DNA of 12,302 nt from Verrucomicrobiota bacterium (GTDB lineage: Bacteria; Verrucomicrobiota; Verrucomicrobiia; Opitutales; UBA2995). Below, piece by piece: positions 1 through 12,302 of the stretch (its first letter is position 1; each line of letters opens with the position of its first letter). Location of the stretch: the NCBI GenBank assembly GCA_027297085.1, contig JAPUIL010000251.1:1-12302 (forward strand), read 5' to 3'. Position numbers and translations under genes: made by a program. Under the pieces are notes generated by a model. That model saw only the letters and a list, made by a program, of their open reading frames with translations. It was not told the origin of the DNA and did no database searches.

Positions 1-1042
1 GCCCCTCCGCAGCAACTTTGATCAACTTCCTTTCTTTGAGAGATAATTTATTGCCCGGACTTGCAGCCACGCCTTCTTCAATCATTGCATCACTAATTCT
101 TTTTTCAATTTGCGCTGCAAGTTTTTGTACGTCGTCTGGTTTTCTCACTAATACAACGACACGACAGGCTTCGCGATGTGTTATATATTCCAAAGCCAGC
201 TCAGAAATTTTCTTCAGCAACGGAGCTCCATCCTTGGAAACCTCGTGCAAATGCAGCGCTTTACTGGCCTCAAGTCTTTTTTTGACAACTGGATTGCTGT
301 GATCCTCCTCAGACAACCCAAACTCGCTATTGGAGGATCTGGACTGCCAATGTGTAGCTGACAATTCCAGAACTTTAATACCGCTGATTCCCTCAAGCTC
401 AATATTTGACTGCGCATTCTCCTGAAACTGTTTTATCGACTTCAAGAGTTTCCCAAAAGCAGGAGTCAAATGCGCTTCATCGTGAATAAATATTGTATCA
501 CAGCCGAGAAAAGCAGCATGCAGAGGTCGTGTCCGACGACTATCCCCGTAACCAGAGAACAGCAACTTACTGCCAATCATATCAACAGTGCCAATAATAA
601 CAGCCGGTTTTGTTGGATTTGATTTCCATTCCTCGTTATCTGCAAGTTCGCCGCGCAGCGTACTCACTGCCAGTGGATTACCTGCCTCATCGCCAAAACA
701 GTCCATTTGTCGCAACTTGCAAGCGGTCGCGTACAGCGCACTTGTACTATCTCCTAGTGCATTTCCTAGCTTCTCCCGAATGGATGAAATCAAATCGGTT
801 GCCTGATCGACAATAGTACGTCGATTGACGACATAGACCAAACGCCTGGGTTGCTTTCTCTCTGGGTTAGCCAAAGCCAGAAGCCACACCACAATGACCA
901 TCGTTTTACCAAGTCCAGTTGGAATACTGCACAGCAGGGGAACTTTGCCTTCGACGAATTCTTGATACAAAGCAACTTGCCAAGGAAATGGAGGATGCCC
1001 TGTTAAACTTTTGAACAACGATGGGAAGTTTGATTGGTTCAT
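1..1042 (-). CDS. cas3: Cas3 helicase, type I-G (I-U), N-terminal part, runs off left edge
   Basis: The minus strand is open from ATG 1042 to the window edge (347 full codons), so this is the N-terminal part of a larger protein. It has the motor motifs of a superfamily 2 helicase: a PFPWQ motif near residues 18-22 (Q-motif-like), Walker A PTGLGKT (41-47), a VVNRRTIVDQ stretch (71-80), a DEAH box (188-191) followed by LTPAF, and motif III SAT (228-230). The opening with PFPWQ, PTGLGKT and RRLVYVVNRRTIVDQAT is the pattern I know from Cas3 of type I-G/I-U CRISPR systems; in that subtype the HD nuclease is usually C-terminal, here out of view. Role: ATP-driven unwinding and degradation of target DNA recruited by Cascade. 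An AGGAGG lies about 19 nt upstream of the ATG, too far for a normal site, so the start is not certain. The rest of the cas operon should lie to the left. Confidence 0.85.
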   Translation of the reverse strand, partial: MNQSNFPSLFKSLTGHPPFPWQVALYQEFVEGKVPLLCSIPTGLGKTMVIVVWLLALANPERKQPRRLVYVVNRRTIVDQATDLISSIREKLGNALGDSTSALYATACKLRQMDCFGDEAGNPLAVSTLRGELADNEEWKSNPTKPAVIIGTVDMIGSKLLFSGYGDSRRTRPLHAAFLGCDTIFIHDEAHLTPAFGKLLKSIKQFQENAQSNIELEGISGIKVLELSATHWQSRSSNSEFGLSEEDHSNPVVKKRLEASKALHLHEVSKDGAPLLKKISELALEYITHREACRVVVLVRKPDDVQKLAAQIEKRISDAMIEEGVAASPGNKLSLKERKLIKVAAEG

Positions 1043-1138
1043 AGTAATGTCTAAGCCACGCCTCCTGACCAAACAATAACTAAATCTTTGTAATCCGCTA
1101 ACATATTCAATAAATGTTATTTCGTATTCTCAAAGTTG

Positions 1139-1251
1139 TTACGATTCGTTTTTAAATAAGTTCTCTACCAAATGGAGGGAAGAGTTTCCCAGTGGTCCTC
1201 GGCGTGTTTCGACTCGGAAAAATCTGGATGGGTATGAGCGTAAAATTTCAT
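1139..1251 (-). pseudogene. Cas3''-like HD nuclease N-terminal fragment, frameshifted
   Basis: Reading the minus strand from ATG 1251 gives a 28-codon ORF that begins MKFYAHTHPDF and stops at 1165. The start resembles Cas3'' HD nucleases, which typically open with M-x-[YF]-[YF]-AH and then have a W-x-x-L-x-x-HL pattern. The WETLPS is present, but the expected HL appears only after a one-base shift: near 1174 the other frame reads HLVENLFKNES and then stops at 1139. The simplest reading is a decayed HD-domain gene with a lost base and a deletion of the remainder, just upstream of the cas3 helicase gene. The fragment is short and the match rests on pattern memory, so it may be coincidence. It lies within the otherwise empty 302-nt interval between cas3 and the ORF6N gene, where I see nothing else firm. 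Confidence 0.42.
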
Positions 1252-1344
1252 CTATCGGTGATTCGTTAAGCTACTGTAGCACAGGTGGTGTGTCATATGG
1301 TGTCCCTGTTAATAAGTTTATCTCTTTTTCTTTTTAGCGGGTTG

Positions 1345-1815
1345 TTATTCTTGCTTCGCGGCGTTGAGGTGTCGCCCGAAGGGCTCGATAGAATCCGATT
1401 TCTTTGAGGATGGGTGTTTCTGGTGGTTCGAGTCGCGACCTCTGGAAGACTGCAACGATTCGGGAGCAAGCTCCCTCCTACATTCTGTTCGGGATGATTG
1501 CGGATGGTTCGATCTGTCGGAATTCAGGATAAATGAAGCCATCAGCGCGCCGGGTTCGGTGAAGACACGCGGCGGCTTGCGTCGTTCTCCGCGACCTTTT
1601 GATCTTCCAAATTGGAATATCAAATTGGTAAATTCTTTATCTGTGAGGACAAAGGAAAATTCTTCCGGGAATCGTGCAAGATTGCGACGAACGGCCTTGT
1701 TGAAATTCCCTGTTGTAACTTTGTAGATCGAAGCCAGATCATTATCCAGAACAACTGATTGATTTCGAATAGTATATATCTTAAGCGTTTCGATTAATTC
1801 TTCTTTGGATTTCAC
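1345..1815 (-). CDS. ORF6N-domain protein with repeat-derived C-terminal tail
   Basis: The 156-residue protein starts at GTG 1815. Residues about 10-101 read as an ORF6N domain: TIRNQSVVLDNDLASIYKV, then NKAVRRNLARFP, EEFSFVLT, and a FTEPGALMASFILNSDRS end. ORF6N proteins are DNA-binding, phage-related regulators; the biochemical role here is unknown. After about residue 102 the similarity stops and the tail is Arg/Ser-rich, encoded by a palindromic repeat (1462-1475) and a second small hairpin, so the natural C-terminus was probably lost. The GTG is chosen because in the duplicated junction it overlaps the stop of the WYL gene as GTGA, typical of coupled genes. At this copy the WYL gene has been displaced by the toxin-antitoxin cassette, so the gene has probably lost its original promoter. 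An in-frame extension to 1899 reads through cassette DNA and is unlikely. Confidence 0.68.
   Translation of the reverse strand: MKSKEELIETLKIYTIRNQSVVLDNDLASIYKVTTGNFNKAVRRNLARFPEEFSFVLTDKEFTNLIFQFGRSKGRGERRKPPRVFTEPGALMASFILNSDRSNHPQSSRTECRRELAPESLQSSRGRDSNHQKHPSSKKSDSIEPFGRHLNAAKQE
1374..1384. repeat. Small GC hairpin GCCC-GAA-GGGC
   Basis: A 4-bp GC stem with a 3-nt loop lies in the ORF6N tail, about 30 nt before its stop on the minus strand. It could be part of the same repeat-derived insertion as the palindrome at 1462, or a weak terminator. No T-tract follows directly, though the minus strand becomes A-rich after the stop. Confidence 0.3.
1462..1475. repeat. REP-like palindrome in ORF6N tail
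   Basis: GGGAGC-AA-GCTCCC forms a perfect 6-bp stem with a 2-nt loop, flanked by CTCCTACATTC. This is the look of dispersed REP-type palindromes found many times in some genomes. It lies inside the last third of the ORF6N reading frame, where protein similarity has already ended. Only one clear copy is in the window, so its dispersed nature is inferred. Confidence 0.5.
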
Positions 1816-1846
1816 GCGTAGTTTTTGCTCAAGACTTTGAGTTCTT
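1788..1846. repeat. 59-bp direct repeat, copy 1 (left side of TA cassette)
   Basis: This is identical base for base to 2361-2419. Read on the minus strand it holds the last 11 codons and TGA stop of the WYL gene (…KNYA then stop at 1812) and the GTG start plus first codons of the ORF6N gene. In this copy only the ORF6N part is joined to a complete gene; the WYL part is a detached tail. It bounds the toxin-antitoxin cassette. Confidence 0.95.
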
Positions 1847-1868
1847 CTGTAATTAAGGGTCTTGCAAT

Positions 1869-1889
1869 AGACTGCTTGCACGACAGTCT
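1869..1889. promoter_or_regulatory. Possible operator upstream of antitoxin
   Basis: AGACTG and CAGTCT form 6-bp inverted arms with a 9-nt centre, ending 8 nt before the antitoxin ATG at 1898. Type II antitoxins commonly repress their own promoter through such a dyad. No clear -10/-35 pair was found between the dyad and the start, so the promoter may lie further upstream, at the repeat edge. Confidence 0.35.
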
Positions 1890-1897
1890 TCCTGCAC

Positions 1898-2119
1898 ATG
1901 AGTACCGTTCAGGAAATCGAATCCGCAATTGAGCAATTGCCCAAGGAAGACGTTTCGAAAATTGCCTTGTGGCTGGAGGACCGCCTACAATCGCAATGGG
2001 ATAAGCAGATCGCGGAAGATGCTGGTTCAGGTAAGTTAGACAAATTCTTCGCAGAACTGACTGCGGATGATGATAGTGAAACAGATCTGGATGAAGTCCT
2101 CGGTAAAGAAGAGTTTTAA
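1898..2119 (+). CDS. Type II antitoxin partner of RelE/ParE-like toxin
   Basis: This 73-residue acidic protein begins MSTVQEIESAIEQLPKEDV and continues KIALWLEDRLQSQWDKQI. The pattern is that of small antitoxins of the addiction-module family that precede RelE/ParE toxins: an N-terminal helical segment with L-P-x-E/D, and a C-terminal Asp/Glu-rich tail (DDDSETDLDEV) likely to wrap and neutralise the toxin. The toxin gene starts inside its last codons (29-nt overlap), so the pair is translationally coupled. It runs opposite to the WYL and ORF6N genes on either side and lies wholly inside the segment bounded by the 59-bp repeats. Family assignment is from pattern; I cannot name the exact antitoxin family. 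Confidence 0.75.
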   Translation: MSTVQEIESAIEQLPKEDVSKIALWLEDRLQSQWDKQIAEDAGSGKLDKFFAELTADDDSETDLDEVLGKEEF

Positions 2120-2351
2120 GAAATGCCTGGCGCAGCTTCCTGAAAATGTGAAGCAAACCGCATTTAAGAATTTTCGACTCTGGCAAGAAAACCCCAAGCA
2201 CCCATCCCTTCACTATAAGAAGGTAGGAAGTTTTGTTTCTGTAAGAATTGGCATCCATTACCGAGCACTTGGAAAAGAAAGCGAAAACAAGGTCGTATGG
2301 TTCTGGATTGGCAGTCATGATGAATATGATCGAATTATTAACCAATTGTAA
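2091..2351 (+). CDS. RelE/ParE-family toxin
   Basis: An 86-residue basic protein from ATG 2091. It has the RelE/ParE fold signature: helical N-terminus (KKSFKKCLAQLPENVKQTAFKNFRLWQENP), then P-SLHYKKV, VSVRIGIHYRAL, and a final strand WFWIGSHDEYDRII. The SHDEYD-ILE ending is typical of this toxin superfamily, which contains both ribosome-dependent mRNA interferases (RelE) and gyrase poisons (ParE); sequence reading alone does not decide between them. An upstream in-frame ATG at 2067 is possible, but 2091 gives the usual length and a typical overlap with the antitoxin. The stop at 2349-2351 lies 9 nt before the second 59-bp repeat. Confidence 0.82.
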   Translation: MKSSVKKSFKKCLAQLPENVKQTAFKNFRLWQENPKHPSLHYKKVGSFVSVRIGIHYRALGKESENKVVWFWIGSHDEYDRIINQL

Positions 2352-2388
2352 TTCGGGCTATTTCGATTAATTCTTCTTTGGATTTCAC
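2338..2388 (-). pseudogene. Truncated ORF6N start left at the second repeat copy
   Basis: In copy 2 of the 59-bp repeat the ORF6N GTG start (2388) still overlaps the WYL stop as GTGA. The frame keeps about nine ORF6N codons (MKSKEELIE), then enters cassette DNA and stops at 2338 after 16 codons. It is the displaced 5' end of the ORF6N gene and shows that WYL and ORF6N were once directly adjacent. Confidence 0.8.
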
Positions 2389-2419
2389 GCGTAGTTTTTG
2401 CTCAAGACTTTGAGTTCTT
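2361..2419. repeat. 59-bp direct repeat, copy 2 (right side of TA cassette)
   Basis: A perfect match to 1788-1846. Here the WYL part is joined to the complete WYL gene and supplies its C-terminus, while the ORF6N start is orphaned. Together the two copies bracket 514 bp (1847-2360) holding the toxin-antitoxin pair and almost nothing else. Confidence 0.95.
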
Positions 2420-3437
2420 TCTTAATATTATTCCTGAGCGCTTTGGGTTTCAGCACTTCGGCATGGCCGCCCCAGGAGAGCGCCCAGCGTTGGATGTCCA
2501 TGAGGTGATTGAGATGGAAGCGGGCGATGACTCCGCCGTTGTTAATTTCCTTCAATCTCTGACTGGGGTGCCATTTGCGCTCGCGAAGGAAGGGTGCGGC
2601 GAATTTGTCGAAGCGTATTTCAATTTCGAATACGTCGACGCCGGTAAAGAGACCAAAGCTGTTTTTAAAATATTCCTGCACGTCGAATTCTGCTGGTGGA
2701 GTAAATGGAGCTCCGGTAGGTGCGAGTGCCTCTATGCGGCTTAGCAGGAATTTGCGGGGCTCATTTTTGTTTTTATCCCAAAACACCAAAGCCCATTGAT
2801 GATCCAGATAAGCGAGATGGAGCGGCCAGAGCGTCCGTGATTCACCACGAACGGAATCTGGCTTGCGATAGCGAATCTTTATCTCCCGCTTTCTCCTAAT
2901 TGCTTCCAGCAATGGACCAAACCAGGTATGCTCCCTATCGTCATCGTGACCCACTTCGGGAGTGCTCAGAAATGACTGAACCTCTGATACAGGTACGGAC
3001 ACCGCCCCACCAATCACCTGGCTCACTTTTTTAAGTATGGAATCCAGCGCCGTTCCCAGAGCAGTACCCTGCCAGGCAGCAAAGGTCTTGCTGGCTAAAG
3101 CAAGAGAAAGCGCTTCATCTCCGCTAACCCTCAACAACGGTAAATACTCATAGGGGCGTTCGCAGAAATAGGTGCCGGTAGACTTCTCCCAGATAATTTC
3201 CATCCCCAATACTTTTCGCATATAGGATAGGTATCGTTTTACCTGACGTTCCCCTACTCCCAGCTCTTTTGCCAGACTGACGGCGGTACAGTTTTTATTT
3301 GCATTGAGCACATTCATAATGTGCAGCAGTCGCTTATAGGGGGGACCAGAAGAAGAGGAGGACATGAGGTTTTGGGGTAATACTAATCGCCAAAAGCAGG
3401 AGCCTTGATTCCTGGCATGGATCCAATCACCAGGCAA
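2385..3437 (-). CDS. WYL-domain transcriptional regulator
   Basis: The open frame is 350 codons from TTG 3437, or 326 from the more likely ATG 3365 (MSSSSSGPPYKRLLHIMNVL). An N-terminal winged helix-turn-helix (SLAKELGVGERQVKRYLSYMRKVLG) is followed by a WYL domain: IKIRYRKPDSVRGESRTLWP, then LHLAYLDHQWALVFWD with WAL in place of the WYL core, and a C-terminal WCX-like segment ending in RWALSWGGHAEVLKP. WYL proteins are DNA-binding regulators thought to sense nucleic-acid or nucleotide ligands, and several are known next to CRISPR-Cas and other defence genes, some as cas repressors. This one lies upstream of cas3 on the same strand, so control of the cas operon is plausible but inferred. Its stop codon falls in the 59-bp repeat and overlaps the old ORF6N start. 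Confidence 0.85.
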   Translation of the reverse strand: MPGDWIHARNQGSCFWRLVLPQNLMSSSSSGPPYKRLLHIMNVLNANKNCTAVSLAKELGVGERQVKRYLSYMRKVLGMEIIWEKSTGTYFCERPYEYLPLLRVSGDEALSLALASKTFAAWQGTALGTALDSILKKVSQVIGGAVSVPVSEVQSFLSTPEVGHDDDREHTWFGPLLEAIRRKREIKIRYRKPDSVRGESRTLWPLHLAYLDHQWALVFWDKNKNEPRKFLLSRIEALAPTGAPFTPPAEFDVQEYFKNSFGLFTGVDVFEIEIRFDKFAAPFLRERKWHPSQRLKEINNGGVIARFHLNHLMDIQRWALSWGGHAEVLKPKALRNNIKKELKVLSKNYA

Positions 3438-3469
3438 ATGAAAATTTCAAAAAACAATCAGTCGCTGAC

Positions 3470-3486
3470 ATGATATCATTATGATA
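3470..3486. promoter_or_regulatory. Palindromic operator candidate between WYL and vapB
   Basis: A perfect palindrome ATGATATCAT (3470-3479) is followed by a second ATGATA at 3481-3486, one helical turn on (11 bp). The site lies 14 nt before the antitoxin start at 3500 and in the divergent region with the WYL gene. Ribbon-helix-helix antitoxins bind such repeated short half-sites. A TATGAT hexamer (3480-3485) could be a -10 element, but no good -35 is at normal spacing. Confidence 0.45.
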
Positions 3487-3499
3487 GCACCTTGGAATC

Positions 3500-3769
3500 A
3501 TGCCGAATATACTGATCAGAAACCTTCCTGAGGATTTGCACGCACGCCTGAAAGAAAAAGCAAAGCTCAATAAACGTAGCATTAATCAAGAGGTGATCAC
3601 TGAATTAACCGATTGGAATGAGTCGGTGGAAAATGCCGAGAATGTTGTGGAACGCAGCAAAGCTCGCATGAGGAATGCTGCTAAGCAGATAGATCGATTG
3701 CGTAAGAAAATGACTCTTTTCCTGAGCGCTGAACAAATTGATGAAGCGATCCGTGAGGGAAGAAAGTGA
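3500..3769 (+). CDS. vapB: FitA/VapB-like ribbon-helix-helix antitoxin
   Basis: An 89-residue protein whose first 40 residues form a ribbon-helix-helix DNA-binding domain: strand PNILIRNLPEDL, helix HARLKEKAKLNK, turn R-S-I-N, helix QEVITELTDW. This arrangement is that of FitA-like antitoxins. The basic middle and the C-terminal SAEQIDEAIREGRK segment would bind the toxin. The stop codon overlaps the toxin GTG (GTGA at 3766-3769), a standard coupling. It is likely self-repressed together with the toxin through the upstream palindrome. The gene symbol is by class, not by orthology. Confidence 0.8.
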   Translation: MPNILIRNLPEDLHARLKEKAKLNKRSINQEVITELTDWNESVENAENVVERSKARMRNAAKQIDRLRKKMTLFLSAEQIDEAIREGRK

Positions 3770-4155
3770 TTGTTGTGGATGTAAACGTGCTGGCGGACTA
3801 CCTGATAGGCGATCAGACATTGAAGGTAAATGCCGCCGCGTTGGCATCCCAATATTCTGCATGGATCGCACCCTCCATTTGGCGTTATGAATTGGGAAAT
3901 GTTTTGTGGAAAGTATTTCAGTTTTCGAGTCAGCCGGGGATTGATATAAAACAGGCTTTTGATTCTGCTGAAAAGTTGATCGAAGACACGGTGGAAGGCT
4001 TGAACTGGGAAGAGATTCCCGAAGTGGCTAACTCGAACGCACTAACCTATAATAATGCCTCTTATGTTTGGTTGGCTCAAACGCTGACTATTCCTCTTTA
4101 TACACGTGACAAAAAAATACTCAAAAATTGCCCGGAGCTGGCCAGAACTTACTGA
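3766..4155 (+). CDS. vapC: VapC-like PIN-domain toxin with an altered acidic residue
   Basis: A 129-residue PIN-domain protein starting at GTG 3766, overlapping the antitoxin stop by 4 nt. PIN nucleases cut RNA using a cluster of acidic residues that hold Mg2+. Here D5 (VVDVNVL), E42 (WRYELGNVLW) and D115 (LYTRDKKIL) are in place. The third position, normally Asp in a Y-D-A-x-Y motif, is Asn (YNNASY, N97). The protein is otherwise full length and regular. This could weaken or abolish ribonuclease activity, or N96/N97 may still serve in metal binding. Targets in related toxins are tRNA or rRNA; none can be read from sequence here. Confidence 0.85.
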   Translation: MIVVDVNVLADYLIGDQTLKVNAAALASQYSAWIAPSIWRYELGNVLWKVFQFSSQPGIDIKQAFDSAEKLIEDTVEGLNWEEIPEVANSNALTYNNASYVWLAQTLTIPLYTRDKKILKNCPELARTY

Positions 4156-4166
4156 AACGCTTCTTC

Positions 4167-4193
4167 TCACCAAGGTCACGCTTGGTGACCTTG
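4167..4193. terminator. Hairpin between convergent VapC genes
   Basis: CAAGGTCAC (4171-4179) and GTGACCTTG (4185-4193) form a perfect 9-bp stem with a 5-nt loop. An alternative 8-bp stem TCACCAAG/CTTGGTGA (4167-4174, 4181-4188) uses the same bases, so the two folds exclude each other. The site lies between two convergent toxin genes, where a bidirectional terminator is expected, but neither strand has a following T-tract. Confidence 0.45.
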
Positions 4194-4222
4194 AATATTC
4201 GCCAAACAAGGGAACCTTCCCT

Positions 4223-4648
4223 TTAAAGGATTGCCAGATCCAGCCCGTTAAACTGCTCAAACCCTTTGTCAAAAGTCACGAGTTTGAAGCCACTCGAAAT
4301 CGCAAAGGCAGCCAGATAGGCCTCAGCCAATACTTTGGGCGAAGATCCAAAATCAAAGCTCAGTTCGGCCCACTTGGATTGCAAACCAACCGGTTCTCTG
4401 GATTCACTCACATTGGGGTTTTGGATGAAATTTCCATAATAGGCCCAGGCCTGCGGGAGGGTAAGTGGTTCGCCCTGCATCACAGAAGAATTTACCAACA
4501 AACGCAACAGGCCCATTTGAGCTACCCGGCAGATTAAAAGCCTCGAACCGCTTTCCTGGGAGTCAAACCAGTTAATGGATCGCTCGTGATGGTTGTGCCT
4601 GGAATCCGCCAACGCCAGCAGCACATTTACATCAGCGAGAACTTCCAT
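4223..4648 (-). CDS. vapC: VapC-like PIN-domain toxin
   Basis: A 141-residue PIN-domain protein beginning MEVLADVNVLLALAD (D6). The CRVAQMGLLRLLVNSSVM segment, LPQAWAY, and the end LAEAYLAAFAI…LVTFDKGF (D127) match the VapC group with a Q-x-G-[FL]-LRL motif. In this group the third acidic residue is usually Asp in DAYLAA; here it is Glu (E109), a conservative change that may still bind metal. Predicted RNA-cleaving toxin, held inactive by the upstream antitoxin, whose last 17 nt overlap its start. It converges on the vapC that ends at 4155. Confidence 0.86.
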   Translation of the reverse strand: MEVLADVNVLLALADSRHNHHERSINWFDSQESGSRLLICRVAQMGLLRLLVNSSVMQGEPLTLPQAWAYYGNFIQNPNVSESREPVGLQSKWAELSFDFGSSPKVLAEAYLAAFAISSGFKLVTFDKGFEQFNGLDLAIL

Positions 4649-4886
4649 ACCAGTCAGTTTCTTCCGCCGCGAGCAGTGTTTGGATTTCGTCGTTACTCAT
4701 ATCAAAAGGTTTCCGGTTTCCTATGGGAAGCTTAGGCAGCCTGCTCGAATCGGGCTTTGCATGAACATCACTCAATGTTTTTTGCAATCCACGAATGACA
4801 AGTTCGCGTAGCGAAACACCCTGCTCTGCAGCCTTAATCTTTGCTTTCTTGAATAGCTCCTCAGGAATATCAATGGTTGTTCGCAT
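4632..4886 (-). CDS. vapB: VapB-family antitoxin
   Basis: An 84-residue protein from ATG 4886. MRTTIDIPEELFKKAKIKAAEQGVSL is a ribbon-helix-helix opening typical of VapB/CopG-like antitoxins (strand, then two helices with RELVIRGLQ). The tail PFDMSNDEIQTLLAAEETDWY is acidic and probably binds the toxin. An in-frame upstream start (4928) exists but would include promoter DNA: a consensus -35 TTGACA lies within it, so 4886 is preferred. The gene overlaps its toxin by 17 nt. It is divergent from the sulfatase. Confidence 0.84.
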   Translation of the reverse strand: MRTTIDIPEELFKKAKIKAAEQGVSLRELVIRGLQKTLSDVHAKPDSSRLPKLPIGNRKPFDMSNDEIQTLLAAEETDWYGSSR

Positions 4887-4917
4887 ATTTAGATACATAT
4901 TTATGCATTGAAATATG
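4884..4917. promoter_or_regulatory. Repeated operator half-sites overlapping the vapBC promoter
   Basis: CATATTTA occurs at 4884-4891 and again at 4896-4903 (12-bp spacing), and AAATATG in inverted orientation at 4911-4917. These cover the -10 element and the start codon, a usual layout for self-repression by ribbon-helix-helix antitoxins. Confidence 0.5.
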
Positions 4918-4921
4918 TCAA
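4893..4921 (-). promoter_or_regulatory. Sigma-70-like promoter of vapBC, probably leaderless
   Basis: On the minus strand a perfect TTGACA (-35, 4921-4916) is followed after 16 bp by TATGTA (-10, 4899-4894). Initiation 6-7 nt beyond would fall at or next to the ATG at 4886, so the transcript is predicted to have little or no leader. This also explains the lack of a Shine-Dalgarno site. Confidence 0.65.
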
Positions 4922-5016
4922 TCTCCAATTCCCTTTGAATACGTCAGTTAATAACTTCCCGGCAGGGAAATAATAATCGTATTTCATTCTGCTACCTTTG
5001 TATTACTTTTGGGTCC

Positions 5017-6411
5017 ATGAAAACTACAGTTCCATATTCCCGGATTCTTTTAATAGTCCCGATAGCGCTTGTTGCCTGGGCACTCTCGGCAAAAGCGGAA
5101 AATCACAACCAGCCCAATATCCTGTTCATTTTAGCGGATGACCTCACATTCCGGGATATCGGCTGTTATGGCAGTGAGAATGTCGAAACACCCCACATCG
5201 ACTCACTGGCGGAGAATGGTATGCGTTTCACGCGCTGTTTCCAAGCTGCGCCGATGTGCTCGCCCACGCGTCACAACATTTACACTGGATTGTACCCGGT
5301 AAAGACTGGGGCGTATCCCAACGCCACCTGGGCAAAGGACGGCACAAAAAGCGTGGCCCATTACCTGAAAGAGGCAGGGTATCGAGTCGGCCTGACGGGC
5401 AAAAGGCACATAGCCCCAGAAGAGGTGTTTCCTTTTGATTACCTGAGCGAATCGAACGATCCGGATATGGCGGCGCTGGAGGAGTTTCTCACCCGGGATA
5501 AAGAGCAACCATCCTGCACCTTTCTCTGCTTCAACGAACCGCATACACCGTGGACTCTAGGTGACCCCAGTATTTACGATCCCGAAACCATTAAACTGCC
5601 TCCCTATTTCGTGGATACTCAGGTGACGCGGAAGCACATGGTTAACTATTATGCGGAAGTTAAACACCTCGATGATTCCGTAGGAAAAGTCACTGCTCTG
5701 CTCGACAAGCTCAACTTGACAGACAATACCGTGTTGGTGTTTGCCAGCGAACAAGGTAATGCGATGCCATTTGCCAAATGGACCTGTTACGACAGCGGAC
5801 TCCAGTCTGCCCTCATCGCTCGATGGCCGGGCAAGATAACCCTTGGTTCCAAAACGGACGCGATGGTCGAATACGTGGATATCCTGCCGACCTTTCTTGA
5901 AATAGCTGGAGTATCATCCATGGATGTTCTAGACGGTGAGAGTTTCGTGCCGGTCCTGTTCGGGAAAAGGCAGCACCACAAGAAATACGTCTACGCCCTT
6001 CAAACCACCCGAGGTATAACCAACGGATCGGAACACTATGGGATTCGTTCGATAAGATCGGAGCGTTTCAAGTTCATCCTAAATCTCACCCCTGAAGCAA
6101 CATTTCAGAACAATCTCACCGAGAACAAAGGAGGCTGGACCGAATTCTGGCCGACTTGGGTAAAAGCGGCACAATCGGATACATTCGCCAAGGAAACCAT
6201 TCATCGCTATCAGCACAGACCATCAGAAGAACTGTACGACATCGTTGAGGATCCCTATGAATTCAATAACCTCGCTGAACAAGGCAAATATAAGACGATT
6301 AAGAAAGATCTTCGACTTCGCCTGTTGCGTTGGATGGATGAACAGGGCGATCTCGGACAAGCTACCGAGATGGACGCCATGAACCATACCAATAAGCCTG
6401 GTCCTGGCTAA
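5017..6411 (+). CDS. Secreted type I (FGly) sulfatase
   Basis: A 464-residue S1-family sulfatase. An N-terminal signal peptide (basic MKTTVPYSR, hydrophobic core, AKA just before residue 28) predicts export. The metal site starts with NILFILADD (D41, D42). The maturation motif CSPTR at 81-85 gives C81, expected to be converted to formylglycine by a sulfatase-maturating enzyme not in this window, and R85. TGKRH (129-131) and NEPH (H176) fit the active site. The usual S-D-[HN]-G is replaced by SEQGN (244-248) before PFAKWTCYDSG (K254), as in a subset of sulfatases related to heparan-type sulfohydrolases. It releases sulfate from a sulfated sugar; the substrate cannot be told. It ends with a LYDIVEDPYEFNNL motif typical of the C-terminal domain. 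It stands alone between toxin-antitoxin modules. Confidence 0.9.
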   Translation: MKTTVPYSRILLIVPIALVAWALSAKAENHNQPNILFILADDLTFRDIGCYGSENVETPHIDSLAENGMRFTRCFQAAPMCSPTRHNIYTGLYPVKTGAYPNATWAKDGTKSVAHYLKEAGYRVGLTGKRHIAPEEVFPFDYLSESNDPDMAALEEFLTRDKEQPSCTFLCFNEPHTPWTLGDPSIYDPETIKLPPYFVDTQVTRKHMVNYYAEVKHLDDSVGKVTALLDKLNLTDNTVLVFASEQGNAMPFAKWTCYDSGLQSALIARWPGKITLGSKTDAMVEYVDILPTFLEIAGVSSMDVLDGESFVPVLFGKRQHHKKYVYALQTTRGITNGSEHYGIRSIRSERFKFILNLTPEATFQNNLTENKGGWTEFWPTWVKAAQSDTFAKETIHRYQHRPSEELYDIVEDPYEFNNLAEQGKYKTIKKDLRLRLLRWMDEQGDLGQATEMDAMNHTNKPGPG

Positions 6412-6425
6412 GCTCCATTTGAAGA

Positions 6426-6608
6426 GGTCAAACCTGAATGTCACTCACTTAAGGCCGTTATAAGCGAATCTACGGTCCATTTCCATTCGAGGGGGTCAAA
6501 CCTTAAATCCCGCATTGGCATGCACGATTGCAAGGAATGACCCCGAAGCCGGTCTTGCTCCGATATTTGACAAAAAACCGCTTAAGTGAGTGCCATTCAG
6601 GTCAAACC
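6426..6608. mobile_element. 165-bp MITE-like element with 9-bp target duplication
   Basis: Terminal inverted repeats of 19 bp lie at 6435-6453 and 6581-6599 (18 of 19 match; the left reads TGAATGTCACTCACTTAAG). The direct repeat GGTCAAACC flanks them at 6426-6434 and 6600-6608 as a target-site duplication. The 165-bp interior has no coding capacity, so this is a non-autonomous element probably moved by an IS transposase elsewhere. Removing it restores a continuous copy of the 53-bp repeat that ends at 6650, which supports the insertion. Confidence 0.72.
6492..6544. repeat. 53-bp palindrome-ended repeat, copy A
   Basis: It starts GGGGTCA and ends TGACCCC (inverted 7-bp ends). From GGTCA onward it matches copy B (6600-6650) at 46 of 51 positions, and all five differences are transitions. 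It lies inside the MITE-like element. The GGGGTCA…TGACCCC ends resemble REP units mobilised by IS200-like (RAYT) transposases; that link is inferred. Confidence 0.75.
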
Positions 6609-6650
6609 TTGAATCCCACATTGGTATGCGCGATTACAAGGAATGACCCC
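6598..6650. repeat. 53-bp repeat, copy B, interrupted by the MITE
   Basis: Same family as copy A, ending in TGACCCC. Its left end is altered (CAGGTCA rather than GGGGTCA) because the MITE inserted within GGTCAAACC; the other part of its flank lies at 6421-6434. It directly abuts the operator-like dyad of the next vapBC. Confidence 0.72.
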
Positions 6651-6687
6651 GGTAATTGTATTGCTTAATGCAACAATTGGTATTACC
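6651..6687. promoter_or_regulatory. Imperfect dyad operator/promoter of third vapBC
   Basis: Nested inverted arms: GGTAAT (6651-6656) with ATTACC (6682-6687), ATTGT (6655-6659) with ACAAT (6673-6677), TTGC (6661-6664) with GCAA (6670-6673). TTGTAT (6656-6661) and TATTAC (6681-6686) could be a -35/-10 pair at 19 bp. The start codon at 6697 follows 10 nt later, giving a very short leader. Confidence 0.5.
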
Positions 6688-6696
6688 TTTGCTCGC

Positions 6697-6948
6697 ATGA
6701 AAACAATTACCATCAAAGTGCCTGAGGAACTGGATGCACGACTTGCGATGCGTGCCAAACGACGCGGAGTGTCGAAATCAGAAGTGGCACGGGAGGCATT
6801 TGTTCAATTGTTGGGCGACAAATCACAAGAATCGGTTGAGGAAGAACCCTCCGCATACGACATCTTAAAAGATGATCTTGGCTGCATCGATAGCGGCATT
6901 GGTGACCTTTCAACGAATCCGAAACACATGGAAGGTTTTGGTAAGTAA
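6697..6948 (+). CDS. vapB: Ribbon-helix-helix antitoxin of third VapBC module
   Basis: An 83-residue protein from ATG 6697. MKTITIKVPEELDARLAMRAKRRGVSKSEVAREAF is a clear ribbon-helix-helix DNA-binding domain. The acidic tail (VEEEPSAYDILKDDLGCIDS…DLSTNPKHMEGFGK) matches antitoxins that pair with PIN toxins. An in-frame start at 6643 would lie in the repeat copy and across the operator, so it is rejected. The stop shares one base with the toxin start (TAATG). Confidence 0.85.
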   Translation: MKTITIKVPEELDARLAMRAKRRGVSKSEVAREAFVQLLGDKSQESVEEEPSAYDILKDDLGCIDSGIGDLSTNPKHMEGFGK

Positions 6949-7361
6949 TGCGAACAACTGTCATCGATACAGGTCCCTTGGTAGCCGCATTCGATTCGAG
7001 AGATCAGTATCACAACCTGACCTCTCGAATATTTACTGACATCACCATGCCTCTTATAACATGCGAAGCTGTGGTTGTGGAAACATGTTTTCTTCTTTCA
7101 AAATTTCCCGATGCACTCCAACGGTTTGGAAACTGGCTGCATATGGCCCGAATACAAGTTCCTTTCAGAATTTCTGATGAAAGCAGACATGTATTCTCAC
7201 TCATGAAAAAATATGAGGATATGCCCATGTCCTTGGCGGACGCATGCCTGGTTGTCATGGTAGAACTGAATCCGGAACTTGGTGTGTTCACGTTCGACAA
7301 ACACTTTCAGATCTACCGTACTGCCTCCAGACGAGTTATCAAAACCGTAGGTCTCGATTAG
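6948..7361 (+). CDS. vapC: VapC-like PIN-domain toxin with full catalytic set
   Basis: A 137-residue PIN nuclease. All four usual acidic positions are present: D7 (VIDTGPLVAAFD), E45 (AVVVETCFLL), D98 (MSLADACLV) and D117 (VFTFDKHF). It is therefore the most likely of the three PIN toxins in the window to be active as an RNA endonuclease. It is co-translated with the antitoxin through a TAATG overlap. No obvious terminator follows before dnaE. Confidence 0.88.
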   Translation: MRTTVIDTGPLVAAFDSRDQYHNLTSRIFTDITMPLITCEAVVVETCFLLSKFPDALQRFGNWLHMARIQVPFRISDESRHVFSLMKKYEDMPMSLADACLVVMVELNPELGVFTFDKHFQIYRTASRRVIKTVGLD

Positions 7362-7397
7362 CTATCAAATATCGTTGTTGATAAGCAGGTTAACAGC

Positions 7398-7473
7398 TTG
7401 GGCACAAATGTGTCTTGCGGATCAGACGGGAGGGACAAAAGTAGAACTCGCTAAAGTGTGCCCAACCACACTT
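7398..7473. promoter_or_regulatory. Inverted repeats in the dnaE upstream region
   Basis: TTGGGCACA (7398-7406) is a perfect 9-bp inverse of TGTGCCCAA (7457-7465). The right arm is also part of a local hairpin AAGTGTG-CCCAAC-CACACTT (7454-7473) that ends 13 nt before the dnaE ATG. The two folds cannot form together. They could mark a leader structure or an operator; no function is shown. The rest of the 125-nt gap shows no other clear signal, and no Shine-Dalgarno site is seen. Confidence 0.4.
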
Positions 7474-7486
7474 GGTGCTCCATCCC

Positions 7487-10400
7487 ATGCCTGATACCAG
7501 CCAAGATTTTGCCCACCTGCACCTGCATACCGATTACAGCCTCCTTGACGGGGCTTGCCGTATTGACCGGCTTGCAGACCGAGTCAAAGAACTGGGAATG
7601 TCCGCGGTAGCCATGACCGACCACGGCAATCTCTTCGGTACGATCGACTTCTACAAGACGATGAAAAATGCGGAGCTGAAGCCGATCATTGGTTGTGAGA
7701 TCTATCTGGTGCACGACCACACTATGTTCGAAAAGCCACGGCGAGAGCGTAAGCGAACGGATGATATCGGCGATCTCCCCGAGGATCACCAGCTGCAACC
7801 CGAGGATTTCCCAAAGTATCAGATCCATCATAAAACGATCCTGGCCAAAGATTTTGAGGGTTACCAAAACTTGTCCAAGATGATCTCCAAGGCCCATACG
7901 GAAGGTCAGTATTACCGGCCGCGCATCGATATGGAGCACCTGGCCCAGTACAGCAAAGGCCTGATCGGCCTGAGCGGGTGTATCAACGGGGTGGCTTCCC
8001 AGTACCTGCTCTATAACAACTATGAAAAAGCGCGGGAAGTAACTGCCGAATTCATCGATATCTTCGGAAAGGAAAACTACTTCATTGAAATTCAGGACCA
8101 CGGGCTGTCTTTTCAGAGAAAGGTCATCCCGGGCCTATTACAGCTTGCCAAAGAGTTTGACCTGAAAGTGGTGGCTGCGAACGACGTCCACTATGTAAAT
8201 AAGGGCGACTGGGAACCACATGACGCGTTGCTCTGTATTCAGACTGGCAAGAAACTGGTCGACGAAAACCGGATGAAGTACCCCGCGCACGAGTTTTACC
8301 TCAAAAGCCGCGAGGAGATGCTGGAGGTTTTCAAGGAGATACCCGAGTCTTTGGAAAATACCCTCCTTGTCGCGGAGATGTGCGACCTGGAAATTCCCTT
8401 TGGAGTCAACCACTACCCTATTTTTGAAAAGCCCCTGGAAATTTCTTTCAGCGACGACCCCGATAACTTCGACCGGATTCTGGACATTTACGTCTCGGAA
8501 AAAGAACGGGTCAACGAACAGAACAATAGTGATGAACCGGCTGCTATCGATGCGGCTACACGAAAAGAGTATAGGAAAAACGGCTTGTTTTTATTCGAGT
8601 TGTGCAAACAGGGCTTAAAAGAGCGCTATGGCGTAGACTACGAAAAGATTCGCTCCCCAGATGATTCACTACCCTCCACCGCCGATGAAGGAAAAGGATT
8701 AGCCCCCGAACGTGGCACGTCAGAGTTTGATAAATTTTTGTGTTCAAAACTTGAATACGAGTTGGCCATCATCATGGGCACGGGCTTCATCGACTACTTC
8801 CTCATTGTTTGGGATTTTATCGACTGGGCACGGAAGGAAAAGATTCCCGTTGGGCCCGGACGAGGCTCGGGAGCCGGATCCCTGGTATCCTATGTCTTGA
8901 AAATCACGGACATCGAACCTTTGCGATTTGGCCTGCTCTTTGAACGTATGCTCAATCTTGAACGGATTTCGCCACCTGACTTTGATGTGGACTTCTGCAT
9001 GCGGCGACGGGACGAAGTAGTCAACTATGTCAGGGACAAGTACGGAGAAGATGCAGTGGCCAACATAATAACCTTCGGAACATTCGGGGCAAAGATGGTT
9101 GTACGCGACCTGGCTAGAGTGAACGATGTGCCCTACGCGGAAGCCGACCGGATCGCCAAGATGATTCCGGATGAGTTGAACATTTCCTTGGAAGATTCAG
9201 TGGCTAAATCGAGCGAGCTGCAAAAAGAGATTCGCGCCAACCCTGTGGCCAAGACCATCGTAGACCACGGCCAGATTATCGAAGGAATGGTGCGCAACAC
9301 CGGTAAACACGCTTGCGGAGTGATCATTGGCGATCAACCGATTCGAGACCTTGTGCCAGTAACGCTGCAGGAAGGCGATTTAACCACTCAATTTCCCAAA
9401 GGACCGGTGGAAGATCTTGGCTTGTTAAAAATGGACTTTCTTGGCCTAAAGACCCTGACAGTGATTTCGGATGCACAAGACAATGTGCAACAAACCCGGA
9501 ATTTGACGGAATTTGACGTTGAGGAAATCTCTCTGGAAGACTCGAAGACATTCGACCTGCTAAACAGTGGGAAGACAACGGGAGTATTCCAGCTGGAATC
9601 CGGAGGCATGCAATCACTCTGCCGGCAAATCGGTCTGAGTACCTTTGAAGAAATCATCGCTTTGATTGCCCTGTATCGTCCAGGACCTATGCAGTTCATT
9701 CCCCAATTCGTTGAAGGGAAAAAAGATCCCAAGACAATCAAGGTCCCCCATCCGCTACTGAAAGATCTTGTGGGAGAAACCTACGGGGTGCTGGTCTATC
9801 AGGAACAGGTGATGGAAGCAGCAAGACTGGTTGCCGGTTACACGCTAGGAGGTGCGGATATATTGCGGCGCGCCATGGGTAAGAAGAAAAAATCGGTCAT
9901 GGATGCGCAAAAAGAAATATTTGTTGAGGGAGCCAGGGAACACAACGACATCACCAAGAAAACAGCCTTGGAGATTTTCGGAATTCTGGAAAAATTTGCC
10001 CAATACGGATTCAATAAATCGCACTCGGCAGCCTATGCCATGCTGAGTTATCGGACTGCGTATTTGAAAGCCAACTACCCAATCGAGTTCATGGCGGCCA
10101 TCCTTTCCAATGAGCTCGGCAATGCTGACAAAGTGGCCCACTTTATTAATGAGTGCTCCACCATGAAGATTTCCGTATTGGGCCCGGATATTAATATTTC
10201 ACGCGACAACTTCACCCCTGTGATCAATCTTGAAAAAGAAAAGGAGAACATCCGATTCGGGTTGGCGGCCATCAAAGGTGTGGGTGATGCGGCCTCGCAG
10301 AAGATCATCGAAGAACGCGAAGCCAACGGAGCTTTCGAGAGCTTTGAAGACTTCCTGACTCGAGTTGACAGTAAGACGGTCAACCGCCGGGTGATGGAAT

Positions 10401-11314
10401 GCCTGATCAAATCGGGCGCGTTTGATTGCACAGGCGAAAGTCGTCAGGAGCTAATGGACGGCCTCGACGCCGCCATTAGTTCTGCCGCGGAACAGCAACG
10501 CGACCGGGAAAGAGGACAGGAGTCCTTTATTGATATGCTGGCGGAGGCTGCTCCGCCCGCGCGAAATGTGGTATCTTCCAATGGCAAATCAGATTCCAAA
10601 GTACCGGCCATGCCGTTGGCGGAAAAGTTGCAGTATGAAAAAGAGCTGCTCGGCTTTTACGTTTCGGGACACCCAATGAATGAGTTTAACGGCTTAGCTC
10701 AGGCGATCACGAATTTTGATCCTGAAAAAGCTAACGAACTCAACGACCGAAGCCCATTTCGATTCTGCGGTGTAGTCTCCAACGTTACCAAAAAACTGTC
10801 GCGCAGGGATAATCGGCCTTGGGCGTTTTTTAATGTGTCCACAATGACTGACAATTTCCAGATGAACATGTACTCGGAAGCATTCGAGGAATACGGTCAC
10901 CAATTGAAGGATGGTAAAACGCTGATGGTATCCGGGACGGTTATGAATCGAGAGGGAGATGATCTAAGATTCAGCGTGCGCGAAATATCGCATTTACGCG
11001 GCTCCATCTCGCGCATGATAAAAGAAGTCCACTGGGTGTTGGATCCCAATAATCAGGCCGAAGAATTTTTGTCCCTTCTTCGCGATGACCTGGAAAAAAG
11101 TCAGGGTGGGTCCACCAAAGTTCAACTGGGTATGATGCTGGACCAAAACCGAGTGTTATGGAGCGAAATCGCTTCCTCCCTTACCTGGCGGATTGACCCT
11201 CCATTCTTCGCAAAACTTAAAAATCATCCGTCCGTGCTATCCGTTTTTATTCAGACAGCTCCGGTGCAGGAGTTCGACCAGCTTAAACCCTGGGTGAAAA
11301 AAAAGGCACCCTGA
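7487..11314 (+). CDS. dnaE: DNA polymerase III alpha subunit
   Basis: A 1275-residue replicative polymerase, longer than the 1160 of E. coli. The N-terminal PHP domain keeps likely metal ligands: H12/H14, D45/H46 (MTDHG), E71 (GCE), E201, H205 (QDHG), D233/H235 (NDVHY). Many are lost in E. coli, so an active PHP exonuclease is possible. The palm has PDFDVDFC with catalytic D500 and D502, and D650 in KMDFLGL. Other core motifs are [17 protein letters not shown] and [12 protein letters not shown]. Helix-hairpin-helix KGVGDAA lies near residue 932 and an OB fold near 1090-1160. About 340-410 holds a low-complexity insertion. ATG 7487 is preferred over TTG 7472 because [15 protein letters not shown] is then near the N-terminus. 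The gene copies the chromosome within the Pol III holoenzyme. It converges on ruvC. Confidence 0.96.
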
Positions 11315-11317
11315 AGC

Positions 11318-11890
11318 CTATCCTGTAAACGCGTGACAAAGCGCGACTCCTGCCGCGTCGGCCTCGTCAAAAGCCAGTGCGTCGCCTAGGGCAAGAAGTT
11401 GTTTAACGGTTTGAGCGACCTGATGCTTACTTGCACGTCCATAACCAACCACGGCTTGCTTGACCCGCAAGGGCGGGTACTCAAACACAGGTCTTTCGAG
11501 TACAGCAGCCGCGGCGATGGCCGCACCACGTGCCGCGCCAAGAATTTGTGCGGTTTGAATATTTTGTACGTATATGGTTTGCTCCAGGGTAACGATGGTG
11601 ACCTGAAACTCCTCAATCGCACTGCTGATCGTCTTGTAAATCTCAGCCAGGCATTCCGGCATCGTAGCTTTGCTTTTCATTCGAATCGTTTGACTGCTCA
11701 ACAACCGGCTTTGCCCGGAACGGATCTCGACCACCGCCAATCCCGTTCCTCGAAGGCTGGGATCCACGCCTAAGATAATACCCTCAACCCTTTTGCGCCC
11801 AACCTGAGGAAGTCTCGCCGAAGCATTGGAAGCCGGTAGATTTCCGGCCAGTTTCATTGCCCACAATTTTCGTGCGGATGGCTTTGGCAT
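11318..11890 (-). CDS. ruvC: Holliday junction endonuclease RuvC
   Basis: A 190-residue RuvC resolvase that cuts Holliday junctions with RuvAB during recombinational repair. Four catalytic acids are visible: D43 in ILGVDPSLRGTG, E103 in VTLEQTIYVQN, and D175 and D178 in AFDEADAAGVALCH. The QTAQILGAARGAA and the Y-x-P-x-x-VKQAVVGYGRASKHQV motifs are typical. About 36 residues precede the usual start region (most RuvC begin a few residues before ILG-D-P), an extension with basic character; M12 is an alternative start. It lies 69 nt downstream of the TSUP gene on the same strand and may share its transcript. Its stop lies 3 nt from the dnaE stop, facing it. Confidence 0.93.
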   Translation of the reverse strand: MPKPSARKLWAMKLAGNLPASNASARLPQVGRKRVEGIILGVDPSLRGTGLAVVEIRSGQSRLLSSQTIRMKSKATMPECLAEIYKTISSAIEEFQVTIVTLEQTIYVQNIQTAQILGAARGAAIAAAAVLERPVFEYPPLRVKQAVVGYGRASKHQVAQTVKQLLALGDALAFDEADAAGVALCHAFTG

Positions 11891-11959
11891 GTTTAAGGAC
11901 TTTGGGAAGTTGGATTAAAGGATGCGGTTAGCTTAGGTGGTTGAACTCCATTTGAATAG

Positions 11960-12302
11960 CTAAAAGATAAGGCGCAAACTCGCCAGCACAGTTACCACAA
12001 AGGCGAAGAGTTCAAACCCTTTCTGGGGAATATGCAGAACCACGTATCGACCGAGGAGCACACCGATAATGACAACGGGAGCCAACTTGAGATCGAGTAG
12101 AAATACTTCTGGGGTTATCAGTTCAATCGACCATAGGAAGGGGATTTTAAAGAGGTTTAAGAACATAAAAAACCAGGCGCCCGTACCGAGGAATTGTAAT
12201 TTGTGTAACCCAACCGCCAGAAAAAATAACATCATGACAGGTGCAGCTGTATTGGAAACGGTTGAGGTAAATCCTGCAAGAAAGCCAATTATTCCAATGA
12301 AC
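11960..12302 (-). CDS. TauE/SafE (TSUP) family permease, C-terminal part, runs off right edge
   Basis: The minus-strand frame stays open from the right edge to the TAG at 11960, giving about 113 C-terminal residues. GIIGFLAGFTSTVSNTAAPVMMLFFLAVGLHKLQ… is the pattern of the second repeat of TSUP permeases (a G-F-x-S-x-x-x-N-x-A-x-P motif near the membrane), followed by hydrophobic segments and a loop LDLKLAPVVIIGVLLGRYV, then GFELFAFVVTVLASLRLIF. These inner-membrane proteins export or import small anions such as sulfite or sulfonates. Substrate is unknown; a link with the sulfatase is only a guess, since 5.5 kb of other genes lie between. The N-terminal half is outside the window. Confidence 0.85.
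   Translation of the reverse strand, partial: FIGIIGFLAGFTSTVSNTAAPVMMLFFLAVGLHKLQFLGTGAWFFMFLNLFKIPFLWSIELITPEVFLLDLKLAPVVIIGVLLGRYVVLHIPQKGFELFAFVVTVLASLRLIF

Follow-up and report, generated by a model that had tools for sequence, protein, structure and literature searches.

A predicted toxin-antitoxin (TA) pair was found between a WYL-domain regulator gene and an ORF6N-domain gene, bracketed by an exact 59-bp direct duplication of the junction of these two genes. The window, by which we mean the whole stretch of 12,302 nt that was analysed, corresponds to contig C170 of a draft assembly that is fragmented into 849 contigs and 76% complete. We see about an even chance that the TA pair entered the WYL/ORF6N junction by recombination without a transposase of its own, and that about 59 bp of host DNA was duplicated in the process. 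Similar cassettes likely enter other genomes in the same manner, by duplicating a gene end without their own transposase. The features of the locus are as follows.

2-1072, minus strand: cas3g, type I-G CRISPR helicase, truncated where the contig ends (PADLOC Cas3g, E 6e-95)
1342-1488, no strand: dispersed repeats at the ORF6N gene end (1342-1392 in sister genomes; 1456-1488 in the source and sister genomes)
1345-1815, minus strand: ORF6N-domain gene, read from the GTG at 1815 (PADLOC PDC-S05), its start placed by eye as in the homologue of genome G030
1788-1846, no strand: left 59-bp copy, in which the ORF6N start belongs to the gene and the WYL 3' end is a remnant (exact identity)
1847-2360, plus strand: TA cassette insert, 514 bp, with 51 bp ahead of the antitoxin start and 9 bp past the toxin stop
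1898-2119, plus strand: antitoxin-like ORF, 73 aa, upstream of the toxin, the two ORFs overlapping
2091-2351, plus strand: predicted toxin, RelE/ParE superfamily, PF24732 ParE_like (Pfam E 5e-8)
2361-2419, no strand: right 59-bp copy, in which the WYL 3' end belongs to the gene and the ORF6N start is a remnant (exact identity)
2385-3437, minus strand: predicted WYL/WCX-domain regulator (profile match, PADLOC)

Self-comparison of the window showed that positions 1788-1846 and 2361-2419 are identical, as the original prediction had claimed, and that the bordering bases mismatch on both sides (G/A before, C/T after). No longer exact direct repeat occurs in the window, and the longest in 100 block-shuffled versions was 15 bp. 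On the WYL side the similarity runs on for 7 extra bases, 4 of which are identical, giving a total of 66 nt at 95%. Both copies carry the overlapping GTGA that forms the WYL end and the ORF6N start. The TGA of WYL lies at 2387-2385 in the right copy and the GTG of ORF6N begins at 1815 in the left copy. As the junction is present twice, neither the stop of WYL nor the start of ORF6N is lost. When the flanks were joined in silico, a single junction was obtained with both frames intact, which agrees with the earlier statement that the two host genes survive through the duplication. The 514-bp insert was said to hold only a RelE/ParE-type pair, and accordingly its only gene-like open frames were 1898-2119 and about 2091-2351, both on the plus strand; no transposase or recombinase was found in it, and no inverted pair was present at its ends among those listed. 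The perfect identity had also been read as a sign of a recent event. That reading is weakly supported, since zero differences in 59 bp bound the divergence at only about 5% (rule of three). Neither present-day recombination between the copies nor autonomous movement of the element, as also suggested, gained support. The possibility that the repeat is a dispersed element was ruled out: an 801-bp region containing it matched only itself in the source draft genome, and it was absent from the other loci compared. Likewise, the 59-bp repeat matched its own locus only, among the loci compared, and so offered no common core as for att sites.

The toxin consists of 86 aa when read from the ATG at 2091, the same length as the database protein P0001, and the mechanical ORF begins at 2067. 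Its predicted model had a pLDDT of 84.5, and the predicted fold matched RelE/YoeB in Foldseek, the best match being a RelE toxin with a TM-score of 0.77. The antitoxin-like ORF had no Pfam or NCBIfam match and was, in five relatives, 25-40% identical to the ORF that precedes the toxin. By its sequence and its predicted fold, the pair is a putative type II TA system of the RelE/ParE superfamily.

Toxin relatives were collected from 387 genomes of the phylum, of which 47 had a match at E <= 1e-6, and further relatives came from other sequence searches, viral contigs and plasmids (3 records, with the toxin of the phage locus L241 as query); the same query gave no match in 50,697 phage records. 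For each locus, 400 bp upstream of the presumed antitoxin were compared with 400 bp downstream of the toxin, with a cut-off score of at least 17. The resulting set of 71 loci includes the window, which was the seed. It omits L187 and L189, in which the toxin was not located, and L030 and L195, which were second fetches (L030 is the place of L268). L034, L201, L244, other duplicate fetches and the toxin-match places beyond the loci fetched were never scored. The ParE relatives L029-L034, which showed no flank repeats, are counted in the 71 except for L030 and L034.

Direct flank repeats at or above the cut-off bracketed the TA pair in 11 of the 71 toxin-family loci. The same score was reached by 0 of 837 swapped-flank comparisons, by none of the 71 loci in the inverted comparison and by 5 of 1500 random segments, of which 3 lay in a single repeat-rich locus. 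The random segments were drawn from WYL-relative loci (mostly of the same phylum), G001 and G000. Without the seed window the count was 10 of 70 loci (Fisher p 4e-11). Two of the repeats, at L281 and L196, look dispersed by eye; with these counted as misses and the seed excluded, the count was 8 of 70 (p 1e-8). The repeat length ranged from 32 to 165 bp among the 11 positive loci. No direct flank repeat was detected by this test in the other 60 loci. Apart from L241, six viral relatives lacked one, as did two of the three plasmid relatives. The repeat therefore marks only some insertions and is not a constant component of the cassette. Elsewhere, other duplications flank some members of this TA family, in line with the original prediction.

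In 6 of the 11 loci the repeat was part of a host gene end, a different gene each time, while the repeats of L292, L300 and L315 were not tied to a gene end. The six gene-end cases are:

WYL/ORF6N junction (window): repeat 59 bp, insert 514 bp
Phage junction of a DUF5681 gene and a terminase large-subunit gene: repeat 46 bp, insert 516 bp
Aminotransferase 3' end (Pfam name): repeat 47 bp, insert 573 bp
rppB 3' region, complete plasmid pMB03 of the cyanobacterium Acaryochloris: repeat 53 bp, insert 581 bp
5' end of a gene without Pfam match: repeat 56 bp, insert 642 bp
5' end of a second gene without Pfam match: repeat 165 bp, insert 598 bp

The repeat of the rppB case stops 65 bp before the rppB stop. 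In five of these cases, 0-41 bp separate the toxin stop from the right border of the insert, and at L270 the repeat starts within the stop codon.

The origin of the second copy could be followed best in the phage case. Relatives lacking the insert had been expected from the original prediction. Two were found for the phage family member, whereas the relatives searched yielded no empty WYL-ORF6N site for the locus of the window itself. The phage relatives L326 and L327 (85-91% DNA identity in four blocks) carry the DUF5681/terminase overlap once, with no TA pair between the genes, and the filled phage L241 carries this junction twice. Compared with these outgroups, the two L241 copies showed 6 differences, of which 5 were derived in the terminase-side copy, where the DUF5681 end is a remnant, and 1 in the other. 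Moreover, four letters were common to both L241 copies and unlike both outgroup phages. Such a pattern would be expected if the junction duplicated itself at insertion and drift set in afterwards, and the phase-resolved phage case therefore points to self-duplication.

One alternative is an import anchored by homology, which we consider unlikely. The TA pair would arrive on DNA that also carries the neighbour's gene end, homologous recombination would take place there, the other side would join illegitimately, and the recipient's own gene end would be left as a scar. The differences between copies speak for it. In five family loci they numbered 7, 12 and 32 at codon positions 1, 2 and 3 (51 in total), and 41 of 61 were at the third position once the HigB-type and nucleotidyltransferase loci described below were added. 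The excess of 32 in 51 gave a binomial p of 2e-5 against one third and of 0.002 against 0.42, the share that we would roughly expect if one copy is constrained and the other drifts. Since self-duplication with a drifting remnant predicts less third-position bias, some second copies may be imported from a homologue. At L286 both peptide copies look like plausible family members, and among 120 listed homologues 62 were nearer the intact-gene copy, 11 were nearer the other, and the rest were tied or unmatched. The comparison of rppB with four relatives was mixed, the homologue letters agreeing 19 times with R1, 10 times with R2 and 15 times with neither. Such a process, homology-facilitated illegitimate recombination, has been reported in transformable bacteria (PMC2884548) and has been suggested for effector-immunity modules (PMC5361080). 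The L241 copies, with their shared letters and with 5 of 6 differences in the remnant, and the identical copies in the window argue against the import. It also requires a donor with the TA pair at the same gene, and none was found.

An enzyme acting in trans, either a transposase or an integrase, could also mobilise the cassette, with a target duplication that would be unusually long at about 50-60 bp. In favour are the repeats of 46, 47, 53, 56 and 59 bp in all but one of the gene-end cases and the similar insert sizes. Known transposases make short target duplications, a poor fit to the repeats here. Furthermore, one repeat is 165 bp long, terminal inverted repeats were lacking (none of the 71 loci at score 17), and no shared sequence was seen by eye at the insert borders of the gene-end cases. 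We regard this explanation as improbable. An assembly artefact of the draft genome is very improbable: the perfect identity of the copies, the 849 contigs and the fact that 59 is one of the k-mer sizes of a common assembler would favour it, but a similar architecture occurs on a complete plasmid and in loci with copies of only 79-98% identity, unlike k-mer joining, and the similarity in the window runs past 59 bp with mismatches.

Returning to recombination without an own transposase, the events at the window may have taken the following order. The event would exit the host DNA at one point and re-enter about 59 bp behind it, so that the gene junction is copied. With the junction duplicated, the WYL stop and the ORF6N start are both retained. 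An ordinary insert flanked in this way would be prone to loss via recombination between the copies, while a functional TA pair would be retained by addiction, since losing cells would suffer harm. In a wider form, which we hold as a possible but somewhat doubtful reading, RelE-type TA pairs of about 515-640 bp would be recombinase-free mobile addiction cassettes that jump into gene junctions, including those of CRISPR-Cas and phage packaging operons, duplicate about 50-60 bp of the target, which would let the adjacent genes survive, and retain themselves by addiction.

Footprints of a similar form were also found around other cargo. A duplicated transporter 3' end of 148 bp (93%) encloses a PF05973 (HigB-type) toxin and its HTH partner in G036, and in L095 a DUF6036 nucleotidyltransferase pair lies inside a duplicated WYL 3' end of 158 bp (98%); each is a single case. 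The related locus L094 has one WYL 3' end in the stretch examined, and about 1 kb further on its DNA is 94% identical to part of the nucleotidyltransferase pair of L095. Part of a nucleotidyltransferase-like gene is 94% identical between L094:7970-8539 and L095:7140-7710, with WYL regions 85% identical, hinting at a recent exchange between these two genomes. A 123-bp, 93% direct repeat surrounds a two-gene unit in L103 (7417-7539 and 8623-8745), from Chthoniobacterales, and was not tied to a host gene.

In the comparison sets, direct repeats with a score of at least 17 were found in 0 of 22 WYL and 0 of 6 ORF6N loci, and in 3 of 27 GxxExxY and 1 of 7 PF05973 loci, with one contig-end artefact omitted from each of the latter two; the PF05973 set of 7 loci is too few for a rate. 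The values for L215 and L324 were contig-end artefacts and were unused. The KilA-N set gave 1 of 12 at test offsets that miss L245 (the same locus as L035), while self-BLAST showed repeats around the gene in 4 of the 12. Inverted repeats occurred near the gene in 10 of 27 testable GxxExxY loci, and in more at a looser cut. Together with the 3 direct cases, these results indicate that small genes other than TA pairs can also have repeats beside them. The GxxExxY genes (L203-L232; L011:975-1352) are very common in this order, being present in 25 of 52 genomes with up to 11 matches in one, and from their sequences look like a dispersed single-gene element. G010, in which a GxxExxY gene with direct repeats follows WYL, had been considered a second instance and was dropped, because the inverted repeats of 10 of the 27 GxxExxY loci suggest another element type. 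An ORF6N remnant proposed in G010 was dropped as well, its basis being one 27-bp near-palindromic match.

On the minus strand of the window, the order of genes is the WYL/WCX regulator, ORF6N and then cas3g. The cas3g gene also matched TIGR02621 (E 4e-90), under the curated cut-off as the gene is cut, and the ORF6N gene is apparently shortened at its 3' end, within the dispersed repeats (by eye). Five named records with a WYL at least 41% identical to that of the window were Opitutales or Opitutaceae-type draft genomes. Six loci with both genes visible, the window included, were used to compare the gap between WYL and cas3. In L037, cas3 begins 46 bp past WYL, and in L164 the cas3 match starts about 150 bp past the WYL match. 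Other DNA without repeats separates the two genes in L038 and L039. In L035 (G051), a KilA-N gene (PADLOC label PDC-S22) lies between them with a 342-bp, 94% identical duplication that extends 32 bp into cas3g; part of this repeat is dispersed in the genome, and the whole is not. The junction is thus duplicated in 2 of the 6 loci, and their gene content indicates that the gap between WYL and cas3 takes up extra genes. In L003 (G030:C113), an ORF6N gene lies between a csb2-like gene (by eye) and a cas3g-like helicase, which indicates that ORF6N genes recur beside cas3g. The insert in the window may uncouple ORF6N and cas3g from WYL.

Further TA-like genes were observed in the window. A FitA-like/PIN pair and another PIN pair, encoded on the opposite strand, occupy 3500-4155 and 4223-4928, and a third, PIN-like and TA-like pair was recognised by eye only at 6643-7361. 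An imperfect repeat cluster at 6405-6651, with a 52-bp direct pair at 90% and 29-bp inverted arms, sits between a sulfatase-like gene (by eye) and a TA-like pair.

To our knowledge, the spread of small TA modules between genomes without a recombinase is poorly explained. A duplicated gene end is a readable scar that allows insertions to be located and, where relatives with an empty site exist, to be polarised. The footprint further hints at a selective filter, in which an insert between direct repeats would be unstable unless its own loss is punished. The cassette in the window separates a predicted WYL regulator from cas3g and so bears on the invasion of defence operons by TA pairs.

The pair resembles the type II TA systems of the RelE/ParE superfamily (PF24732) in its RelE/YoeB-like predicted fold and in the small upstream antitoxin-like ORF that overlaps the toxin, and differs from them in an antitoxin without a Pfam or NCBIfam family and in the flanking gene-end duplication. 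Among the papers listed for TA systems with insertion, direct repeats or target duplication, judged by their titles and the opening of their abstracts, no description of such a footprint was found. Small variable segments flanked by direct repeats have been reported, in which most repeats are shorter than 30 bp and are read as deletion substrates (PMC2884548). These segments share with the window the small insert, the flanking direct repeats and recombination as the likely cause, whereas the repeats of the window type are longer and duplicate host gene ends around a TA pair. For the displacement of T6SS effector-immunity modules in Vibrio, homology-facilitated illegitimate recombination has been proposed (PMC5361080). 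There, too, toxin/immunity cargo lies beside a conserved gene and older gene pieces are kept, but what stays is an orphan immunity gene, while here a gene end remains as a second copy.

Direct repeats on both sides of an insert at a gene end are likewise a feature of insertion sequences, MITEs and integrase-borne elements. The cassette differs from them in having no transposase, integrase, inverted ends or common core, and its duplication is long and variable; on the features tested, it is neither a transposon nor an att-type element.
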